From Microbacterium terregens (lineage in GTDB: Bacteria; Actinomycetota; Actinomycetes; Actinomycetales; Microbacteriaceae), in the NCBI RefSeq assembly GCF_039534975.1, contig NZ_BAAAWH010000001.1:1364001-1428000 (forward strand): a stretch of DNA of 64,000 bases. Reading direction: 5' to 3'. Below are positions 1 through 64,000 of this stretch, one piece after another. How positions within the stretch are numbered: position 1 is the first letter of the stretch; every line of letters begins with the position of its first letter. The notes under the pieces were generated by a model. The model ran no database searches and was not told the origin of the DNA. It saw nothing but the letters and a program-made list of their open reading frames with translations. Position numbers and translations under genes: made by a program.

Positions 1-1
1 G

Positions 2-928
2 CTCGAGGGTGAGCTGCGCACCGCCTCCGAGCTCGGGCTGTCGCTGGCGGGGCTCACGGTGTCCGAGGCGACGATCTACGGACGCTTCGGCTTCTCGCCC
101 GCGACCTTCGGCACGGACTGGTCGATCGAGACCAAGCGGGCGATCTGGACGGGTCCGCGGCCCGAAGGCCGCCTCGACTTCGTCGACCGGGAGGGGCTGC
201 GCGATCTGCTCGCCGATGTGCACGGCCGGGTGCGCGCCACGCGTCCCGGCGAGATCGAGGCATGGCCGGGGCTGTGGCGTCGCATGTCCGGGACCGCTCC
301 GGGGCAGGAGAACGCCCGCAAGGTGCGCGGCGTGCGCTACGCCGACGCCACGGGCGCCACGCGGGGCGTCGCGGTGTATGTCCTGTCGGACGAGGGGCGC
401 GATTTCACCAAGCACGAGCTTGAGCTGCACTACCTGGTGAGCGAGACCCCGGACGCTTATGCCGCGCTGTGGCGGTTCATCCTGGAGCACGACCTCGTCT
501 CGGTCGTGAAGGCCCCGCTGCGCTCGGCGGATGAACCGCTCAGGTGGATGATCGCGGACCAGCGCGGCGCGACCGTCGAAACGTCCGAGCACGGGTGGCT
601 GCGCATCCTCGACGTGCCGGCCGTGCTGACCGCGCGGACATACGCGGCCGCCGGCGCCTTCGTGCTGCGGGTCACGGACCCGCTCGGCTTCGCGGACGGC
701 AGCTGGCGGCTCGAGATCGACGACACCGGGAACGCGATCGCCACGCTGTCCGATGCCCCGCCGGACATCACGCTCTCGGTGAACGCGCTGTCGTCGGTCC
801 TGCTCGGCGGGGTGCGAGCCTCGACACTCGCCGCGGCGGGACTGGTCCAGGCCCCGCCCGCGGGGCTCGCGTCATTCGACGCGTCGTTCGCCACGACCGA
901 GACGCCCTACCTGAGCCTCTGGTACTGA
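2..928 (+). CDS. Eis-like GNAT N-acetyltransferase, 5' end missing
   Basis: The frame is open from base 2 and ends with TGA at 926-928, so the gene starts before the window and only about 308 C-terminal residues are present. The segment RFGFSPAT near the left edge is the end of a GNAT acetyl-CoA-binding fold. It is followed by a second acetyltransferase-like unit and a C-terminal sterol-carrier-like domain, the layout of the Eis (enhanced intracellular survival) family. Eis proteins acetylate amines such as aminoglycosides and protein lysines and use the C-terminal carboxylate in catalysis. The substrate here cannot be told from sequence. The gene converges on kgd, and a strong hairpin separates them. 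Confidence 0.8.
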   Translation, partial: LEGELRTASELGLSLAGLTVSEATIYGRFGFSPATFGTDWSIETKRAIWTGPRPEGRLDFVDREGLRDLLADVHGRVRATRPGEIEAWPGLWRRMSGTAPGQENARKVRGVRYADATGATRGVAVYVLSDEGRDFTKHELELHYLVSETPDAYAALWRFILEHDLVSVVKAPLRSADEPLRWMIADQRGATVETSEHGWLRILDVPAVLTARTYAAAGAFVLRVTDPLGFADGSWRLEIDDTGNAIATLSDAPPDITLSVNALSSVLLGGVRASTLAAAGLVQAPPAGLASFDASFATTETPYLSLWY

Positions 929-959
929 TTCCGGGCGCGGGCGCGCCGGCCGATACGAC

Positions 960-1005
960 GAAGAGCGGATGCCGCGGGAACGGGTCCCCGCGGCATCCGC
1001 TCTTC
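960..1005. terminator. Bidirectional hairpin terminator between the acetyltransferase gene and kgd
   Basis: A perfect 19-bp inverted repeat (arms 960-978 and 987-1005) encloses an 8-base loop. It lies in the only gap between two convergent genes, so it probably terminates both. The arms also contain the recurrent GGATGCC/GGCATCC heptamer. Confidence 0.8.
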
Positions 1006-1015
1006 GAAACGTGAG

Positions 1016-4000
1016 TCAGAGCGTCAGTGCCTGCTTCAGGATCTCCGCCTGCTGGCGCGCGTGCACCTTGGGTGAACCGGTCGCCGTGGATGCCGCCGAT
1101 GCCCGTGAGATGCACGCGATCGTGCGCCCGTGCAGGTACTTGACCATCTCGAGGGCGATGAACGGCCACGCGCCCTGGTTCTCGGGCTCATCCTGCACCC
1201 AGACCAGCTCGGCGTCAGGGTAACTGTCCAGAACCGCATTGAGCTCATCGATGGGGGCCGGGTAGTACTGCTCCAGCCGTACCAGCGCGATCTCGGGGTT
1301 CGGGTTCTTGTCCAGCTCCGCCTTCAGATCCCAGTGGATCTTGCCGGCGTGCAGCAGCACCCGCTTGACGGCCGTGCGGTCAAGGCCCCGCGTGTCATCC
1401 AGCACGGGCTCGAACTTGCCCGTGAGGAAGTCCTCGACGGCGCTGGTCGCTCCGCGCAGGCGCAGCATCGCCTTTGGGGTGAACACGATCAGCGGACGCC
1501 GCGGACGGGCGTACGCCTGCCGACGCAGCAGGTGGAAGTACGATGCCGGCGTCGAGGGGCGGGCGACGATCATGTTGTCCTGCGCGCACATCTGCAGGTA
1601 GCGCTCGATGCGTGCCGAGGAGTGGTCCGGGCCCTGTCCTTCGTAGCCGTGGGGGAGCAGCAGCACCACACTCGACTGCTGGCCCCACTTCTGGTCGGCC
1701 GAGGAGATGAACTCGTCGATCACGGACTGGGCGCCGTTGGCGAAGTCGCCGAACTGCGCCTCCCACAGCACCAGTGCGTCCGCCCGCTCGACCGAGTACC
1801 CGTATTCGAAGGCCAGCGCGGCGTACTCGCTGAGCAGCGAGTCGTAGACCCAGAAGCGACCCTGGTTGTCGCCCAGATTGGCGAGCGGGATCCACTCCTG
1901 CCCGTTGGCGCGATCGTGGAGCACCGAGTGGCGCTGCACGAACGTGCCGCGGCGCGAGTCCTGACCGGCCAGGCGCACCGAGGTGCCCTCGACCAGCAGC
2001 GAGCCGAAGGCCAGCAGCTCGGCGAAGCCCCAGTCGATGGAGCCGTTGCGGCTCATGTCCAGGCGCTTCTCGAGAAGCTGCTGCAGCTTCGTGTGCACGG
2101 TGAAGCCGTCCGGCTTGTTGACGAAGGCGTCACCGACCATCTGCACGACCTCGCGCGACACGCCCGTCGTCTCGGGGGCACCGACGGCGGGTTCGAGGAT
2201 GGCCTCGCTGACGATCGGCGAGGTGCCGGTCTCGGCGGCGTGCGTCTCGGCGAAGGCGACTTCGAGACCGTCCTGGAAGTCGCGCTTGGCCTGCTCGTAC
2301 TCCTCCTCGGTGATGTCGCCGCGGCCGACGAGGGCTTCGACGTACAGGCGGCGCACGGAGCGCTTCGCCTCGATGAGGTTCGTCATCAGCGGCTGCGTCA
2401 TCGAGGGATCGTCTCCCTCGTTGTGACCGCGGCGGCGGTAGCAGACGAGATCGATCACGACGTCGCGGTGCCACCGCTGACGGTAGGCGAAGGCGAGCTG
2501 TGACACGCGGACGACGGCCTCGGGATCGTCGCCGTTCACGTGGAAGATCGGTGCCTGGATGGTCTTGGCGACATCCGTCGCGTAGACGGACGTGCGGGCG
2601 TCCTGAGGCACGGTCGTGAAGCCGACCTGGTTGTTGACCACGACGTGGATGGTGCCGCCGGTGCGGAACCCGCGCAGCTGCGACATCTGCAGCGTCTCGA
2701 CGACGACGCCCTGGCCTGCGAAGGCCGCGTCGCCGTGGACGAGGATCGGCAGCCACGAGAACGAGCCGATCGGCTTGCGGTCCTGCTTTGCGCGCACGAT
2801 GCCCTCGAGCACACCGTCCACGGTCTCCAGGTGAGACGGATTGGCCGCGAGGTAGACCGGCAGCTCCTCGCCGCGATCGTCCACGAACGTGCCCTCGGTG
2901 CCGAGGTGGTACTTCACGTCGCCGGAGCCGCTCTTGCTGCCGACGGCGACCGAGCCTTCGAACTCGCGGAAGACCTGGCCGTACGTCTTGCCGGCGATGT
3001 TGGTGAGGACGTTGAGGCGACCGCGGTGCGCCATGCCGATGGCGGTGCCGTCCAGTCCGGCATCCGCCGCGCCCTGGAGGATCTCATCCAGCAGCGGGAT
3101 GAGGGACTCGCCGCCCTCGAGGCTGAAGCGCTTCTGACCGACGTACTTGGTCTGCAGGAAGGTCTCGAACGCCTCGGCCTGGTTGAGCTTGCTCAGGATG
3201 CGCAGCTGCTCGTCGTGTCCGGGCTTCTGGTATTTCAGCTCGACATTCTCCTGGAACCAGCGGCGCTGCTCCGGGTCCTGGATGTGCATGTACTCGATGC
3301 CGATGGTGCGGCAGTACGAATCGCGCAGCACGCCGAGGATGTCGCGCAGCTTCATCTGGCGCTTGCCGCCGAAGCCGCCGGTGACGAAGTAGCGGTCGAG
3401 ATCCCAGAACGTCAGACCGTGCTGTTCGATCTCGAGGTCGGGGTGCGTGCGCTGCACGTACTCGAGCGGGTCGATGTCGGCCATGAGGTGGCCGCGGACG
3501 CGGAAGGAATTGATCAGCTCCTGCACGCGGGCGGTCTTGTCGACGCGCTCGGCCAGGTCGACATTGATGTCTGCGGCCCACCGGATCGGGGCATAGGGGA
3601 TACGCAGCGCGGCGAAGATGTCCTCATAGAAGTCGCGCTGCCCGATGAGCAGTTCGTGGACCTTCTTGAGGAACTCGCCCGATCCTGCACCCTGGATGAC
3701 GCGGTGGTCGTAGGTGCTGGTGAGGGTGATCGTCTTTCCGATCGCGAGTTCGTTCAGCGTCTTCTCGCTCGAACCCTGGAACTCGGCCGGGTACTCGAGG
3801 GCGCCGACGCCGATGATGGCGCCTTGCCCCTTCATCAGGCGCGGCACGGAGTGTACGGTGCCGATGCCGCCGGGGTTGGTCAGCGAGATCGTGGTGCCCT
3901 GGAAATCGGCCGCCGTGAGCTTGTTGCCGCGTGCTCGGCTGATCAGATCCTCGTACGAGACGAGGTATTCACTGAAGGTGAGCGTGTCGGCGTGCTTGAT

Positions 4001-4738
4001 GCTGGGGACCAGCAGTGCGCGCGTGCCATCCGGCTTGGGCAGGTCGATGGCGATGCCGAGATTGATGTGCGCCGGAGCGACCACGGACGGCTTTCCGTCG
4101 ATTTCGGCGTAGAAGACGTTCTGGCTCGGGAACTCTTTGAGAGCCCGGATCAGGGCCCAGCCGATCAGGTGAGTGAAGCTGATCTTTCCGCCGCGCGTGC
4201 GGGACATGTGGTTGTTGATGACGATGCGGTTGTCGATCATCAGCTTCGCCGGGATGGTCCGGACGCTGGTCGCGGTCGGAACCGTCAGCGACTCTTCCAT
4301 GTTCACGGCAAGGGACTTGGTCATGCCCTTGAGCACGGTGACCTTGTCGGCCTCGAGGTTCTCGGCCGTGGCCGATGGGGCGACCGCCGGCGCCTGCGCC
4401 GGGATCGGCTGCGGGGCGGCCGGCCGCGCGGTGGTGCGGGCGACGGGCTGTGCGCCGAGAACGGGGATGGGAGCCGTCACGGGGTGCGCGTCGTCTGCCG
4501 GAGCGGAACCGGCGGACTGCTGTCGTGGTGCGGGCGCACCGTCACCGTCAGTGCTCGTCCCGGGGCCGGTGGTCGCGGTGGTGTCAACGGGGTGATAGGC
4601 CTCGAGGATCGGCCACCACGCCTTGTCGACGGAGTTCTTATCCACCTTGAACTGCTCGTAGAGTTCGTCGACGAGCCATTCGTTGGCCCCGAACTCGCCT
4701 TCGCTCGACACTCCGACGCCCGTGATCTGGCTCGACAC
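1016..4738 (-). CDS. kgd: Multifunctional 2-oxoglutarate dehydrogenase E1 / decarboxylase / dihydrolipoyl succinyltransferase
   Basis: This 1240-residue protein is the actinobacterial fusion of an E2-like acyltransferase domain with a thiamine-diphosphate E1 domain; it converts 2-oxoglutarate for the TCA cycle. In order there is a short N-terminal tail (GEFGANEWLVDELYEQF), an Ala/Pro-rich linker, an acyltransferase domain with the TYDHRVIQG active-site segment, and an E1 domain with AHRGRLNVL and GDAAFAGQG. No lipoyl domain is visible, as usual for the family. In relatives the FHA protein GarA/OdhI inhibits the enzyme. I chose the GTG at 4736-4738 because the conserved N-terminus starts there; the open frame runs on upstream to 4891 without recognisable sequence. 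A possible -10 (TAGGCT on the minus strand, 4810-4815) would give a leader of about 65 bases. Confidence 0.95.
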   Translation of the reverse strand: MSSQITGVGVSSEGEFGANEWLVDELYEQFKVDKNSVDKAWWPILEAYHPVDTTATTGPGTSTDGDGAPAPRQQSAGSAPADDAHPVTAPIPVLGAQPVARTTARPAAPQPIPAQAPAVAPSATAENLEADKVTVLKGMTKSLAVNMEESLTVPTATSVRTIPAKLMIDNRIVINNHMSRTRGGKISFTHLIGWALIRALKEFPSQNVFYAEIDGKPSVVAPAHINLGIAIDLPKPDGTRALLVPSIKHADTLTFSEYLVSYEDLISRARGNKLTAADFQGTTISLTNPGGIGTVHSVPRLMKGQGAIIGVGALEYPAEFQGSSEKTLNELAIGKTITLTSTYDHRVIQGAGSGEFLKKVHELLIGQRDFYEDIFAALRIPYAPIRWAADINVDLAERVDKTARVQELINSFRVRGHLMADIDPLEYVQRTHPDLEIEQHGLTFWDLDRYFVTGGFGGKRQMKLRDILGVLRDSYCRTIGIEYMHIQDPEQRRWFQENVELKYQKPGHDEQLRILSKLNQAEAFETFLQTKYVGQKRFSLEGGESLIPLLDEILQGAADAGLDGTAIGMAHRGRLNVLTNIAGKTYGQVFREFEGSVAVGSKSGSGDVKYHLGTEGTFVDDRGEELPVYLAANPSHLETVDGVLEGIVRAKQDRKPIGSFSWLPILVHGDAAFAGQGVVVETLQMSQLRGFRTGGTIHVVVNNQVGFTTVPQDARTSVYATDVAKTIQAPIFHVNGDDPEAVVRVSQLAFAYRQRWHRDVVIDLVCYRRRGHNEGDDPSMTQPLMTNLIEAKRSVRRLYVEALVGRGDITEEEYEQAKRDFQDGLEVAFAETHAAETGTSPIVSEAILEPAVGAPETTGVSREVVQMVGDAFVNKPDGFTVHTKLQQLLEKRLDMSRNGSIDWGFAELLAFGSLLVEGTSVRLAGQDSRRGTFVQRHSVLHDRANGQEWIPLANLGDNQGRFWVYDSLLSEYAALAFEYGYSVERADALVLWEAQFGDFANGAQSVIDEFISSADQKWGQQSSVVLLLPHGYEGQGPDHSSARIERYLQMCAQDNMIVARPSTPASYFHLLRRQAYARPRRPLIVFTPKAMLRLRGATSAVEDFLTGKFEPVLDDTRGLDRTAVKRVLLHAGKIHWDLKAELDKNPNPEIALVRLEQYYPAPIDELNAVLDSYPDAELVWVQDEPENQGAWPFIALEMVKYLHGRTIACISRASAASTATGSPKVHARQQAEILKQALTL

Positions 4739-4898
4739 GCTCGATCGCCCGCTTTCATGACTTTGAGAGCGTGCGGGGCGATTTGTGTTGCCCACACGCA
4801 CGACTGTTAAGCCTAACTCAGTCTGGTGGCGCCTTCCCCTGAGCGAAAGGTGGCGCGCCAACACGTTTGTGCATCGATATCCGCACAGCAAGAGTCAC

Positions 4899-4904
4899 TA
4901 CCCT
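4899..4904 (+). promoter_or_regulatory. -10 element of leaderless guaB1
   Basis: TACCCT lies exactly 6 bases before the ATG at 4911 and no ribosome-binding sequence is present. This is the expected geometry for a transcript that starts on its initiation codon. Confidence 0.6.
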
Positions 4905-4910
4905 TTCGGT

Positions 4911-6368
4911 ATGGAGTTCTACGGTGAACAGCCCGAGGTGGATCTGACCTATTCGGATGTGTTCCTGGTCCCCCGCCACTCGTCCGTCACGAGCAGGCTG
5001 GACGTGGATCTCGCTCCGGGCGACGGAACGAACGCGACCATTCCGCTGGTGTCCGCGAACATGAACTCGGTGACGGGCGCACGACTGGCGGCGACGCTGG
5101 CGCGACGCGGCGGCTTGGGGGTGCTGCCTCAGGACATGCCCCTGCAGGAGCTGGATGCCGCCATCCGATGGGTCAAGGATCAGCCGGTGCGCTGGGACAC
5201 CCCGCTCGTCCTGCCACCCGAGGCCACCGTGGCGGACGCCCTGCGCCTCCTGCCCGCGACCGAAGGCCACGGGATCGTCGTCGCAGACAGCTCGACGGGG
5301 CGTCTGAACATCGATGCCGTACTCGGAGTCGTGCCCGCGATGCGCCTCGGCACGGCACTGCCCGATGCGCGCCTGGGTGATCTGGCGCGGGGGAGGACGG
5401 CATCCATCGACGCGGACGATGTCGAGAGCGCCCGCCAGGCGTTCGATCTCATCGTGGCCGCCGACGCCGAGACGGTGTGCGTCCTGCACCACGGCTTCGT
5501 CGTCGGCACGCTCTCGCGCCGCAGCGCGCTCCGTTCGAGTCTCTATCGCGCCGCGGTCGACTCCTCCGGTCGGCTCAACGTCGCCGCGGCGGTCGGCATC
5601 AACGGCGATGTCGCGGCCAAGGCGAAGGCGCTGGCGGCGGCAGGGGTGGACGTGCTGGTCCTCGACACCGCCCACGGACACCAGGAGGGGATGCTGGAGG
5701 CGCTGCGCACCGTCGCGGACCTCGGCCTCGGCATCCCGATCGCAGCGGGCAACGTCGTCACGGCCGAGGGTGTGACCGACCTGGTGCGCTCCGGCGCCGA
5801 CATCCTCAAGGTCGGCGTCGGGCCCGGCGCGATGTGCACGACCCGCATGATGACCGCGGTCGGGCGGCCGCAGTTCTCCGCCGTGCTCGAGACGGCGGAG
5901 GCGGCCCGGATGCTGGGCGCGTCCGTGTGGGCGGACGGCGGGGTGCGCTATCCGCGCGACGTCGCGCTGGCGCTGGCGGCGGGCGCGGCATCCGTCATGG
6001 TCGGCTCGTGGTTCGCCGGAACGATCGAGGCACCCGGCGAAGTGCAGGTCGACGAAGCCGGCCGCGCATACAAGGAGTCGTGGGGCATGGCCTCCACCAA
6101 GGCCGTGCACGACCGGTTCGGGCGGCTGGATCCGTACGACCTGGCCCGCAAGGAACTGTTCGCCGAGGGCATCTCGTCATCGAGGATCTACCTGGACCCG
6201 CTGCGTCCCAGCCTGGAGGACCTGATCGACATGATCACTTCCGGCATCCGTTCGTCCTTCACCTACGCCGGCGCGGCGTCGATCGCAGAGTTCCACGATC
6301 GCGCGCGCGTCGGGCTGCAGTCCGCCGCCGGCTACGAAGAGGGCAAGGCGCTGCCGGTCGGCTGGTGA
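4911..6368 (+). CDS. guaB1: GuaB1-type GMP reductase (IMP dehydrogenase-related protein)
   Basis: The 485-residue protein has the IMPDH/GMPR barrel with an inserted pair of CBS domains (roughly residues 95-210). The active-site loop is GPGAMCTTRMMT, with the catalytic Cys near residue 309. Proteins of this GuaB1 group were long annotated as IMP dehydrogenases, but the mycobacterial member has been shown to be a GMP reductase; the motif and length here fit that group rather than the true GuaB. The role would be NADPH-dependent conversion of GMP to IMP in purine salvage, with CBS domains sensing nucleotides. The ATG at 4911 is chosen from conserved N-terminal homology and the TACCCT element 6 bases upstream. 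It is divergent from kgd. Confidence 0.85.
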   Translation: MEFYGEQPEVDLTYSDVFLVPRHSSVTSRLDVDLAPGDGTNATIPLVSANMNSVTGARLAATLARRGGLGVLPQDMPLQELDAAIRWVKDQPVRWDTPLVLPPEATVADALRLLPATEGHGIVVADSSTGRLNIDAVLGVVPAMRLGTALPDARLGDLARGRTASIDADDVESARQAFDLIVAADAETVCVLHHGFVVGTLSRRSALRSSLYRAAVDSSGRLNVAAAVGINGDVAAKAKALAAAGVDVLVLDTAHGHQEGMLEALRTVADLGLGIPIAAGNVVTAEGVTDLVRSGADILKVGVGPGAMCTTRMMTAVGRPQFSAVLETAEAARMLGASVWADGGVRYPRDVALALAAGAASVMVGSWFAGTIEAPGEVQVDEAGRAYKESWGMASTKAVHDRFGRLDPYDLARKELFAEGISSSRIYLDPLRPSLEDLIDMITSGIRSSFTYAGAASIAEFHDRARVGLQSAAGYEEGKALPVGW

Positions 6369-6448
6369 CCAGCGGCCAGGCCGGCGTCGAGGGGACGGAT
6401 GCCGCCTCCCACTCGCGTCGCAGCACGCCCCGCACGACCGAGTCGTAG

Positions 6449-6780
6449 CGGGCGCCGCGGCTCTCGCTGCAATTTCCTGTCGGCGCTGTGCCGATCTGTG
6501 GCGCGCCGTGGCAGGGGCACTGGATCACCAGCCCTGCGCAGACGGCCATCGACCTTGCCGGGATCCTGACGTTCATGAAGGCCGTGATCGCGCTGGACCA
6601 GGCGCTGTGGGCGAAGAGGTCCGGCGGCGCGCTCACCGACGTCGCCGCGCTGCGGTCGGTCGCGGTGCGCGCCCCGATGCGCGCGGCAGCGCGGGTGCTC
6701 AGCGGAATCGACTTCGCCACACCCCTCTCGGATTCCGTGTGCGGCGAGAACCTGTGGCGCGCGAGCAGGAAACAGCCGCG
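6449..6780 (+). pseudogene. Relic of an AbiEi/DUF559-like protein
   Basis: After an in-frame stop at 6446-6448 the frame reads FPVGAVPICGAPWQGHWIT, then SPAQTAIDLAG, then DFATPLSDSV. These look like the middle part of actinobacterial AbiEi-antitoxin-like/DUF559 proteins (linker, TSPAxT strand, then the DFATPLSDSV segment that precedes the nuclease-like domain). After DSV the reading frame departs (CGENLW...) and the endonuclease-like C-terminus is absent; the N-terminal domain is missing too. It is therefore a fragment, not an intact gene. No palindromes of the type found at the two intact family members are present here. The family assignment is from memory and moderately secure. Confidence 0.5.
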
Positions 6781-6808
6781 CGAGGCAACAGGCGAAGGGA
6801 TGCTGCGA

Positions 6809-6873
6809 CCCGGGACAGCGGGCCGAAACGGCACCCGCGACCCGGGAGCCGCGGGCAGGAACGGCACCCGCGA
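6809..6873. repeat. Two adjacent 32/33-bp imperfect direct repeats
   Basis: Units 6809-6840 and 6841-6873 share CCCGGGA at the left and AACGGCACCCGCGA at the right. They lie between the relic gene and the transporter promoter. No function is evident. Confidence 0.7.
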
Positions 6874-6892
6874 TCGGCCCGCTCTCCTGCCG

Positions 6893-6898
6893 TAGACT
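6893..6898 (+). promoter_or_regulatory. Possible -10 element for the CNNM transporter pair
   Basis: TAGACT matches the TANNNT -10 form seen throughout this window. It would give a leader of about 65 bases before the ATG at 6974. Confidence 0.35.
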
Positions 6899-6973
6899 TA
6901 CCGGCACGATGGACGACCCCCCCAGTAGACGCTCGCCCCACTGCCAGCCATCCTCTCCGGGGGGTGATGCGTG

Positions 6974-8308
6974 ATGGAGTACGTCATGCTCGGCGCGGGG
7001 CTCCTGCTCACGGTCGGAACCGGCCTGTTCGTTGCGAGCGAGTTCGCGCTCGTCAATCTCGATCGTGCAGATCTCGAGGCGCGCCGCGACGCGGGTGAGA
7101 CCCGGCTCAGTCTCACGATCAACGCGCTGCGGATCACCTCCACGCACCTCTCCAGCGCGCAGCTGGGGATCACCCTCACGACGCTGCTCACCGGCTACGC
7201 GATGGAGCCGGCGATCTCGAGCCTGCTCCGGCCGCTGTTCGCCGCGTGGGGCTGGCCCGAAAGCGTGGCGTCCCCGGTGGCGGTGTTCGTCGGGATCACG
7301 ATCGCGACGATCCTGTCGATGATCCTCGGCGAGCTGATCCCGAAGAACTTCGCGCTGGCCATCCCGCGCCAGACCGCGAAGCTCGTGATGCCGTTCCAGG
7401 TCGGCTTCACGATGGTGTTCCGCCCGGCGATCGTGGTGCTCAACGGCAGCGCCAACGGCGTGCTGCGCCTCATGGGCGTCGAGCCGAAGGAGGAGCTGTC
7501 CGGAGCCCGCACGGCCGAGGAGCTCTCCAGCCTCGTCCGCCGCTCGGCGCTCGCCGGCGTCCTCGAGGAGGACACCGCCTCGCTTCTCGACCGCAGCCTC
7601 AGGTTCGCCCGGCTCAGCGCCGCCGACGTCATGACGCCCCGCCCCAGCATCCACGCGCTGTCGGCCGAGGACTCGGCGGAGGACGTCATCCAACTCGCCC
7701 GGCGCACCGGGCACAGCCGCTTCCCGGTCTACGAGGAGTCGATGGACGACATCGTCGGCATCGTGCACCTGAAGGCCGCGGTCGGCGTACCCCGCGCCCG
7801 CCGGGCGGACGTCCCCGCCGCCGCGCTGGCCACAGAGCCGCTCCGCGTCCCCGAGGCCGTCCATCTCGACACCCTGGTCTCCGAGTTGCGGGCGCGCGGC
7901 TACCAGATGGCCATCGTCGTGGACGAGTACGGCGGCACCGCGGGCGTGGTGACCCTCGAGGACCTGGTCGAGGAGATCGTGGGCGAAGTGCTCGACGAGC
8001 ACGACCGGCGCCGCGCGGGCATCGTGCGCGGCGAGGGCTCGCTCAGCTTCCCGGGTGATCTGCGACCCGATGAGGTGCGCGATCGCACCGGCATCCGCAT
8101 TCCGGAAGGGGATGTCTACGACACCGTGGGCGGCTACATCATGAGCGTCCTGGAGCGCATCCCCGTGGTGGGCGACAAGATCGAGATCGAGGACGGCACG
8201 CTGGATGTGCAGCGGATGGACGGTCGCCGCATCGATCGCGTCCGGTTCACCCACACCCCGATTGCAGAACAGGCATCGGATGCCGCGGGGCGGGGTGAGC
8301 GCGCATGA
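6974..8308 (+). CDS. CNNM/CorC-HlyC family membrane protein (hemolysin family), first of two
   Basis: This 444-residue protein has an N-terminal DUF21/CNNM transmembrane domain with ASEFALVNL near the start, a cytoplasmic CBS pair ([13 protein letters not shown] and [20 protein letters not shown]), and a C-terminal CorC/HlyC domain (YDTVGGYIM). The family is linked to Mg2+/Co2+ efflux; the old hemolysin name is not supported by function. The ATG at 6974 is preferred over the GTG at 6971 because the G-rich Shine-Dalgarno ending near 6966 is then 7 bases away. It overlaps the next gene by ATGA, so the two are translationally coupled and probably act as a pair. Confidence 0.9.
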
Positions 8309-9360
8309 ACGACTGGGCAGGAATCGCGTGGCTCTTCGTGCTGCTGGTGTTCAACGCCTTCTTCGTCGGCGCCGAGTTCGCCGTCATCTCGGCGCGGCGT
8401 TCGCAGATCGAACCCCTCGCCGAGAAGGGCTCGCGCTCAGCGAAGACCGCCCTCTACGCGATGGAGCACGCCACGCTCATGCTCGCGACGAGTCAGCTGG
8501 GCATCACCATCTGCTCGCTGCTGATCCTGAACGTGTCCGAGCCCGCGATCCATCATCTGCTCGCCGGGCCGCTCGGGCTGACCGGCCTGGGCGAGGCGAT
8601 GGTGGACACCATCGCGTTCCTGATCGCGCTGCTGCTCGTGTCGTACCTGCACGTCGTGTTCGGCGAGATGGTGCCCAAGAACCTCGCGTTCTCGGTTCCC
8701 GACCGTGCCGTGCTCATGCTGGCAACGCCGCTGGTCTGGGTCTCACGCCTCTTCCACCCCGTCATCGTGGCGCTCAACTGGATCGCCAACCACGCGGTGC
8801 GCCTGTTCGGGGTCGAGCCTCGCAACGAAGCCGCCTCGACGTTCACGCTCGACGAAGTGACGACGATCGTGAACCAGTCGCGGATCGAGGGCGTGCTCGA
8901 TGACGCGGCCGGCACCGTCTCGGCAGCGCTGGAGTTCACCGACAAGAAGGCCAAGGACATCGCGGTGCCGCTGACGCAGCTGGTGACCCTGCCCGTGTCG
9001 GTGACGCCCGACAAGATCGAGCGGTCGGTCGCAAAGCACGGGTTCTCGCGGTACGTGATCGTGGACGCCGCGGGCGCGCCGATCGGCTACGTGCACCTCA
9101 AGGACATCCTGCGCGCCGCCGAGGGTCCGGACGCGTCGGCCGACGTCGTCCAGCCGATCCCCAGGCGACGGATCCACCAGATGGTGCCGGTCCTCGAGAC
9201 GACCGACCTCGAAGACGCGCTCGCGCTCATGCGCCGGGCCGGCCGTCACCTGGCACAGGTGCGCAATGCGGCGGGCGAGACCACCGCGGTGCTGTTCCTG
9301 GAGGACATCATCGAGGAGCTGATCGGAGAGGTGCAGGACGCGACCCGGCGTCGCCGCTGA
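8305..9360 (+). CDS. CNNM/CorC-HlyC family membrane protein (hemolysin family), second of two
   Basis: The 351-residue paralogue of the preceding gene starts inside its stop codon (ATGA, 8305-8308). The N-terminal CNNM membrane domain (GAEFAVISARRSQIE, HVVFGEMVPKNLAFS) is followed by two CBS motifs ending at LFLEDIIEELIGEV. Unlike the first gene it lacks the C-terminal CorC/HlyC domain, so it ends directly after the CBS pair. Such long/short CNNM pairs are common in actinobacteria and may form hetero-oligomers; that is inference. The 29 bases to the convergent next gene hold no clear terminator. Confidence 0.9.
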   Translation: MNDWAGIAWLFVLLVFNAFFVGAEFAVISARRSQIEPLAEKGSRSAKTALYAMEHATLMLATSQLGITICSLLILNVSEPAIHHLLAGPLGLTGLGEAMVDTIAFLIALLLVSYLHVVFGEMVPKNLAFSVPDRAVLMLATPLVWVSRLFHPVIVALNWIANHAVRLFGVEPRNEAASTFTLDEVTTIVNQSRIEGVLDDAAGTVSAALEFTDKKAKDIAVPLTQLVTLPVSVTPDKIERSVAKHGFSRYVIVDAAGAPIGYVHLKDILRAAEGPDASADVVQPIPRRRIHQMVPVLETTDLEDALALMRRAGRHLAQVRNAAGETTAVLFLEDIIEELIGEVQDATRRRR

Positions 9361-9389
9361 AGCTCCGCGACCGTCGCCTCCGCGAGGAC

Positions 9390-10457
9390 TCAGACCGGGC
9401 GGGCGCGCAGGTACTGCTTCGGCCAGTAGTCGATGTCAGCGCCGAGCTCGCCCGCGGCCCGCAGCGCGAAGTGCGGGTCGCGCAGCCACTCGCGTCCGGC
9501 CATGACTGCGTCGGCGTCACCGGCGGTGAGCACTTCCTCGGCCTGCGCGGCCTCGCTGATCAGGCCGACTGCGCTGACCGGAACCCCGGCGTCGCGGCGG
9601 ATATGCGCGGCGAAACCGACCTGATACCCGGGCCCGGTCAGAACGTTCTGGTGCGCGACGAGTCCGCCGCTGGAGACGTCGAAGAAGTCCGCCCCGCGCT
9701 CCGTCGCCCATCGCGCGACGGTCGAGGTGTCCTCGACGTTCCAGCCGCCCTCGGCCCAGTCCGATGCCGAGAAGCGGACGAAAAGAGGCGCGTCGGGCGC
9801 GGCATCCCGAACCGTCTCGACGATGCGCAGAAGCAGGCGGGCGCGGTTCTGCAGCGAACCGCCGTACTCGTCGGTGCGCACGTTCGACAGCGGGGAGAGG
9901 AACTGGTGCAGCAGGTAGCCGTGGGCGGCGTGGATCTCGAGCACCTGGAACCCGGCCTCGACAGCTCGTCGGGCGGCCGCAGCGAAATCGTCGACGACGT
10001 CATCGATCGCGGCGATGTCCATCGCGTGCGGCGGGGCGAAGCCGTCGAAGGGGATCGCGGACGGTGCGACCGTGATCCATCCTCCGGCGGGGTGCGGCAC
10101 GGAGCCGCGGTGACCGGACAACGGCGACCAGGTCGAGGCCTTGCGCCCGGCATGGGCGAGCTGCACGCCCGCGATCGCTCCGCGCGCCCGGATCGCCGCG
10201 ACGATCGGCGCCCACGCGTCCCGCTGCGCGTCGTTCCACAGCCCCGTGTCCTCGGGGGAGATGCGCGCCTGCGCCGAGACTGCCGTCGCCTCGGCCATCA
10301 CGACACCGGCGCCGCCGGAGGCGAACTGCGCCAGATGCGTGTGATGCCACTCCTGCGGTACGCCGTCCACCGCGCTGTACTGGCACATCGGCGCGACCCA
10401 GAGGCGGTTGCGTGCGGTGAGACCGCGCAGCGGAAGCGGGGAGAACAGCAGACTCAT
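9390..10457 (-). CDS. NADH:flavin oxidoreductase, YqjM/Old Yellow Enzyme family
   Basis: The 355-residue protein starts MSLLFSPLPLRGLTARN and carries the thermophilic-like OYE signatures: VAPMCQYSA near residue 25 (the Cys that tunes FMN potential), GVQLAHAGRKAS, EIHAAHGYLLHQFLSP with the substrate-binding His pair, and VMAGREWLRDPHF near the C-terminus. These FMN enzymes reduce activated alkenes with NAD(P)H and are often linked to stress or xenobiotic detoxification; the physiological substrate is unknown. The start is the ATG at 10455-10457. An in-frame extension upstream has no family similarity and runs into the divergent nnrD gene, whose start is only 31 bases away, so the two promoters must overlap. 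Confidence 0.9.
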   Translation of the reverse strand: MSLLFSPLPLRGLTARNRLWVAPMCQYSAVDGVPQEWHHTHLAQFASGGAGVVMAEATAVSAQARISPEDTGLWNDAQRDAWAPIVAAIRARGAIAGVQLAHAGRKASTWSPLSGHRGSVPHPAGGWITVAPSAIPFDGFAPPHAMDIAAIDDVVDDFAAAARRAVEAGFQVLEIHAAHGYLLHQFLSPLSNVRTDEYGGSLQNRARLLLRIVETVRDAAPDAPLFVRFSASDWAEGGWNVEDTSTVARWATERGADFFDVSSGGLVAHQNVLTGPGYQVGFAAHIRRDAGVPVSAVGLISEAAQAEEVLTAGDADAVMAGREWLRDPHFALRAAGELGADIDYWPKQYLRARPV

Positions 10458-10476
10458 CGAGTGACTCCAACGCGGG

Positions 10477-10482
10477 TAGGGT
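10477..10482 (+). promoter_or_regulatory. -10 element of leaderless nnrD
   Basis: TAGGGT is followed by 6 bases and the ATG at 10489; there is no Shine-Dalgarno sequence. Confidence 0.6.
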
Positions 10483-10488
10483 GTCGGC

Positions 10489-11352
10489 ATGTCCGACTCA
10501 GGCACGGCCGGTTCACGCAGAATCGGCGTGTGGACGGTGCAGGACACGGCGCGGGCCCTTCGGAGGCCAACCGTCGACGATGACAAGTATTCCCGCGGCG
10601 TCCTCGGCATGCGCACCGGATCCGAGGCGTATCCGGGTGCGGCCGTCCTCGGCGTCGAGGCCGCGTGGCGCACCGGCCTGGGGATGGTGCGCTATCTCGG
10701 ACCCGCGGCGCCGACCTCGCTCGTGCTGCAGCGGCGCCCCGAGACCGTTACGGTCGACGGACGCGTGCAGGCATGGCTGATCGGCTCGGGCATGGACGCT
10801 GCGCTCAGATCGGATGCCGAGACCGCCGCGCTGCGCGGCATCCTGTCGTCGTCGCTGCCCGTCGTTGCCGACGCCGGCGCGCTGGATCTGGTGCCCGGGG
10901 CGATCGCGCCGATGATCGTGACGCCGCACGCGGGGGAGCACGCCCGTCTGCGCGCGGCTCTGGGGCTGCCCGAGGTCTCCCCGGCGGATGAGCGCACCCG
11001 CGCCGCCGCAGCGCTGGAGACGGCCGCCGAGCTCGGCGCCACGGTCGTGCTCAAGGGCTCGATCACCATCGTCGCCTCACCGGGCGGGCCGGCGACGGCG
11101 GTCTCGGCGGGAACGCCATGGCTTGCGACAGCCGGCACCGGTGACGTCTTGGCCGGCGCCATCGGCGCGCTCGTCGCCGGCGGGGGATCCGCGGGCGATC
11201 TCAGCGCCCTCGCGGCCGCCGCGGTATGGCTGCACGGCCGCGCGGCGTCCCTGGCGGCCGGCGATTTCGGGCCGGCCGGTGGGCCCGTCACCGCGATGGA
11301 TGTCGCCGCGGCGCTGCCGCGCGCCGTCGCCGAGGCGCTCGCCACGCGCTGA
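10489..11352 (+). CDS. nnrD: ADP-dependent NAD(P)H-hydrate dehydratase
   Basis: The 287-residue protein is a ribokinase-fold CARKD enzyme that dehydrates damaged NAD(P)H hydrates (S-form) back to NAD(P)H using ADP. Visible motifs are KYSRGVLGMRTGSEAYPGA near residue 40, VTPHAGEHARL near 145, VLKGSITIVASPGG near 185 and the nucleotide-binding TAGTGDVLAGAIGAL near 215, which includes the catalytic Asp of GTGD. The fused NnrE epimerase domain found in E. coli is absent, and no separate epimerase gene is seen in this window. The start is fixed by the TAGGGT-N6-ATG arrangement. Confidence 0.9.
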   Translation: MSDSGTAGSRRIGVWTVQDTARALRRPTVDDDKYSRGVLGMRTGSEAYPGAAVLGVEAAWRTGLGMVRYLGPAAPTSLVLQRRPETVTVDGRVQAWLIGSGMDAALRSDAETAALRGILSSSLPVVADAGALDLVPGAIAPMIVTPHAGEHARLRAALGLPEVSPADERTRAAAALETAAELGATVVLKGSITIVASPGGPATAVSAGTPWLATAGTGDVLAGAIGALVAGGGSAGDLSALAAAAVWLHGRAASLAAGDFGPAGGPVTAMDVAAALPRAVAEALATR

Positions 11353-11361
11353 GTGCCGACG

Positions 11362-11391
11362 TGCTGCGCGGCGGCCTGACGCGGCGCAGCA
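11362..11391 (+). terminator. Hairpin after nnrD
   Basis: TGCTGCGC (11362-11369) pairs with GCGCAGCA (11384-11391) just after the nnrD stop and before the next leaderless gene. There is no T tract, as is usual at this base composition. Confidence 0.45.
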
Positions 11392-11420
11392 ACGAACCCG
11401 GCGCGGGCGGCGCGGCCGCC

Positions 11421-11426
11421 TAGAAT
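11421..11426 (+). promoter_or_regulatory. -10 element of a leaderless membrane-protein gene
   Basis: TAGAAT is followed by 6 bases and the GTG at 11433. Confidence 0.6.
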
Positions 11427-11432
11427 CGACAG

Positions 11433-12653
11433 GTGTCGAGACGCGCGGTGCTGTGGATCGGGTTCGCGATCGTTCATCTCGTCGTCGGCGTCCTCGGGTT
11501 CGTGCTGCCCGGCGAAGCGATGGGTGATGTCACCAACGTGTACGGCCCGTGGTCGACGGCCGCGATGGAGGGCCGCGGGATCGTCGGGATCAGCCAGGCG
11601 TGGGTCTATCCGCAGCTGGCCCTGGTGCCGATGATCCTCGCGCAGGGTTTCACCTGGATCGCGGGTTACGAGGTCGCGTGGGCGATCCTGGTCACCCTCT
11701 GCGACGCGCTCGCCTTCGCCCTGCTCGTCGGAAAGGCCCGCTCGCGCGGACGGATCGCGGGGGCGTGGTTCTGGCTGGCGTTCATCGTGCTCCTCGGACC
11801 CGTGGGCCTGTACCGACTCGACGGGGTCACGGTCGCGCTCTCGGTGGCAGCTTGCCTCTGGCTGGTCGGGCGCCCCTGGCTCGCGTCGATCCTGCTGGCG
11901 GTCGCGACCTGGATCAAGGTGTGGCCGGCCGCGCTGCTGGCCGCGGCGGTGATCGCCATCCGCCGCCGCGTCGCGCTGGTAGCCGGGGCGTTGATCGTGT
12001 CGGCGGCGACGCTCACCGCCGTGATCGCGGCGGGAGGCGGCCGGCACGTGCTCGGGTTCGTCACGGGCCAGACCGACCGTGGGCTGCAACTGGAGGCGCC
12101 GGTCAGCGCGTACTATCTCTGGCGCGCCGTGCTCGGCATCCCCGGTTCGTTCATCTATTACGACCGGGACCTGCTCACGTTCCAGGTCGCCGGCCCGCAG
12201 ATCGACGCGGTGATCACCGTGATGACGCCGCTGCTCGTGCTCGCGGTGCTCGGTGTGGCGGTTCTGGGTGCCTACAAGGCCTGGCGCGGGGCGGTCTTCC
12301 TGAGGCTGTTCCCGCCGTTGGCGCTGTCTCTGGTCCTGGCGTTCGTCGTGTTCAACAAGGTCGGATCCCCGCAGTACATCGCCTGGATCGTCGCACCGCT
12401 CGTGCTCGGTCTCGTCGTGGACCGGCGGCGCTGGTGGCGCCCCGCCTGGCTGGGCCTGGGCATCGCCTTCCTGACGCAGCTGGTCTACCCGACGATGTAC
12501 GGGGCGCTGCTGAACGCCGGTGCCATCCCGACGGCGGTCCTGACTCTGCGCAATGCGCTCCTGGTCGTCCTGCTCGCGTGGGCGATCGTTCGACTCGCGC
12601 GCGTCCCCCGGCGCGTCCCCGCGCTCCTGCCTGCCGCCATCCCGCTCGCCTGA
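11433..12653 (+). CDS. GT87-like polyprenol-dependent (mannosyl)transferase, integral membrane protein
   Basis: The 406-residue protein has about ten hydrophobic segments starting with residues 4-28, and a short extracytoplasmic loop after the first helix containing YGPWS. This topology, and the ATWIKVWPAALL segment, fit DUF2029/GT87 transferases, which use polyprenyl-phosphate mannose to extend cell-envelope glycolipids or glycans in actinobacteria. Sugar and acceptor cannot be assigned. The GTG start follows a TAGAAT element by 6 bases. It stands alone between nnrD and the thiamine-binding protein gene, 13 bases upstream of the latter. Confidence 0.65.
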   Translation: MSRRAVLWIGFAIVHLVVGVLGFVLPGEAMGDVTNVYGPWSTAAMEGRGIVGISQAWVYPQLALVPMILAQGFTWIAGYEVAWAILVTLCDALAFALLVGKARSRGRIAGAWFWLAFIVLLGPVGLYRLDGVTVALSVAACLWLVGRPWLASILLAVATWIKVWPAALLAAAVIAIRRRVALVAGALIVSAATLTAVIAAGGGRHVLGFVTGQTDRGLQLEAPVSAYYLWRAVLGIPGSFIYYDRDLLTFQVAGPQIDAVITVMTPLLVLAVLGVAVLGAYKAWRGAVFLRLFPPLALSLVLAFVVFNKVGSPQYIAWIVAPLVLGLVVDRRRWWRPAWLGLGIAFLTQLVYPTMYGALLNAGAIPTAVLTLRNALLVVLLAWAIVRLARVPRRVPALLPAAIPLA

Positions 12654-12666
12654 TCCGGAGGTTCCC

Positions 12667-13038
12667 ATGCTCGTCGCCTTCTCCGTCGCTCCCAGCGGCA
12701 CTCCCACGGACGCCGCACGCGGCATCCCCGACGCCACCGGCCCGGGCTCCGCGGACGCCTCGGTGCACGATGCCGTCGCCGCCGCCGTGCGGATCGTGCG
12801 CGAGTCGGGCCTGCCGCATCGCACCACCTCGATGTTCACCGAGATCGAGGGGGAATGGGACGAGGTCTTCGCGGTGATAAAGCGCGCGACCGACGCGGTG
12901 CTGCCGTTCGGATCGCGGGTCTCGCTCGTCCTGAAGGCCGACATCCGTCCCGGGTTCACCGGAGAGATCGAAGGCAAGATCGCGCGTCTCGAGCGCGCAC
13001 TCGACACACCCCCCGACAGCGACTTCGAATCCGTCTGA
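12667..13038 (+). CDS. Thiamine-binding protein, MTH1187/YkoF superfamily (DUF77)
   Basis: The 123-residue protein starts MLVAFSVAPSG and contains the ferredoxin-like MTH1187 fold signature HRTTSMFTEIEGEWDEVF, followed by SRVSLVLKADIRPGF. Members bind thiamine or its pyrimidine part; in some operons they accompany thiamine or hydroxymethylpyrimidine transporters, but no transporter is next to this gene. A Shine-Dalgarno (CCGGAGG) lies 6 bases before the ATG, so it is likely read on from the membrane-protein gene upstream. An approximately 25-residue insert rich in Ala/Pro/Asp after the first strand (TPTDAARGIPDATGPGSA) is longer than in the archaeal prototypes. Confidence 0.8.
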   Translation: MLVAFSVAPSGTPTDAARGIPDATGPGSADASVHDAVAAAVRIVRESGLPHRTTSMFTEIEGEWDEVFAVIKRATDAVLPFGSRVSLVLKADIRPGFTGEIEGKIARLERALDTPPDSDFESV

Positions 13039-13087
13039 CCGGACAGGCCAGCCCACGTCAGGACACGGCCGAGCCGGCCGGTCGGCC

Positions 13088-13093
13088 TAGGCT
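13088..13093 (+). promoter_or_regulatory. -10 element of the leaderless NUDIX gene
   Basis: TAGGCT is followed by 6 bases and the ATG at 13100. Confidence 0.6.
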
Positions 13094-13099
13094 GGGCGG

Positions 13100-13906
13100 A
13101 TGCCAGAGCCGACATCCTCCGACCGCGCCGTGCGAGCGCTCGAGGACGTGACCGGAACCACCCGCCCCCGACGCCCCGGAGACGGGACCGATCCCGACGT
13201 GCCCGTCGCCGCCACCGTGGTGATCGTGCGGGACACTCCGGCCGGCCCCGCGGTCCTGATGATCGAGCGACCCGACCGGGGCTCCTTCGCCGGTGCCTGG
13301 GTCTTTCCCGGCGGCAAGCTGGAAGCCGCCGACCGCGCCGGGGCGGATGAGGTGCTCGGCGCCGAGCATGACGTGCTCGACGACGGGATCATCGAGCGGG
13401 CGACGTCGGACGAGCTGGCCGCCGCGCATCAGGCCGGGGCGCGGGAGACGCAGGAGGAGACGGGCCTGCGGGTGGATGCCGCGTCCCTGGTCGGCGTGTC
13501 CTGCTGGGATCCGCCACCGGGCATCGCGCTGCGCATCCGGACGTGGTTCTTCCTCGCGAGCGATCCGGGCGGGGACCTCGTCCTCGCGCCGGACGAGGTC
13601 GCGGCCGCCCAGTGGGTGCGGCCGGCCGAGATGCTGGCACGTCACGGCCGCGGAGAGGTCACCCTGTACCCGCCGACCTGGGTCACCCTGCACGATCTGG
13701 CCGGCCAGGCCGACGCGGACGCCATGCTCGCCAAGGCGCGGATGAGCGGCATCCGTCGTTTCGAGACCGTCGCGTGGCGCGGGGGCGACGGCCCCGTGCT
13801 GCTCTGGCAGGGCGACGCGGCGTACGAGGACGAGGCAGCGGACGCGGCATCCCGCCACCGCCTGGAAATGGCCGCCCTGCCGTGGATCTACACCCGCACC
13901 GACTGA
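13100..13906 (+). CDS. NUDIX hydrolase
   Basis: The 268-residue protein has VFPGGKLE at about residue 70 and AGARETQEETGLRV at about residue 113. The Nudix box is therefore interrupted by an insertion of some 30 residues between the GG(K) part and the REXXEE helix, as in the NUDT19/acyl-CoA diphosphatase-like branch. A substrate of the nucleoside-diphosphate-linked type (such as an acyl-CoA) is a family-level guess only. The C-terminal domain after residue 150 keeps the normal strand order (ISCWDPP-like strand, WVRPAEML). The gene is leaderless and convergent with metX, with only 6 bases between the two stop codons. Confidence 0.85.
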   Translation: MPEPTSSDRAVRALEDVTGTTRPRRPGDGTDPDVPVAATVVIVRDTPAGPAVLMIERPDRGSFAGAWVFPGGKLEAADRAGADEVLGAEHDVLDDGIIERATSDELAAAHQAGARETQEETGLRVDAASLVGVSCWDPPPGIALRIRTWFFLASDPGGDLVLAPDEVAAAQWVRPAEMLARHGRGEVTLYPPTWVTLHDLAGQADADAMLAKARMSGIRRFETVAWRGGDGPVLLWQGDAAYEDEAADAASRHRLEMAALPWIYTRTD

Positions 13907-13912
13907 CCGGGT

Positions 13913-15124
13913 TCAGCGGTCGGGCGACTCCAGCAGCTGCCGCAGGTGAGCGCCCACGGCCGTCGACTCGATGAGGAAGCCGTCGTGCCCGAAGTCGCTG
14001 GTCACCACGACGGCGCCGTCGCCGAGAGTCGTCCGCACGCCGCGGGCGATGCGGTGCTGGCCGTCGACCGGGAACAGCCGGTCGCTGTCGATCCCGAGGA
14101 CGAGGGTGGTCGCCGTGACGCGGCCGAGCGCGTCTTCGACTCCGCCGCGGTCACGGCCGACGTCGTGCGAATTCATCGCCTCGACGAGCGTGATGTAGCT
14201 GTTCGCGTCGAAGCGCCGGGTGAAGCGGTTGCCGTGGAAATCGAGGTACGACGCGACGGCGAACCGTCCGCCGTGGCCGAGCGGGCTCACTCCGGACTGC
14301 CATGACCGCTGGAATCGCTGGTTCAGTTCGGTCGGGGACCGGTAGTTCAGCAGCGCCATGCGCCGCGCCAGAGCCAGGCCACGGTGCGGCCCATCGCCGT
14401 CGCCGGCGTCGTAGTACTCGCCGCCCTGGAAGCGAGGATCGATGTGGATCGCCTCCAGCTGCACGGAGTTGAGCGCGATCTGGTCAGCGGTGTTGACCGG
14501 GGGTGCCGACAGGATGCCGAGGCGCTCCACCCGGTCGGGCATGCTGACAGCCCACTCCAGTGCATGCATCCCGCCCATCGAGCCGCCGACGACGCCCGCC
14601 CACACGTCGATGCCCAGTTCGTCGGCGAGACGAACCTGCGCGGCGACCTGGTCGCGGATCGTGAGATAGGGAAAGCGCGAGGCCCACTCGTACCCGTCGG
14701 ACGCGATGCTCGACGGGCCGGTCGAGCCCTGACATCCACCCAGCATGTTGGGTGCGATGACGAACCAGGTGTCGGTATCGATCGGGGCCCCTGGGCCGAC
14801 GATGTCGTGCCACCATCCCTCGGTGGGATGCCCGGGCCCGGCCTCGCCGCGCACGTGGCTGTCGCCGGTCAGCGCGTGCAGGATCAGCACCGCGTTGTCG
14901 CGTGCGGGGGACAGCTCGCCCCAGGTCTCGTAGGCGAGGCGGTAGGCGGGCAGCTCCTGCCCACCCTCCGTCCGGAAGGAACCGAACCCGGCGAAACGGC
15001 GCTCGCCGACGGCATCACCGTCGCGCCACGCGCCGGTGGCCGGTGGCCGGCCGAGCAGCATCCGCGCGTCGGACTCCGTGATCGGCGCGCTCGGCACCGT
15101 GTCTTCGGAGGTCTGCCAGTCCAT
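13913..15124 (-). CDS. metX: Homoserine O-acetyltransferase
   Basis: The 403-residue alpha/beta hydrolase-fold enzyme acetylates homoserine with acetyl-CoA, the first committed step of methionine synthesis. The nucleophile elbow is GGSMGGMHALEW with Ser near residue 181. HALTGDSHVRGEAGPGHP, WFVIAPNMLGGCQGSTGP and the C-terminal DFGHDGFLIE (catalytic His) are all present. The product feeds MetY, encoded at 16216-17538. The start ATG at 15122-15124 gives the conserved length; the upstream open frame has no similarity. The C-terminus is complete. Confidence 0.95.
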   Translation of the reverse strand: MDWQTSEDTVPSAPITESDARMLLGRPPATGAWRDGDAVGERRFAGFGSFRTEGGQELPAYRLAYETWGELSPARDNAVLILHALTGDSHVRGEAGPGHPTEGWWHDIVGPGAPIDTDTWFVIAPNMLGGCQGSTGPSSIASDGYEWASRFPYLTIRDQVAAQVRLADELGIDVWAGVVGGSMGGMHALEWAVSMPDRVERLGILSAPPVNTADQIALNSVQLEAIHIDPRFQGGEYYDAGDGDGPHRGLALARRMALLNYRSPTELNQRFQRSWQSGVSPLGHGGRFAVASYLDFHGNRFTRRFDANSYITLVEAMNSHDVGRDRGGVEDALGRVTATTLVLGIDSDRLFPVDGQHRIARGVRTTLGDGAVVVTSDFGHDGFLIESTAVGAHLRQLLESPDR

Positions 15125-15188
15125 CTGGCCATTCTCCCCGGTTTCCCGGCGGGCTCGACCGCGTGTTACGCCTGTCCGCGGGCGGGAG

Positions 15189-15194
15189 TACGGT
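15189..15194 (+). promoter_or_regulatory. -10 element of a leaderless squalene-cyclase-like gene
   Basis: TACGGT is followed by 7 bases and the ATG at 15202. This short gap is also the upstream region of metX on the other strand. Confidence 0.5.
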
Positions 15195-15201
15195 GCTCGG
15201 C

Positions 15202-16143
15202 ATGGATGTGATCGAATACCTGCTCGATTCCGATCCCGCGATCCGCTGGCAGGTCCTGCGGGACCTGACGGAGGCCTCCGCCGATGAGGTCGCCGCCGAG
15301 CGCGCACGCGTCGCCGTCGAGGGATGGGGGGCGCAGCTTCTCGCCGACCAGGCCGAGAACGGACTGTGGGACGACGGCGTGTACCGGCCGGGGTGGGTCG
15401 ATGAGAGCCGACCGTTCTACGACGCCTGGACCGGGACGCACCCCTCGCTCGAGCTGCTGCGGGAGTTCGGCGCTGATCCGGCGGCGCCGGAGGTCGTGGA
15501 GGCGATCACCCTGGTTCGCGAGAAAGTGCAGTGGGACTACGCCGGCGAGCCGTACTTCCAGGGCGAGGTCGAGCCGTGCATCAACGGCGGTGCGCTGGCG
15601 AACGCCGCGTACTTCGGGCAGGACGGGTCGCACATCGTCGAGACGCTGCTGGCCGGTCAGCTGCCCGACGGCGGGTGGAACTGCTGGGACGAGGACGGCA
15701 CCAGCCGGTCGTCCTTCCACTCGACCATCTGCGTGCTCGAGGGGCTGTGGGCCTGGGAGCAGGCGACCGGTGGATCGGATGCCGCGGCTGCCGCGCGCGC
15801 GAAAGGCGACGAGTACCTTCTCGAACGACGTCTGTTCCGACGCGCATCGACCGGAGAGGCGATCGACCCGCGCTTCACGATGCCCTCCTTCCCGACCCGG
15901 TGGTACTACGACGTGCTGCGCGGACTCGACTACTTCCGCCGAGCGCGCCCGGAACGGGACCCCCGCTGCGCGGAGGCCATCGAGCTCCTGCGCGGCAAGC
16001 AGCTCCCGTTCGGTCTGTGGAAGCTCGAACTGACCCACCAGGGCCCCACTCCGTTCGCGATGGGGGGAGAGCATGAGGGGTTTCCGAGCAGGTGGATCAC
16101 GCTGCGGGCGCTACGCGTCCTGCGTTGGTGGGATGCCGCCTGA
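15202..16143 (+). CDS. Squalene-cyclase/prenyltransferase-fold protein of unknown function
   Basis: The 313-residue protein is built of alpha-alpha barrel repeats. The segment QLPDGGWNCWDEDGTSRSSF resembles the QW repeat of squalene/oxidosqualene cyclases and prenyltransferase beta subunits. The DXDD catalytic motif of squalene-hopene cyclases is not visible and the protein is about half their length, so it is unlikely to be a hopene cyclase. Similar single-domain proteins are annotated only as squalene-cyclase-like. It lies between metX and metY but runs opposite to both. Confidence 0.65.
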   Translation: MDVIEYLLDSDPAIRWQVLRDLTEASADEVAAERARVAVEGWGAQLLADQAENGLWDDGVYRPGWVDESRPFYDAWTGTHPSLELLREFGADPAAPEVVEAITLVREKVQWDYAGEPYFQGEVEPCINGGALANAAYFGQDGSHIVETLLAGQLPDGGWNCWDEDGTSRSSFHSTICVLEGLWAWEQATGGSDAAAAARAKGDEYLLERRLFRRASTGEAIDPRFTMPSFPTRWYYDVLRGLDYFRRARPERDPRCAEAIELLRGKQLPFGLWKLELTHQGPTPFAMGGEHEGFPSRWITLRALRVLRWWDAA

Positions 16144-16160
16144 GACCACGGTCGCATCGC

Positions 16161-16195
16161 CGAAGCGCCCGGCCACGCGGTGACCGGGCGCTTCG
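16161..16195. terminator. Bidirectional hairpin between the cyclase-like gene and metY
   Basis: A 12-bp perfect inverted repeat (16161-16172 and 16184-16195) separates the two convergent genes. Confidence 0.75.
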
Positions 16196-16215
16196 AGCGT
16201 GCAGCGGTGCGGCGC

Positions 16216-17538
16216 TCAGGCGCGGGCGGCCTCGCTGACCTTGCGAGCGGCGGCCAGAGCCTGCTCGAGGTCGGCCTTGATGTCGTCGATGTTCTCCAGA
16301 CCGAGCGACAGGCGCACCAGACCCGGCGTGACACCACTGGTGAGCTGCTGCTCGGGGGTGAGCTGGGAGTGCGTCGTGGAGGCCGGGTGGATCACCAGCG
16401 AGCGCACGTCACCGATGTTCGCGAGGTGGCTGAACAGCGTCAGCGTGTTGACGAACTCGCGTCCGGCCTCGACACCGCCCTTCAGCTCGAAGGACAGCAC
16501 GGCGCCCACGCCCTTCGGGGCGTACTCGTTGGCCTTGGCGTACCAGGGCGAGCTGGGCAGGCCCGAGTAGTTGACCGAGGCGACGTCGGGGTGATCCTCG
16601 AGCCACTCGGCGGTCTCCTGCGCGTTCTGGACGTGGCGCTCGATGCGCAGCGACAACGTCTCGATGCCCTGGATCAGCAGCCATGCGCTCTGCGGAGAGA
16701 TCGCGGCACCGAGGTCGCGCAGCAGCTGCACGCGCGCCTTGATGATGTAAGCGAGGCCGTCGCCGACGGCCGCGGTGTAGCTCGCGCCGTGATAGCTGGG
16801 GTCCGGAACGGTCAGGCCGGGGAACTTGTCGACGTTCTTCGACCACTCGAAGGTGCCGCCGTCGACGATGACGCCGCCGATGACCGTGCCGTGACCGCCG
16901 AGGAACTTGGTGGCCGAGTGCACGATGATGTCCGCGCCGAACTCGAACGGCTTGATCAGGTACGGGGTCGCGATCGTGTTGTCCACGATGAGCGGGACGC
17001 CGCTCTCGTGCGCAACGTCGGCCACGGTGCGGATGTCGAGGATGTTGATCTTCGGGTTGCCGATCGTCTCGGCGAAGAAGAGCTTGGTGTTCGGGCGCAC
17101 AGCCGCGCGCCATTCCTCGGGGTCGTCCTGGTTCTCGACGAACGTCACGTCGATGCCGAGCTTGGCGAGGGTGTACTTGAACAGGTTGTAGGTGCCGCCG
17201 TAGATGGAGCTCGACGAGACGATGTGGTCGCCGGACTCGGCGATGTTGAGGATCGCGAACGTCGTCGCAGACTGACCGCTGGCCACGAGGAGGGCACCGG
17301 TGCCGCCTTCGAGCGCCGCGACGCGCTGCTCGACGACATCCTGGGTCGGGTTCTGGATGCGCGTGTAGATGTTTCCGAACTCCGCCAGAGCGAACAGGTT
17401 CGCGGCATGCGTCGTGTCATCGAAGACGTACGACGTCGTCTGGTAGATGGGGGTGGCGCGGGCCTTGGTCACGGGGTCGGGCTGGGCGCCGGAGTGGATC
17501 TGCTTGGTCTCGAAGCGCCAGTTCTCGGGTGCGGACAT
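16216..17538 (-). CDS. metY: O-acetylhomoserine sulfhydrylase
   Basis: The 440-residue Cys/Met-metabolism PLP enzyme condenses O-acetylhomoserine with sulfide (or methanethiol), bypassing transsulfuration. It starts MSAPENWRFETKQIHSGAQP and contains YTRIQNPTQDVVEQRVAALE, SGQSATTFAIL and the PLP-lysine motif SATKFLGGHGTVIGG with Lys near residue 211. LSLGLENIDDIKADLEQAL closes the C-terminus. It pairs functionally with metX 1.1 kb away, with an oppositely oriented gene in between. The first of two possible starts (17580) is rejected because the family begins at MSAPENW. Confidence 0.95.
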   Translation of the reverse strand: MSAPENWRFETKQIHSGAQPDPVTKARATPIYQTTSYVFDDTTHAANLFALAEFGNIYTRIQNPTQDVVEQRVAALEGGTGALLVASGQSATTFAILNIAESGDHIVSSSSIYGGTYNLFKYTLAKLGIDVTFVENQDDPEEWRAAVRPNTKLFFAETIGNPKINILDIRTVADVAHESGVPLIVDNTIATPYLIKPFEFGADIIVHSATKFLGGHGTVIGGVIVDGGTFEWSKNVDKFPGLTVPDPSYHGASYTAAVGDGLAYIIKARVQLLRDLGAAISPQSAWLLIQGIETLSLRIERHVQNAQETAEWLEDHPDVASVNYSGLPSSPWYAKANEYAPKGVGAVLSFELKGGVEAGREFVNTLTLFSHLANIGDVRSLVIHPASTTHSQLTPEQQLTSGVTPGLVRLSLGLENIDDIKADLEQALAAARKVSEAARA

Positions 17539-17594
17539 GTGCGTGCTCCTGCGGGTGGGTCGGGCGGCGACGGCGGACACCGGGGCCTGAGTCG

Positions 17595-17623
17595 AGACTA
17601 GGTAGTGGCGCGTTTGTCAACAA
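17595..17623 (-). promoter_or_regulatory. Probable metY promoter
   Basis: Read on the minus strand, TTGTTG (17618-17623) and TAGTCT (17595-17600) are separated by 17 bases. The predicted start would leave a leader of about 50 bases before metY. Confidence 0.45.
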
Positions 17624-17708
17624 CGAAGGGGAAATGTGACGTAACACCGGCGACCTGTCGCCGGGGCGCCGAGACGGCGACGTGGCGTTTCGGGGAAGCG
17701 AACGTGGG

Positions 17709-17714
17709 TAGCGT
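17709..17714 (+). promoter_or_regulatory. -10 element of the leaderless SDR gene
   Basis: TAGCGT is followed by 6 bases and the ATG at 17721. Confidence 0.6.
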
Positions 17715-17720
17715 TGTCGC

Positions 17721-18506
17721 ATGGCAACGCGACGTGCAGTGGTGACCGGGGCGAGCTCGGGGATCGGGGAGGCCGCGGCGCGCGCGCTCCGCGCCGGCGG
17801 CTGGGATGTCGTGGGCGTCGCTCGACGCGCCGACCGTCTGCAGGCCCTCGAGAAGGAGACCGGCGTGGTCGCGTTCGCGGCGGATCTGACCCGGCAGGAG
17901 GACGTCGATGCGCTCGCCGTGTGGCTCGCCGATACCGGCCCGGTCCACGCCCTCGTGCACGTCGCCGGCGGAGCACGCGGAACGGACCGCGTCGAGGACG
18001 CCAAGCCCGCCGACTGGCAGTGGATGTTCGACGTGAACGTCCTGTCCGCCCAGCGGCTCGTCGGGGCGCTTCTTCCTCAGCTGCGTGCGGCCGCGGCATC
18101 CGAGGGCCATGCCGACACCCTCTTCGTGACGTCCACCGCAGCGGTCACGGCCTACCCGGGCGGCTCCGGATACAACATGGCGAAAGCCGGCGAGGCGATG
18201 CTCGCGCACGTGCTGCGGCTCGAGCTCAACGGCGAACCGATCCGCGTCGTCGAGGTCGCTCCGGGAATGGTCTTCACCGAGGAGTTCACGCTCAACCGCC
18301 TCGGCGGCGATCAGTACGCCGCCGACCGCGTCTACGAGGGCGTGGAGAATCCCCTGACGGCGGATGACGTCGCGGACGTCATCGCCTATGCGCTCAACGC
18401 CCCTGGGCACGTCAACCTGGATCTGATCACCATGCGCCCGGTCGCGCAGTCGGCGCAGCACCTGCTCGCGCGCGGCCCGCTCCGCGTGCGCGGCGGAGCC
18501 GGCTGA
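17721..18506 (+). CDS. Short-chain dehydrogenase/reductase, YdfG-like
   Basis: The 261-residue classical SDR has the nucleotide motif TGASSGIG at residues 9-16, an Arg-rich stretch after the second strand (VARRADR) suggesting NADP(H), a NVLS segment, and the catalytic YNMAK with an upstream Ser-Thr pair (FVTSTAAV). The order and the EVAPGMVFTEEF segment resemble YdfG-type 3-hydroxy acid/serine dehydrogenases. The substrate is unknown. It is leaderless and is followed by ung after 23 bases. Confidence 0.85.
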   Translation: MATRRAVVTGASSGIGEAAARALRAGGWDVVGVARRADRLQALEKETGVVAFAADLTRQEDVDALAVWLADTGPVHALVHVAGGARGTDRVEDAKPADWQWMFDVNVLSAQRLVGALLPQLRAAAASEGHADTLFVTSTAAVTAYPGGSGYNMAKAGEAMLAHVLRLELNGEPIRVVEVAPGMVFTEEFTLNRLGGDQYAADRVYEGVENPLTADDVADVIAYALNAPGHVNLDLITMRPVAQSAQHLLARGPLRVRGGAG

Positions 18507-18529
18507 TGGGCTCCGAGGGAGTCTGAGGC

Positions 18530-19222
18530 GTGCCACGGTCGCTGGCCGAACTCGCCGATGAGGGCCTGATCGAGGCGGGGTGGGCGGGCGCCCTCGCACC
18601 GGTGGCGCCGGTGCTGGCCGAACTGGGCGAGCGCCTTCGTGCGGAGACCGCGGCCGGGCGACGATACCTTCCTGCCGGTGATCAGGTGCTCCGCGCGTTC
18701 CAGCGTCCGCTCGCTGCGGCGAAAGTGCTGATCGTCGGCCAGGATCCCTATCCGACGCCGGGCCACCCGATCGGGCTGTCTTTCGCCGTGGACAAGCACG
18801 TGCGGCCGCTGCCCCGGAGCCTGACGAACATCTACCGGGAACTGAATTCGGATCTCGGCATCCCTCCCGCGTCCCACGGGGACCTGTCGGGGTGGAGCGA
18901 TCAGGGCGTTGTGCTGCTGAATCGTGTGCTGACCGTGGCGCCCGGCGCACCGGCATCCCATCGCGGGTGGGGGTGGGAGAAGGTCACCGAGCACGCGATC
19001 CGCGAACTGGTCGCGCGCGACGGGCCTTTGGTGGCGATCCTGTGGGGGCGGGATGCCGGCAACCTGCGCCCCCTGCTCGGATCCACCCCCATCATCGAAT
19101 CGCCGCACCCGTCTCCGCTGTCGGCGAGCCGCGGCTTCTTCGGATCGCGTCCCTTCTCGCGGGCGAACGAGATGCTCGCGCAGCAGGGTGCCGGGCCCAT
19201 CGATTGGCGCCTGCCGGGCTGA
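18530..19222 (+). CDS. ung: Uracil-DNA glycosylase, family 1
   Basis: The 230-residue protein removes uracil from DNA as the first step of base excision repair. It has the water-activating motif GQDPYPTPG near residue 72, the following [18 protein letters not shown] with the uracil-specifying Asn, and the minor-groove loop [12 protein letters not shown] near residue 195. The GTG start is preceded by a purine-rich stretch GAGGGAG. It probably continues the SDR transcript. Confidence 0.95.
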
Positions 19223-19225
19223 GCG

Positions 19226-19231
19226 TAGGCT
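19226..19231 (+). promoter_or_regulatory. -10 element of a leaderless GNAT gene
   Basis: TAGGCT, which begins 3 bases after the ung stop codon, is followed by 6 bases and the ATG at 19238. Confidence 0.55.
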
Positions 19232-19237
19232 GTCGGA

Positions 19238-19849
19238 ATGCTGGAGGAGGAATACGACCGCGACCGTCGCAGGCTGCCTCGCCACCTGCGGAAACTGCCC
19301 GCCCCGGAAACGGAATTCTCGTACGCGATCCGACCTGTGGAAGACCGTGACATCCCCGACATCCGGGAGATCTACAACTACTACGTCACCAACTCCGTGG
19401 TCACCTTCGACGAGAAGAAGTGGACGCTGGCCCAGTGGCGTGAGAAGGCCGCCTACCTGGCCAAGCTCAATCTGCCCTTCCTGGTCGCGCAGTCCCCTTC
19501 GGGACAGATCCTGGGCTACGCGCTGGTGCAGCCGATGTCGAGCAAGTCCGCCTACCGCTACTCGGTGGAGAACTCGATCTACCTCGGGCACGCCGCCGCG
19601 GGGAAAGGCCTGGGGCGCGCGCTCCTGGAGGCCCTCATCGATGCCTGCGAGGCGGCGGGGATCCGCGAGATCGTCGCGGTGATCAGCGACAAGGGCGCCG
19701 AGGCATCCGTCGCCCTGCACGAGAAGCTCGGTTTCGTCGAAGTCGGACGCATGGGCCGAGTGGGGTTCAAGTTCGGTCGATGGCTGGGGACGATCTACAT
19801 GCAGAAGCACCTCAAGCCCGCGAAGAAGAAGGGCCTCTTCCGGCGGTGA
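19238..19849 (+). CDS. GNAT N-acetyltransferase, phosphinothricin-acetyltransferase-like
   Basis: The 203-residue protein has an N-terminal extension of about 30 residues, then YAIRPVEDRDIPDIREIYNYYV, typical of the PAT/YncA branch. ENSIYLGHAAAGKGLGRALLEALI is the acetyl-CoA pyrophosphate loop, and VALHEKLGFVEVGRMGRVGF closes the fold. Such enzymes acetylate small amines or amino-acid analogues; the substrate is not known. It ends directly against the convergent emfourin-like gene (stop codons adjacent at 19849/19850), with no room for a terminator between them. Confidence 0.85.
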   Translation: MLEEEYDRDRRRLPRHLRKLPAPETEFSYAIRPVEDRDIPDIREIYNYYVTNSVVTFDEKKWTLAQWREKAAYLAKLNLPFLVAQSPSGQILGYALVQPMSSKSAYRYSVENSIYLGHAAAGKGLGRALLEALIDACEAAGIREIVAVISDKGAEASVALHEKLGFVEVGRMGRVGFKFGRWLGTIYMQKHLKPAKKKGLFRR

Positions 19850-20323
19850 TCAGTCGCGCGGCGGTCGCGGCGTCGCGGGGTCCGGCGAGCGTGGCGCGGG
19901 GTTCGGCGAGCGCGGGGCCGATTCCGGCGAGCGGGGGGCCGATTCCGGCGAACGCGGGGCGGATTCCGGCGGGCGGGGGGCGGATCGCACCGCGTCGATG
20001 AGCTCGCGCCACGGACCTTCCACCTCGGGATCCGCCAGCGCCGCCTCGCGCTCCGCGTCGCCGCACCGAGCGTCGACATGCCACACGAACCGGTCGGCGC
20101 CACTCGGCGGGATCGCGCGGGCGGGGTTCGCGGCATCCCAAGGGCACTCGTCGATGAGCGCGATCCACTGCGGTGCCGCGTCCGGATCGGGTTGGGCTCG
20201 CCATGTCCGCCGCAGACCCGCGAATCCACCGGTCCGGGTCACGGTGACGGCGATCGCGACGACGTCGTACTCCTCGTTACGGTTCGCCTCGTCGGGTTCA
20301 GGCGGTGTCGCCGCTTCGTCCAT
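19850..20323 (-). CDS. Emfourin-like inhibitor of M4 metalloprotease with proline-rich repeat tail
   Basis: The 157-residue protein has the segments VTRTGGFAGLRRTWRA, DRFVWHV and EGPWRELIDAVR, which match the emfourin (protealysin inhibitor) family encoded beside protealysin-like proteases. Its start codon lies inside the 3' end of the M4 protease gene (26-base overlap), so protease and inhibitor are co-transcribed and coupled. After the domain (about residue 112) comes a tail of heptads of the form SAPRSPE/SAPRSPN, encoded by 21-base tandem repeats. Family knowledge says emfourin blocks the active site of the cognate protease; the tail is unusual and unexplained. Confidence 0.75.
   Translation of the reverse strand: MDEAATPPEPDEANRNEEYDVVAIAVTVTRTGGFAGLRRTWRAQPDPDAAPQWIALIDECPWDAANPARAIPPSGADRFVWHVDARCGDAEREAALADPEVEGPWRELIDAVRSAPRPPESAPRSPESAPRSPESAPRSPNPAPRSPDPATPRPPRD
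19868..19990. repeat. 21-bp tandem repeats encoding the Pro-rich tail of the emfourin-like protein
   Basis: About five to six imperfect copies of a 21-base unit containing GATTCCGGCGAGCG are in frame with the inhibitor gene, adding or removing SPESAPR heptads without a frameshift. Confidence 0.75.
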
Positions 20324-21368
20324 TGAGCACACCGACGCCCGTCCAGCCCATCCGGACCGCGTCGACCTCCTCCGATTCCTCACCGTACTCCGCCTCGGCC
20401 GCGGCGAGGGTGGCGCCGGCGAAGGCGCTGAAGTCCGCCGTCGGTGCCACCGTCCCGGACGTGAGGGTGCGGTACCAGATCACGCCGGCACGCTCCCAGG
20501 CTCGACCGCCCAGGGCTCGCGCGGTGAGGTAGAACGCATGGTTCGGGATGCCGGAATTGATGTGCACGCCACCGTTGTCGTCGCTGGTCTGGACGTACGC
20601 ATCCATGTGCGCGGGCTGCGGGTCGCGGCCCAGCACGTCATCGTCGTACGCCGTTCCCGGCGCGGACAGGGAGCGGAGCGCAACGCCTTGGACGGCCGCC
20701 GTGAAGATGCCCGCGCCGATCAGCCACGACCCCTCGTCGACGGTCTGTGCGAGGTGGTGCTGTTCGGTGAGTGCTCCGAAGACGTCCGAGATCGACTCGT
20801 TCAGAGCCCCGGACTGTCCCTGGTACACCAGGCCGCCCTCGTGCTCGGTCACCCCGTGCGTGAGCTCGTGGGCGATCACGGTGAGCGAGCCCGTGAACCC
20901 GACGAACACCTCTCCATCACCATCGCCGAAGACCATCCGCTCGCCGTTCCAGAACGCGTTGTCGTAGTCGCGGCCGTAATGGACGGTCGCCAGCAGCGGC
21001 CCCCCGGCGCCGTCGATGCTGCTGCGTTGATAGGCATCCCAGAAGAAGTCGAAGGTCGTGCCGAGCCCGTCGAAGGCCTCGTCGACGGCGATGTCGCCGG
21101 TCGCCGGATCGTCCTCGCCCCGCACGCGGACGCCGGGCAGCCGTTCGCGCTGCTGCGCGTCCGAGATGGTGCGGTCGGGCGCAGGCCCGTTCTCGACGAC
21201 GAGCGTGCCCGGCTCGTCGATGGACATCCGCAGGCGCGAACGAACGGGACGGTACTCGCGCGGCGCCTCGAGGGTCGTGCGCGCGGCGTGAGCGGCTCGC
21301 GCCCACGTGGGCTCTCGTGCGGCGGCGATCCTGGCAAGCAGATACGGGGGGACGATCGCGTGCGTCAT
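20298..21368 (-). CDS. Protealysin-like M4 (thermolysin family) metallopeptidase
   Basis: The 356-residue zinc protease has HELTHGVTEHEGGL (about residues 165-178), NESISDVFG with the third zinc ligand, DNGGVHINSGIPNHAFY and an intact C-terminal helical domain. It has no signal peptide. The short N-terminus carries the VPPYLLARIA segment, equivalent to the PPL-type motif of the short protealysin propeptide rather than the long thermolysin one. Protealysin-like proteases act intracellularly or after unconventional release. The partner inhibitor overlaps the 3' end. The array of palindromes between this gene and the DUF559 gene lies just upstream of its start. Confidence 0.9.
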   Translation of the reverse strand: MTHAIVPPYLLARIAAAREPTWARAAHAARTTLEAPREYRPVRSRLRMSIDEPGTLVVENGPAPDRTISDAQQRERLPGVRVRGEDDPATGDIAVDEAFDGLGTTFDFFWDAYQRSSIDGAGGPLLATVHYGRDYDNAFWNGERMVFGDGDGEVFVGFTGSLTVIAHELTHGVTEHEGGLVYQGQSGALNESISDVFGALTEQHHLAQTVDEGSWLIGAGIFTAAVQGVALRSLSAPGTAYDDDVLGRDPQPAHMDAYVQTSDDNGGVHINSGIPNHAFYLTARALGGRAWERAGVIWYRTLTSGTVAPTADFSAFAGATLAAAEAEYGEESEEVDAVRMGWTGVGVLNGRSGDTA

Positions 21369-21442
21369 GGTTCGAGGTTAACCCGCGTGCCCGACACGCT
21401 CCCGGATGCCGCCGGCTCGGTGCCGGGCCGCCGAGGTGCTCG

Positions 21443-21730
21443 CCTGTCGCAACACGCCGCCGGGGCGCGCGCTTTGCGACAGGGGAACCGTGGACCGGCT
21501 CGTACCTCGGTGCTCGCCTGTCGCAATGCGCCGGCGGGGCTGCAGATTGCGACAGGGGAGTGGCGCCCCGGAAGTCGAGGTGGCATTCGCGGCGTGAGGC
21601 TTGGCTCGGCGTTCGCCTGTCACAACACGCCGCCGGGGCGCTCGCTTTGCGACAGGTGAACCGCGGACCGGCTCGTAACGTGACGCTCGCCTGTCGCAAC
21701 ACGCAGGCAGAGCGTGCGCTTTGCGACGGG
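21443..21730. repeat. Family A palindromes, array of four
   Basis: Four inverted repeats with arms CCTGTCGCAA and TTGCGACAGG (small variants) lie at 21443-21483, 21517-21556, 21616-21656 and 21690-21730. The loops of about 20 bases are G+C-rich and share a GCC-GGGGC core. Unit starts are spaced 74, 99 and 74 bases. They fill the 378-base gap between the M4 protease start and the DUF559 stop codon, which otherwise holds no gene. Confidence 0.9.
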
Positions 21731-21746
21731 GGAGCGGCCGACGGGC

Positions 21747-22706
21747 TCAGGAGCGGGCGGCGATTGCAGAGCGCACGCGCGAGACGAAGACGCCCGGCTC
21801 TGCGAAGAGCTCGGTCTTGGTGACGCGGATCACGCGCCACCCCGCTGCGATGAGTTCCTCATATCGGCGGATGTCGCGTGCCCACTGTTCGGGATCGAGC
21901 AAGTGATGCTCACCCTCGTACTCCATCGCGATCTTCAGGCTCGGATAGGCGAGATCAACGCAGGCCAGCAACCGCCCGTCTTCGAAGACGTCGAAGTTCA
22001 GCTTCGGTTCGGGCAGCAAGGCGCCGATCAGGGTCAGACGCGCCCAGGTCTCCGGTCGGGATGCCGCGCGAGTACGCACCTGCGGGAGGGCGCCCCGCAG
22101 CTGACCGACGCCGACGCGCCGTCCCGACTGCGCCGCGGCCTCGAGATCTGCAGTGGTGGCGAGCGGGTGGGCGACCCGCCAGACGCGCACCGCGGCATCC
22201 CCCACTGCAATCAGGTCGTAGGGATCGTGGAGCACCGCGCCCAGCATCGCCCAGGTGGATGCCGGGCTCGTGAGCAGCAGGCCGGAGCGAGGGTCGCGGT
22301 GGACGGTCGTGAGGCGCGCGGAGGTCTGGTGACCGCGGACACCCTTGCCGCGCGGCAGCCGCGCGGGTCCGAACACCCCGACATCGATTCCGGGGCGCGC
22401 CACGATGCCGGCCGGAAGAGGGAGGCCCCAGATCACCGCGGCGGTGATGTGGCTGAAGAAGTGCCCCTCCGCAATCCCCACCGCGTATTCGCGTGCGCGA
22501 CGCAGATGATCGCGTTCGAGGTCGCCGAGCGGGCGGCCCAAGCGGTCAAGCTCGACACCGGCCTCGGAGTCGACGAGCGCGCGGATGCCGTGGAACGGCC
22601 TCGCGAGATCTGCTCGGCGCAGACGGCTGGGCGGGACGCCGGCGCGAAGCGCGTCCGCGACACGGAAGCAGAGGCCGAGGTGGTCGGGGAGCATCGGGCG
22701 CAGCAT
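21747..22706 (-). CDS. DUF559/AbiEi-like protein with Vsr-like nuclease fold, first intact copy
   Basis: The protein (319 residues from 22706) has an N-terminal winged-helix/AbiEi-antitoxin-like region ([20 protein letters not shown], then [18 protein letters not shown]), the linker [23 protein letters not shown], and a C-terminal DUF559 domain. That domain keeps VDLAYP, EYEGEHH and [11 protein letters not shown], in the places where PD-(D/E)XK/Vsr-type nucleases hold their acidic residues. Start candidates are 22775, 22706 and 22694; alignment with the second copy (54285-55241) favours the last two. It stands between arrays of family A palindromes on both sides. The role is unknown; the annotated name AbiEi antitoxin rests on the N-terminal fold only, and no AbiEii toxin gene is adjacent. 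Confidence 0.7.
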
Positions 22707-22829
22707 CCACCCATGATCGAGTCGCGCGTCCGAGACGCGCGTCGCCGGTCCCGCACCGGTGGAGTCGAGTCGCATCCGCGCACCTGGGGAGGAACGCTGG
22801 CGGGAGTGAGCCCGAGGCAAGACGCTTCG

Positions 22830-22966
22830 TCCGTCGCAAAACGCCGGCGGGGGCGCAGTGTGCGACAGGGGAGCCCCGGGGGAGCCCCGGGGGTGCCAAC
22901 TCGACCCGGGCGACCGCGCCTCTCGCCTGTCGCAACATGCCGGCCGGGGGCGCAGCTTGCGACAGG
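22830..22966. repeat. Family A palindromes, two copies upstream of the DUF559 gene
   Basis: A degenerate copy (22830-22869) and a perfect copy with CCTGTCGCAA/TTGCGACAGG arms (22926-22966) lie upstream of the gene. Together with the array at 21443-21730 they bracket the gene. Confidence 0.85.
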
Positions 22967-22978
22967 GGAACCCCAGCG

Positions 22979-23026
22979 AGGCAGCCGGGCGCGCAGGCAG
23001 CCGAGCGCGCAGGCAGCCGGGCGCGC
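22979..23026. repeat. Three tandem 16-bp repeats
   Basis: The unit AGGCAGCCGGGCGCGC occurs three times in a row with one substitution, directly after the last family A palindrome and before the ABC transporter stop codon. No coding role is apparent. Confidence 0.8.
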
Positions 23027-23050
23027 AGACCGCACCGCGCGCAAACCCGG

Positions 23051-23851
23051 TCAGGGGGAGCCGGGGTCGATGACGGGGATCGAGGCGAGCAGACGGCGGG
23101 TGTAGGCGACCTGTGGCTGCATCAGCACCTTCTCGGTCGGTCCCTCCTCGACGATGCGGCCGTCCTTCATCACGATCACCTCGTCGCAGAGGTTCTGCAC
23201 CACGCCGATATCGTGCGAGACCAGGATGAGGGTCAGCCGGTCGCGCACGCGCAGCTCCCGGAGCAGCTCGAGGATCTGGGCGCGAACGGTGACATCCAGC
23301 GCGGAGAGGGGCTCGTCGCCGACGAGAAGCTTGGGCCGATGCACCACCGCCCGCGCGATCGCGATCCGCTGGCGCTGCCCCCCGGAGAACTCGTGCGGGA
23401 ACCGCTCCGCCATCTCCGGCTCCAGCCCGACCTCCTCGAGCACCTCCCGGACGCGCTCGCGGCGGTCGCCCTCGATCCCGAGAGCCCACAAGGGCTCACC
23501 GATGATGCGGCCGACGCTCATCCGCGGGTCCAGCGACGCGTACGGGTCCTGGAACACGATGCCGGTCTCGCGGCGCAGCCAGTGCAGCGAGTCCGCTCGA
23601 GCCGCGGCATCCACGGGTCTGCCGTCGAATTCGACGGTTCCCGCGGTCGGGACATCCAGCGCCAGCAGCAGCCGCACCAGGGTGGACTTGCCCGAACCGG
23701 ATTCCCCGATGATCCCGAGTGCGGACCCGGCGCGGACGTCCAGGTCCGCATCCTCGAGCGCGGTCGTGTGCGTGAGTCGCTCGAACAGGCTCTGCCGGGG
23801 GATCGGGTAGCGACGCGTCAGCCCGCGAGCGCGTACCAGGAAGTCGGTCAT
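23051..23851 (-). CDS. Peptide ABC transporter ATP-binding protein (DppF/OppF-like)
   Basis: The 266-residue ATPase is the last gene of the five-gene importer operon. It has Walker [10 protein letters not shown] near residue 47, the ABC signature [15 protein letters not shown], Walker [13 protein letters not shown] and the switch VSHDIGV. The C-terminal extension [12 protein letters not shown] is typical of oligopeptide/dipeptide/nickel importers. Its start overlaps the end of the preceding ATPase gene by 4 bases (23848-23851), indicating coupled synthesis of the two ATPases, which act as a heterodimer. Confidence 0.92.
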
Positions 23852-24636
23852 CGCACACCTCCCGGTCGCCAGAGCGTCGCGGTCGCATCCCGCAGCAGCC
23901 CTTGGGTGACCGGCGAGGACGGCGCGGTCAGCAGCGTCGCGATGGGAGCGGCCTCCACGACGCGGCCGTGCTCGAGCACGACACCGTCCGTCGCGATCTG
24001 GGACAGCACCGCGAGGTCGTGGGTGATGAACACGAGCGACATCCCGTCGTCCTCCACCAGCGACAGCATCAGCTCGAGGATCTCGGACTGGATCGTGACA
24101 TCGAGCGCGGTCGTCGGCTCGTCGGCGATGAGCAGGCGCGGCCGGCAGGCGAGGGCCATCGCGATCGCCGCTCGCTGACGCTGACCACCGGAGAGCTGAT
24201 GCGGGTACCGCGCCACGATCCGCTCCGGATCCGGAAGGGCGACTCGGGATGCTTCGGCGATCGCCCTCGCGCGGGCCTGCGTGCGCGACAGGCCCTCGTG
24301 AATACGCACCGACTCGGCGATCTGGCGCCCGATCGTGCGGATCGGATTCAGCGCGGTCCGCGGCTCCTGGAACACGATGCCGATCTCGTCGCCGCGCAGC
24401 TGCGCCAGCTCCCGGTCGGGCATGCCGATCAGCTCGCGTCCGTTCCAGCGGACGCTGCCGCCGGCTTCGGCGCCGTCGGGCAGCAGTCCCAGGATGGCGA
24501 GCGCGGTCAGGGACTTGCCCGAGCCGGACTCTCCGATCAGGCCCACTCGGGCCCCGTCGGGCACCGCGAACGAGACCCCGTCGATGACCCTGCGGCCGTC
24601 GATGTCGACGACCAGATCCGTGACCTCGAGACTCAT
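23848..24636 (-). CDS. Peptide ABC transporter ATP-binding protein (DppD/OppD-like)
   Basis: The 262-residue ATPase has Walker [40 protein letters not shown], signature [16 protein letters not shown], Walker [13 protein letters not shown] and ITHDLAV. It is shorter than typical DppD because the C-terminal iron-sulfur-type extension seen in some members is absent. The gene overlaps the permease upstream (24633-24636) and the second ATPase downstream, each by 4 bases. Confidence 0.92.
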
Positions 24637-25562
24637 GCGACGACCTCGGGAACGTGCCGGATGGCTCCGCGCGGCGGGTGCAGCGGGTCCCGGCCGCGCG
24701 AGAGCGTCGGGTCGGTCGCCTCGCGCAGCGCATCGCCGAGGAGATTGAGCCCGAGGACGGTGAACGTGATCGCCAGCCCCGGCCACAGGACCGACAGCGG
24801 ATACACGGTGATGTACTGCTGCAGCTCGGCCAGCAGCAGACCCCAGGAGGGCTCGGTGACCGGTGCACCGAAGCCGAGGTAGGACAGCCCCGCTTCGGCG
24901 AGCACCGCGACGGCCATGCCCCAGGACAGCTGGACGATGAAGACGGGGGCGACGTTGGGCAGCAGATGGCGCCACAGATTCTGCAGGGGCGAGAGCCCGG
25001 AAGCCCGGCCGGCAAGCACGAAGTCACTGTGCAGCACCCGGCGCAACTCGGGTCTGGTGACACGCGCGATGTTCACGCCGAAGCCGATCCCCACCGACCA
25101 GATCACCACGGCGAGCGATCCGCCCCAGACCGCGCTGATCATCATGGCGATGATCAGCACCGGGAACGCGATCAGGATGTCGACCAGCACCGCCACCGAT
25201 TCTCGGAGCCACCGCGCCGTGAGCGCACCGAGGGCGGCCAGCGCCACGCCGATCAGTGTGGCGATGACGCCGGCGCCGACGGCGACGACCACGGTCGTGC
25301 GCGAACCCGCCATGAGCAGACTCAGGATGTCGCGGCCGGACCCGTCGGTTCCCAGCAGGTGCGGCCATCCCGGCAGCGCCCATCGGTTCGCGATGTCGAC
25401 CTGCCGCGGGTTGAAGGGCGTCCAGAACACCGCAACCAGGGCCGTGAGCGCGACGACCATGACCACGATCAGGCCGAACCGACCGGTGGACAGCGCCCAG
25501 AGGCGACGCAGCCACGTCCCGCGGCCGCGCGCGCTTCGTCCACCCCGGCGGTCCGCGGTCAC
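24633..25562 (-). CDS. Peptide ABC transporter permease (DppC-like)
   Basis: The 309-residue membrane protein has an N-terminal helix (about residues 27-48), a periplasm-facing loop with HLLGTDGSGRDILS typical of DppC/OppC, and the EAA loop GRASGLSPLQNLWRHLLPN that contacts the ATPases. The GTG start at 25560-25562 overlaps the stop codon of the preceding permease gene (GTGA), which decides the start over the longer open frame extending to 26075. Confidence 0.92.
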   Translation of the reverse strand: MTADRRGGRSARGRGTWLRRLWALSTGRFGLIVVMVVALTALVAVFWTPFNPRQVDIANRWALPGWPHLLGTDGSGRDILSLLMAGSRTTVVVAVGAGVIATLIGVALAALGALTARWLRESVAVLVDILIAFPVLIIAMMISAVWGGSLAVVIWSVGIGFGVNIARVTRPELRRVLHSDFVLAGRASGLSPLQNLWRHLLPNVAPVFIVQLSWGMAVAVLAEAGLSYLGFGAPVTEPSWGLLLAELQQYITVYPLSVLWPGLAITFTVLGLNLLGDALREATDPTLSRGRDPLHPPRGAIRHVPEVVA

Positions 25563-26509
25563 GTCGCCTCCCGCTGCCGCGGGTCCAGGAGGCGGTGGAC
25601 CAGATCGACGAGGAAGCCGATGACCAGGACGAACCCCGTCAGGACGAGCAGCTCGCCCTGCACCTTCGGCAGGTCGCGCGCGCTGACATCGGCCACCAGC
25701 ATCCGGCCCACTCCGGGCAGCGTGAAGAGCTGCTCGATGACGACCGCGCCGACGATGATCCCGGCCACTTGAAGTCCCAGCACCGTGACGACGGAGAGCC
25801 CGACATTCGGCAGCCCGTGCCGGATGAGGGCGGCGTTGCGGGTCAGCCCCTTCGCGGCGGCGGTGCGGACGTAATCCTGACCGATCGCCTGCATCGTCGC
25901 GCTGCGCACGAACCGCATCAGCATCGCCCCCTCGACGATGCCGATCGTCAGCGCCGGCAGGAGGAGCGAGCGCAGTGCCGCGGCGGGATCCTGCCAGCCG
26001 GCGCGGGGGAAGCCCTGTGCGGGCAGCCAGCCGAGCCACACCGCGAAGACGACCACGAGCATCATGCCCGCCCACACGACCGGGACGGCGGCCAGCGCCT
26101 GCGCGCCCACGCTCAGCGCGGTGCCGTCTGCGCGGCCGCGACGCATCGCGGAGATGACGCCGAACGGGAGGCTGAACAGCAGCGCGATCGTGAGCGACAG
26201 GATGCCGAGCGGCACGGTGACCTGCGCCTTCTCGGCCAGCTCCGCCGTCACGCTGGAACCGGTCAGCAGAGAGGAGCCCAGATCACCGCGGAACACTCCG
26301 CCGATCCATTCCAGATACTGGGCCGGAAGAGGCTGGTTCAGGCCGAGCCGCTCCCGGATTCCTTCGATCTGCTCCGGCGTGCTGTTGGTGCCGGCGATGA
26401 GCTGCGCGATGTCTCCCGGAAGCACGCGGAGGGTGAGGAAGATCAGCACGCTGGCGACGAGAAGACCGAGCAGGAGCAGGGCCAACCGCGTCAGCGTGTA
26501 GCGGATCAC
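25559..26509 (-). CDS. Peptide ABC transporter permease (DppB-like)
   Basis: The 316-residue membrane protein starts with one N-terminal helix, then the extracytoplasmic RERLGLNQPLPAQYLEWI loop characteristic of DppB/OppB, and the EAA loop AAAKGLTRNAALIRHGLPN. It ends with a helix containing GFLVDLVHRLLDPR. Its ATG overlaps the solute-binding protein stop codon by 4 bases (26506-26509). It forms the translocation channel together with the DppC-like protein. Confidence 0.92.
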   Translation of the reverse strand: MIRYTLTRLALLLLGLLVASVLIFLTLRVLPGDIAQLIAGTNSTPEQIEGIRERLGLNQPLPAQYLEWIGGVFRGDLGSSLLTGSSVTAELAEKAQVTVPLGILSLTIALLFSLPFGVISAMRRGRADGTALSVGAQALAAVPVVWAGMMLVVVFAVWLGWLPAQGFPRAGWQDPAAALRSLLLPALTIGIVEGAMLMRFVRSATMQAIGQDYVRTAAAKGLTRNAALIRHGLPNVGLSVVTVLGLQVAGIIVGAVVIEQLFTLPGVGRMLVADVSARDLPKVQGELLVLTGFVLVIGFLVDLVHRLLDPRQREAT

Positions 26510-28017
26510 CCGTTGCTCTTGGCGAGCTCTGCGAGGTTGAGGCGCTCGTTGACGTTGACCGACGGCATACCCGTGATGTTAGTGCCCACGGCCACGACGG
26601 ACGCGCCGTTGTAGAGCCAGTCGGCGGCGGCGTCTTCGGAGACGATCCGTGCGGCGTCCGCGAGCAGGTCGGCGGCGTCGCCTTCGTCGGTGGAGGCCAG
26701 GGACTGCGCGAACAGGGCCTGCACCTCGGGGTTGTCGTAAGTGAAGTAGTAGTCCGGGTTGGCCCAGTTCTCGAAGTCGCGCGCCTCGGTGTGCAGCACG
26801 AAGCTGAGGTCGTAGTCCTTGTTGATGTAGACGTCGTTGAGCCAGGTCGGGAAATCGACCGAGTTCACCCGCAGGGTGATGCCGACCTCGTTCAGGTTCG
26901 AGACGAGGATCTGCGGGATGGTGGTGGAGTAGAAGCTGGGGATCGTCAGCTCCAGGGTGATGTCCTCGGCGCCGGCCTCGGCCAGCAGGTCGCGCGCTGC
27001 ATCCGGATCGAACGGGGCGGTATCGGCGAGGTCCTCGTAGCCGGGATCCAGCGACGGGATCGGCCCGAACAGGGTCTCGCCGGAGGCGAGGGCGTCCACG
27101 AACGCGTCGTGGTCGATCGCCTGACGGATCGCCTGCCGGACGCGCTTATCGGCTAGGGGCCCGGAGGTCTGGTTGAACGCCAGGGTGCCCTTGTCGGTGG
27201 ACGCACCGGTCACGAGCGAGAACGCCCCGGTCGCCTCGACCTGCTCCTTCAGGTTCGCGTCGAACCCGGTCACCGCGTCGACCTCGCCGGCCAGCGCCGC
27301 GTTCAGCGCGGCCTGGTTGTCGGGGATGTAATCGAAGACGACCTCGGCGACCTGCGCCTTGTCACCCCAGTACGCCTCGTTGCGGGCGAAGGTGATGCTG
27401 TCGCCCTGACGCCAGTTCGCGAGCGTGAAGGGGCCGGTGCCGTTGGCCTTGGTCTGGTAGTCGACGGTGTCGCCCTCCTTGAGGATGAGACCGGCCCGGC
27501 CGGTGAGGTTCCACAGCAGGCCGGAATCCGGCGCGGTCAGGGTCAGCACGACGTTCTGGCCCTCCGCGACGATCGAGGCCACGTTCGCCAGCCGGGCCGA
27601 GTCGCTCCACTCCGGCGTGTTCTTGCGCGTGGTCAGCGTCCACACCACATCCTGCGGGGTCAGCGCCTGCCCGTCGTGGAAGGTGACGTCCTCACGCAGC
27701 GTGAAGGTGTAGGTCAGCCCGTCCGGCGAGACATCCCACTCCTCGGCCAGCGACGGCACGATGTCCTGCTCGGCCGTGCGCGCGATCAGCCCCTGGTAGA
27801 TGTTGTCCACCAGGATCTGATCCAGCGCGGCACCGGCGGTCTCGCGGATGTCCAGGTTGCCCGGTTCGAGCACCAGACGGATCACCGCGGACGCGTCCGG
27901 GTCCGGCGCACTGGTGGTCGTCGGCTCCGGCGTCGCACCGCCGCCGGTGCACGCCGAGAGCAGCAGTGCTCCCGCGGCAAGAAGGGCGGTGGCGGCAAGG
28001 GTGGTGCGGCGAAGCAT
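26506..28017 (-). CDS. Peptide ABC transporter solute-binding lipoprotein
   Basis: This 503-residue SBP_bac_5 family protein is exported and lipidated: the N-terminus has basic residues, a hydrophobic stretch and the lipobox LLSAC with Cys at about residue 22, followed by a Thr/Pro-rich linker. YTFTLREDVTFHDGQALTPQDVVWT is the classic SBP_bac_5 signature. It would capture peptides or similar ligands for the permeases encoded downstream. A Shine-Dalgarno (GAAAGGA) precedes the ATG by 5 bases. It is the first gene of the operon. Confidence 0.93.
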   Translation of the reverse strand: MLRRTTLAATALLAAGALLLSACTGGGATPEPTTTSAPDPDASAVIRLVLEPGNLDIRETAGAALDQILVDNIYQGLIARTAEQDIVPSLAEEWDVSPDGLTYTFTLREDVTFHDGQALTPQDVVWTLTTRKNTPEWSDSARLANVASIVAEGQNVVLTLTAPDSGLLWNLTGRAGLILKEGDTVDYQTKANGTGPFTLANWRQGDSITFARNEAYWGDKAQVAEVVFDYIPDNQAALNAALAGEVDAVTGFDANLKEQVEATGAFSLVTGASTDKGTLAFNQTSGPLADKRVRQAIRQAIDHDAFVDALASGETLFGPIPSLDPGYEDLADTAPFDPDAARDLLAEAGAEDITLELTIPSFYSTTIPQILVSNLNEVGITLRVNSVDFPTWLNDVYINKDYDLSFVLHTEARDFENWANPDYYFTYDNPEVQALFAQSLASTDEGDAADLLADAARIVSEDAAADWLYNGASVVAVGTNITGMPSVNVNERLNLAELAKSNG

Positions 28018-28150
28018 GGGGGTCCTTTCGGAGGAGCATCCGATTGCTGCTCGGATGCCTCGGGCGGGCGACTCTGCGGGAGTCAGGTCGGTCCGATAGT
28101 CCAGCCTAGAGAACCCGTGAACCCGGTCGGGCGCCCGTTACGCGGAACGC

Positions 28151-28162
28151 AACGCAAGCGTT
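28151..28162. promoter_or_regulatory. Possible repressor operator upstream of the peptide importer operon
   Basis: AACGC-AA-GCGTT is a 5+2+5 dyad about 135 bases before the solute-binding protein start, overlapping the hydrolase stop codon. The spacing resembles LacI-family sites, but no regulator gene is nearby. Confidence 0.2.
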
Positions 28163-29093
28163 AACCCTTCCCGACGACGGTCCGCAGGCGCGCGGCCAGT
28201 TCGACCGGCGTCTCCTCCTGCAGATTGTGCCCCGAGGGCAGGACGATGACGGATGCCGCGGGCACCCGGTCCGCGAACGCGGCGGCGTCCGCGTCGGTGA
28301 CGTAGCCTCGGTCGCCGCGCAGGAGCGTGATCGGCGCGCGGACCTCCGACAGGTCGTCCCAGCCGGTCTCCCCGAGCACCGCCGAGACGGCATCCGGCCG
28401 GGCGGGCTGGGGCCCCTGAGGCGCACTCGCCATCGCCGCCGCGAGGTGCGCGAAGTGGTGTTTCCACTCGACGCGCCCGTCGGCTCGAACCCGGGAGTTG
28501 AAGTGGACACCGCGCTCGGCGGCCCGTCGCGTGCCGCCGAGGCCGAACGCCATCGCGCGGTCGACCAGCTCGTCCCGTGATGCCCAGTCGGTGGGTCCGG
28601 CGAAGAAGTCGCGGATCTGGCTGGGCCCCGCGTTCGGGTCCACGCCCGGTGTGATGTCGATGATCACGAGGTGCCTGACCAGATCCGGGCGGGATGCCGC
28701 GACCGCCGCTGCCGTCAGCCCTCCGAGCGAGTGGCCGACGAGGATCTGCGGACGGTCGGTCCAGGCCTCGATGCCGGTGACGATGTCCGGCGCGAGGACC
28801 CGACCCGTGTAGGCGAAGTCGTCCCGCCAGGAAGAGTCCCCGTGGCCGGGCAGGTCGATTGCGAGAGCCGGCAGCCCCAGCGCGAGGATCGTCGTGTCCC
28901 ACGTATGCGCGTTGAGCCCGGCGCCGTGCAGGAAGGTCACCACGGGAGGCGCGTCGCCGTAGCGCAGAGCGCTCAGGATGCGGCCGTCTGCGAGGGTCAG
29001 CGCGATCCGCTCGCCGCGGGGGATAGGTCCCACGATCCCGGCGTCGGCGGCCTGTTCGGGCAGGAAGGAGAACTCGTCGGTCGGTTCGCTCAC
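28161..29093 (-). CDS. Alpha/beta hydrolase
   Basis: The 310-residue protein has the oxyanion segment TFLHGAGLNAHTW, DLPGHGDSSW, the nucleophile elbow LVGHSLGGLTA (Ser near residue 125), an acidic residue in LLRGDRGYVTD, and the terminal His in VLPSGHNLQEE. This is a complete canonical triad with a cap domain between strands 6 and 7. The ester or epoxide substrate cannot be assigned. The GTG start at 29091-29093 is used because it begins SEPTDEFSFLPEQ; no Met is available nearby. It is divergent from the AhpD-like gene with 55 bases between the starts. Confidence 0.85.
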   Translation of the reverse strand: MSEPTDEFSFLPEQAADAGIVGPIPRGERIALTLADGRILSALRYGDAPPVVTFLHGAGLNAHTWDTTILALGLPALAIDLPGHGDSSWRDDFAYTGRVLAPDIVTGIEAWTDRPQILVGHSLGGLTAAAVAASRPDLVRHLVIIDITPGVDPNAGPSQIRDFFAGPTDWASRDELVDRAMAFGLGGTRRAAERGVHFNSRVRADGRVEWKHHFAHLAAAMASAPQGPQPARPDAVSAVLGETGWDDLSEVRAPITLLRGDRGYVTDADAAAFADRVPAASVIVLPSGHNLQEETPVELAARLRTVVGKG

Positions 29094-29136
29094 CCTGTCA
29101 TTGTGCCCGTTCCCGCGGGCCTCCCAGGCCGCTGAG

Positions 29137-29142
29137 TAGGGT
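29137..29142 (+). promoter_or_regulatory. -10 element of the leaderless AhpD-like gene
   Basis: TAGGGT is followed by 6 bases and the ATG at 29149. Confidence 0.6.
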
Positions 29143-29148
29143 GGAGTC

Positions 29149-29658
29149 ATGAGCGAATTGGCGCGCGTGCACCTCTCGAAGTCGGCACCCGATGCGTATA
29201 AGACGCTGTCCGCGTTCTCCAAGACGGTCGGCGGGATCGCCGATGAGGCGGGGATCGATGCGCGCCTGAAGGAGCTCGTGCAGATCCACGTGTCGCAGCT
29301 GAACGGATGCGCGTACTGCGTGCGCGTGCACCTCGAACGGGCCGAGAAGGCCGGCGTGACCGCCGACACGATCGCCCAGCTGCCCGTGTGGCGCGAATCC
29401 GGTGTGTTCTCGGACCGTGAGCGGGCCGGTCTCGAACTCGCCGAGTCGTTCACCTTCGTGTCGGAGGAGGGCATCGCCGACGAGGTCTACAACCGGGTCG
29501 GCGGCATCCTGACCGAGAGCGAGTACGTCGGACTGAGCTGGATCCTCGTCTCGATCAACGCCTTCAACCGCATCGCCATCGCGGGGCGGTACAGCGTCCC
29601 GTCGCGCGAGGACATGGCGGGGGAGGACCGCGACGCCGCTTCGGGCGCGGCCTGGTGA
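29149..29658 (+). CDS. Carboxymuconolactone decarboxylase/AhpD-family alkylhydroperoxidase
   Basis: The 169-residue all-helical protein has LKELVQIHVSQLNGCAYCV with the redox pair Cys54 and Cys57 and the following His, as in AhpD-type thiol peroxidase partners. SWILVSINAFNRIAIAG near the C-terminus completes the domain. It probably reduces peroxides or a peroxiredoxin; the electron donor is unknown. It overlaps the phosphatase gene that follows (GTGA at 29655-29658). Confidence 0.88.
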   Translation: MSELARVHLSKSAPDAYKTLSAFSKTVGGIADEAGIDARLKELVQIHVSQLNGCAYCVRVHLERAEKAGVTADTIAQLPVWRESGVFSDRERAGLELAESFTFVSEEGIADEVYNRVGGILTESEYVGLSWILVSINAFNRIAIAGRYSVPSREDMAGEDRDAASGAAW

Positions 29659-30383
29659 ACCGTCCCGCTGACCCCGTCGTGCGTGGCGCCGTCAACTTCC
29701 GGGACGTCGGCGGACTCGCTGCGGGGCCCGCTCGCACCCGGTCCGGCGTGCTGTACCGCTCGGGTAATCTGGCCGGGCTCGAAGACGATGGCGTGGTCGC
29801 GCTGGGGGGACTCGGCATCCGTCGCATCATCGATCTGCGCGCGGATGATGAGGTCGTCCACGCGCCGAGCCGGGTCGCGGGCCTGTCCCTGCAGACGCAG
29901 CGCGTTCCGCTGTTCCTCGGCTCGGTGGCTTCGATGTTCGAAGAGGACATCTCTCTGGACGAGATGTACCGCCGGCTGGTCGAGGCCTCCTCGGCGGGCG
30001 TCGTGGATGTGGTGCGGGGGATCGTCGCCGATCAGCCGGTGCTGGTGCATTGCACGGTCGGCAAGGATCGGACCGGCGTGACCGTGGCGCTCGCTCTGGC
30101 CGCCGCCGGCGTCGATGAGGACGCGATCGTCGCGGACTACGCGCGCACCGAGGACCTGCTGCCGGAGTGGCGCAACCGCCACGTCGTCGAGCTGCTGCGG
30201 CGCATGCACCCCGAAGCCGTCCACCTCGAGGACCTCGCCACGCGCTCACCGGCGCCGGTGATGCGGACGTTGCTGTCAGGGGTCGTCGCGCGGTACGGGT
30301 CTGCGGCGGAATACCTTGTGGCGCATGGCCTGCCCGAGGACGAGGTGACCGAGCTGCGCCGCGTCCTCCTGCGGGGGGACTGA
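29655..30383 (+). CDS. Tyrosine-protein phosphatase, MptpB/IphP-like
   Basis: The 242-residue protein has NFRDVGGLA near the N-terminus and the P-loop HCTVGKDRTGV with the nucleophile at Cys133, the signature of the IphP/MptpB class (Y_phosphatase3), which can also act on phosphoinositides. The Lys-Asp-Arg combination in the loop is typical of this class. The GTG start overlaps the AhpD-like gene, so the two share a transcript. The target is unknown. The MptpB homologue is a secreted virulence factor in M. tuberculosis; no export signal is visible here. Confidence 0.88.
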   Translation: MNRPADPVVRGAVNFRDVGGLAAGPARTRSGVLYRSGNLAGLEDDGVVALGGLGIRRIIDLRADDEVVHAPSRVAGLSLQTQRVPLFLGSVASMFEEDISLDEMYRRLVEASSAGVVDVVRGIVADQPVLVHCTVGKDRTGVTVALALAAAGVDEDAIVADYARTEDLLPEWRNRHVVELLRRMHPEAVHLEDLATRSPAPVMRTLLSGVVARYGSAAEYLVAHGLPEDEVTELRRVLLRGD

Positions 30384-30407
30384 TCCGGGAGTCCGGGTTC
30401 CGTCAAC

Positions 30408-30440
30408 CAAGGTTAGGCAACCCTTGCTTCGGGGTATAGT
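30408..30440 (+). promoter_or_regulatory. DtxR/IdeR-type iron box overlapping a promoter
   Basis: A 19-base dyad (30408-30426, half-sites AAGGTTAGG and CAACCCTTG) closely follows the actinobacterial iron-box consensus TTAGGTTAGGCTAACCTAA. It overlaps the -35 region of a promoter whose -10 is TATAGT (30435-30440), 9 bases before the ATG at 30450. Binding of Fe2+-DtxR would block transcription. Confidence 0.75.
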
Positions 30441-30449
30441 GAAGGTGTC

Positions 30450-30929
30450 ATGACCTCCAGCACCGAGCACAACGCCGCCGCCTGCCGCGCCTCGCGGCAC
30501 ACGCGCGTCCAGCACTTGATCACGGCGGACGAATCCTCGCTCGCCGAGCTCGAGGCGTTGCTTGCGACCCTGCCGATCTGCTCGACCGGCCGTGTGTTCA
30601 TCGAGGTGCCGGATGCGTCCTGGTTCGGGGGCGATGGGCAGGACGACCTGCACGTCCCGAGCCGGATGGTGGTGACATGGCTGGACCGCGCGGCCCGCAC
30701 CGGCGCCCCGGGCACGGGCCGGACCTGCGCTCCGGGTCAGGCGCTGGTGCGCGCGGTGACCGCGTGGGCGGACGAGATGCTCTGCGCCGACGACGACCAC
30801 ACCCGGATCTTCCTGCTGGGCGGATACCTCGGCACCGCCGACATCGTCGACCACCTCACCGCCCGCAGTGGCGTCGCGGCCGATGCGATCCACACGCCGG
30901 AGCGATTCGGGCTCGCCACCGCGCGCTGA
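30450..30929 (+). CDS. SIP-domain protein (siderophore-interacting protein C-terminal domain), iron-regulated
   Basis: The 159-residue protein matches only the C-terminal SIP domain of siderophore-interacting ferric reductases, with HLITADESSLAELEALLATL near the N-terminus, FIEVPDASW and TRIFLLGGYLGTADIVDHL. The FAD-binding N-terminal domain is missing, so it is unlikely to be a ferric reductase by itself; such short SIP proteins occur in actinobacteria. The iron box upstream supports a role in iron acquisition. It has no neighbouring siderophore transporter. Confidence 0.75.
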   Translation: MTSSTEHNAAACRASRHTRVQHLITADESSLAELEALLATLPICSTGRVFIEVPDASWFGGDGQDDLHVPSRMVVTWLDRAARTGAPGTGRTCAPGQALVRAVTAWADEMLCADDDHTRIFLLGGYLGTADIVDHLTARSGVAADAIHTPERFGLATAR

Positions 30930-30973
30930 GCCTGCCGCGCCGGTTTGCGCGCGTGCGTTCCGTGCGGCCCGTT

Positions 30974-31468
30974 CTAAGCGAGCGCGCTCCCGGACGACGT
31001 GAGATCGCCCCTGCGCGGCGACCTGGATCGCGGCACATAGTTGCCGTCTTCCAGCCCGGCTTCGATCTCGAACCGGTTGCGCAGCGGGTTGCGCCCGGCC
31101 AGCAGATACAGCACGGGCATCAGGAATCCGTACCGGCGCCACTGGCGCGCATGGACGGCTTCGTGGGCGAGGACGCGGTCGGTGACCGGCTCCGCGCCGG
31201 TCAGGTAGCACCCGCCCACGCACACGCCGCCGCGACGGTACGCCCAGCGGGGCAGCCCCCGGAAGACCCACAGGCCCGCGCGCCGCTCGATGCGTCCGGT
31301 GCTCCACATCGATCCCCAGATCCAGCCGACGACTGTCCCGTACACGTATCCGGCGTGGCTGACGGGGGAGTCGAGGAACGGCAGAAACCGGTCCAGACGA
31401 GCGCCGCGCTCGACGGCGCGATCCGCTTCCGCACGCCATCCGGTCGGAGGACTCGGGATCGGACTCAC
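30974..31468 (-). CDS. HExxH-containing protein of unknown function
   Basis: The 164-residue protein has AHEAVHARQWRRYG, a HExxH zinc-binding motif, near residue 102 and a hydrophobic stretch containing GYVYGTVVGWIWGSMW near residue 40. Homologues in actinobacteria are usually called Fe-S oxidoreductase without supporting Cys motifs, which I do not see here. The motif suggests a minimal metallopeptidase. Its start overlaps the arginase-family stop codon (ATGA, 31465-31468), so it is translated with that protein. Confidence 0.6.
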   Translation of the reverse strand: MSPIPSPPTGWRAEADRAVERGARLDRFLPFLDSPVSHAGYVYGTVVGWIWGSMWSTGRIERRAGLWVFRGLPRWAYRRGGVCVGGCYLTGAEPVTDRVLAHEAVHARQWRRYGFLMPVLYLLAGRNPLRNRFEIEAGLEDGNYVPRSRSPRRGDLTSSGSALA

Positions 31469-32286
31469 GCGAGCGCCCCCACGATCCTCAGGATGGTGCC
31501 GAGGTCCTCCACCGCCGCCGCGGGCGACGGCGGTGCGAACCCCGTGATGCTCGATCCGGCCAGGGGCAGCGCGGCCCGCACCTGGGCGATCGAGCCGAGC
31601 AGGTCGGCGAGGGAGACGCCGAATGGCACGGACGCTGTCACGCCGCCCATCGCCGCCGGGTCCAGCACGTCCAGGTCGACGTGGATGTAGACGGACGTCG
31701 CCCCGGTCGCCGTCACGGCGTCGGCGAGGGCGCCGTGCTCACTCAGGGCCGCAGCGTCCAGGGTGCGCAGTGCGAGTTCGGAGACGGCATCCTCCTCAGC
31801 GGGTTCGTATGCACGCGCGCCCGCGAGCACGACGCGGGTGGCCGGTACATCGCCGGATGCGAGGCCGAGGCCATCGGCCCCCTCGCCCAGGATCGCGCGC
31901 AGCGCCATGCCACTGAACGCCCCGGAGGGCGACGAGTCGGGGGAATGCAGATCGGGGTGGGCATCAAGCCACACCACGGCCAGCTCGGGATGCCGCCGCG
32001 CGGCGTGGCCGACCCCTCCGACGGCGATGCCGCAGTCCCCGCCGATGAGCATGACCGGCTCGGACAGCGGGGCCAGTTCGAGATCGACCAGATCCCGCGT
32101 GCGACGCAGGGTGCTGTAACGATGCACGCCGGTGCCGATGGGCTCGCCCGCCTCCATGGGGACCTCGATCGTGGTCGAGGATGCGCGGGGCAGATCGCCG
32201 GCGATCGCCTGCGCGCCGTCGATGAGCTGCATCGCGCGGGAGGAGGGCGATCCCTGCCACTGCGGGACGATCACGAATCGGGCCAT
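31465..32286 (-). CDS. Arginase/ureohydrolase family protein with an altered metal ligand
   Basis: The 273-residue protein has the ureohydrolase order: MLIGGDCGIAV (usually GGDHS), WLDAHPDLHSP and HVDLDVLDP. The His of the first motif, a Mn ligand in arginase, is Cys here, and the second motif has DAHPDLH. The metal site is therefore changed or the protein is a divergent amidinohydrolase; arginase activity should not be assumed. A Shine-Dalgarno (GGAAGGATGAGGA) precedes the ATG. The HExxH gene overlaps the 3' end. Confidence 0.75.
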   Translation of the reverse strand: MARFVIVPQWQGSPSSRAMQLIDGAQAIAGDLPRASSTTIEVPMEAGEPIGTGVHRYSTLRRTRDLVDLELAPLSEPVMLIGGDCGIAVGGVGHAARRHPELAVVWLDAHPDLHSPDSSPSGAFSGMALRAILGEGADGLGLASGDVPATRVVLAGARAYEPAEEDAVSELALRTLDAAALSEHGALADAVTATGATSVYIHVDLDVLDPAAMGGVTASVPFGVSLADLLGSIAQVRAALPLAGSSITGFAPPSPAAAVEDLGTILRIVGALA

Positions 32287-32352
32287 GTCCTCATCCTTCC
32301 GCACGCGCAGCGTGCGCGCGCCCGCGGCGCACGCTTCGCTTCCGCTGATGGA

Positions 32353-32387
32353 GAACGGGCGGACCCCCGGAAGGGACCCGCCCGTTC
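32353..32387 (-). terminator. Hairpin terminator downstream of pspA
   Basis: GAACGGGCGG (32353-32362) pairs with CCGCCCGTTC (32378-32387). It lies 10 bases beyond the pspA stop codon on the minus strand. Confidence 0.65.
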
Positions 32388-32397
32388 GTCCGCGCTG

Positions 32398-33162
32398 TTA
32401 CGGCGTGTAGGGGGCCGTCGAGGCGTCGATCGCCTGCTGCGCGGGAGCGGGAGTGCCCGCCTTCAGCTCAGCCAGACGAGTTTCGACCTCGGTGAGCTCG
32501 CCCATGTCGTCGAGGCTGTTGAACTGCGCATCGAGACTCGATGCGGCCAGCTCCTCCTTGCCCTGAGCCAGCGCCTCCTGGCGTCGGATCTTGTCCTCGA
32601 ACCGGCCCAGCTCGCTGGTCGGATCGAGCACGTCGATGGACTTGACCGCGTCGTGGACCTTGTTCTGGGCCTCGGCGGTCTTCGCGCGCGCGAGCAGTTC
32701 GCTCCGCTTGCTGCGGAGCTGCTCGAGCTTCTGCTTCATGCCGTTGAGGCCGTCCTTGAGCTTGGCGACAACCTCGCTCTGCGACGCGATCGTGGGCTCG
32801 ACCGCCCGGGCTTCGCGCTCCGAGCCGATCTGGCGCTGGAGGGCGATCTTGGCCAGGTTGTCGAACTTGTCGGCATCGGCCGTGGACCCCGCGGTGCGGA
32901 GCTGGTCGGCCTTCCTGCTGGCCGCCAGGGCCTTGTTGCCCCACTCGGACGCTTCCTGGATGTCTTCCTCGTGGTCGCGCTCGAGAAGTCGGAGGTTGCC
33001 GATCGTCTCAGCGATGGCAGCTTCGGCGTCGGCGATGCTGTTCGAGTAGTCGCGGACGAGCTGGTCGAGCATCTTCTGCGGATCCTCGGCGGAGTCGAGC
33101 ATCGAGTTGATGTTCGCTCTCAGGAGGGTCGAGATGCGACCGAAGATGGACTGCTTTGCCAT
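32398..33162 (-). CDS. pspA: PspA/IM30 family protein
   Basis: The 254-residue protein is almost entirely coiled coil and begins with the amphipathic helix MAKQSIFGRISTLLRANINS, which binds membranes in PspA/Vipp1 (ESCRT-III-like) proteins. SAEDPQKMLDQLVRDY follows. It would coat stressed or stored-curvature membranes. It lies 72 bases downstream of the TPM protein gene on the same strand. A good Shine-Dalgarno (GGAAGGAA) precedes the ATG. Confidence 0.9.
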   Translation of the reverse strand: MAKQSIFGRISTLLRANINSMLDSAEDPQKMLDQLVRDYSNSIADAEAAIAETIGNLRLLERDHEEDIQEASEWGNKALAASRKADQLRTAGSTADADKFDNLAKIALQRQIGSEREARAVEPTIASQSEVVAKLKDGLNGMKQKLEQLRSKRSELLARAKTAEAQNKVHDAVKSIDVLDPTSELGRFEDKIRRQEALAQGKEELAASSLDAQFNSLDDMGELTEVETRLAELKAGTPAPAQQAIDASTAPYTP

Positions 33163-33234
33163 CCGTGTTTCCTTCCTATCGATGGTTCGGAACGTACGTG
33201 TGAAAACTTGCGGGACTCCGTCGTGCAGGGGTGC

Positions 33235-35265
33235 TCAGAAGCGACCACCCCCTCGGCGACCGCGTGTGCCGCCGCCGCCGAAACTGCCGGGACTCATCCG
33301 GCCTCCGCCCCCTCCGCCGAGCATGCCGCCCAGCCCCCCGGATGAGCCGCGGCCCGAGCCGCCGCCGCCGAGCATGGAGTTGATCACGATGCCGCCGAGG
33401 ATGGCGCCCAGCATGCCGCCGCCGTCCCCGCTGCGACCGCCGCTGCCCCCCAACCCGCCCAGCATGCCACCCATCCCGCCGTCCTGGAATGCGCCGACAT
33501 CGTTCGAGGCGTGTTCAATCGCCTGGCTCGCGAGCTGATTGGCGCGCTGCGCGTACTGCAGCGCCTGCTCGGGATTGGCCGCCTGCAGCTGCTGGGCTTG
33601 GACCAGCGCCGCCCCGGCCTCGGCCAGTCGCGTGCGCGCCGCAGCGCCGATCGCTCCACGCCGGGCGGTGATGTAGTCCTCGGCGGCGGAGACCTGACCC
33701 TGGGCCTGAAGGATCTGCTGGCCGACCATCTGCTGCGCGCGCTGGGCCTTGGCCGCCGCATCTCGCACGCCGGCCACGACGCCGTCGATCTGCGCGTCGG
33801 CCGCCTCGAGGCTCTGCAGGATCTGCAGCGGGCGGCGCGCGGAGCCGGCGAGATTGGCCTTCGCGCCGTCGACCTGCTGGCGGGTTGCCGTGATCGCGGC
33901 GGAAACCCGGCCGTCGGTATCGGGCAGAGCGGATGCCGTGGCGATGTCGCCCTCGAGTTCGATGATCAGCTCCGCGGCGCTGCGGTCGCCCTCGGCCAGG
34001 TCGCGCCCGAGCTTGTCGATGGCCTGCTCCAGGAGGAGGGCCTGGCCCACGGATTCCTCCGCCGCCCGGATGCTGACGGCGGCCTCACCTCCTTTGCCGG
34101 CCGCGATCGCGGCGGCGGCTGCGGCGAGCTGCTCGTCGGCGAACGCGATGCGCTGGCTCGCCTGCTGAGGGTTGTCGGCGACGGTCGCCAGCGCCTCGGG
34201 CGCGTAGCCGGCGGCCAGCGTCCGCAGGTGCGCATCTGCAGCGTCGATGGATGCTGCGGCCGTGTCCCGCAGTTCCTTCACGCGTGCGAGGGACTCGGGA
34301 GCGTTCTGCTCGAGCCGGCGCAGCTCGTCGAACGCGGCGGCCTTGTCATCAAGGCCCGCGTTGGCCTCTTCGCACAGGCGGATGATCTCGGCGTTCCACG
34401 CACGGGTCTGCTCTTCGGTGTCGGCCGTCGCGTCATCCAGCTGCTGCCTCAGCGTGAATGCCGTGTTGAGGTTCTCATGAGCCTTCTGCAGCGCCTGCTT
34501 GAACTCGATGGTGGCGGCGTCGCCGAACTGCGCCTTGGCGAACCCGAGCTCCTGTTCGCTCGTCTTGACGGCATCGTCGGTCTCCACGAGTGCCGATGAG
34601 GCGCGCCGCGCCAGTTCCTTTCCGTCGATCTGTTCGATCGCCGGTCCGGCGCCGCCCGCGCCGCCGACCTTCCTGTTCTTGCGTCGGCTGCGCACCACGA
34701 GCACGATCACGATGATCGCGACGACGGCGATCGCGAGGAAGATGACCAGGCCCGTGGGGAAACCCCCTCCGGAAGCGTCGGAGCCGGGCCCGCCGCCCGC
34801 GGCGTCGGCGAATCCCGCGGCAGCGCTGTCGACGGCACCGGCCCAGTCCTCGTCGGCCAGCCGCGGCTGGACCGACTGCTCGATCGTTCCGAGCTGTTCG
34901 AAGGACACCGGACCGGAGGAATCGCCGGAGAGGTAGAACTGACGGGTGCCGGTGGCGATCGCGAGCAGATACTGCGTCGGGCCGAGCCCGTTGATCTCCG
35001 CAGTGGTGTTCGCCCAGTCCTCCGAGCTGGTGGGGTCGGTGAACTCGTCGACGAACACCACCCACAGGTCGATCCCGGTGTCGGCCTTGAGCTGCTCGAG
35101 GCGGGTCTGCGCTTCGCTCGCCTGGGCGCTGGAGAGTGCGCCGACATCGTCGAGCACGTATCCGGCACCGAGAGTCACGGGGTCCGTCGCCGACGCGGCA
35201 CCGGCTGCGCCCGCGAACATCAGCGTGAGAGCCGTCGTGAGCGCCACTGCCCATCGCGCACGCAT
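33235..35265 (-). CDS. TPM-domain membrane protein with long coiled coil and Gly-rich tail
   Basis: The 676-residue protein has a signal-like N-terminus (AVALTTALTLMFAGAAGAASA), a TPM domain starting YVLDDVGALSSAQ, a transmembrane segment near residues 175-200 (LVIFLAIAVVAIIVIVLVV), a basic stop-transfer (RSRRKNRK), a cytoplasmic coiled coil of about 380 residues with PspA-like character, and a C-terminus of Gly/Met/Ser repeats. Actinobacterial proteins of this type accompany PspA. The domain order suggests an extracytoplasmic sensor tied through coiled coils to PspA. A strong Shine-Dalgarno (GAGGAGGGG) supports the ATG at 35263-35265. Confidence 0.85.
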   Translation of the reverse strand: MRARWAVALTTALTLMFAGAAGAASATDPVTLGAGYVLDDVGALSSAQASEAQTRLEQLKADTGIDLWVVFVDEFTDPTSSEDWANTTAEINGLGPTQYLLAIATGTRQFYLSGDSSGPVSFEQLGTIEQSVQPRLADEDWAGAVDSAAAGFADAAGGGPGSDASGGGFPTGLVIFLAIAVVAIIVIVLVVRSRRKNRKVGGAGGAGPAIEQIDGKELARRASSALVETDDAVKTSEQELGFAKAQFGDAATIEFKQALQKAHENLNTAFTLRQQLDDATADTEEQTRAWNAEIIRLCEEANAGLDDKAAAFDELRRLEQNAPESLARVKELRDTAAASIDAADAHLRTLAAGYAPEALATVADNPQQASQRIAFADEQLAAAAAAIAAGKGGEAAVSIRAAEESVGQALLLEQAIDKLGRDLAEGDRSAAELIIELEGDIATASALPDTDGRVSAAITATRQQVDGAKANLAGSARRPLQILQSLEAADAQIDGVVAGVRDAAAKAQRAQQMVGQQILQAQGQVSAAEDYITARRGAIGAAARTRLAEAGAALVQAQQLQAANPEQALQYAQRANQLASQAIEHASNDVGAFQDGGMGGMLGGLGGSGGRSGDGGGMLGAILGGIVINSMLGGGGSGRGSSGGLGGMLGGGGGGRMSPGSFGGGGTRGRRGGGRF

Positions 35266-35450
35266 CGTTCCCCTCCTCGGGGACGCGCAGTCGAGGCCCC
35301 GAGCACCGAGTCTATGCAACCCTCGCGTGCGAGGCGAGGGCGTGGCCGCGGCGGCGAACCAGCCGTCGGCTCGTTCGACGTGCCCGCGCGAGAGCGCGTG
35401 CGGCGCGAGGCTTGGTGTCAGGGATACTGAGAATTCGACCGAGGGGGACC

Positions 35451-36128
35451 ATGTCCGTACTTTCCATCGTCGCAACGTCAGGTTCGTTGCTCGCCGCGAC
35501 GCTGCTGGCGATGACCGGCTCGCCCGCGGCCGCCGAAGAAGCTCCGCCGCCTCCGCCCATCGAGCTCGTCCTGCATGTCCCCGCAGGCATGAGCGTGGAC
35601 GTGCTGCGGGAGCCGGGAGACCATGGTTCCGTCTCCGTGGCCGGGTGTCCCGCCGACGGAGCGATCCTGTTCGCGTCCACGCTGCTGAGCCCCACGGGCG
35701 ACGGCGGCGTCGTCGAGGTCCCTATCGGATTGGAGGTCGTCGCCGCGGCGGACGGCGCGGCGGTCCAGGTGCCGTTGGAACCCATCAGCGTGTGGCTGGT
35801 CGCCAACAACCCCGGACCGCTCGCGAGCGTCCTTCTCGAGGCCGCCTGCGTGCAGCAGGGCGAAGAGACCGCATGGGCAACGGCCGTCCTCCCCTCGGGT
35901 GTCCCACCGCTCCCCGCGATCCCGCCGACCACGCCCGACGCACCGGTCCCGGGGCCCGATCCGGATGCCGCCACCGTCCCCGCGGCATCCGAGAGCAGCA
36001 CCGCCGGGCCACGCCGATTGGCGGCGTCGGGGGCCTCGGCGCCCGGCGCGTCGCTGATCGTCGGGAGCGTCCTGCTCCTGCTCGGCGGCGGCGCTGCGGT
36101 CGTCATGGCGCGACGAAGAGCCGTCTGA
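35451..36128 (+). CDS. Exported protein with LAxTG-like sorting signal
   Basis: The 225-residue protein has a signal peptide (hydrophobic stretch to AAA near residue 27), a Pro-rich segment, an Asp/Val-rich beta domain of unknown family, a Pro-rich linker (PPLPAIPPTTPDAPVPGPDP) and a C-terminus with LAASG, then a hydrophobic helix and RRRAV. That end resembles a class E sortase signal (LAxTG). LAASG departs at one position (Ser for Thr), so anchoring is likely rather than proven. The start ATG follows GAGGGGGACC. It is divergent from the TPM gene. Confidence 0.65.
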   Translation: MSVLSIVATSGSLLAATLLAMTGSPAAAEEAPPPPPIELVLHVPAGMSVDVLREPGDHGSVSVAGCPADGAILFASTLLSPTGDGGVVEVPIGLEVVAAADGAAVQVPLEPISVWLVANNPGPLASVLLEAACVQQGEETAWATAVLPSGVPPLPAIPPTTPDAPVPGPDPDAATVPAASESSTAGPRRLAASGASAPGASLIVGSVLLLLGGGAAVVMARRRAV

Positions 36129-36184
36129 GCAGACGGTTTTGATCGACCTCGCCGTGTGAGCGGTCCGCCACCGTGCCGCGCGGG

Positions 36185-36190
36185 TAGCGT
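36185..36190 (+). promoter_or_regulatory. -10 element for the DUF3097 gene
   Basis: TAGCGT lies 18 bases before the ATG at 36209. Unlike the leaderless genes, this gene also has a Shine-Dalgarno (CGGAGG). Confidence 0.45.
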
Positions 36191-36208
36191 GTCGATCTCG
36201 GAGGACTC

Positions 36209-37045
36209 ATGGACGATCGATACGCGGCCGACGTACTGGCGGCCGGATGGCGCGATGCCCGCCGACGACCCGTTCCCGTGCTCACAGCCGACGTCGACCT
36301 GGTGGTCGAGGTCGCGGCGGACGGATTCTGCGGAGCTGTCGTCGGGGTGGCCTCCGGTCTCGTCGAGCTCGAAGACCGGCACGGGCGGCACCGGCTGTTC
36401 CCGCTCGGGCCCGGGTTCCTCGTCGACGGCGCCGATGTGGTGCTGACCGCGCCCGTCCTGTCCACCGCGCCGCGGACCCCGGCGCGGACCGCGTCCGGGT
36501 CATTCGCGGCCCCCGAAGCGCGCGCGCGAGTGGCTCGCGCGAGTCGCATCCTCGTCGAGGGACGCCACGATGCCGAGCTGGTCGAGAAGGTGTGGGGCGC
36601 GGACCTGCGCGCAGAGGGCGTGGTCGTGGAGTATCTGCAGGGTGTCGACCTGCTCGCCGAGACGCTCGAGAACGAGCCGCCGACCGCGGATCGCCGCTAC
36701 GGGGTTCTGGTCGATCACCTCGTGCCCGGCTCGAAGGAATCGCGAATCGCGGATGCGGTGGCACGGGGACCGCACGGCCGTTTCGTCCGCATGGTCGGGC
36801 ACCCGTACGTGGACGTCTGGCAGTGCGTGACCCCGAAGGCGATGGGCATCGCGCGCTGGCCGGAGGTTCCGCGGGGAACCGACATCAAGGTCGGGACGTG
36901 CCGGGCGCTGGGGTGGCCGTCCGAGACACCGGCGGACCTGGGCAGGGCGTGGCAGCGCATCCTCGCACGCGTTCACTCCTATCGGGACCTGGACCCGGCC
37001 CTGCTCGGCCGTGTCGAGGAGCTCATCGACTTCGTCACGGACTGA
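36209..37045 (+). CDS. DUF3097 family protein
   Basis: The 278-residue protein matches the conserved actinobacterial DUF3097 family, with an N-terminal beta domain, then ILVEGRHDAELVEKVWG near residue 115 and VDHLVPGSKESRIADAV. The EGxHD segment resembles the Toprim fold of primases and OLD nucleases, which suggests nucleic-acid or nucleotide chemistry; that is inference. PYVDVWQCVTPKAMGI is a further hallmark. It lies upstream of trmB on the same strand. Confidence 0.8.
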   Translation: MDDRYAADVLAAGWRDARRRPVPVLTADVDLVVEVAADGFCGAVVGVASGLVELEDRHGRHRLFPLGPGFLVDGADVVLTAPVLSTAPRTPARTASGSFAAPEARARVARASRILVEGRHDAELVEKVWGADLRAEGVVVEYLQGVDLLAETLENEPPTADRRYGVLVDHLVPGSKESRIADAVARGPHGRFVRMVGHPYVDVWQCVTPKAMGIARWPEVPRGTDIKVGTCRALGWPSETPADLGRAWQRILARVHSYRDLDPALLGRVEELIDFVTD

Positions 37046-37083
37046 AGCACGGCCGCACCGACATGGAAGTCGGTGTGCGTGGT

Positions 37084-37089
37084 TAGCCT
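37084..37089 (+). promoter_or_regulatory. -10 element of leaderless trmB
   Basis: TAGCCT is 6 bases before the GTG at 37096 and 3 bases before the alternative GTG at 37093. The standard 6-base spacing selects 37096. Confidence 0.55.
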
Positions 37090-37095
37090 GGAGTG

Positions 37096-37821
37096 GTGTC
37101 CGACCCCTCCACCTTCCGTGATCGCCCCGTGTCCTTCGTTCGCCGCAACGGCCGGATGACCGACGGGCAGGAGCGCGCCTGGACCGACCTCGCTGCGCGG
37201 TACGTCCTGGACGCGCCCCGCGACGATGCGGCCACCAGTGTGCGACCCGGCGCGGCGATCGACCCGCGGGAGGTCTGGGGGCGGGATGCGCCACTCATCG
37301 TCGAGATCGGTTCCGGGCAGGGTCACGCCATCATCCACGCGGCCGTGTCGCGCCCCGAGGCCGACTTCCTCGCGATCGAGGTCTTCACCGCCGGGCTGGC
37401 CCGCACGATGCTGGGCGCGGAGCGCGCGGCCGTCGAGAACCTGCGGCTCGTCGAGGCGAACGCGCCGGAGGTCCTCGAGCACCTGCTGCCACCGGCATCC
37501 GTCGACGAGCTGTGGGTCTTCTTCCCCGACCCGTGGCACAAGAACAAGCACACCAAGCGGCGGCTCGTCACGCCGGAGTTCGCCACGACGGCTGCGGGCG
37601 CCGTGCGCGACGGGGGGACGCTGCGTCTTGCCACCGACTGGGAGCAGTACGCCCGGCAGATGCGCGAGGTGCTCGATGCCGCGCCCGAGTTCGAGCGCGC
37701 GTTCGCGGGCGAGTGGGCGGACCGGTTCGACGGCCGGGTTCTGACGGCCTTCGAACGCAAGGGGGCTCGGGCGGGTCGCGCGATCCGTGATCTCAGCTAC
37801 ATCCGCCAACGCCGGGAATGA
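37096..37821 (+). CDS. trmB: tRNA (guanine(46)-N7)-methyltransferase
   Basis: The 241-residue class I SAM methyltransferase makes m7G46 in the tRNA variable loop. It has VEIGSGQGHAIIHAA as the SAM loop near residue 65, FFPDPWHKNKHTKRRLV as the TrmB signature near residue 140, and LATDWEQYARQM. The gene is followed by an MFS transporter with a 4-base overlap (ATGA, 37818-37821). Confidence 0.93.
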   Translation: MSDPSTFRDRPVSFVRRNGRMTDGQERAWTDLAARYVLDAPRDDAATSVRPGAAIDPREVWGRDAPLIVEIGSGQGHAIIHAAVSRPEADFLAIEVFTAGLARTMLGAERAAVENLRLVEANAPEVLEHLLPPASVDELWVFFPDPWHKNKHTKRRLVTPEFATTAAGAVRDGGTLRLATDWEQYARQMREVLDAAPEFERAFAGEWADRFDGRVLTAFERKGARAGRAIRDLSYIRQRRE

Positions 37822-39134
37822 GCGAGCCGAAGGACCCGGCATCCGCTCCGGTGGAGGGTGCACGGGCGGGCGCGACGCGCGACCGCTGGAGGATCGTCCG
37901 CCCACTCGCGCACCGGGACTTCCGCGCGCTGTTCGCCGCGGTCGTGCTGTCGATCTTCGCCGCCGGGATGTGGGCCGTTGTGATGGTCTACGCCGTCATC
38001 GGCGTCGGGGGAGGACCCCTCGACCTGTCGCTCGTCGCCGCGGCGAACGCCACCGGACTGCTGCTGTGCGCCATTCCGGGAGGCATCGTCGCGGACCGCG
38101 TCTCACGCCGGCTGATCGTCCGCGCCGTCTCGCTGGCGGACTTCCTGGCGATCACGTCCGTCGTGGTGGTCGGCGCGTTCGGACCGGTCGGCATCCCGCA
38201 GCTCGTCGTCGTCGCGTTCACCCTCGGTGCCGGAGCGGGGTTCTTCTTCCCCGCGTACAGCGCGATCCTGCCGCGCCTGCTTCCCCCGGGCCAGCTCCTC
38301 GCCGCGAACGGGCTGGAGGGGGCTATCCGGCCCGCGTTGCAGCAGGCGGCGGGTCCGGCGGCCGCGGGAATGCTCCTGGCCGCGGTGATCCCCGCCCACG
38401 CGGCGGTGGTGATCGCGATCGCGCACGGCGCGGCCTTCACGATCCTGATGTTCCTGCGCCCCGAGCCTGAGCCGGCCGCAGCGGACGAGACCGCGGATCA
38501 CTCGGCGAAGAGCGTCTTCCACGACCTGCGCGAAGCGGTCGTCTTCACGGTGAAGACACCGTGGCTGCTGTGGACCCTCCTGTACGCCACGCTGTGGGTG
38601 CTCGTCGTGGTCGGGCCCGAAGAGGTGCTGCTGCCGTTCCTCGTCCGGGAACGGATCGGCGAGGATCCTCGTCTGTTCGGCTTCCTGCTGGCGGTCTACG
38701 GTGCCGGTGGGGTGCTCGGCTCGATCTTCGTGTCGTCGAGAAAGCTCCCGCGGCGCTATCTGACCACGATGAACCTGGTGTGGGGCGTCAGCACGCTGCC
38801 GTTCATCATCGTCGGGTTCACCGACCAGTACTGGCTCCTCATGGCGTCGCTGTTCCTCGTCGGCTTCGGGTTCAGCTACGGCAACGTCATCTGGGGCACC
38901 CTGCTGCAGCGGCGCGTTCCCCGGCACATGCTGGGACGGATCTCGAGCCTGGATTTCTTCGTCTCGCTCGCTCTCATGCCGCTGTCGATGGCGCTCGCCG
39001 GACCGCTGTCCGAGGTGCTCTCGATGCAGGTGATCTTCACCGCGGCGGGCGTCCTCACGCTCGTGTTCGGCATCATCGCGATCTTCGCCGCGCGCATGCC
39101 GCAGGATGAGATCGCCCATCCGCTGACAGACTGA
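37818..39134 (+). CDS. MFS transporter, EntS/DHA3-like
   Basis: The 438-residue protein has an N-terminal cytoplasmic stretch, then twelve predicted helices. The loop 2-3 motif GGIVADRVSRRLIVRAVSLADF and the long cytoplasmic central loop (EPEPAAADETADHSAKSV) are typical of the DHA3 drug/siderophore exporter group. DHA3 proteins such as EntS export siderophores or macrolides; no such pathway is nearby. It overlaps trmB by 4 bases. Confidence 0.85.
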   Translation: MSEPKDPASAPVEGARAGATRDRWRIVRPLAHRDFRALFAAVVLSIFAAGMWAVVMVYAVIGVGGGPLDLSLVAAANATGLLLCAIPGGIVADRVSRRLIVRAVSLADFLAITSVVVVGAFGPVGIPQLVVVAFTLGAGAGFFFPAYSAILPRLLPPGQLLAANGLEGAIRPALQQAAGPAAAGMLLAAVIPAHAAVVIAIAHGAAFTILMFLRPEPEPAAADETADHSAKSVFHDLREAVVFTVKTPWLLWTLLYATLWVLVVVGPEEVLLPFLVRERIGEDPRLFGFLLAVYGAGGVLGSIFVSSRKLPRRYLTTMNLVWGVSTLPFIIVGFTDQYWLLMASLFLVGFGFSYGNVIWGTLLQRRVPRHMLGRISSLDFFVSLALMPLSMALAGPLSEVLSMQVIFTAAGVLTLVFGIIAIFAARMPQDEIAHPLTD

Positions 39135-39138
39135 ACGG

Positions 39139-40029
39139 GTGCCCGCTCATCCCACTGCCGTGCTCGGCACCCGCCCGATGGTCTCAGTCGGTCTGATCCC
39201 CGCTTTCCTGGTGTGCCTCGCCGCGCCCGCGTTCTTCGTCCTGCAGATCGCCTGGCTGGGGTGGGTGCTGCTCGCCGCCGGGATGCTGACCGCCTGGTTC
39301 GTGCGTTTCCGTACGGATGCCGAGGCCGCCGCCGCGCAAGCGAGCGTCGCGTCGACCGGTGTGCGAACCCCGAGCCTGGTGCGGGACCTCTCGCTGATCA
39401 CCCTCGGAATGCTCATCGTCAGCGCCATCCCGCTCGCCGCGGAGCTGGACAATCTCGCGTTCGTTCGGTTCGGGCTCGCGCTGGGTGGTGCCGTGGCCGT
39501 GCCGTACGTGATCTCCCGCTTCGTCTACCGCGATCACGCGATCCGCTTCCCGTGGCGCGGGGGTGGACGCTGGACGGCGTTCCAGTGGACCTGGCTGTTC
39601 GCCGTGCTCGCCTTCGGCTGGCTGATCCTGCCCTTCTACTTCATCACCTCGGGCGTCTACATGAACTGGCCGGTGGTGGATACGCCGGAAATGATCGCCC
39701 GGCTGTTCGTCGGTGTGGGCGCGGTGGGAATCTGGGACGAGCTGTTCTTCATCTGCATCGTGTTCACCCTGCTGCGCCGCCATTTCCCCGACTGGCAGGC
39801 CAACCTGCTGCAGGCGACCGTCTTCGTCTCGTTCCTCTGGGAGCTGGGCTACCAGGCGTGGGGGCCCTTGCTGACGATCCCGTTCGCGCTGGTGCAGGCC
39901 TACATCTTCAAGCGCACGCGTTCGCTGACCTACGTGGTGACCGTGCATCTGCTCTTCGACGCCGTGGTCTTCCTCGTGCTCGTGCACGCACACAACCCGG
40001 ATCTGCTGAACGGACTCTTCCTCATCTGA
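39139..40029 (+). CDS. CPBP-like intramembrane protease family protein, non-canonical first motif
   Basis: The 296-residue protein has about eight helices. In the last half, WDELFFICIVFTLLRRHFPDW corresponds to CPBP motif 1 (normally EExxxR), FVSFLWELGYQAW to motif 2, and HLLFDAVVFLVL to motif 3. The first Glu of the EE pair is Asp here (DE); the second Glu, thought to activate water, is kept, and the conserved Arg comes later than usual. Activity is therefore uncertain. It starts at the GTG 4 bases after the MFS stop codon, so it is co-transcribed. Confidence 0.65.
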   Translation: MPAHPTAVLGTRPMVSVGLIPAFLVCLAAPAFFVLQIAWLGWVLLAAGMLTAWFVRFRTDAEAAAAQASVASTGVRTPSLVRDLSLITLGMLIVSAIPLAAELDNLAFVRFGLALGGAVAVPYVISRFVYRDHAIRFPWRGGGRWTAFQWTWLFAVLAFGWLILPFYFITSGVYMNWPVVDTPEMIARLFVGVGAVGIWDELFFICIVFTLLRRHFPDWQANLLQATVFVSFLWELGYQAWGPLLTIPFALVQAYIFKRTRSLTYVVTVHLLFDAVVFLVLVHAHNPDLLNGLFLI

Positions 40030-40090
40030 GTCCCTCGGCGGAGTGAACGGGGACGGAGCCGCTGCACAGGGGGTGCACAGAGCCGAGCGA

Positions 40091-40096
40091 TAGCGT
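40091..40096 (+). promoter_or_regulatory. Possible -10 element for the guanidine riboswitch leader
   Basis: TAGCGT would start transcription near 40103, giving a leader of about 75 bases that includes the riboswitch. A matching -35 is not clear. Confidence 0.35.
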
Positions 40097-40121
40097 GGGA
40101 CGCGGATCCTCTCCCGGATCC

Positions 40122-40162
40122 CCGGACGACGGATCAGTACCCGGTGAGCGACAAGACTGGCC
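40122..40162 (+). promoter_or_regulatory. Guanidine-III riboswitch (mini-ykkC class III)
   Basis: The leader contains CCGGACGA, then ACCCGGT and GACAAGAC in the order and spacing of the guanidine-III aptamer, known for example from Thermobifida fusca. The two CCGG tracts (40122-40125 and 40141-40144) can form the pseudoknot helix, and CAGT/ACTG (about 40135-40138 and 40155-40158) gives the second helix. The 3' strand ends a few bases before the Shine-Dalgarno GGAGG of the exporter gene, consistent with translational control. This is recalled from the published aptamer and not computed. Confidence 0.8.
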
Positions 40163-40177
40163 ATGGAGGCGAGTCCT

Positions 40178-40498
40178 GTGTCGTGGGTCATCCTGGTCGT
40201 ATCCGGCATCCTCGAGGCCGTCTGGGCCACCGCGCTCGGCAAATCCGAGGGCTTCACCAAGCTCTGGCCGAGCGTGATCTTCGCCGTCACGCTGATCGCG
40301 AGCATGGCGGGCCTGGCCTGGGCGATGCGTGACATCTCGACGGGCACGGCCTACGCCGTGTGGGTCGGCATCGGCGCCGCGCTGACCGTCGGCTACGCGA
40401 TGATCACCGGTGCGGAGCCGTTCTCGATCGTGCGCCTGCTGCTGATCCTCGGACTCGTCGGCTGCATCGTCGGGCTCAAGCTCGTCGGTCCCGAATAG
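40178..40498 (+). CDS. gdx: Guanidinium exporter of the SMR family (Gdx type)
   Basis: The 106-residue protein has four helices, with the active Glu13 in SGILEAVWATALGKSEGF, then GTAYAVWVGIGAALTVGY. These features match the Gdx (SugE) branch of SMR transporters, which exchange guanidinium for protons. The GTG at 40178 is preferred over the ATG at 40163: the Shine-Dalgarno GGAGG at about 40166-40170 is 8 bases ahead, and this start places the key Glu at position 13 as in characterised Gdx proteins. A guanidine-III riboswitch lies immediately upstream and supports guanidinium as the substrate. Confidence 0.88.
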   Translation: MSWVILVVSGILEAVWATALGKSEGFTKLWPSVIFAVTLIASMAGLAWAMRDISTGTAYAVWVGIGAALTVGYAMITGAEPFSIVRLLLILGLVGCIVGLKLVGPE

Positions 40499-40584
40499 GC
40501 CACCCGGACGCCGCCCCGAAGCATCCGAATGACCGCGGATCCTTCACGTTCAACATCACGTCGAGGTGACTTCGAGATGAACTC

Positions 40585-40612
40585 TTGACGCGCATGCGGG
40601 GATGAGTATCTT
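40585..40612 (+). promoter_or_regulatory. Sigma-70-like promoter with no obvious gene
   Basis: TTGACG (40585-40590) and TATCTT (40607-40612) are separated by 16 bases in an unusually A+T-rich stretch. The closest downstream signal is the hairpin at 40687-40718. Confidence 0.55.
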
Positions 40613-40618
40613 TACTTC

Positions 40619-40722
40619 TGCGGAGAGAAAACGGAGACGAAAGGGACCCGCAAGGGAACTCGAAACGGAAACCACAGATCGCAGACGATCGGCCCGGGGC
40701 TTCGGCTCCGGGCCGATCTTCA
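40619..40722 (+). ncRNA. Candidate small RNA of about 100 nt
   Basis: The promoter at 40585-40612 predicts a start near 40619. The transcript would be purine-rich with repeated GGAG and ACGGA blocks and little internal structure, and would end in the strong hairpin at 40687-40718. No convincing protein is encoded: the one open frame begins before the predicted start and runs across the antisense of tRNA-Arg. I do not recognise a known RNA family. Confidence 0.4.
40687..40718 (+). terminator. Strong hairpin with TTCG-type loop
   Basis: Arms GATCGGCCCGG (40687-40697) and CCGGGCCGATC (40708-40718) continue into a shorter stem capped by TTCG. A TTCATT run follows. Confidence 0.7.
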
Positions 40723-40756
40723 TTGCCGTCCGGCGCGGTCGTCTGCCGCACCGACC

Positions 40757-40794
40757 GACGCGAAAGGCCGCCCCGAAGGACGGCCTTTCGCGTC
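40757..40794. terminator. Hairpin terminator downstream of tRNA-Arg
   Basis: A 14-bp inverted repeat (40757-40770 and 40781-40794) includes AAAGGCCG/CGGCCTTT. It lies 6 bases beyond the tRNA 3' end on the minus strand and could also work in the plus direction. Confidence 0.75.
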
Positions 40795-40800
40795 AGTCAG

Positions 40801-40873
40801 TGCCCCCGACAGGAATCGAACCTGCGACCTTTGGTACCGGAAACCAACGCTCTATCCCCTGAGCTACGGAGGC
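40801..40873 (-). tRNA. tRNA-Arg (anticodon CCG)
   Basis: The minus strand folds as a complete 73-base tRNA: acceptor stem GCCTCCG paired with CGGGGGC and discriminator A, D arm with AGCTCAGGGGATAGAGC, anticodon stem TTGGT/ACCAA around the loop TTCCGGT (anticodon CCG), and T arm GCAGGTTCGAATCCTGT. CCA is not encoded. It would read CGG arginine codons. Confidence 0.95.
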
Positions 40874-40916
40874 GTACCGATCGAGGTTATCACCGAGCCG
40901 CGCCGCTCCGTTCGCG

Positions 40917-41729
40917 TCAGGGTCCGTTCGGCTCCACCTCACGCGGAGCGTCGGCCGCGGCATCCGTCCCCCCGGACCGTTCCCGCAGCGCCTCGGCGAG
41001 CCGAGTCGCCAGGTAGGCATGTCCATTCGTCGAGGGGTGATCGCGACCGATGCCGGCGTCGATGACCCCGGCGTAGTTGTCGGTCGTGATCCAGCCTTCC
41101 GCGAGCGGGGAGATGTACCACCAGCTGCGTGCCGCGGCGAGTTCGGCCAGGTCGGCATCGATGCGGGCGGTCGACGCCTCCACCGGCAGGATCTGGGGGG
41201 CCGGCCCCAGGATGACGACGGATGCCGCGGGGTAGAGCGCCGCGAGCGCGTCCCACGCCGCGGTCACGGCCTCCCGGTACCCGGTCTCGGCGAGCCGTCG
41301 GTCGTTGATCGAGCCCTCGATGATGACGAGGTCGGGATCCAGCGTGGGGTCCAGCGCGGCGATGCGCTCGCCGTACGAACCCCCGTCCAGCCCCGGTTTG
41401 AGGTAACCGCTGCCGCGGACCCCGTCGACGGTCGTGTCCCAGCCCAGGCGCTGACCGATCACGTACGCGTACCCGAGCGTCGGGAGAGCAGCGGCGGATC
41501 CGTAGGTCCAGGAGTCTCCGAAGACGAGCACCCGCGGCTGCTCCGGGAGCATGAGCGGCGCGGGCCCGGCGACGGAGATCGCGGCATCCTGGCCGGTCGC
41601 CACGATCGCGCCCGGGTCCGCCGCCCACGGGCGAAGAGCACCCACCGCGCACACCGCGGCGATCGCGATCGCGACGACGGCCAAAGGCCAGAACCGGCGC
41701 GCGCGGCGGGCGGTCGCGGGCGGGTTCAC
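40917..41729 (-). CDS. SGNH/GDSL-family hydrolase, membrane-anchored or secreted
   Basis: The 270-residue protein has an N-terminal helix (FWPLAVVAIAIAAVCAVGAL) serving as anchor or signal, then the SGNH blocks: LVFGDSWTYG (nucleophile Ser), IEGSINDRR (block III Asn), and DHPSTNGHAYL (block V Asp and His). Such enzymes deacylate or esterify cell-envelope sugars or lipids. The GTG start at 41729 is the only plausible one; no clear Shine-Dalgarno precedes it. It is divergent from the transglutaminase gene, whose corrected start leaves 172 bases for promoters. Confidence 0.85.
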   Translation of the reverse strand: MNPPATARRARRFWPLAVVAIAIAAVCAVGALRPWAADPGAIVATGQDAAISVAGPAPLMLPEQPRVLVFGDSWTYGSAAALPTLGYAYVIGQRLGWDTTVDGVRGSGYLKPGLDGGSYGERIAALDPTLDPDLVIIEGSINDRRLAETGYREAVTAAWDALAALYPAASVVILGPAPQILPVEASTARIDADLAELAAARSWWYISPLAEGWITTDNYAGVIDAGIGRDHPSTNGHAYLATRLAEALRERSGGTDAAADAPREVEPNGP

Positions 41730-41901
41730 GTCAGAAGAGTAAGCGATGATCCGCGACGCGACGAACACGCGGCTTCGCGTGCCGGGGAGAGGCCGGCCGG
41801 CGGGGGCGACTTCCGTCGCGGACGGCTCCGCGCCGCTGACCTGGCGGGCCCGCTTTCGCAGTGCGTACGAAGCCGTCGATTCGGCGTGCGAGGATACTCC
41901 G

Positions 41902-42783
41902 GTGCAACGCCTCGTGACCGCTGAACTGGACCTCGAACTGGGGTCCTCCGTCGACCTCATCTTCCAAGTCGCAGCGGCCCAGCATGTGCCGCTGGTCACC
42001 GAGGAACTGACCTTCACCCAGGGCGAACGCGTGTACACGCCGACCGAGATCGTCGACCAGTCCGGAAGCCGCCTGCATCGTCTGACCGGCGAGCCCGGGC
42101 GGCTCGAGGTGCGGTACCAGGCCACCGTCGAAGGCCAGGCCACCAGCGGTCGCACCAGCGACCTCGAGGCGATCACGTATCTGCGGCCGAGCCGGTACTG
42201 CCAGTCCGACGAAGTCTTCAGCCAGGCGCGTCGCCAGTTCCGCGGTCTGCAGGGCTATGACCTCATCGCAGCCGTCTCCGACTTCGTCGCGACGAGCACG
42301 ACGTACACCCCGGGGCTCAGCCAGGGGACGGACAGCGCCGTGACCACCCTCATGACCGGCCAGGGCGTCTGCCGGGACTACGCGCACGTCGTGATCTCGC
42401 TGCTGCGGGCGATGGACATGCCGGCGCGGTACACCGCCTGCTACGCGCCGGGTCTGCAGCCGATGGACTTCCACGCGGTCGCCGAGGCCTTCCACGACGG
42501 GGCCTGGTACGTCATCGACGCCACGCGGCTGGCGAACCGGCGTTCGCTGGTGCGCATCGCCACCGGGCGCGATGCCGCGGACTGCGCGTTCCTCAGCTAC
42601 CACGGCGGGCACGTCGGGCTGGTGCACATGCGCGTGGACGCGTGGGTCATGCCCGAAGCGGCGTCGGTCGAGGGGCTGGAGGGCGAGGGCAGGCCCGACC
42701 AGCTCGAGCCTGCTCTCGCGACGGGAGCCGCGGCATCCGACCCCGCCCCGGACGACTTCACCACGCTGGTCCAGCTCGCCTGA
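41902..42783 (+). CDS. Transglutaminase-family protein (cysteine protease-like core)
   Basis: The 293-residue protein begins MQRLVTAELDLELG and has an N-terminal beta domain followed by a transglutaminase core: TGQGVCRDYAHVVISLLRAM with the catalytic Cys near residue 157, DFHAVAEAF (His) and WYVIDATR (Asp). Bacterial members are usually peptidases or amidases of unknown role. The GTG at 41902 is preferred over the first ATG at 41746 because it has AGGA upstream and fits the family N-terminus; the earlier start would lie only 17 bases from the divergent gene's start. Confidence 0.75.
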   Translation: MQRLVTAELDLELGSSVDLIFQVAAAQHVPLVTEELTFTQGERVYTPTEIVDQSGSRLHRLTGEPGRLEVRYQATVEGQATSGRTSDLEAITYLRPSRYCQSDEVFSQARRQFRGLQGYDLIAAVSDFVATSTTYTPGLSQGTDSAVTTLMTGQGVCRDYAHVVISLLRAMDMPARYTACYAPGLQPMDFHAVAEAFHDGAWYVIDATRLANRRSLVRIATGRDAADCAFLSYHGGHVGLVHMRVDAWVMPEAASVEGLEGEGRPDQLEPALATGAAASDPAPDDFTTLVQLA

Positions 42784-42805
42784 CCCTGCCTCTTCGCCTG
42801 TTCCG

Positions 42806-43069
42806 CTGTCGCAACCTGCCGGGGTGCGCAGCAGTTTGCGACAGGGGAGCCGAGAGAGGGCGCGACCTGGGGCTGTTCCGCTGTCGCAACCTGCCGGGGT
42901 GCGCAGCAGTTTGCGACAGGGGAGCCGAGAGAGGGCCGCGACCTGGGGCTGTTCCGCTGTCGCAACGTGCCGGGGTGCGCGGCAGTTTGCGACAGGGGAG
43001 CGGAGGGGGGCGCGGCGCGGGGCTGTTCCGCTGTCGCAACGTGCCGGGGTGCGCGGCAGTTTGCGACAG
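42806..43069. repeat. Family A palindromes, tandem array of four
   Basis: Arms CTGTCGCAA and TTGCGACAG occur at 42806-42844, 42881-42919, 42957-42995 and 43031-43069, spaced 75, 76 and 74 bases. The whole 75-base unit, including flanks GGGGCTGTTCCG and GGGGAGC, is repeated. They fill the 346-base gap between the transglutaminase and argS; no gene is seen there. Confidence 0.92.
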
Positions 43070-43114
43070 GGGAGCGGAGAGGGGAGCGCGCCCGGACCTC
43101 CCGGCGCGGAAACG

Positions 43115-43120
43115 TAGACT
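43115..43120 (+). promoter_or_regulatory. -10 element of argS
   Basis: TAGACT lies 9 bases before the ATG at 43130, giving a leader of at most 2-3 bases. The palindrome array ends 45 bases upstream. Confidence 0.5.
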
Positions 43121-43129
43121 GGTGCGGCC

Positions 43130-44797
43130 ATGAACCCCGCCGAACTCTCCACCGCCCTGCTCGCCATCGTGACCCCGCTCGCCGAGGCGCGCCGAGAGGG
43201 CTCGGCGGCCGGTCTGACGGCCGCTGACCTGCCGCTGGAGCGCCCGAAGAACCGCGACCACGGCGACTGGTCCTCCAACGCCGCGCTCAAGCTCGCGAAA
43301 GCGGTCGGAGCCAACCCGCGCGAGCTGGCCGCCGAGATCGCCTCCGGCCTCGCGCAGACGCCCGGGGTCGCCAGCGTCGAGGTCGCCGGTCCCGGTTTCA
43401 TCAACATCCGGCTGGATGCCGCGGCCGCCGGCGCGCTCGCCCGCACGATCGTCGAGGCCGGAGCGGCCTTCGGCACCAACGAGTCCCAGCGCGGCAACGC
43501 GATCAACGTCGAATTCGTCAGCGCGAACCCCACCGGACCCCTGCACATCGGCCACACCCGGTGGGCCGCGCTCGGCGACTCCATCGCCCGACTGCTGCTC
43601 GCCAGCGGCGCGACCGTGGCGCGCGAGTTCTACATCAACGACGCCGGCGTGCAGATGGAGCGGTTCGGACACTCGGTGCTCGCCTCGGTCAAGGGCGAAC
43701 CGACCCCCGAGGGCGGCTATGCCGGTGTCTACATCGACGACCTCGCCCGTCGCGTTCTGGAGTCCCGGCCCGACCTGCTCGACCTCGATCCCGATGAGCA
43801 GGTCGCCGTCGCTCGTGACCTCGCGTACGGGTTCCAACTCGGGGAGCTGCAGGCATCGCTGGCCAAGTTCCACGTCGCCTTCGATGTGTGGTTCTCGGAG
43901 CGCACCCTGCACGCTCCGGGCAGCGACGGGGAGCCCAGCCTCGTCGACGAGGCCGTCGATCGACTCCGCGCGCAGGGCCACGTGTTCGACGACGAGGGGG
44001 CGGTCTGGGTGCGCACCACCGACTTCGGCGACGACAAGGACCGCGTCATCCGCCGCTCCAACGGCGAGTACACGTACTTCGCTGCGGATGCCGCGTACTA
44101 CCTGAACAAGGGCGACCGGGGCTTCGCGCACAAGATCTATCTGCTCGGCGCCGATCACCACGGCTACGTGCACCGGCTGAAGGCGCTCGCGGGCGCCGCC
44201 GGCGACGACCCGGAGAAGGACATCGAGGTGCTGATCGGTCAGCTGGTCTCGATCAACGGGGCGCGCCTGTCCAAGCGCGCCGGCAACATCATCGAGATGG
44301 ACGACCTGCGCGAGTGGCTCGGCACCGATGCGCTGCGCTACTCGCTCGCCCGGTATCCCGCCGACTCGCCGCTCACGCTGGACCCGGAGTTGCTGCGCAA
44401 GCGGACGAACGACAATCCGGTCTTCTACGTGCAGTACGCGCACGCCCGCACGCACAACGTGGCGCGCAACGCCGTCGCGGCCGGCGTCGATCGCAGCGAG
44501 TTCGCCCCCGAGCTGCTCGACCACGAGACCGAGTCGGCGCTGCTGGGCGCGTTGCAGGAATTCCCGCGCATCGTCGCGTTCGCCGCCGAGGTGCGCGAAC
44601 CGCACCGCGTGGCTCGCTACCTCGAGGAGCTCGCCGGGCTGTACCACCGCTGGTATGACAACTGCCGGGTGATCCCGCTCGGCGACGAGCCCGTCGGCAG
44701 CGTGCACCGCACGCGGCTCTGGCTGAACGACGCGACCGGCCAGGTGCTGCGCAACGGGCTCGACCTGCTCGGCGTCGATGCGCCGGAACGGATGTAG
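43130..44797 (+). CDS. argS: Arginyl-tRNA synthetase
   Basis: The 555-residue class I synthetase has an N-terminal Arg_tRNA_synt_N domain, the HIGH motif within [19 protein letters not shown] (near residue 138), the RLSKRAGN segment replacing KMSKS (near residue 380), and the C-terminal DALR anticodon-binding domain ending [10 protein letters not shown]. It charges tRNA-Arg; tRNA-Arg(CCG) is encoded 2.3 kb upstream. The transcript probably continues into the DUF2993 gene 8 bases downstream. Confidence 0.96.
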
Positions 44798-44805
44798 GCG
44801 AGGGC

Positions 44806-45627
44806 ATGACGACAGCCCAGACCCAGCCGACCGAACCACTCCCGGAGTGGGCGCACACCGAGCAGCCGCCCGCACGGCGCCGCCGGGTGTGGCCCTGGAT
44901 CGTCGCGGTGCTCGTGGTTGCCGGGCTCGCCGTCGCGGCGTGGTTCGCCGGGGAGTGGATCGCGCGCGACATCGTCACCTCCACCATCCGTGAGCAGGTC
45001 ATCACACAGCTCGCGCTGCCGGCCGACCAGGAGGTCGACGTCTCCGTCGCGGGAGCGGTCCTGCCGCAGCTGATCGCCGGCACTCTGGACGATGTCACCG
45101 TCGCCTCCGACGACGTGAAGCTCGGCGCGCTGGTGGGCGACGTGACCGTCCACGCGCAGGACATCGCCATTCGGGGGGATGCCGCGGCCGGAGCAGCATC
45201 GGCGACCGTCGTGCTCGACGCCGACCAGGTGCGCACGCTGCTTTCGACGGTCGAGAACTTCCCGGCCGATTCCGTGGGTCTGGCCGAGCCGAACGTCACC
45301 ATGGCGACCGACCTGCGCTTCTTCGGCCTGGAGGTGCCGGTCGGGGTGGCGCTGACGCCGAGCGCCGTGGACGGCGACATCGTGCTCACCCCGGCATCCC
45401 TCCAGCTCGCTGGTAACGAGGTGTCCGCCGACGCGCTTCGTGACCAGTTCGGCGCGGTGACCGACACCGTCCTGCGCGACTGGACCATCTGCATCGCCTC
45501 GTACATCCCGGCCGGAGTGCGGCTCGCGGACATCTCGGTGACCGGCGAGCACGTGGTCGCCGAGCTGGACATCGACGGGGCGATCGTTGGCGACCCGGCA
45601 CTGCAGCAGCCTGGCGCCTGCGCGTGA
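44806..45627 (+). CDS. DUF2993/LmeA-like membrane-anchored lipid-binding protein
   Basis: The 273-residue protein has a cytoplasmic basic start (PPARRRRVWP), a transmembrane helix at about residues 29-48, and a beta-rich extracytoplasmic domain of the DUF2993 type that includes VSVAGAVLPQLIAGTLDDV. In mycobacteria the family member LmeA is needed for lipomannan maturation and binds phosphatidylinositol-type lipids. That role is only transferred by similarity. It is probably co-transcribed with argS. Confidence 0.75.
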   Translation: MTTAQTQPTEPLPEWAHTEQPPARRRRVWPWIVAVLVVAGLAVAAWFAGEWIARDIVTSTIREQVITQLALPADQEVDVSVAGAVLPQLIAGTLDDVTVASDDVKLGALVGDVTVHAQDIAIRGDAAAGAASATVVLDADQVRTLLSTVENFPADSVGLAEPNVTMATDLRFFGLEVPVGVALTPSAVDGDIVLTPASLQLAGNEVSADALRDQFGAVTDTVLRDWTICIASYIPAGVRLADISVTGEHVVAELDIDGAIVGDPALQQPGACA

Positions 45628-45665
45628 GGACCGTCACCAACGCGTGATGGGCAGATGCCGTGCCA

Positions 45666-45671
45666 TAGACT
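45666..45671 (+). promoter_or_regulatory. Possible -10 element for lysA
   Basis: TAGACT would put the start near 45678 and give a leader of about 100 bases to the TTG of lysA. No riboswitch fold is recognised in the leader. Confidence 0.35.
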
Positions 45672-45780
45672 TCTGAGGACCGCCCGGCGCGTGAGTCCGC
45701 CGCTGCCGCGGCACACCCGCTGAGCCCGGGCTCACCCCCGCAGCAGTCGCGCCGAAGCACCCTTCCACGATTGGTTCGAG

Positions 45781-47229
45781 TTGTCCGTCTCTCCTTCGCT
45801 CGCCCCGGACTGGCTCCTGCCCCCGGACGACGCGAACGCGCTCGCACCCGGCGTCTGGCCGACATCCGCGACGCGGGACGACGAGGGCGTGCTGCAGATC
45901 GCCGGCGTGCCGGCCACCGACCTGCGCGACCGATTCGGCACGCCACTGTACGTGGTGGACGAGGATGAGGTCCGCGGGCACGCGCGTCGAACGCTGGCGG
46001 CCTTCCGGTCGGCGACCGCGCGCCACGGCGTGCAGGCCCGTGTCTACTACGCCGGCAAGGCCTTCCTGTGCGCCGAGGTCGTCCGGTGGGTGACCGACGA
46101 GGGCCTGGCCGTGGACGTGTGCACCGGAGGTGAGCTCGCGGTCGCACTCGCCGCCGGAGCCGACCCCGCTCGCCTCGGATTCCACGGCAACAACAAGAGC
46201 GTCGCGGAGCTCGAGAACGCGGTCGACGTCGGCATCGGCTCGATCGTGCTGGACAGCTGGATCGAGCTCGAGCGGCTCGCCGCCATCCTCGAGCGCCGAT
46301 CCGTGGACGATGTCCGCACGCAGACCGTGCTCGTTCGCGTCAACAGCGGCATCCACGCCGAGACCCACGAGTTCCTTGCCACCGCCCATGAAGACCAGAA
46401 ATTCGGCTTCACGCTCGAGGATGCCCCGGCTGTCGTGGCACGCATCCGCGAGTTGCCTGCGCTCGTCTTCGCGGGACTGCACTGCCACATCGGATCCCAG
46501 ATCTTCGGGACGGCCGGCTTCCTGGAATCCGCCGCACGGATCGTGGAGCTGCACGCCACGCTGCTGGACGGTGGCGACATCCCGGTCCTGAACCTCGGCG
46601 GTGGATTCGGGATCGCCTACACCTCGGCCGACGATCCCACACCGATCGAGGAGCTCGCATCGGGCATCGTCGACGCCGTCGCCCGCGAGTGCGAGGTGCG
46701 CGGCATCCCGATGCCCAACCTCGCCTTCGAACCCGGTCGGGCGATCGTGGGTCAGGCGGGGGTGACGCTGTACGAGATCGGCACGACCAAGCCGGTGGAG
46801 ATCGGCGCCGGCGCGCAGCGCCTGTACGTCAGCGTGGACGGGGGCATGAGCGACAACGCCCGGCCCGCGCTGTACGGGGCCGACTTCAGTGCACGGATCG
46901 CCTCCCGCGTGAGTGAGGCGGCACCTGCCTTGGTGCGCGTGGTCGGCAAGCACTGCGAGTCCGGCGACATCGTCGTGGACGCCGAATACCTGCCGGATGA
47001 CGTCGTCCCGGGCGACCTGCTTGCGGTGCCCGCGACCGGGGCGTACTGCTTCTCGCTCGCGAGCAACTACAACTACGTGCCGCGTCCTCCCGTCGTCGCG
47101 GTGCGCGCCGGCTCCGCCCGGATCATCGTGCGCGGCGTGAGCCTGGACGATCTCCTGGCGCATGACGCCGGATTGGACAAGACACCCGCGTTCCGCGGGG
47201 ACGACGAAAGAACAGAGGGAGCCGGATGA
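45781..47229 (+). CDS. lysA: Diaminopimelate decarboxylase
   Basis: The 482-residue fold-III PLP enzyme makes lysine from meso-diaminopimelate. It has YYAGKAF with the PLP Lys near residue 93, GLHCHIGSQIF, LNLGGGFGIAY, AFEPGRAIVG and the partner Cys in GKHCESGDIVVD. The frame has no start upstream of the TTG at 45781, so TTG is used; no Shine-Dalgarno is visible and the start remains uncertain. It overlaps the homoserine dehydrogenase gene by ATGA (47226-47229). Confidence 0.93.
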   Translation: MSVSPSLAPDWLLPPDDANALAPGVWPTSATRDDEGVLQIAGVPATDLRDRFGTPLYVVDEDEVRGHARRTLAAFRSATARHGVQARVYYAGKAFLCAEVVRWVTDEGLAVDVCTGGELAVALAAGADPARLGFHGNNKSVAELENAVDVGIGSIVLDSWIELERLAAILERRSVDDVRTQTVLVRVNSGIHAETHEFLATAHEDQKFGFTLEDAPAVVARIRELPALVFAGLHCHIGSQIFGTAGFLESAARIVELHATLLDGGDIPVLNLGGGFGIAYTSADDPTPIEELASGIVDAVARECEVRGIPMPNLAFEPGRAIVGQAGVTLYEIGTTKPVEIGAGAQRLYVSVDGGMSDNARPALYGADFSARIASRVSEAAPALVRVVGKHCESGDIVVDAEYLPDDVVPGDLLAVPATGAYCFSLASNYNYVPRPPVVAVRAGSARIIVRGVSLDDLLAHDAGLDKTPAFRGDDERTEGAG

Positions 47230-48551
47230 CCGACCACCGCCGACTGAGAGTTGCGCTGCTGGGGGCCGGGGCCGTGGGGTCACAGGTTGCCGCGCTGCTG
47301 CTCAAGCACGCCGACGAACTCGCCGACCGCGCCGGAGCGTCGCTGGAACTGGTGGGTATCGCCGTGCGCGACCTCGACGCGCCCCGCGAGACGGACCTGC
47401 CGCGCGAGCTGTTCACGACCGACGCGGAGTCCCTCATCGTCGGTGCGGACATCGTGATCGAGCTCATGGGCGGGATCGAGCCGGCCAAGACGTACCTCTT
47501 GCAGGCGATCAACTCGGGCGCGGACGCTGTCACCGCCAACAAGGCGCTGCTGGCCACCCACGGGCCCGAGATCTTCGACGCGGCAGACCAGGTCGGCGCG
47601 CAGGTGTACTACGAGGCCGCCGCGGCCGGTGCCATCCCGATCATCCGCCCGCTCCGCGACTCGCTGGCCGGCGACCGCGTCCGGCGCATCATGGGCATCG
47701 TCAACGGGACCACGAACTACATCCTCGACCGCATGGACACCGAGGGCGCCGACTTCGCGGACGTGCTCGCGCAGGCGCAGGCGCTCGGCTATGCCGAGTC
47801 CGACCCCACCGCCGACGTCGAAGGCTACGACGCCGCGCAGAAGGCGGCGATCCTGGCGAGCCTCGCGTTCCACACGACCGTCCCGCTGGATGCCGTGCAC
47901 CGCGAGGGGATCACCTCGATCGACAAGGCCACCATCGACTCCGCACGCCACGCGGGATATGTCATCAAGCTGCTGGCGGTGTGCGAGCGACTCGACGCGG
48001 AGCCGGGCGTGGACGGGCAGGAGTCGATCTCGGTGCGCGTCTATCCGGCGCTGATTCACCGGAACCACCCGCTGGCCAGTGTCCACGGCGCGAACAACGC
48101 CGTCTTCGTCGAAGCCGAGGCCGCCGGAAACCTCATGTTCTACGGCGCCGGCGCCGGCGGCGTGCAGACCGCGTCGGCGGTGCTGGGCGATGTGGTCTCC
48201 GCGGCCCGACGCCACATCGCGGGCGGCGTCGGCGTGGCCGAGTCCACCCGCGCGAACCTGCCGATCGTTCCGATCGGTCACGTCACCACGCGGTACCAGA
48301 TCACGCTCGAAGTCGACGACCAGCCGGGCGTCCTGGCCACGGTGGCCGGCATCCTCAGCGAAGGCCGCGTCTCGATCGCCACGGTCGAGCAGACCGTCAT
48401 CGATGACGCCGCGCTCGGCGTTCCCGTCGCGCGGTTGGTCATCGGAACTCACAAAGCACGAGAGCAGGACCTCAGCGACACCGTCGATCGACTCGCCGCC
48501 AGCGGCGTGGTCGAGCGGGTCGTCTCGGTGCTGCGCGTAGAAGGGGATTGA
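47226..48551 (+). CDS. hom: Homoserine dehydrogenase
   Basis: The 441-residue NAD(P)-dependent enzyme reduces aspartate semialdehyde to homoserine, the shared precursor for threonine and methionine. It has the Rossmann motif [11 protein letters not shown] near residue 11, the catalytic [26 protein letters not shown], and a C-terminal ACT domain ([19 protein letters not shown]) for threonine feedback. The gene overlaps lysA and is followed by thrC after one base. Confidence 0.95.
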
Positions 48552-48552
48552 C

Positions 48553-49641
48553 ATGGCACACGTCTGGCGCGGAGTCCTCCGCGAATATGCCGATCGTCTG
48601 GGAGTGACGGATGCTTCGACCGTCGTCACGCTCGGCGAGGGCGGCACGCCGCTGCTGCCCGCGCCCGCGCTGTCGCGCCGCACCGGCGCCGACGTCTGGG
48701 TGAAGTTCGAAGGCATGAACCCGACCGGCTCGTTCAAGGACCGCGGCATGACCGTCGCCGTCTCGCGTGCGATCGAGCACGGCGCGAAGGCGATCATCTG
48801 CGCGTCCACCGGCAACACGTCGGCGTCGGCTGCGGCCTACGCTGCCCACGCCGGCATCACGGCTGCCGTGCTGGTCCCCGAGGGCAAGATCGCGATGGGC
48901 AAGCTGAGCCAGGCGGTCGCCCACAACGGCCAGTTGATCCAGATCCGCGGCAACTTCGACGACTGCCTCGAGATCGCCCGGGAGCTGGCCGATCACTACC
49001 CGGTCCACCTCGTGAACTCGGTCAATCCCGACCGGATCGAAGGCCAGAAGACCGCGGCGTACGAGGTCGTCGAGACGCTCGGCGACGCGCCGGACTTCCA
49101 CTTCATCCCGGTGGGCAACGCGGGCAACTACACCGCGTACTCCCGCGGATACCGCGAGGAGGCCGACCGCGGCATCTCCACGCGCGTCCCCCGCATGTTC
49201 GGCTTCCAGGCCGAGGGGAGCGCCCCGCTGGTGCGCGGTGAGATCGTCAAGAACCCCGAGACGATCGCCAGCGCGATCCGCATCGGAAACCCCGCGTCGT
49301 GGGAGCTCGCGCTCGAAGCGCGCGACGCGACGGACGGGTACTTCGGCGCGATCGACGACGACCGTATCCTGGCGGCGCAGAAGCTGCTCGCCGGCGAGGT
49401 GGGGATCTTCGTCGAGCCCGCCTCAGCGATCAGCGTCGCGGGTCTGCTGGACCGCGCCGAAGCCGGGGTCATCCCGCAGGGCGCGCGCGTCGTGCTGACC
49501 GTCACCGGCCACGGGCTGAAAGACCCCCAGTGGGCGCTGCGCAACGCGGACGGCACGCAGGTGGAACCCACTGTCGTGGATGCGACCACGTCGGACGTGG
49601 CATCCGTTCTCGGCCTGGTCTCCTCCGGAGTCACCGCGTGA
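48553..49641 (+). CDS. thrC: Threonine synthase
   Basis: The 362-residue PLP enzyme converts O-phosphohomoserine to threonine. It has [19 protein letters not shown] with the PLP Lys near residue 61, [13 protein letters not shown], the [14 protein letters not shown] phosphate loop, and a C-terminus that fits the short class I type. Its stop codon overlaps the thrB start (GTGA). Confidence 0.95.
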
Positions 49642-50639
49642 GCCGACCCGTCCGGAGACAGGTTTCCGAGCCGTTCGACACGGTCGCTTCGCGACCTGCT
49701 CGGGAACCCGCTGTCGAAGGGCGGTCCGTCGCGGTACGCGTGCCGGCGACCAGCGCCAACCTCGGGCCGGGGTTCGATACCCTCGGCCTGGCCTTGAGCC
49801 TGTACGACGAGCTCGTCGTGACCCGGATGCCCGGAGACGGGGTCGAGGTGACCGTCCACGGCGAAGGTGCGCAGGAGGTTCCGCGCGACGCGTCGAACCT
49901 CGTCGTCCGCGCGATGGCCTATGCATTCGAGTCGGTCGGGCGGCGGATGCCGGGAGTGCGACTGGACGCGCGCAACGTCATCCCGCACGGCCGAGGCCTC
50001 GGGTCGTCGGGCGCCGCGGTGGTATCCGGGCTGCTCGCGGCGAAGGGCCTGCTGGCGGGAGACGTCGAGTTCGGCGCCGAGACGCTGCTGCGCCTCGCCA
50101 CGGAACTCGAGGGGCACCCCGACAACGTGGCCCCCGCCCTGTTCGGCGGTCTCACCATCGCGTGGGTCGACGAGTCCGGGCCGCAGCACAAGAAGCTGCT
50201 CGTGCACCGGGGAGTGTCGCCGCTGATCTTCGTGCCGGAGTCCACGATGTCCACGAGCGTCGCGCGCAGCCTGCAGCCTCTGCAAGTGCCGCGCGAGGAT
50301 GCCGTCTTCAACGTCTCGCGATCCGCGCTGCTGATCGCAGCGCTCATGCAGAGCCCCGAGCTGCTCCTGGCGGCGACCGAGGACAAGCTGCACCAGAGCT
50401 ATCGCGCGCAGGCGATGCCGGAGACGGATCGCCTGGTGCGGAGCCTGCGCAATGCCGGCTTCGCAGCAGTCGTCTCCGGAGCCGGACCGAGCGTGCTGGT
50501 GCTCGCCGATGGCCCTGGTCGGCGCCTCGCGGCGGCCGATCTGGCGGCGCGATCCACGGACACTCCGTGGGAGGCGCTGATGCTCGCCGTGGACTTCAAG
50601 GGTGGTACAGTGAGGGACATAACGGAGGGTTCCACGTGA
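49638..50639 (+). CDS. thrB: Homoserine kinase with an N-terminal repeat-derived extension
   Basis: The 333-residue GHMP kinase phosphorylates homoserine. It has [18 protein letters not shown] near residue 38, the nucleotide loop [18 protein letters not shown] near residue 118, and [13 protein letters not shown]. The GTG at 49638 overlaps the thrC stop codon (GTGA). The first 30 or so residues before RSVAVRVP are not part of the GHMP fold and are coded by DNA that includes the palindrome GGTCGC-TTC-GCGACC. The natural start could lie closer to the fold, but no obvious one is present. Confidence 0.9.
49681..49697. repeat. Short palindrome inside the thrB 5' end
   Basis: GGTCGC and GCGACC surround a TTC loop, with flanks TTCGACAC and CTGCTC. 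It resembles small intergenic repeats of this lineage as I recall them. Confidence 0.4.
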
Positions 50640-50794
50640 CTACGTGAATCTGGCCTCCGCTCGCAATCTGCGAAACTCTGCACGACCCCCCGCCTTCCCA
50701 AGTTCGAAGCCTGTGAAGCGGCGCGGGCTGACGTCCGTTGTGGCGTGCGTCTCGTGCAGACATGATCATCCACACGTTTCATGAGGGAGAACTC

Positions 50795-52951
50795 GTGGAG
50801 TCCATCTCCGAGATCCATACCGCCGACGCCAACGGGGAAGAGCGCACGGAAGCGCCCGACGCCACCGAGAACGTCGACGCCACCACGGCCGAGAACAGCA
50901 CCGAGACCACCGAAGACCGCGCTGAGGCGCCGGCCGACGTGGTAGCTCCGGCCGACGAGCCCGCGGCCGAGACCGAAGCGGCACAGGCCGAAGAGCCTGC
51001 CGCGGCAGCAGCGCCGTCCGCTGCCGCCGAGGTCGCCGCCGACGCTCCCGCCGACTCTCCGGTGGATGCCGCTCCGGCAGCCACCGAAGCTCCCGTCGAG
51101 CCCGCCCCCGTCAAGGCGCCGCGCAAGCGCGCACCCCGTCGGGCGAAGAGCACCGGGGTCGCCGCTGAGGCGCCGGCATCCGTCGATGCACCCGCCGCCG
51201 ATGCACCCGCCGCCGATGCACCCGCCGCCGATGAGGCGCCGGCAGCCGCTGTCGAGGCGCCCGCTGCTGAGCCCGCCGCTGTCGAGGCGCCCGCCGCTGT
51301 CGAGGCGCCCGCCGCTGAGATTCCCGCCGTCGAGTCTGCTGCCGAGATCGAGACCGAACCGGCCGCCGTCGCAGCGCCCGAGACGACCGATTCTGCCCAG
51401 GGCGACGCCGCACCGCAGGCCCCCGCAGCCGAGAAGTCCACCGACGGTGAGGGTGGCGAGTCCGCTGACACGGCCGAAGCCGGCGAGTCCGGCGAGGACC
51501 ACGGCGATGGGACCCCCAGCCGTAGCCGCAGCCGGAGCCGCAACCGCAACCGCAACCGCAACGCCCAGGGCGGCCAGACCGGTCAGGCAACGCAGGCTGC
51601 CCCGGCCAAGGGCGACCAGGACGCGCCGAGCGCTCCCACTGCCAAGCCGCAGACGCAGTCTCCGGCATCCGACGCAGACGACGATGGCGGACCGGCGGGC
51701 AACCGCAACCGCCAGCGCAACAAGCGTCGCGGCCAGGGCGTCGCCGACGAGTTCGACACCGAGATCGGCGAGGACGACGTCCTCGTGCCGATCGCCGGAA
51801 TCCTCGACGTGCTCGACAACTACGCCTTCGTCCGCACCACCGGCTACCTGCCCGGCACCAGTGACGTCTACGTCTCGCTCGGCCAGGTGAAGAAGTACAA
51901 CCTCCGCAAGGGCGACGCCGTCGTCGGCGCGATCAAGCAGCCCCGCGAGGGCGAGCAGCCGGGACGCCAGAAGTACAACGCCCTGGTGAAGGTCGACTCC
52001 GTCAACGGATTGTCCGTCGAGGACGCCGCCGATCGCGTCGAGTTCGGCAAGCTGACGCCGCTGTACCCGCAGGAGCGCCTGCGCCTCGAGACCGTGCCCG
52101 AGAAGCTGACCCAGCGGATCATCGACCTGGTGGCACCGATCGGCAAGGGCCAGCGCGGCCTCATCGTCGCGCCGCCCAAGGCCGGCAAGACGATCGTGCT
52201 GCAGCAGATCGCCAACGCGATCGCGACGAACAACCCCGAGGTCCACCTCATGGTCGTCCTCGTCGACGAGCGTCCCGAAGAGGTCACCGACATGCAGCGG
52301 ACGGTTCGCGGCGAGGTCATCGCCTCGACGTTCGATCGTCCCGCCGAGGACCACACCACGGTCGCCGAGCTGGCCATCGAGCGTGCCAAGCGTCTCGTCG
52401 AGCTGGGCCGCGACGTCGTGGTGCTGCTGGACTCGATCACCCGTCTCGGTCGCGCGTACAACATCTCTGCCCCGGCATCCGGCCGCGTGCTCACCGGTGG
52501 GGTCGACGCCTCGGCGCTGTACCCGCCCAAGCGCTTCTTCGGCGCTGCGCGCAACATCGAGAACGGCGGCTCGCTGACGATCCTGGCCACGGCGCTCGTG
52601 GAGACCGGCTCCAAGATGGACGAAGTCATCTTCGAGGAGTTCAAGGGCACCGGCAACAGCGAGCTGCGCCTGTCGCGTCAGCTCGCCGACAAGCGCATCT
52701 TCCCCGCGGTCGACGTGAACGCGTCGAGCACGCGTCGTGAAGAGATGCTGCTCTCGGCCGATGAGGTCAAGATCACCTGGAAGCTCCGTCGCGCGCTTGC
52801 GGGTCTGGACACGCAGCAGGCCCTCGAGGTCGTGCTGGGCAAGCTGAAGGAGACGCAGTCCAACGTCGAGTTCCTGGTCCAGATGCAGAAGTCGATCCCC
52901 GCGCCGACCGGCGGTGGCAGCAGCCACGGGCACGAGAACAGCATTCGCTGA
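50795..52951 (+). CDS. rho: Transcription termination factor Rho with a long low-complexity N-terminus
   Basis: The 718-residue protein has about 300 N-terminal residues of low complexity: an acidic Ala/Pro/Glu-rich section with APAAD and EAPAAV repeats, then an Arg/Asn/Ser-rich segment ([15 protein letters not shown]). The conserved RNA-binding ([20 protein letters not shown]) and RecA-like domains follow, with Walker [12 protein letters not shown] near residue 460 and [12 protein letters not shown]. Actinobacterial Rho carries such inserts, which bind RNA. The GTG at 50795 has the Shine-Dalgarno GAGGGAGA and is used in preference to the earlier in-frame ATG at 50762. It lies upstream of prfA. 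Confidence 0.95.
51187..51231. repeat. 15-bp tandem repeats in rho
   Basis: GATGCACCCGCCGCC is repeated three times in frame, coding DAPAA. A second, less regular GAGGCGCCCGC-type repeat follows to about 51320. Confidence 0.75.
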
Positions 52952-52971
52952 CGTAGTCGTTCGGAGCATTC

Positions 52972-54051
52972 ATGTTCGAATCGGTGAAGACCCTCATCGA
53001 CGAGCACAAGGCCGTCCAGGAGGAACTCTCCGACCCGGCTGTGCACGCCGATGCGGGGCGCGCGAAGCGCGTCAACCGGCGCTATGCCGAGCTGTCGCGC
53101 ATCGTGGGTGCCTACGACGCGTGGGTGCTCGCGACCGGCGACCTTGAGGCCGCGCAGGAATTCGCCAACGAGGACGAGGCGTTCGCCGCCGAGGTGCCCG
53201 CGCTCGAGGAGCGCGTCGAGGAGACGCAGGAGAAGCTGCGGCGCCTCCTCATCCCGCGCGATCCCGACGACGGCCGCGACGTCATCATGGAGATCAAGGG
53301 CGGCGAGGGCGGTGCCGAGAGCGCCTTGTTCGCGGCCGACCTGCTGCGCATGTACCTGCAGTACGCGGCATCCCGTGGGTGGAAGACCGAACTGCTGGAA
53401 CGCACCGAATCGGACCTCGGCGGCTACAAGGACGTCCAGGTCGCCATCAAGGGCTCCTCGAGCGACCCCGCGCAGGGCGTATGGGCCTCGTTGAAGTACG
53501 AGGGCGGTGTGCACCGCGTGCAGCGCGTGCCGGCAACGGAGTCGCAGGGACGCATCCACACCTCGACCACGGGTGTGTTGGTCTTCCCCGAGGTCGACGC
53601 GCCCGACGAGGTCGAGATCAGCCCGAACGACCTCAAGATCGACGTCTTCCGCTCCTCCGGACCCGGGGGACAGTCCGTGAACACGACCGACTCCGCGGTG
53701 CGCATCACCCACCTGCCGACCGGCATCGTGGTGTCGATGCAGAACGAGAAGTCGCAGCTGCAGAACCGCGAGGCGGGCATGCGCGTGCTGCGGGCCCGCA
53801 TCCTCGCGAAGCAGCAGGAGGAGCTGGATGCCGCGTCCTCCGCAGCCCGCAAGTCGCAGATCCGCGGCATGGACCGTTCCGAGCGCATCCGCACCTACAA
53901 CTTTCCGGAGAACCGCATCGCGGACCACCGCACCGGGTACAAGGCGTACAACCTCGACCAGGTGATGGACGGTGCGCTCGACCCGATCATCCAGTCCTGC
54001 ATCGCGGCCGACGAGGAAGAGCGCCTCGCGGCGCTGGGTTCCGAGGACTGA
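52972..54051 (+). CDS. prfA: Peptide chain release factor 1
   Basis: The 359-residue protein recognises UAA and UAG. It has the GGQ loop [17 protein letters not shown] (near residue 231), whose Gln is methylated by PrmC, encoded 4.3 kb downstream, and a codon-recognition domain containing the PAT-type tripeptide at [10 protein letters not shown] terminator-like hairpin follows at 54060-54077. In related genomes prmC usually follows directly, so the intervening block is an insertion relative to that order. Confidence 0.96.
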
Positions 54052-54059
54052 TCTCCGCT

Positions 54060-54077
54060 GCGGCGTCGCTTCGCCGC
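54060..54077 (+). terminator. Hairpin after prfA
   Basis: GCGGCG (54060-54065) pairs with CGCCGC (54072-54077), followed by a pyrimidine-rich TCTTCTCACTTCTC run. Confidence 0.5.
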
Positions 54078-54096
54078 GGGTCTTCTCACTTCTCCC

Positions 54097-54147
54097 GTGT
54101 GCGTGCGTGTGGGCGTGAGTGGCGTGAGTGCGTGTGCGTAAGTGCCC
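54097..54147. repeat. GT-rich low-complexity tract
   Basis: About 50 bases composed mainly of GTG, GCGTG and GAGTG blocks lie between prfA and the family B palindrome. The nature of the tract is unexplained. Confidence 0.6.
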
Positions 54148-54158
54148 GCGCCTCACCT

Positions 54159-54219
54159 GTTCACTTGCCCTGTTTGTACGCGCGCGCCCGCGTTTCGTGT
54201 ACATACAGGACAAGTGAAC
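54159..54219. repeat. Family B palindrome, upstream copy
   Basis: Arms at 54159-54179 and 54199-54219 (GTTCACTTGCCCTGTTTGTAC against GTACATACAGGACAAGTGAAC) pair except at two positions, one a possible G-U. The 19-base loop is GC-rich. It lies 65 bases before the DUF559 gene start. Confidence 0.9.
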
Positions 54220-54284
54220 CGCGGGGCGCGCGGGCCTGTGGACAGCGCGCCCGCGCCCCGCGGCGGTTGTGCGAGGGTGCCGGG

Positions 54285-55241
54285 ATGACGGCAGAACCAC
54301 TCCCCGCATTCCGTGTCGCCGACGCCCATCGCGCCGGAATGTCCCGCCGCGAAATCGACTCCCCGCACCTCGACCGGCCCTTCGCCGGGTTGCGGGCCGA
54401 ACCGCTCGAGCTGGGCTCAGCTGAGCCCGATGAGGCCCTCTCAGACCCGAGAAGAGACGCGACGATCCTCGCCGCGCGGCAGTTCGCCGCTCACATGCAC
54501 GCGGGGGAGTTCTTCTCGCACGTCACAGCTGCCGTTCTGTGGGACCTCCCGCTGCCTCCGCTCGACCTCGACCGCATCGACGTTTCGGTATGCGCCCCGA
54601 CTCGCGCCCCGCGCGGTCGCGGCGTTCGTGGCCACCAGCTCGCCGGCGCGCAGGTCACCGTTGTGACGGGTCCCTTCGGCTTGCGCACGACCAGCCCCGC
54701 GTCGACGTGGGCCCAGCTGGGGCGTGCGGTGCGGCATCCATATGATCTGACGGCGATCGCGGATGCCGTCATCCTCGCGCCGCGCATCGCCGGCCCCTTC
54801 GGCCGGGTGCTGCGGGCGCCGCTGGCTGATGTCTCCGACCTCGACGTGGAGCTGCGCCGCGGCCGTCGCATCGGAATCGCCGCCCTCGACGAGGCGCTGC
54901 TGCGCGCGCGCCACGGCTCGGTGTCCCGCCCCGAGACGTGGTGCCGGCTCACGATCGTCGATGCGGGCCTGCCCGAACCCCTCCTCGATCACGATGTGTA
55001 CGACGAGGCAGGGGAGTTCGTCGGCTGCGTCGACCTCGCGTATCCCGAGCTGCGGATCGCCATCGAGTACGAAGGCGATCACCATCGGCTCGATCCGCGC
55101 CAGTGGTATCGCGACATCGCGAAGCACGACCGCCTGGCCGAACTCGGCTGGCGGGTGATCCGCGTCACGAAGTCGATGGTGTTCGCCGACCCCGGTGTTC
55201 TCATCCAACGGGTGCACGCCGCGCTCCGCGCCCGCGGTTAG
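54285..55241 (+). CDS. DUF559/AbiEi-like protein with Vsr-like nuclease fold, second intact copy
   Basis: The 318-residue protein is a paralogue of the one at 21747-22706. It shares [66 protein letters not shown], and the C-terminal VDLAYPELRIAIEYEGDHH and [14 protein letters not shown]. The acidic residues of the nuclease-like domain are kept. A purine-rich GAGGGTGCCGGG precedes the ATG. It lies between two copies of the family B palindrome. The function is unknown; no toxin or methylase is adjacent. Confidence 0.75.
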   Translation: MTAEPLPAFRVADAHRAGMSRREIDSPHLDRPFAGLRAEPLELGSAEPDEALSDPRRDATILAARQFAAHMHAGEFFSHVTAAVLWDLPLPPLDLDRIDVSVCAPTRAPRGRGVRGHQLAGAQVTVVTGPFGLRTTSPASTWAQLGRAVRHPYDLTAIADAVILAPRIAGPFGRVLRAPLADVSDLDVELRRGRRIGIAALDEALLRARHGSVSRPETWCRLTIVDAGLPEPLLDHDVYDEAGEFVGCVDLAYPELRIAIEYEGDHHRLDPRQWYRDIAKHDRLAELGWRVIRVTKSMVFADPGVLIQRVHAALRARG

Positions 55242-55257
55242 CCTCGCCCCGCGCGTT

Positions 55258-55318
55258 GTTCACTTGCCCTGTTTGCACGGTGTTCGGCCGCCTCGGCGTG
55301 CATTCAGGGCAAGTGAAC
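55258..55318. repeat. Family B palindrome, downstream copy
   Basis: Arms at 55258-55278 (GTTCACTTGCCCTGTTTGCAC) and 55298-55318 (GTGCATTCAGGGCAAGTGAAC) differ by two bases. It lies 16 bases after the DUF559 stop codon. Confidence 0.92.
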
Positions 55319-55369
55319 CGGGGCGGCGGACCCGCCGCGAGCCGGAGGGAGGCGCGAGGACTGCCGCGC

Positions 55370-55375
55370 TACGCT
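55370..55375 (+). promoter_or_regulatory. -10 element of the leaderless holin-like gene
   Basis: TACGCT is followed by 6 bases and the ATG at 55382. Confidence 0.5.
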
Positions 55376-55381
55376 CGGCGC

Positions 55382-55783
55382 ATGATCACGTTCCTCATCC
55401 GCGCAGCGATCTTCGTGGTCTCGGCGGCGGTCGGCCTGATCGTGGCCGACCTGATCCTGCCGGGCTTCCACATCGACTGGAGCGACTGGTGGGGCTTCGC
55501 CCTGGCGGTGCTGATCTTCGCGGTGATCCAGAGCGTCCTGGCGCCGTGGGTCTTCAAGATCACCCGCCGTCACGCAGCGCCCCTGCTCGGCGGCATCGGG
55601 ATCATCTCGACGTTCATCGCGATCGTCATCGTGGTGCTCATCCCGAACGCGGGCATCGGCATCTCGCAGCCCCTCGCGTGGGTGCTCGCTCCGGTGATCG
55701 TGTGGGTCATCACGGCCCTGGCCACATGGCTGTTGCCGATGGTCTTCCTCAAACGCCAGGTGGCCCAACGCCGCGCCGACTGA
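55382..55783 (+). CDS. Four-helix membrane protein of the phage_holin_4_2/YvlD family
   Basis: The 133-residue protein has four hydrophobic segments and the family signature VADLILPGFHIDWSDWWGFA. It belongs to the chromosomal YvlD-like group that carries the phage-holin family name without any phage context. A role in membrane stress has been suggested in Bacillus. It is transcribed alone and leaderless, converging with cysE; only 6 bases separate the stop codons. Confidence 0.8.
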   Translation: MITFLIRAAIFVVSAAVGLIVADLILPGFHIDWSDWWGFALAVLIFAVIQSVLAPWVFKITRRHAAPLLGGIGIISTFIAIVIVVLIPNAGIGISQPLAWVLAPVIVWVITALATWLLPMVFLKRQVAQRRAD

Positions 55784-55789
55784 CCGCGG

Positions 55790-56371
55790 TCAGATGCTGT
55801 ACTCGGGCACCGTGAGCAGCGCCCGGGTGTCCTCGCCGACGGCACGCGCGCGAGGCTTCGCAGGCACACCGACCAGGATGCTGTCGGGCGGGGCGTCCTT
55901 GGTCACCACTGCGTTCGCTCCGATGACCGAACCGGCCCCGATCGTGATGGGCCCGAGGACCTTCGCGCCCGCCCCGACCGCCACCCCGTCGCCGATGGTG
56001 GGATGCCGTTTGCCGCCCTCGCGCTGTCGTCCGCCGAGCGTGACGCCGTGGTAGAGCATCACGTCGTCGCCGATCTCGGCGGTCTCGCCGATGACGACGC
56101 CCATTCCGTGATCGATGAAGAAGCGGCGGCCGATCGTGGCACCGGGGTGGATCTCGACGCCGGTGAGCCAGCGGGTGATCTGCGCGCCCATCCGCGCGAG
56201 GAAGCGCGCGCGCCGCACCCACAGCGCGTGCCACAGACGGTATCCCCACACCGCGTGCAGCCCCGGGTAGAGCAGGGCGAGCTCGACGCCGTTGCGCGCC
56301 GCGGGGTCCCGCAGCTTGGCCGCCGCCACGTCTTCGCGCAGGCGCGCGATGGGTCCGATGCGCTCGCTCAT
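55790..56371 (-). CDS. cysE: Serine O-acetyltransferase
   Basis: The 193-residue left-handed beta-helix enzyme activates serine for cysteine synthesis. It has the helical N-terminus, [33 protein letters not shown] (catalytic His), and hexapeptide repeats. The C-terminal tail ends in PEYSI; the terminal Ile is the residue that inserts into the CysK active site to form the cysteine synthase complex. It overlaps the cysK stop codon by 4 bases (56368-56371), a coupling consistent with the complex. Confidence 0.93.
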
Positions 56372-57318
56372 GATGCCGGTTCCGGGTCGCGAAGGTGCTC
56401 GTACAGGGCCGTGGAGAGGTATCGCTCACCGGCGTCGGGGACGATCACGACGATGCGCTTGCCGTCGGCCTCGGGGCGTGCGGCGATCTGGAGAGCAGCC
56501 CACACCGCGGCACCCGCCGACATGCCGGCCAGGATGCCCTCGCGGGTGGCCAGTTCGCGGGCGACGCGCAGGGCGTCGTCGAATTCGACGTCGAAGATCT
56601 CGTCGATGACCGAGCGGTCCAGCACGGCCGGGACGAAGTTCGGGCCGATGCCCTGGATGCGGTGCCCACCGGCGCGACCCTCGGTCAGAACGGGGGAGTC
56701 CTTCGGCTCGACGACCACGATCTTCACGTCCGGATTGCGCTGCTTGAGCACCTGGCCGACACCCGTGATCGTGCCGCCCGTGCCCGATCCGGCGACGAAG
56801 TAGTCCACGACGCCGTCGGTGTCGCGCCAGATCTCCTCCGCCGTCGTGCGACGGTGGATCTCGGCGTTGGCGGGGCTCTCGAACTGGCGGGCCAGGACCG
56901 CACCCGGGGTCTCCGCCGCGATCCGCTCGGCGGTCGCGACGGCCTCGGTCATGCCCTTGTGCGGATCGGTCAGCACCAGCTCGGCGCCGTAGGCCTTCAG
57001 CAGGGTGCGGCGCTCCTTGGACATCGAGGCCGGCATCGTGAGGATCACCTTGTAGCCCCGCGCGGCGCCGATCAGCGCCAGCGAGATACCGGTGTTGCCG
57101 CTCGTGGACTCGACGATCGTGCCGCCGGGCAGCAGTTCGCCGGAGGCCTCGAGGGCTTCGACGAGCGCGAAACCGAGGCGGTCCTTGACGCTCGAGCCGG
57201 GATTGTAGAACTCGAGCTTGGCCAGCACCTCTCCGCCCAGGCCGTCGGTGAGCGCATTCAGGCGCACCAGCGGTGTGTCGCCGAATGCAGAGGTGATGTC
57301 GGAGTGGATGCCGGGCAC
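56368..57318 (-). CDS. cysK: Cysteine synthase A, copy next to cysE
   Basis: The 316-residue PLP enzyme converts O-acetylserine and sulfide to cysteine. It has [27 protein letters not shown] with the PLP Lys near residue 45, [28 protein letters not shown] and [14 protein letters not shown]. It starts at a GTG with a GAAAGGG Shine-Dalgarno. The second cysteine synthase gene lies 27 bases upstream on the same strand. Confidence 0.93.
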
Positions 57319-57345
57319 AGAACGCCCTTTCTCAGTGGAGGCGGC

Positions 57346-58284
57346 TCAGTCTTCGCGAAGGTGCTCGTACAGAGCGGTCGACAGGTAGCGCTCTCCGTAC
57401 GAGGGGACGATCACCACGATGTTCTTGCCGGCAGCCTCGGGGCGGGCCGCGATCTGCAGTGCGGCCCAGATCGCGGCACCGGAGGAGATGCCGACCAGGA
57501 TGCCGTCCTTGACGCCGACGGCACGGGCCGTCTCGATGGCGTCGGGGAATTCGACGTCGATGACTTCGTCGATGACGCTCCGGTCCAGGATCGGGGGGAT
57601 GAAGTTCGCCCCGATCCCCTGGATCTTGTGCGGTCCGGCCGTGCCCTTGGTGAGGAGCGGGGAGTCCGCCGGTTCGACGGCGATGACCTTCGCGGAGGGC
57701 ACGCGCTCCTTGAGCACCTGCCCGACGCCGGTGATCGTCCCGCCCGTACCGATGCCGGCGACGAAGTAGTCGACCTGCCCATCGGTGTCGCGGATGATCT
57801 CCTCGGCGGTGGTCCGGCGGTGGATGGCGACGTTCGCTTCGTTCTCGAACTGGCGGGCCAGGAACGCGCCGGGCGTCTCGGCGACGATCTCCTCGGCCTT
57901 GGCGAGTGCGCCCTTCATGCCACCTGCCGGGTCGGTCAGGACGAGCTCGGCACCGTATGCCTTGAGCAGCAGGCGGCGCTCCATCGACATGGACGAGGGC
58001 ATGGCCAGGATGACGCGGTAGCCGCGCGCGGCGCCGACCATCGCCAGGGCGATGCCGGTGTTGCCGCTGGTCGCCTCGACGATGGTGCCGCCCGGCGGAA
58101 GGGCGCCGGATGCCTCGGCGGCATCGACGATCGCGATGCCGATGCGGTCCTTGACGCTGGCAGCCGGGCTGTAGAACTCGAGCTTCGCCAGCACGATGCC
58201 GTCCACACCCTCGGCCACGCGGTTGAGGCGAACGAGCGGGGTGTCGCCGAAGGCGGAGGTGATATCGGGGTGGATGCCGGACAT
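57346..58284 (-). CDS. Cysteine synthase A, tandem paralogue
   Basis: The 312-residue protein is a close paralogue of the gene downstream, with [33 protein letters not shown] with the PLP Lys, [27 protein letters not shown] and [12 protein letters not shown]. All active-site motifs are kept, so it is probably functional. A Shine-Dalgarno (GAAAGG) precedes the ATG. It is the first gene of the cysK-cysK-cysE operon. Substrate preference could differ (for example O-phosphoserine or thiosulfate), but nothing in the motifs shows this. Confidence 0.88.
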
Positions 58285-58408
58285 GTCGGACCTTTCACAG
58301 TGTCGTCGTGTGCGCACAAGCCTAGGGGAGCGGCCGCGTCCGAGGCGCTCGGAGACGTCGGCGACGGAGCGGGGGGCCGGCACGCACGGCATATGCTGTA
58401 TGCCGCTC

Positions 58409-59290
58409 ATGTCGTCACCTTCCCCCTCCTCCGCCTCGCTCGCCGACGCGCTCCGCAGCGCTGCCGACCGACTCACCGGCGTCGGCATCCCGGACGCGTC
58501 GGTGGATGCCGAACTGCTCGCGGCGCACATTCTCGGCACCGGCCGCGGAGCCGTTCAGGCGGCCGCGATCCGCGGCGACGCGATCGATGCGCAGGACGCC
58601 CGGCGTCTGGATGAGCTGGTCTCGCGACGCGCGACGCGCGAACCGCTCCAACACCTGACCGGCACCGCACCCTTCCGGCACCTCGAGCTGCGCGTCGGCC
58701 CCGGCGTCTTCGTCCCCCGGCCCGAGACCGAGATCGTGGCGCAGCTGGCGATCGACGCGCTGTCGGCCGCGGCATCCCCGGCCCCCATCGCGGTGGATCT
58801 CGGGACCGGCAGTGGTGCGATCGCCCTCGCGCTGGCCACCGAGGTCCCGCACTCCCGCGTCTTCGCCGCGGAGAACTCGGTGGAGGCGTTCGTGTGGGCC
58901 AAAGAGAACTTCGCGCTCGTCGGCGCAGACAACGCACGCGTCGCGTTCGTCGACCTGGAGCACGCGTTCCCCGAGCTGAACGGTCAGGTCTCGGTGGTGG
59001 CGTCCAACCCCCCATACGTTCCGGATGCCGCGATCCCTCGTGATCCCGAGGTGCGGTTCTTCGACCCTGCCGCCGCGCTGTACGGGGGAGAGGACGGACT
59101 GGACGTGGTTCGCGTGGTCAGCCGCGTCGGACTGCGGCTCGCGCACCCCGGCGGCAGCCTCGTGATCGAGCACGGGGAATGGCAGGGCGCAGCGATCCGC
59201 GAACTGCTCACGGCCGACGGCTGGCGTGCCGCGTCGACTCACCCCGACCTCACCTCGCGCGACCGCGCGACCACGGCGATCGCACCCTGA
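58409..59290 (+). CDS. prmC: Protein-(glutamine-N5) methyltransferase for release factors
   Basis: The 293-residue SAM enzyme methylates the GGQ Gln of RF1 and RF2. It has [13 protein letters not shown] and [15 protein letters not shown] near residue 130, and the NPPY motif in [12 protein letters not shown] near residue 200. The ATG at 58409 is preferred over 58400: the -10 element TATGCT at 58392-58397 puts the transcript start between the two. It is followed by tsaC 45 bases later. Confidence 0.92.
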
Positions 59291-59320
59291 CGACGGGCGG
59301 GTCCGCGACACCCCGCCGGT

Positions 59321-59326
59321 TAGACT
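59321..59326 (+). promoter_or_regulatory. -10 element of tsaC
   Basis: TAGACT lies 9 bases before the ATG at 59336, giving a leader of 2-3 bases at most. Confidence 0.5.
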
Positions 59327-59335
59327 GGGCGCGAC

Positions 59336-60142
59336 ATGTCCCCTGTATTCGACTGCCGTGACGAGGCGCAGCTGCTGGCCGGGATGCGCCAAGCACGCCA
59401 GGCCATCGGCAGGGGCGAACTCGTGGTGCTTCCGACCGACACGGTGTACGGCATCGCTGCCGATGCCTTCAGCGCTCGCGCCGTTCAGAGACTGCTCGAA
59501 GCGAAAGGCCGTGGGCGTTCCTCGCCTCCGCCCGTGCTGGTGGCCGGCATCGCGACGCTGCGCGCGCTGGTGGCCGAGGTTCCGGAGCCGGTCGAACGAC
59601 TCGTCGAGGCGTTCTGGCCCGGGGGATTGACGATCGTCCTGCCTGCGCAGCCCTCGTTGTCCTGGGACCTGGGCGACACGCACGGCACCGTCGCGGTGCG
59701 GATGCCGGCCAACAACCTGGCCCTCGAACTGCTGGAGGAGACCGGTCCGCTCGCCGTCTCCAGCGCCAACCTGACCGGAATGCCCGCCGCGATCCTGGCC
59801 TGGGATGCCCGGAGCATGCTCGGCGACAGCGTCGCGGTGTATCTCGACGGCGGCCCCTCCGCCACAGGCGTCTCCTCGACGATCATCGATGCGACGAGCC
59901 TGGTCGGGCTCAGCCCCGACGTGGAACCGGTCATCCGTGTTCTGCGCGAGGGGGCGATAGACCGGGCCGCCTTGCGCGAGGTCGTCGGCGATCTGCTGGA
60001 ACCCGACCCGGTCCGCGAACCCGACGACACGTTCATCGCCGAGCTGCCGAGCGACGCCGGGGGTCCGACGCGGAGCCCCATTGAGGGCGCGCGTCAGCAA
60101 GCCGGGGGTGTGGGGCGGAGCCCCATTGAGGACACCCCGTGA
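59336..60142 (+). CDS. tsaC: L-threonylcarbamoyladenylate synthase with a repeat-bearing tail
   Basis: The 268-residue YrdC-fold enzyme makes threonylcarbamoyl-AMP for t6A37 of tRNA. It has GELVVLPTDTVYGIAADAF near residue 30, a KGRGRSSPPPVLVA segment, and the substrate loop SSANLTGMPA. After the domain ends near residue 215, a C-terminal tail of about 50 residues contains two copies of RSPIE, coded by a partly duplicated 45-base unit. Its stop codon overlaps the start of the next gene (GTGA). Confidence 0.92.
   Translation: MSPVFDCRDEAQLLAGMRQARQAIGRGELVVLPTDTVYGIAADAFSARAVQRLLEAKGRGRSSPPPVLVAGIATLRALVAEVPEPVERLVEAFWPGGLTIVLPAQPSLSWDLGDTHGTVAVRMPANNLALELLEETGPLAVSSANLTGMPAAILAWDARSMLGDSVAVYLDGGPSATGVSSTIIDATSLVGLSPDVEPVIRVLREGAIDRAALREVVGDLLEPDPVREPDDTFIAELPSDAGGPTRSPIEGARQQAGGVGRSPIEDTP
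60056..60131. repeat. 31-bp direct repeats in the tsaC 3' end
   Basis: The units 60056-60086 and 60101-60131 match at 27 of 31 bases with an offset of 45 bases, and so keep the tsaC frame. Confidence 0.85.
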
Positions 60143-61317
60143 AGCAGTACATCTTCACGATCCTGTTCACGGCCGCCGTGACCCTGTCGCTGTCCTGGGC
60201 GGTCTGGCGACTGAGCCTGAAGTACAAGCTGTATCCCGGCATCCGCGAGCGTGACGTCCACAAGACCCCGACGCCCCGACTGGGCGGGGTCGCGATGTTC
60301 CTGGGCGTCGTCGCGGCGTTCGCGGTGTCCTCGCAGCATCCCTACTTCGCGATCTTCTGGGTCGATCCGGCCCCGGTGTACGCGATCCTCGCCGCGACGC
60401 TTCTGATCGTGCTCGTCGGCGTCGCCGACGACCTGTGGGATCTGGATTGGATGATCAAGCTGGGCGCCCAGTTCCTCGCGGCCGGCATCATCGCGTGGTT
60501 CGGGCAGCTGCAGATCTTCTCGCTGCCGATCGGCGGGCTGATCATCGGGTCCAGCTGGGTGAGCTTCACGCTCACTGTCTTCTCGATCGTGGTCGTCATG
60601 AACGCCGTCAACTTCATCGACGGTCTCGACGGCCTGGTGGCGGGCGTCTGCCTCATCGCGAACGTCGTCTTCTTCGCGTACTCGTACATCCTGGTCCGCG
60701 ACACCGGGTCCAGCACCTACTTCAACCTCGCATCCTTCATCGCGGCCGTGCTGATCGGGGCATGCATCGGCTTCCTGCCGCTGAACTGGAGTCCGGCGAA
60801 GCTCTTCATGGGCGACTCCGGTGCCCTCATGCTCGGCCTCCTCATGGCGTGCTCGGCGATCGCGATCACGGGCCAGCTCGAACCGGCGGTCCTGGACCCC
60901 GAAGGGTTCGGCCGTTCGCAGCTGCTCGGTGCCTTCATCCCGATCCTGCTGCCCGTGGTGGTGGTCCTGCTTCCGCTCCTGGACTTCGGTCTGGCGGTCG
61001 TGCGCCGCATGGCTGCCGGAAAGTCCCCCTTCTCGCCCGATCGCAAGCACCTCCATCACCGGATGCTGGATATGGGCCACACGGACCGCGACGCGGTCCT
61101 GATCTTCTACGCCTGGACGGCGGTGTTCAGTCTCGCCGTGCTTCTGATGTACATCGGGACGCGGGAGAACTGGATCGGTCAGTACTGGATCGGCGTCGCC
61201 TTCGCGTTCGTCGGTGCCGCCGCCTGCCTCGTCGTCACACTGCTGCCCACGTGGCGGCGCAAGCCCGCCGTCCTCGCTCCGAGCGATGACACACCGACCC
61301 TGGAGGCCGCTCGATGA
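60139..61317 (+). CDS. WecA-like polyprenyl-phosphate N-acetylglucosaminyl-1-phosphate transferase
   Basis: The 392-residue MraY/WecA family membrane protein has about eleven helices, with TPRLGGVAMFLG, VGVADDLWDLDW, AVNFIDGLDGLVAGV, MGDSGALMLG and the HLHHRMLDMGH loop. Actinobacterial members (Rv1302-like) transfer GlcNAc-1-P to decaprenyl phosphate to prime arabinogalactan or wall polymer synthesis. The gene lies upstream of the atp operon as in many actinobacteria and overlaps both tsaC and the AtpI-like gene by 4 bases. Confidence 0.88.
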   Translation: MKQYIFTILFTAAVTLSLSWAVWRLSLKYKLYPGIRERDVHKTPTPRLGGVAMFLGVVAAFAVSSQHPYFAIFWVDPAPVYAILAATLLIVLVGVADDLWDLDWMIKLGAQFLAAGIIAWFGQLQIFSLPIGGLIIGSSWVSFTLTVFSIVVVMNAVNFIDGLDGLVAGVCLIANVVFFAYSYILVRDTGSSTYFNLASFIAAVLIGACIGFLPLNWSPAKLFMGDSGALMLGLLMACSAIAITGQLEPAVLDPEGFGRSQLLGAFIPILLPVVVVLLPLLDFGLAVVRRMAAGKSPFSPDRKHLHHRMLDMGHTDRDAVLIFYAWTAVFSLAVLLMYIGTRENWIGQYWIGVAFAFVGAAACLVVTLLPTWRRKPAVLAPSDDTPTLEAAR

Positions 61318-61823
61318 GTGCCCAAACCGTCTCAAGCACGCCGATCCTGCGCGCAACGCTCCTCTGGTCCGGTGTGGTGACCGCGGTCCTCGCGGTCATC
61401 GGCGCGGTCGCCGGCTACCTGATCGACGGGGCGACGGGCATGTGGAGTGCCCTGATCGGCGTCCTGGTCGCCGCTGTCTTCCTCGCCATCACCGCCGCCA
61501 GCATCCTGATCGCCAATCGCTGGTACGGCGATGCGCTCTACGTGCCGGTGTTCTTCGGGATCGTGCTGGGCGGCTGGATCCTCAAGCTCATCGTGTTCAT
61601 CGTCGCCCTTCTCCTGCTGCGTGGGCAGCCCTGGATCAGCCCGGTCATCTTCTTCGTCGCCGTCGTCGTCAGCGTTCTGGCTTCCCTCGTGGTCGACGTC
61701 ATCGTGCTGACCAGAATGCGCGTCCCGACGGTCAGCGACGCCTCACTGCCCACCGAAGTGATCGACGAAACCGCCCCTCCGACGCGGTCGGGAACCGCCC
61801 AAGGTCCGCGTGCGGATTCTTGA
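61314..61823 (+). CDS. AtpI-like membrane protein upstream of the ATP synthase genes
   Basis: The 169-residue protein has four predicted helices and a hydrophilic C-terminus. Its place before atpB and four-helix topology resemble AtpI/UncI, which helps assemble the c-ring; the sequence similarity is weak, so the role is inferred from position. Its ATG overlaps the WecA-like gene (61314-61317). A gap of 142 bases with the -10-like TAGGGT (61839-61844) separates it from atpB. Confidence 0.65.
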   Translation: MSAQTVSSTPILRATLLWSGVVTAVLAVIGAVAGYLIDGATGMWSALIGVLVAAVFLAITAASILIANRWYGDALYVPVFFGIVLGGWILKLIVFIVALLLLRGQPWISPVIFFVAVVVSVLASLVVDVIVLTRMRVPTVSDASLPTEVIDETAPPTRSGTAQGPRADS

Positions 61824-61838
61824 GCCCCGTTCGTTTGC

Positions 61839-61844
61839 TAGGGT
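61839..61844 (+). promoter_or_regulatory. Possible -10 element of the atp operon
   Basis: TAGGGT lies in the gap before atpB and would give a leader of about 110 bases. No good -35 is visible. Confidence 0.35.
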
Positions 61845-61965
61845 TGGAATGCGCCCGCCCACTCGTACCTGAGTGCTTGCGGAGTGACTCTCACCGACCA
61901 TCGTCACAACGATTAATCTCGTTGCCCCGAAGCTGGAGCCAGCGCTGTTAATTCAAGCCGCGACC

Positions 61966-63043
<1,078 letters not shown>

Positions 63044-63070
63044 ACCTCGACGACGACTTAAGGAGACAGG

Positions 63071-63637
63071 ATGCTGAACGCTCTTGTCACATTCGCCGCA
63101 GAGGGAGGCGAGGCTGAGCCGAGCCCTCTGCTGCCGGCGATGTATGACATCGTCTGGTCGGCGGTGTGCTTCATCGTCATCCTCTTCATCTTCTGGAAGG
63201 TCGCCCTTCCCCGGATGAAGAAGCTGCTCGACGAACGCGCTGCCGCGATCGAGGGCAACATCGAGATGGCCGCCGAGGCGCAGAGCAAGGCCGAGGCCGC
63301 GCTCGAGGCGTACACGGCCCAACTCGCCGGTGCGCGCACCGAGGCGGGGGAGATCCGTGAAGCCGCCCGTGAGGACGGCAGGAAGATCCTCACCGAAGCG
63401 AAGGATGCCGCGTCCTCCGAGGCCGCCCGCATCGCTGCGAGCGCGCACGCGCAGATCGAGGCGGAGCGCCAGTCGGCATTCGTGTCGCTGCGTTCCGAGG
63501 TCGGCACACTCGCATTGGACCTCGCCGGAGGCGTGATCGGCGAGACGCTGTCCGATGATGCGAAGGCTCAGGCCGTCGTGGATCGCTTCCTCGCCGAGCT
63601 CGAGGCTTCCGAGACCGCTCAGAAAGCGTCGAACTAA
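63071..63637 (+). CDS. atpF: ATP synthase F0 subunit b
   Basis: The 188-residue stator protein has one N-terminal helix (IVWSAVCFIVILFIFWKVAL) followed by PRMKKLLDERAAAIEGNIE and a long coiled-coil stalk. AAGG-type sequence (TTAAGGAGACAGG) precedes the ATG as a strong Shine-Dalgarno. It overlaps atpH by one base (TAATG). Confidence 0.94.
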   Translation: MLNALVTFAAEGGEAEPSPLLPAMYDIVWSAVCFIVILFIFWKVALPRMKKLLDERAAAIEGNIEMAAEAQSKAEAALEAYTAQLAGARTEAGEIREAAREDGRKILTEAKDAASSEAARIAASAHAQIEAERQSAFVSLRSEVGTLALDLAGGVIGETLSDDAKAQAVVDRFLAELEASETAQKASN

Positions 63638-64000
63638 TGGGCAGCGCGACCACTCAGGCCACTGCGGCAGCGACGGCGGCGCTGGCCGCCGTGCCCGCCG
63701 TCGACATCGACACCGCCCGCGAGCTGTTCGCGGCGGCGCATGCCGTCGGGGGCTCGTCGCAGCTGAGCGGCGCGCTGGCCGATTCGTCGGCGCCGGACTC
63801 CGCGCGCTCGAACGTCGTGTCGGCTGTGTTCGGCCCGACGTTCCAGCCCGCGACGGTCTCCCTCCTGCAGTCGATCGTCGCTTCGCGGTGGTCGTCGGCC
63901 GCTGACCTCGTGGACGGCATCGAAGAACTGGCCATCCGCGCCGCGTCGATCGCAGAACCCGATGCCGACGTCGAGGGCGACCTGTTCCGCTTCTCCCGTG
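63637..64000 (+). CDS. atpH: ATP synthase F1 subunit delta, 3' end beyond the window
   Basis: About 121 N-terminal residues of the delta subunit are present, starting MGSATTQATAAATAALAAV and running to the window edge. The sequence includes the helical part that binds F1 (AVFGPTFQPATVSLLQSIV and WSSAADLVDGIEELAI). It starts with a one-base overlap of the atpF stop codon. atpAGDC are expected to follow outside the window. Confidence 0.9.
   Translation, partial: MGSATTQATAAATAALAAVPAVDIDTARELFAAAHAVGGSSQLSGALADSSAPDSARSNVVSAVFGPTFQPATVSLLQSIVASRWSSAADLVDGIEELAIRAASIAEPDADVEGDLFRFSR

Follow-up and report, generated by a model that had tools for sequence, protein, structure and literature searches.

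Predicted AbiEi-Vsr fusion nuclease genes bracketed by their own palindrome classes in Microbacterium and related actinobacteria

A Nuclease-like Gene and Its Palindromes in Microbacterium terregens

We analyzed a 64,000-nucleotide stretch of the Microbacterium terregens genome (hereafter the window). A gene coding for a 319-residue AbiEi-like/predicted Vsr-type nuclease (DUF559, MTES_1575; designated paralog A, 21747..22706, minus strand) was located in it between genes for an M4 peptidase and a peptide ABC transporter ATPase. A sequence-only reading of the window had placed four palindromes 3' and two palindromes 5' of this gene, and both direct reading and a repeat search recovered all six (class A). 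The 3' copies, from the one farthest from the gene to the nearest, occupied 21440..21486, 21514..21560, 21613..21659 (with the left arm CCTGTCACAA) and 21687..21733 (with one change in the right arm). The 5' copies were present at 22827..22873, with degenerate arms, and at 22923..22969. All six class A copies bracket the gene. Only three match the form originally given for the palindrome, CCTGTCGCAA...TTGCGACAGG, exactly (0 expected, 100 shuffles), and the other three have one or more changes each.

Family A extends beyond the DUF559 gene, because four further copies were found at 42802..43073, between a transglutaminase-like gene and argS, where they form a tandem array with a period of 74–76 bp. 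Genome-wide (3.57 Mb in 7 contigs), 17 exact class A copies were detected at 8 places, and the reversed-pattern control gave none. Rfam produced no match at the palindromes; its only matches in the window were a tRNA (gene at 40801..40873, minus strand) and, near it, a guanidine-III riboswitch (RF01763, 54 bits, 40100..40165, plus strand). Neither an interrupted host gene nor an intron was seen in the window. Among the neighbors of paralog A, no adjoining AbiEii-type partner was found; the ABC transporter ATPase grazes the AAA_21 model, which also covers AbiEii, below its cut-off.

Domain Composition of the Protein

The C-terminus of paralog A matched the Pfam families MTES_1575 (30.4 bits, cut-off 38.2) and DUF559 (19.8 bits, cut-off 20.6), and both matches are below the curated cut-offs. 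The protein was modelled as an AbiEi-like DNA-binding half, which makes up its N-terminal two thirds, fused to a Vsr/EDxHD-type nuclease, the closest nuclease fold being that of the homing endonuclease I-Bth0305I. The view of this DUF559 protein as a Vsr-type nuclease thus agrees with the predicted fold but describes only one part of the polypeptide. Two PADLOC models, AbiEi and mREase_II, were matched, no family in PADLOC or NCBIfam spanned the whole protein, and Foldseek alone returned no match at E ≤ 0.001. In an alignment of 18 relatives, the invariant columns included E219, R223, E262, G265, H268 and D278, and D251 was nearly invariant. The nuclease gene is under purifying selection (dN/dS of 0.10–0.20 in five gene pairs).

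Paralogs and Their Private Palindrome Classes

Four full-length relatives of the gene, paralog A included, were identified in this genome. The other copies are 38–55% identical to paralog A, none being an identical copy, and each of the four paralogs has palindromes of a private class on both of its sides. One example is paralog C (54285..55241, plus strand, 318 residues, 51% identical to paralog A), which has one class C palindrome (GTTCACTTGCCCTG) on each side, at 54159..54219 upstream and 55257..55319 downstream, in agreement with the earlier claim that this second gene is bracketed by a different palindrome. Paralog B has several copies of class B (CGCTCCGCAGTC) on each side, and paralog D is surrounded by class D (GTGTCCCA...TGGGACAC), its upstream copy being imperfect. 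In the loci and samples that were looked at, class B was seen around its own gene only. Class C words were also found at a distance from paralog C, namely at the paralog B locus and in one of four 20-kb samples drawn at random; class C is therefore dispersed too. Such words occur at position 14805 of locus L050 and in locus L166, one of them approximately 5 kb from paralog B. Paralog C lies 11.4–13.3 kb from argS in 7 genomes, a count that leaves out a G199 gene near argS with 43.9% identity to paralog C and 43.2% to paralog A. The enzyme is inherited vertically as distinct single copies, as tested for paralog C.

Occurrence of Bracketed Genes in the Genus and Beyond

Relatives of the gene (E ≤ 1e-10) were present in 57 of 59 genomes of the genus, with 1–9 matched rows each. 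We took in 134 genes (60 loci of approximately 20 kb, four of them shorter because of contig ends, 30 genes with 1.5-kb flanks, paralog C and 43 more) and left out 12 weak or fragment rows. Among the 134 proteins, one (L152) spans two frames and three hold an in-frame stop. Five loci with a flank shorter than 200 bases were left out of the flank counts, in which 129 remained.

A 9-mer common to the hairpins of both flanks was detected in 65 of these 129 genes, whereas the identical test gave 0 of 419 control ORFs, which were the other ORFs longer than 600 bases in the same loci. With slightly different flank ends the count was 62 of 129, and with a stricter hairpin score it was 40 of 90 genes versus 0 of 419 controls. 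When the upstream flank of one locus was paired with the downstream flank of another, 406 of 16512 combinations shared a word; pairing with the flank of another paralog of the same genome gave 3 of 256. In 60 loci, hairpins with a score of at least 12 had a density of 3.05 per kb in the first 200 bases beside the gene, compared with 0.144 per kb at a distance of 2–9 kb. Such hairpins were present upstream in 77 of the 129 loci, downstream in 80 and on both sides in 60, and in 8.1% (upstream) and 10.0% (downstream) of control flanks. The gene-specific bracketing proposed from the window was therefore borne out, both by these controls and by all four paralogs of this genome. As to whether the palindromes are equally common beside other genes, bracketing is absent from the controls, but single dispersed copies do adjoin other genes. 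The remaining genus genes count against the enzyme–palindrome pair: 64 of 129 failed the both-flank test, and 32 of 129 had no strong hairpin on either flank. The genes in L069, L070, L093 and L119 lie within approximately 400 bases of contig ends, and that in L071 within approximately 4 kb, as if palindrome arrays break assemblies.

At the level of the order, relatives (E ≤ 1e-20) were found in 111 of 149 genomes and 51 of 64 sampled genera, and 19 of 29 loci examined were bracketed, five of the 29 coming from the same genus. Among named genomes, 16 of 40 loci were bracketed, including those of Arthrobacter, Agromyces, Agrococcus and Pseudonocardia kunmingensis. In the phylum, 36 of 198 genomes had a relative and only 5 of 26 loci examined were bracketed, which again counts against the pairing; bracketing is rare in distant Actinomycetota and therefore seems to belong to a subfamily. 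Outside the order, genomes of one genus (g66 in family f22; G545, G580, G601 and G654) contained 6–11 relatives each, and three of four loci examined there were bracketed, suggesting a rich second group.

Palindrome Class, Protein Clade and Copy Number

The similarity of palindromes was compared with protein identity in 41 loci with matched palindromes. The Pearson correlation was 0.28, a value reached in 0 of 5000 permutations (largest 0.22; Mantel test, including one wrongly framed row, L037), and the Spearman correlation was only 0.11. The same class was shared by 73% of pairs with at least 60% protein identity (11 pairs), by 20% of pairs at 50–60% (75 pairs) and by 0–2% of pairs below 50%. 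The check proposed in the sequence-only reading, whether palindrome class and protein clade covary, has thus been run and did not refute the pairing. In a tree of the 134 proteins, genes with the GAGTGTCCA class grouped in a single clade, which covers 11 genomes, and most of those with the TGTCCCAC class grouped in another.

The number of palindromes also followed the gene. Class E reached 37 copies per genome and class D 42, counting those beside the gene, and the listed rows were almost constant in length (54–56 bases for class E, 50–52 for class D). Reversed-pattern controls in the 59 genomes gave none for class E and two for class D (G034 and G057, one each). At least 6 class E copies were found in 10 of the 11 genomes with an E-clade gene versus 0 of 48 without one (p = 1.8e-10), and at least 3 class D copies in 14 of the 20 genomes with a D-clade gene versus 3 of 39 without (p = 1.3e-6). 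The remaining E-gene genome, G050, had no exact class E copies; its arms read GAGAGTCC, to which the search pattern is blind. This genome counts against the pairing, as do three sets of others: those with 1–3 class E copies but no E-clade gene (G010, G016, G023 and G031), those with 1–6 class D copies but no D-clade gene (G011, G012, G024, G027 and G049), and those with a D-clade gene but no class D copies (G030, G033, G034 and G052).

Gain and Loss of Palindromes at Orthologous Sites

The site 5' of argS, which has four class A copies in this genome, was compared in the 29 best-matching relatives out of 365 genomes that gave a match, 3 of the 29 having no right flank. Among the 26 relatives with both flanks, the class A word was present in the sister genome G281 alone (flanks 88–90% identical), as one imperfect copy, and absent from the other 25. 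Twenty-two of these 25 had no hairpin with a score of 10, and the shortest gaps were approximately 20 bases. The G281 copy reads CCTGTCACGA... rather than CCTGTCGCAA, and CCTGTCACGA-type palindromes also surround the syntenic ortholog of paralog A in G281 (69% identical). In G347 (L178), the hairpin at the site belongs to another class, which none of the three genes of that genome matches, an observation that counts against the pairing. G116 (L197) showed a weak inverted repeat below hairpin score 10, three loci (L175, L187 and L190) had inserts longer than 1 kb, and L183 contained another repeat family, GGGGCGTTTCGTCTCGCTTCGCTCGCTCAACGACCG. Judging from L178, L175, L187, L190 and L183, the gap 5' of argS looks insertion-prone.

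A second site (L158) has two copies in this genome, one copy and a remnant in G281 and one copy in G347, and no copy was seen in the gaps shown for G324, G246 and G357. The palindrome stretch of the L158 query (588–770) had 36 further matched rows in G281 (counted by hand; some share a place and two are beside G281's own gene) and none in seven other genomes, except for the site itself in G347. At the two sites compared, where the divergence of the relatives hides the borders, neither a target-site duplication nor a precise insertion border was found, which counts against the pairing. Whole sites of 40–56 bp stand where relatives have none, a difference not easily made by point mutation.

Anatomy and Surroundings of the Palindromes

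Classes A, D and E are each composed of two mirrored half-sites. The class A half-site, derived from the 15 of 17 copies that have one length, consists of CTGTCGCAA, NNY (29/30), G (30/30) and C (27/30). In class E, GAGTGTCCA is followed by two free bases and ACACGCGG (or ACACGCCG), the half-sites being mirrored around approximately 18 free bases, and in class D of G057, TGTCCCACTT is followed by three free bases, GCGG, two free bases and AT. The outer box of each half-site was set by the search pattern, and the inner box is independent of it.

Complementarity of the two arms within a copy was not above that of arms swapped among copies: in class E of three genomes (22, 14 and 8 copies) and class D of one (30 copies), 1343, 1926, 1696 and 2000 of 2000 permutations reached the observed value. 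The palindromes should therefore be seen as two inverted copies of one recognition word and not as a stem kept by compensation. These permutations rule out selection of the stem as a hairpin as the main constraint. The suggestion that the palindrome is recognized as a hairpin was not upheld; recognition of a double-stranded dyad probably fits better.

The centers of 22 copies in G048 are mostly unrelated (mean identity 0.43 versus 0.39 when shuffled), and most dispersed copies there are therefore not recent duplicates, which counts against the pairing. Two pairs of distant copies are an exception, sharing much of the center (0.82 and 0.71), a maximum reached in 1 of 300 shuffles. A recent burst of copies in G048 was thus ruled out, these two pairs excepted. 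Copies also occur in tandem arrays of up to five with a fixed period (63 in G057, 74–75 in G008). Of 31 solo copies, 10 (3 places) were contained in long coding-like ORFs, which counts against the pairing, and the other 21 (10 of 13 places) were outside such ORFs, the ORF calls being mechanical in GC-rich DNA. At four solo places, the closest called ORFs are convergent toward the palindrome. None of the 13 solo places contained a gene remnant (tblastn, E ≤ 1e-4).

Possible Function and Alternative Explanations

Among the readings considered, we favor, with our confidence barely on the positive side, an enzyme–palindrome pair of the REPIN/RAYT kind built on a different fold, in which cutting followed by repair would copy the palindrome. 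Each gene would encode a resident, mostly vertically inherited DNA-binding nuclease, whose AbiEi-type half may read the site and whose other half would be a Vsr/EDxHD-type nuclease. The enzyme would recognize its own palindrome, that is, two inverted bipartite half-sites (a 9–10 bp box, a 2–3 bp gap and a short GC-rich box) around a free center. A cut or nick at or near the dyad, followed by repair, could copy the palindrome next to existing ones, producing tandem arrays, and the same process may occasionally put it at new places. The gene would keep sites around itself and would itself rarely be moved; with sites kept in this way and copied by cutting and repair, it would therefore work like a REPIN/RAYT pair.

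The main rival, which we consider rather unlikely but worth serious attention, is a site-specific regulator or genome-organizing protein, for which the palindromes would be selected operators at tens of places, including autoregulatory sites at its own gene, while the nuclease half would be used rarely or on foreign DNA. Lasting regulator-binding sites would also look like conserved half-sites with free centers. This explanation is less consistent with the equal frequency of strong hairpins 3' and 5' of the gene, with arrays of up to five copies and sites on which ORFs converge, with whole sites standing where relatives have none, and with the conservation of the nuclease residues.

A transposon-like or homing element made of the gene and its flanking palindromes, with solo palindromes as excised or degraded remnants, appears improbable. 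The palindrome–gene–palindrome layout and the closeness of the nuclease fold to I-Bth0305I are what such an element would offer, but the paralogs are diverged and have a class each, paralog C has kept its place near argS in 7 genomes and tblastn found no gene remnant at the 13 solo places. Transposition of the gene itself is thus not supported. We attach similarly little probability to a defense or toxin–antitoxin module, in which an AbiEi-type repressor would be fused to a nuclease effector and the palindromes would be regulatory or self-protecting: the two PADLOC matches fit such a module, but an AbiEii-type partner is absent beside the window gene, and a module alone leaves the dispersed copies unexplained. 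Finally, ordinary intergenic hairpins (terminators) placed beside the gene by chance or GC-rich composition, although common in GC-rich genomes (8–10% of control flanks), are refuted by the flank and reversed-pattern controls and have a negligible probability; the lack of Rfam matches at the palindromes also speaks against them.

Position, class and copy number all link a very common gene, unrelated to HUH enzymes, to palindromes of its own. This link gives a testable function to a branch of DUF559/MTES_1575 proteins, may explain many species-specific intergenic repeats and offers a large natural set of matched protein–DNA pairs that could reveal the rules of recognition. If these enzymes do cut and spread their palindromes, the REPIN/RAYT way of life would have arisen a second time, independently and without HUH enzymes, and orphan REP-like repeats in actinobacteria would have gained an enzyme.

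Comparison with Known Systems

In the portions of the literature available to us, the enzymes tied to REP-like palindromes, which are common bacterial repeats, are HUH tyrosine transposases. REPIN/RAYT systems are described there as having one enzyme gene copy on the chromosome with palindromes of its own class on either side, dispersed copies, tandem clusters, class-specific pairing and vertical inheritance of the enzyme (excerpts of PMC3116915, PMC3733652 and PMC8266576; further treated in PMC3710099). The system described here resembles them (REPtron, TnpA-REP) in the gene standing amid its own class, dispersed copies, clusters, private pairing, vertical inheritance, a copy number tied to the gene, and gain and loss at orthologous sites. 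It differs in its enzyme, which is predicted to combine AbiEi with a Vsr-type PD-(D/E)XK fold instead of HUH/Y1, and in its palindromes, which have bipartite half-sites, a free center and no stem covariation. They also lack a GTAG foot: neither GTAG nor CTAC was present within 10 bases of either foot in any of 43 copies (17 of class A, 17 of class D and 9 of class E). It is therefore not a member of REPIN/RAYT: its enzyme is of an unrelated kind, its palindromes have no GTAG foot and a double-stranded dyad is probably what is recognized. The HUH Y1 transposase (PF01797) was absent from this genome and from 58 of 59 genomes of the genus, being present in G041; a RAYT as a hidden mover is ruled out for this genome. 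The REPIN/RAYT-like system on another fold that had been proposed from the window thus agrees with the bracketing, the covariation, the predicted Vsr-type fold, dispersed copies that follow the gene and the lack of a Y1/RAYT enzyme here, but not in hairpin recognition.

Other known kinds share single features with the system. AbiEi antitoxins (of the AbiE type IV toxin–antitoxin systems) and Rv2827c have the AbiEi fold, but here an AbiEii partner is lacking beside the window gene, a C-terminal nuclease is fused, and the sites are on both sides of the gene and dispersed. The EDxHD homing endonuclease I-Bth0305I is similar in its Vsr-like catalytic fold and conserved acidic and His residues, and the likeness to Vsr mismatch repair comes from the predicted fold alone; in contrast to I-Bth0305I, Vsr and the DUF559 protein NGO0050, the proteins described here are tied to a dispersed palindrome family, and no intron or interrupted target gene was seen. 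Y1 transposases flanked by terminal inverted repeats (TIRtrons) also have the enzyme gene between long inverted repeats, and REP-like families without a known enzyme exist as well (both in excerpts of PMC3733652). The system differs from both, from the former by another enzyme and from the latter in that orphan-looking palindromes gain an enzyme candidate. A search of mostly open-access literature, with preprints covered unsystematically, found no paper joining DUF559 or AbiEi to such palindromes. The system lacks, or does not demonstrably have, a defining feature of each known kind that it resembles. We therefore propose tentatively, with somewhat less than balanced confidence, a new class in which AbiEi-Vsr fusion nucleases would cleave the dyad palindromes of their own class and multiply them through repair of the breaks, many private pairs evolving in parallel across the order, several per genome.
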